A DNA stretch of 6,043 bases from Actinomycetota bacterium (GTDB lineage Bacteria > Actinomycetota > Thermoleophilia > Solirubrobacterales > Solirubrobacteraceae). The stretch lies in assembly GCA_005788585.1 (NCBI GenBank), contig SYBY01000434.1, positions 1 through 6,043 on the forward strand, given 5' to 3'. The translations under genes were made by a program, and so were the position numbers. Shown here one piece after another: positions 1 through 6,043 of this stretch. Position 1 is the first letter of the stretch; each line of letters opens with the position of its first letter. Below the pieces are notes generated by a model. It saw only the letters and a program-made list of their open reading frames with translations, was not told the origin of the DNA and made no database searches.

Positions 1-1212
1 AGACGCGAGCGGCGCGGCGCGGACCGGACGCCGCGCCACCCGCGCGCGGGCGCGGGCCAGGGCCGGCAGCAGCCGGTCCCCGGTGGCGCCCACGTCTTCA
101 CCGAGACCGAAGACGGCGACGACGACGTGCTCGTCGCAGAGTTCGACCTCGATGTCGGCGAGCTCGCGCAGGAGGCGGCCCCAGGCGGGCCCGGTCGCGC
201 CGCTGTCGCGGACGTCGATGACCAGTCGCAGCGGGTCGTGGCCCGCGACGCCGTCGACCTCTGCCAGCGCGGCGCCGTCGAGGGTCCCCAGCCCCGGCAC
301 CCAGCCGATGCGCTCGCGCAGGTCGGCCAGGGCGTCCATCATGCCGCTCAGGAGCGCCGGGCCGTCGCAGGCCGCGCGCCGCCGGGCGGCATCGAGCGAT
401 GCGCGCAGCAGACTGCTCGGGCTCGTGCTCGACACCAGGCGCAGTGCGCGCGCCACCCGTGCTTCGTCCAGCCCGTGCGCGTCGTGGCCCAGGTGCAGCA
501 GGGCCGAGCCCGTCAGGCTGCCGAGATGCTTGTGCGGGCTGCAGACGACGAGGTCGGCGCCCGCGTGCAGCGCGGCCTGCGGCAGGCGCTCGGAGAACGG
601 GAGGTGGGCGCCCCACGCCTCGTCGACGATGAGCGGCACGCCGTGGGCGTGCGCGACCGCCGCAAGCGCCGCGACGTCGGCCACCGCGCCGAAGTATGTC
701 GGTGACACGACGAACGCGGCCGCCGCGTCGGGCGCCGACGTCAGCGCGCGGTCGAGCGAGGCCGGCGTCACGGCATGCGCGATCCCGAGCCGCTCGTCGA
801 CCTCCGGGGTGACGAACACCGGTTCCAGGCCTGCGACGATCAGGCCGTCGATCGTGCTGCCGTGCGCCGTGCGCTGCACCACGACCCGGCGCCCGCCCTG
901 CGCGACCGCCAGACACGCGGCAAGGTTGCCCTGCGACGCTCCGCCGGTCAGGAACCACGTGCGCCGCGCGCCCCACGCCCGGGCGGCGAGCGCCTCCGCG
1001 TGCGCGAGGGGGTCGGCCTCGTCGCCCCGTCCGACGTCGATGCCGGCGATGAGCGTCGGGACATCGAGCGCGTGCGCCGCCGCCCCGAGTGTCGCCACCT
1101 GGTCGCCGCAGGCAGCCCCGCCGCCCTTGTGTCCCGGAACCGTCAGGCGGCCCGGGTCGCGCCCGGCGAACCGGGAGAGCGCGCGGAGATACGGAGCGTC
1201 GTCATCGGTCAT
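1..1212 (-). CDS. Orn/Lys/Arg decarboxylase family PLP-dependent enzyme (3' end cut by window edge)
   Basis: A fold-type I PLP enzyme, probably decarboxylating a basic amino acid such as lysine, arginine or ornithine to a polyamine-type amine; the substrate cannot be assigned. The frame from the ATG at 1212 is open to base 1, giving 404 residues without a stop. Gram-positive-type members usually run to roughly 470-490, so the C-terminal part is missing. Visible motifs: LTVPGHKGGG (23-32), the family N-terminal signature; TGGASQGN (89-96), the phosphate-binding loop; QRTAHGS (113-119) with His117 placed to stack on the cofactor; SPTYFG (170-175); IVDEAWGAH (195-203) with Asp197 for the pyridine nitrogen; and SPHKHLGSLTGSALLHL (225-241), where Lys228 should form the Schiff base. 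The start lies 33 bases after the peroxidase-like stop, with a weak GGGG three bases before the ATG. The motifs make the family secure; an aminotransferase-like activity is less likely. Confidence 0.9.
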   Translation of the reverse strand, partial: MTDDDAPYLRALSRFAGRDPGRLTVPGHKGGGAACGDQVATLGAAAHALDVPTLIAGIDVGRGDEADPLAHAEALAARAWGARRTWFLTGGASQGNLAACLAVAQGGRRVVVQRTAHGSTIDGLIVAGLEPVFVTPEVDERLGIAHAVTPASLDRALTSAPDAAAAFVVSPTYFGAVADVAALAAVAHAHGVPLIVDEAWGAHLPFSERLPQAALHAGADLVVCSPHKHLGSLTGSALLHLGHDAHGLDEARVARALRLVSSTSPSSLLRASLDAARRRAACDGPALLSGMMDALADLRERIGWVPGLGTLDGAALAEVDGVAGHDPLRLVIDVRDSGATGPAWGRLLRELADIEVELCDEHVVVAVFGLGEDVGATGDRLLPALARARARVARRPVRAAPLAS

Positions 1213-1215
1213 GTT

Positions 1216-1235
1216 CCCCGGGCGTGACGCCGGGG
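1216..1235. promoter_or_regulatory. Short GC-rich hairpin between the peroxidase-like gene and the PLP enzyme gene
   Basis: The plus strand has arms CCCCGGGCG and CGCCGGGG around a TGA loop. This gives an eight-pair GC stem with one bulged base, filling most of the 33-base gap. There is no T-tract on either strand, so it is not a standard intrinsic terminator. On the minus-strand transcript the 3' arm ends in the GGGG that serves as the weak ribosome binding site, three bases before the ATG at 1212, so the stem could hide that site. In such GC-rich DNA a chance hairpin is also possible. Confidence 0.35.
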
Positions 1236-1245
1236 CGCACGTCGT

Positions 1246-2673
1246 TCAGGAACGTTGTGCCACGGCGATGAGGTCGGCCATCCGGAAGGTGTCGCCCGCG
1301 AACGGCAGCGTCGGCGTCCAGCCCGGCTCGGCGTGCAGGTACGCGTCAGGGTCGTCGGCGACGAGCCCGACCAGCGTCTCGGCGACGATCCGCCCGCCGA
1401 CCGGCCCGAGGCAGCAGCCCTGGCAGAGCTCGCCGGCTTCGCGCAGGACGTAGTACCAGAGCGGCGTCGCGCGCTCGAGTGCCGGGAGTGCGGCGAGCCC
1501 GAGCCGGGAGGCGGGCAGCGGGTCGATGGACATCGCGCCCGCGACGGCCTGGCCCGACGGGAGCCCGAGCGTGGCGCCCTCGAGCAGCGCCGGCAGCGCG
1601 GGGGTGTGGACGCGCTCGTCGATGCGGTGCGCGGCCTGCGGACGGTGCGGCTCGCCGCTGGTGCGGAAGAACATGCGCCAGTCGATGCCCCACTGCGGCG
1701 GCAGCGGCCGATGGCCGGCGAGGCGCGCCGTCGAGACGGGCCGCCCGTCGCGCAGGTCGTCGACGACCTCGTTGAGGACGTAGGCGGTGCGCGTCATCGC
1801 CGGCGCCAACCGGAACGCCGCGGCCGAGAACTCCAGTGGCACCACCGGGGCCTCGGCGGTGCGATGGAACCGCAGGCGCGGGCGGACGACCTCCGTCGTG
1901 CTGCTGACCGGGTGGCCCGGGTCGAGCGGATTCAGCGGCGCGGGGTCGGGCGACCAGCCGGTGCTGATGACGAACTCCTCGCGGTGGAGGACGTCGTGCA
2001 TGACGTCCTCGCCGCACAGGCGCGGCAGCAGGTCGTTGAGGATGACCCACTGGTAGTGCCAGCGCGCGAGCCGGCGCGCGGCGGCGAAGTCCTCGTCCGC
2101 CGTGGTCGCGCCGCTGTCGCGGACCTCGTCGACGACCGCGTTGTGGAAGCGCAGCAGGAGCCCGTGGAGCTGGCCGAGGATGACGTCGTCGTCGTTGCGG
2201 GCGTCGGCGATCACGGCGACGTCGCCCATGCGCGGCAGGTCGGGGCCGGCCTCCGGGCCGCGATCGGAGACGCGCAGGCCGAGGCGGAACTTGGCGGGGT
2301 CGGCCTCGTCGTACAGGTACGGCTGGCGGTCGGGTCCGTCGCCGTAGACCGTCCCGAGGTCCAGGCGGGCCGCGGATGGCGCGAAGGTCAGATCGTGCTC
2401 GGCGAGCCGGCAGAGGTGCGCGTAGCCCGCGGGGATCGCGAGGTTCTCGCGCGGGCGCATCGCGGCGACGGGCCCGTCGGCGTGCTCCATCCGGGCGGCG
2501 AGCTCCCGCAGTTCGTCCTCGGGCGCGGGGGCGGTGGGGGCGCTCGGGAAGAGGCGGTGCTGGTCGCCGGTCGATCGCGCCGGAGCGAACGGCTCAGACG
2601 GCCGCTGCGCGGGTCCGGGTGCGGTGGTGGTCCCGGACCCCTGGGGCCCGCTGCGTGCCGTGCTGCCGATCAT
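1246..2673 (-). CDS. Animal-type heme peroxidase superfamily protein, proximal heme ligand missing (possible pseudo-peroxidase)
   Basis: A 475-residue homologue of bacterial cyclooxygenase/myeloperoxidase-like proteins. Residues 1-45 are a Pro/Gly/Thr-rich, probably disordered leader. Family landmarks follow: AEHDLTF (distal His93, Asp94), LDLGTVYGDGP (104-114), ADARNDDDVILGQLHGLLLRFHN (catalytic-type Arg159), WHYQWVILNDLLPRLCG (205-221), EFSAAAFR (281-288), IDWRMFF, GLPSGQ (370-375), ATPLWYYVLREAG and LGPVGGRIVAE (422-432). The expected R-F-G-H-[ST]-M reads RLAPAM, so the proximal heme His is Pro291. The Asn and Arg of the following heme-pocket helix (Asn421/Arg424 in myeloperoxidase numbering) are Ala362 and Glu365. 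The reading frame is intact, so this is not ordinary decay. The ATG at 2673 is preferred: GGAG lies five bases upstream, whereas the alternative TTG at 2706 has no clear site and would overlap the previous gene. Gap to the hydrolase stop is 25 bases. Peroxidase activity is doubtful; the true role is unknown. Confidence 0.9.
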   Translation of the reverse strand: MIGSTARSGPQGSGTTTAPGPAQRPSEPFAPARSTGDQHRLFPSAPTAPAPEDELRELAARMEHADGPVAAMRPRENLAIPAGYAHLCRLAEHDLTFAPSAARLDLGTVYGDGPDRQPYLYDEADPAKFRLGLRVSDRGPEAGPDLPRMGDVAVIADARNDDDVILGQLHGLLLRFHNAVVDEVRDSGATTADEDFAAARRLARWHYQWVILNDLLPRLCGEDVMHDVLHREEFVISTGWSPDPAPLNPLDPGHPVSSTTEVVRPRLRFHRTAEAPVVPLEFSAAAFRLAPAMTRTAYVLNEVVDDLRDGRPVSTARLAGHRPLPPQWGIDWRMFFRTSGEPHRPQAAHRIDERVHTPALPALLEGATLGLPSGQAVAGAMSIDPLPASRLGLAALPALERATPLWYYVLREAGELCQGCCLGPVGGRIVAETLVGLVADDPDAYLHAEPGWTPTLPFAGDTFRMADLIAVAQRS

Positions 2674-2678
2674 GCTCT

Positions 2679-2682
2679 CTCC
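2679..2682 (-). promoter_or_regulatory. Ribosome binding site GGAG of the peroxidase-like gene
   Basis: On the minus strand GGAG lies five bases before the ATG at 2673, within the 25-base gap after the hydrolase stop. It supports the ATG over the upstream TTG at 2706, which has no purine-rich site at a useful distance. Confidence 0.6.
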
Positions 2683-2698
2683 ATGCGTCTGCGGGCCG

Positions 2699-4390
2699 TC
2701 ACCCAACCGGCGTAACGGCGGAGGGAACGATGTTCACCCCCGGGACCGGCTCGTCCGCGAGGGCGTCGAGTACGATCGGGAAGACGTCGCGCGGTGCGTC
2801 GTCGCCCATCCAGCAGTCGAAGTGGCCGTAGCCGCGCAGCTCGCGCAGCTGGTGCCGGCCGGGCTGATGGCGGTCGAACCACGCGAACGACCGCGCCTGG
2901 CTCTCCGGCGAGAAGCAGCGATTCGACGTTCCCTGCAGGAACGTGATCCGCGCGTGTGTCTGCGGCGGCTGGGCGCACAGGTCCCGGGGTACCCCTTCAT
3001 GCGGCCGATCCCACACGAGGTGCCCGCGCAGGATGCTGCGCCGCATCTGGCGGAAGAAGCGGATCGGGATCCACTCGAACTCGTCGGTGAGCCAGTCGTG
3101 GGTCTCGCGCGAGAGCTTGCCGTGATCCCACATCGCCGACCGGCTGTAGCCGTAGAAGAAGCTCGAGATGCGGCAGACGAGGTTGTCGCACTCCCGATTC
3201 GTCGTCCGGACCCAGAGGCGGATGAGGCGCGACAGCCAGTTCTGCGGCCGGATCCCCCAACTGATGTCGACGTACTCCGCGACCAGACCCATGAGCGGCG
3301 TGAGCCCCACGATCTTCGCCTTCGACCGCGGGTGGACGACCGGGTGCAGCGCCATCGCGTTGCACACCACGGTGTCGACCTGCGGCATCTTCCCGCTCAC
3401 CAGTCCCATGAAGAACGACGAGCTGCCCTGGCAGTGCACCAGCGCCTTGACCCGCTCGGCGCCGGTGACGCGAACGACGGTGCGGACGCCCTCCGGGTGG
3501 TCGTACAGCGCGCCCTCATCGAGGGACCAGGTGTTGCGGGCGTGCTCGAAGCTCGCGCGCCACTCGTTCAGCCACACGTCATAGCCCGCGTCGACGAGCG
3601 CCTCGACGATGTTGATCTCGATCGGTGCACGGAAGATGTTGGTGCGGACCGACGACCCGGCGGCCATGTAGACAGGGCCGAGGTCGGGCTCGCGGTCGGC
3701 GTGGCGCACGCGGACCAGGTGCCCGGTGAATCCGTCCTCGGTGGTGTAGGGGACGATCTCCTCGCGCAGCGGGATCGGCGAGCGGCGCGGTGCGGGCGCG
3801 CGGCGCTTCGGGGTGTCGGGCAGCCGCTCGGCGCCGTAGGCCTGCCAGAGGTTCTTCGCGAAGAAGCTCCCGAACGCCAGCGGCGCCGCGGTGCCGTCCC
3901 AGCCGACGGTCGTCATCTGGCGCAGGAAGTCGCCGGCGGTCAGGCGCAGGATGCCGATCGCCACGCGCTCGCCCGTGGTCTCGTCGCGCAGCTCGGTGAG
4001 CAGCGTGGTCGTGTCGCGCCAGACGTCGAAGCCCTCCTCGTCCTGCACGTGCTTCTCACCGGACAGGACGAGCGCCCGGCCGTCCGGGCCCGTGAACGGC
4101 AGCCAATAGCGCATCTCGCGCTTGCGCGGGTGGTCGGTGTCGGGGAAGAGGTTGAACGTGCCGGCGGTGACGGGGAACGCCTCGTCGCCGAGCTTCACCC
4201 ACCCGCGGGCGGATGCGGTGTGCGTGGAGTCGGCGTGGAACGCCGCGGTGTCGTCGACCTCGATGGTCAGGTGGAACATGACCGCGGTGCCGGCCTGCTC
4301 GCCCCGCCGCCGGCCGCGCTCGTGGTCGCTCTCGGCCGGGTCGAACAGCAGGTGACCGTCCATCTCCTCGGTGAAGCGCAGACTGCTCAC
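2699..4390 (-). CDS. Alpha/beta-hydrolase with N-terminal GMC-associated domain and Cys nucleophile elbow
   Basis: A 563-residue putative esterase/acyl-transfer enzyme of the type that accompanies, or is fused to, GMC oxidoreductases. Residues 1-185 form an extra, probably beta-rich domain (FTEEMDGHL; GTFNLFPDT at 77-85; a stretch ending WRDTTTLLTEL at 124-134). Residues about 215-545 are the alpha/beta-hydrolase domain. The nucleophile elbow is VHCQGSSS, so the residue in the usual Ser position is Cys320, as in PHA synthases and dienelactone hydrolases. The likely catalytic His is His523 in GYGHFDCWMG. The acid is unclear: Asn490 sits where Asp is usual, with Glu496 nearby. The GTG start at 4390 is chosen because it overlaps the upstream TGA by four bases and follows an AGGAGGG site by six bases; the upstream in-frame extension would run 105 bases into the oxidoreductase gene. 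No secretion signal is seen. Substrate is unknown; a steryl or lipid ester is plausible. Confidence 0.9.
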   Translation of the reverse strand: MSSLRFTEEMDGHLLFDPAESDHERGRRRGEQAGTAVMFHLTIEVDDTAAFHADSTHTASARGWVKLGDEAFPVTAGTFNLFPDTDHPRKREMRYWLPFTGPDGRALVLSGEKHVQDEEGFDVWRDTTTLLTELRDETTGERVAIGILRLTAGDFLRQMTTVGWDGTAAPLAFGSFFAKNLWQAYGAERLPDTPKRRAPAPRRSPIPLREEIVPYTTEDGFTGHLVRVRHADREPDLGPVYMAAGSSVRTNIFRAPIEINIVEALVDAGYDVWLNEWRASFEHARNTWSLDEGALYDHPEGVRTVVRVTGAERVKALVHCQGSSSFFMGLVSGKMPQVDTVVCNAMALHPVVHPRSKAKIVGLTPLMGLVAEYVDISWGIRPQNWLSRLIRLWVRTTNRECDNLVCRISSFFYGYSRSAMWDHGKLSRETHDWLTDEFEWIPIRFFRQMRRSILRGHLVWDRPHEGVPRDLCAQPPQTHARITFLQGTSNRCFSPESQARSFAWFDRHQPGRHQLRELRGYGHFDCWMGDDAPRDVFPIVLDALADEPVPGVNIVPSAVTPVG

Positions 4391-6043
4391 AGCCGTCCCT
4401 CCTGACGCAGGATGTGCTCGGCGTGCCGGTCGGCGAACGCCGCGATGGTGAGGCTCGGATTGGAGCCGACGGCGCCGGGCATCGCCGCGCCGCACGCCAC
4501 GCTCAGGCCGGGATGGCCGAAGACCTGCCCGTACTCGTCGACGACGCCCTCGCCCGCGTCGCGGCCCATCGGCGCGCCGCCGAGGGCGTGGACGGTGACC
4601 GTCGGTGCGCGGCGGCGCCCGACGGGGTCGGCGGCGAACTTGCCGCCGAGCTGGCCGGCGATCGCCCGCGACGCCGCGCGGATCCGGCCGAACACGCGGC
4701 CGGCGCGCCGGCGCGACCAGTCGGTCAGCAGCGTGTCGCCGTCGAGGTACAGGCGGGCGTGGGTGACCTCGCGGCCCATGCCGACGATGGGCAGCATGCC
4801 CGCCGGCGTGCGCAGGTCGCCGAACAGGGCGGCGATGTCGGCGCCGAGGTGCGGGTCGACCCGGCCGGTCATCCGCTCACGGGCGACGCGCAGCAGCGTG
4901 CGCTTGGCCTGCCACAGCGCCCGGGGCATGCCGGTCAGCTGGAGCATCCACGCGGTGTGCGCGGGGTAGCCGGCGTCCTGGAGGTAGTACCCCGCCATGC
5001 CGGAGACGTCGTCGCCGACCCGCGCCGCGGTGGTGATGACCGGGCCCCGGCTGCCCTCGATCTCACGCAGCCGCCGCGCTCGCCCGGACGTCTCCTCGCC
5101 CGCCCGGCGCACGAACGCGATGTGGTCGCCGTTGCCGTTGAAGCGGGTGCCCAGGGTCGGGCTGAGGTGCCGCAGGTGGGCGCGGTTGCGCAGCAGCAGG
5201 TACGTCGTCCCAAGCGTTCCCGCGGCGAGGACGAGCCGGTCGCACGTCAGGGTCACGGGCGGGCAGAGCGCGGGGTCGTGCGTGTTGGTCGGGATGCCCT
5301 CGCGCTCCTCGGGGTGGGTCACGGCGCGGACGAGGTAGCCGCCTTCGGGCCGGGGGACGATGAGCCGCACCTCGGTCCGCGTGCGGATCGTGGCCCCGGC
5401 TCGCTTGGCCCGCGAGAGGTAGGTCAGGTCCATGGTCCGCTTCGCGCCGTCGTTGCAGCCCAGGTCGCACTCGCCGCACAGCGTGCAGGTGCGGCGCGCG
5501 GCGTCGTGAAGGTTGTCGTCGTCGGGCAGCGCGCGGCCGGGCCGGGGCGGCCCGCCGTTCGCCGAGAAGGCGACGGCGAGCGGGGGACGGAACGTCTCCA
5601 GGCCGGCGCCCGCCGCGGCCTGTGCGAACGCTGCGGCCTTCGGCGAGCGGTCGAGGTAGGCGTCCGGGAACGGGGTCGGCTGGAGGTCGGCTTCGATGCG
5701 GTCGTAGTGCGGCGCGAGGTCGTCGTAGCTGATGGGCCAGCTCCAGGGCACGCCGTCGCGCTGCTCGGTGAACCACTCCGGGTCCTTGCGCAGCAGGACG
5801 TTGGCGTAGATCAGCGACCCACCGCCGAGGCCGCTGGCGACGACCGCGCCGAGCTCCTTGAACGACCACACGTCGAACATCCCGTGCAGGCCTTCGCTCG
5901 GGTCCCAGAACGCGTTGCGCAGCTGGTGCGCGGTGCGCGGGAACTCGCCGGGGGCGATCGCCTTGCCGCGCTCGAGGACGCAGACGTCCATCCCGGCCTC
6001 CGCGAGGCGGCAGGCGGTGACGGACCCTCCGAATCCCGAGCCG
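4387..6043 (-). CDS. GMC-family FAD-dependent oxidoreductase, cholesterol-oxidase-like (5' end cut by window edge)
   Basis: Probably oxidises a hydroxyl group on a sterol-like or other lipophilic alcohol using FAD; the substrate is inferred. The frame is open to the right edge, giving 551 visible residues (residue 1 is the codon at 6042-6040), and probably only about 10 N-terminal residues are missing. Visible motifs: the dinucleotide-binding GSGFGG at residues 1-6, followed by VLERG with the ribose-binding Glu24; GLGGGSLIYANV, the flavin-contact segment typical of cholesterol-oxidase relatives; a cysteine cluster CTLCGECDLGC (Cys186, 189, 192, 196); and the C-terminal GMC signature with His485 (VHALGG) and Asn528 (SNPSLTI), matching the His/Asn active-site pair of cholesterol oxidase. 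An oddity is Cys517 in VACGAAMP, where relatives usually have Asp. No Tat signal is visible, but the extreme N-terminus is missing. Its TGA overlaps the GTG start of the hydrolase gene. The family call is firm; a cholesterol-specific role is not. Confidence 0.93.
   Translation of the reverse strand, partial: GSGFGGSVTACRLAEAGMDVCVLERGKAIAPGEFPRTAHQLRNAFWDPSEGLHGMFDVWSFKELGAVVASGLGGGSLIYANVLLRKDPEWFTEQRDGVPWSWPISYDDLAPHYDRIEADLQPTPFPDAYLDRSPKAAAFAQAAAGAGLETFRPPLAVAFSANGGPPRPGRALPDDDNLHDAARRTCTLCGECDLGCNDGAKRTMDLTYLSRAKRAGATIRTRTEVRLIVPRPEGGYLVRAVTHPEEREGIPTNTHDPALCPPVTLTCDRLVLAAGTLGTTYLLLRNRAHLRHLSPTLGTRFNGNGDHIAFVRRAGEETSGRARRLREIEGSRGPVITTAARVGDDVSGMAGYYLQDAGYPAHTAWMLQLTGMPRALWQAKRTLLRVARERMTGRVDPHLGADIAALFGDLRTPAGMLPIVGMGREVTHARLYLDGDTLLTDWSRRRAGRVFGRIRAASRAIAGQLGGKFAADPVGRRRAPTVTVHALGGAPMGRDAGEGVVDEYGQVFGHPGLSVACGAAMPGAVGSNPSLTIAAFADRHAEHILRQEGRL
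4397..4403 (-). promoter_or_regulatory. Ribosome binding site AGGAGGG of the hydrolase gene
   Basis: On the minus strand AGGAGGG lies six bases before the GTG at 4390, inside the last codons of the oxidoreductase gene. This near-perfect Shine-Dalgarno sequence fixes the GTG start and, with the GTGA stop/start overlap at 4387-4390, indicates translational coupling of the two genes. Confidence 0.8.

Follow-up and report, generated by a model that had tools for sequence, protein, structure and literature searches.

The window, i.e., the whole stretch of 6,043 nucleotides analyzed here (contig SYBY01000434.1 of an Actinomycetota bacterium from the family Solirubrobacteraceae), carries four genes on its minus strand, all read in one direction in the order GMC oxidoreductase, hydrolase-like protein, peroxidase homologue, and decarboxylase; all features below lie on this strand. 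The first gene (4387..6043), which runs off the window, encodes a cholesterol-oxidase-like GMC flavo-oxidoreductase that matches PF05199 and PF00732 above the cut-off; against the cholesterol oxidase profile NF058674, it scores 167 bits, far below the cut-off of 850. Residues 186–196 of its open frame read C-T-L-C-G-E-C-D-L-G-C, a pattern also found in loci L001 and L037 and possibly, as judged from the sequence, a candidate metal or iron–sulfur site. The alpha/beta-hydrolase-like protein (2699..4390) begins with a GTG that overlaps the GMC stop codon and matches PF00561 only weakly (E 0.0033, below the cut-off). It bears V-H-C-Q-G-S-S-S-F at the presumed nucleophile elbow, where, at about residue 320, Cys replaces the usual Ser; H-C-Q-G-S recurs in all nine of the hydrolase loci inspected in other genomes (L062–L070). 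The last gene (1..1212), also running off the window, encodes an Orn/Lys/Arg decarboxylase-family protein (PF01276, E 2e-48). Since the GMC stop overlaps the hydrolase start, and the intergenic gaps after the hydrolase-like gene and after the peroxidase homologue are 25 and 33 bases, the four genes look like one operon.

The third gene (1246..2673), a pseudo-peroxidase gene homologous to PF03098 and devoid of the proximal His codon, encodes 475 amino acids from the ATG at 2673. An in-frame TTG is also present at 2706, and the relative P0002 begins at the same Met as the ATG start. The TTG-start frame matches PF03098 over residues 163–280 with 31 bits against a cut-off of 25, which places the protein among homologues of the peroxidase–cyclooxygenase superfamily, and a search of the NCBIfam profiles with it gave no match. 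A PF03098 match above the cut-off is by itself insufficient to name a protein a peroxidase. The predicted structure retains the myeloperoxidase/cyclooxygenase fold. Kinship to DUOX, considered because of high Foldseek rows, was not accepted, MPO and DUOX1 being less than one Z apart.

The heme pocket of the peroxidase homologue

Residues 282–293 of the protein read FSAAAFRLAPAM. The segment R288-L-A-P291-A-M293 (1795..1812) stands here in place of R-[FY]-G-H-[SAT]-M, and Pro291, encoded by CCG at 1801–1803, occupies the family column of the proximal heme-ligand His. The alignment with the family motif is gap-free, with E-F-S-A-A-A preceding and M-x-R-x-x-Y-x-x-N following. The replacement of this His by Pro was the core of the original prediction and is confirmed, as is the position of Pro291; the range given for the hexapeptide, 1796–1813, was shifted by one base. 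The canonical proximal His, the ligand expected of a functional heme peroxidase, is absent, and no other His aligned at the proximal column. When the bacterial family profile was compared with the solved chain 8s6c, G-H paired with G-H in a stretch that is weak alone (i-Evalue 14); D-x-R was significant alone, and G-Q-F-x-D-H-D, G-H, and the Asn segment were placed as assumed, each being weak alone.

The first alignment comprised 207 sequences, of which 203 were database proteins and four were loci, the window among them; its proximal column has 204 His and three Pro. After the addition of 71 further, partly redundant sequences, the counts are 274 of 277 for His and 3 of 277 for Pro, with one gap. 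The Pro carriers are the window, P0002 (98% identical), and L001 (95%), an independent MAG contig of a Solirubrobacteraceae bacterium, and they form one clade with support 100/100. The survey of homologues suggested along with the prediction thus finds the Pro replacement common to all three members of a single clade. L001 reads G-L-A-P-A-M, with Gly for Arg288. The proximal codon is CAC (His) in L002 and L037, CCC in L001, and CCG in the window, which gives a path of one base change from His to Pro (CAC to CCC) followed by a silent change from CCC to CCG. A local double frameshift was considered instead of substitutions and rejected, because His CAC and Pro CCC of L001 differ by one base and substitutions suffice.

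The other motifs, taken to be intact in the original prediction, are in fact altered as well: the distal Gln is replaced by Arg and the proximal Asn by Ala, the Thr-Pro of the calcium loop is deleted, and one Asp of the loop has become Gly. On the distal side, His93 (2395..2397) is retained, as in all 205 sequences with a residue there, but the Gln of G-Q-F is Arg89 (2407..2409), so that the distal Gln-x-x-x-His pair is incomplete. The Gln column has Gln in 200 and Arg in 5 of 205 sequences, the Arg carriers being the three members of the His-less clade and a pair of proteins from a second group, G142/P0008. The distal catalytic Arg159 of D-x-R-N-D (2197..2199) is present, as in 207 of 207 sequences.

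In the calcium loop, the deletion of 16 residues between A102 and R103 (2365..2370), which removes Thr-Pro, is evident from the HD-to-YG spacing: 19 residues in the window vs. 35 in 196 of the 207 sequences, with seven sequences outside the pattern. In D-L-D-[SA], the second Asp is replaced by Gly107 (2353..2355; Gly in 3 and Asp in 202 of 205 sequences), and two Asp of the loop are kept. According to the available excerpts of PMC4420034, the calcium loop after the distal His is not fully conserved in ancestral members of the superfamily. P0003, which keeps every listed heme-pocket residue including the His, likewise has a distal loop of 19 residues, as long as that of the His-less clade, and still retains the loop Thr and both Asp; therefore, the deletion alone cannot mark heme loss.

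On the proximal side, the alignment places A362-L-L-E365 (1579..1590), after a further deletion, at the position of N-L-L-R. Ala362 thus replaces an Asn that is not strictly conserved (Asn in 186, Asp in 13, Thr in 3, and His in 2 of the relatives with the proximal His). An Asn hydrogen-bonded to the proximal His is expected in the superfamily except in families 4 and 7, as stated in the excerpted text of PMC4420034. Relative to locus L002, the window has the distal Gln changed to Arg, the second Asp in D-L-D to Gly, the proximal Asn to Ala, and the Arg three positions after that Asn to Glu, and it lacks Thr-Pro; His93, Asp94, Asp105, Arg159, and Arg288 are retained. Among 81 near-invariant columns (at least 97% conserved in the 202 sequences that belong to neither degenerate group), the window departs at 17, of which 16 fall among the 41 columns of four heme-pocket segments and one among the other 40; the Fisher p of 5e-5 for this concentration is descriptive, as the segments were drawn with the motifs known. 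All six near-invariant columns around the distal Arg are unchanged. As pocket residues are lost on both sides, normal heme binding becomes still less likely.

Relatives with intact and degenerate pockets

The order GMC–hydrolase–peroxidase–decarboxylase is identical in the window, L001, L002, and L037. The orthologue from Svornostia abyssi J379 (L002:8001-9581) has the same place in the operon and 66% identity with the window over aligned codons. Together with its intact mates P0003–P0007, it shares with the window a C-x-G-C-C motif and an insert particular to their subclade. In these proteins, the distal side has its Gln, His, Asp, and Arg, the R-F-G-H segment is complete, and the proximal side has both Asn and Arg; of this set, the window retains His, Asp, and Arg on the distal side and, in R-F-G-H, the Arg. 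The GMC gene of S. abyssi J379 is split over two frames at about 5710–5717 of L002 (residues 1–360 in frame 3 and 358–550 in frame 1), which reflects either a genuine frameshift or a fault of the assembly; the peroxidase adjoining it is the intact one.

A second degenerate group from the same genus comprises L037:8355-9857 from the third genome, G142, and its 95% relative P0008. Its members keep the proximal His; the distal Gln is replaced by Arg, R-F-G by A-V-S, the first loop Asp by His, and both Asn and Arg of the proximal segment by His. The pair departs at 11 of the 81 near-invariant columns, ten of them in the pocket segments (p 0.007, the segments again being those drawn with the motifs known). 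In the peroxidase tree (23 rows out of 207), the His-less clade is sister to G142/P0008 with support 100/98, and in the tree built without the pocket columns (19 rows), the support is 90/99; a topology constrained to unite L002, P0006, and P0004 with the window clade is rejected (p-AU 0.0016). The GMC tree (first 360 residues) instead groups Svornostia with the window and L001 (97/94); neither placement is favored by the hydrolase tree. Both one shared onset of pocket decay and two parallel ones may be compatible with the trees: the two fast clades may be drawn together by their long branches, or the replacement of Gln by Arg that they have in common may be a single event.

With a threshold of E 1e-40, the hydrolase was matched in nine genomes of the family that lie outside the genus. 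Seven of these (G133, G123, G017, G019, G113, G117, and G094) have a GMC match near the hydrolase and no peroxidase match nearby; in G140, the hydrolase and GMC matches are on different contigs, and in G014, a GMC match was absent at a threshold of E 1e-60. Given such hydrolase–GMC pairs, the peroxidase looks like an addition in the genus. An intact-site peroxidase adjoins a GMC oxidase in G030 (L038), and the other peroxidase neighborhoods (L039–L046; eight loci in eight genomes, with a rough gene-calling rule) gave no GMC, hydrolase, or decarboxylase match. A second animal-type peroxidase compensating for the loss was considered and dismissed, since G001 and G002 have a single PF03098 match each; in G142, a second peroxidase is encoded on contig C15. 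A KatG-type PF00141 match is found in three of three genus members, and a catalase PF00199 match in none of the three; thus, other heme enzymes exist there.

Selection on the gene and rival explanations

Between the window and L001, both His-less, the dN/dS of the peroxidase gene is 0.117 (bootstrap 0.067–0.182; pairwise Nei-Gojobori, dS 0.23; 75.5 synonymous and 27.5 nonsynonymous differences), a value inside the range of the neighboring genes (GMC 0.085, hydrolase 0.111, decarboxylase 0.158). In 2000 runs of a neutral simulation with 103 random substitutions, the average number of residue changes was 67.1 (sd 4.7, minimum 51) vs. 24 observed, and the last 115 residues differ by one change. 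The frame is open in the window and L001, and P0002 is full-length, so neither a broken frame nor a neutral dN/dS marks the gene as a pseudogene. The idea of a gene in decay, its function gone and its frame simply not yet broken, can still point to the branches leading to the His-less clade (0.39) and to G142/P0008 (0.33) vs. at most 0.16 in intact subclade members, or 0.28 and 0.29 vs. at most 0.19 without the pocket columns, and to the loss of pocket residues in both fast groups; moreover, 306 of the 2000 simulated frames stayed open, so that an open frame alone proves little. However, the purifying selection estimated after the loss, with its deficit of residue changes, makes such decay very improbable. 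A sequencing or alignment artefact is scarcely credible: the same motif occurs in P0002 and in the independent contig L001, where the codon differs, and the residues flanking Pro291 align without gaps.

Two further explanations would give the protein a chemistry of its own and turn on its Cys and His residues. The C417-Q-G-C-C421 motif (1411..1425), situated just before L-G-P-V-G-G-R, belongs to a C-x-G-C-C pattern found in 11 of 12 subclade members, with the heme site intact or not (P0009 has C-Q-G-R-C), and in none of 195 others; Cys220, His226, and His254 occur in all 12 and in 8, 0, and 1 of the 195 others, respectively, and an insert around residues 238–261 is largely particular to the subclade. 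All these features are present in the three His-less members and have outlasted the heme ligand. They could form a new non-heme site, e.g., a metal or thiol site, but subclade members whose heme pocket is complete have the motif too, so it did not evolve to replace heme, and P0009 has Arg for one of its Cys; we regard this as improbable. Alternatively, heme might be bound by another ligand, either the distal His93 from the opposite face or a His of the clade itself, and the protein might act as a sensor, a carrier, or an unusual oxidant. The retained His93 and Arg159 speak for this, as do H39, H86, H270, and H356, found in all three His-less members and in none of the 204 others, and H64, H349, and H447, shared with 2, 3, and 6 of the 204 others; H356 sits six residues ahead of the lost proximal Asn position. 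This too seems rather unlikely, because the losses extend to the distal Gln, part of the calcium loop, and the proximal Asn and Arg, L001 lacks Arg288, and none of these His aligns at the proximal position.

Possible role and comparison with known systems

The reading that we prefer, with moderate confidence, is that the gene encodes a pseudo-peroxidase maintained by selection and probably playing a structural or partner role in the GMC-oxidase/hydrolase operon. Of the original prediction of a maintained pseudo-peroxidase, the loss of the His, its sharing within a clade, and purifying selection at the level of the operon neighbors have held up, but the intactness of the other motifs has not. 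The ancestor would have had a complete heme pocket, such as the syntenic S. abyssi orthologue retains by sequence. In the lineage of the window, the proximal His would have given way to Pro through CAC, CCC, and CCG, the distal Gln to Arg, the proximal Asn and Arg would have been lost, and the calcium loop cut. As suggested by the residues present, the protein would neither bind heme iron in the manner of the family nor carry out the classical peroxidase reaction. Because the fold (as predicted), the subclade Cys, and the insert are kept under purifying selection, the protein appears still to have a job. By analogy with the heme-less peroxidase domain of animal dual oxidases, its most likely job may be a structural or partner role for the hydrolase of the operon and for its GMC flavo-oxidase, which is of an H2O2-forming kind; we propose this role with less confidence.

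The partner role is suggested by the gene order. The intact peroxidase beside a GMC oxidase in G030 argues against it, in that such pairing is also explained by plain H2O2 use. A purely structural role would need neither His93 nor Arg159, both kept in 3 of 3 His-less members, and the clade consists of three sequences, two of them 98% alike. A broader proposal, which we consider possible though doubtful, is that bacteria independently evolved a dual-oxidase-like arrangement in separate chains, with a heme-stripped peroxidase fold serving as a partner or assembly subunit of an H2O2-making flavin oxidase, here the cholesterol-oxidase-like GMC protein; two species of the same genus would then show the pocket at different stages of its loss.

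The window protein resembles the bacterial short “peroxicins” (family 5 of the peroxidase–cyclooxygenase superfamily, a name and description taken from the available excerpts of PMC4420034) in being single-domain, bacterial, related to PF03098, and of the same fold, its assignment to family 5 being putative; it differs from them in lacking the proximal His, the proximal Asn, and the distal Gln. Likewise, the Cyanobacterium TDX16 peroxidase 8s6c has, unlike the window, G-Q-F-L-D-H-D and R-V-G-H-T-M. Among the literature matches listed, no description of a bacterial family member without the proximal His was found. A bacterial peroxidase domain has been described as heme-free on purification, with activity measured after hemin addition (PMC3396595, excerpted text); given this precedent, a heme-free first preparation would not be decisive without titration.

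The precedent is provided by dual oxidases, which lack the proximal His and whose peroxidase domain was called obscure in function in 2015 (PMC4420034). For the human DUOX1 peroxidase domain, the excerpted report (PMC7794343) describes the absence of the ligand His and of heme density, as well as cation-site mutants that failed to assemble with DUOXA1, which its authors attribute to folding. DUOX (family 7) is one chain with the NADPH oxidase, whereas the window encodes a separate 475-aa bacterial protein, not fused to an NADPH oxidase, whose neighbors are a GMC oxidase and a hydrolase-like protein; in addition, DUOX1, as described in those excerpts, keeps both cation sites, whereas the window has lost part of the second one. 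What appears new here is a bacterial protein of the peroxidase fold, kept by selection without the heme ligand, the heme-less kind being known from dual oxidases. With a single-domain bacterial counterpart, an intact-motif orthologue in S. abyssi, and an intermediate form in the third genome, the role of a heme-less peroxidase fold could be asked directly.
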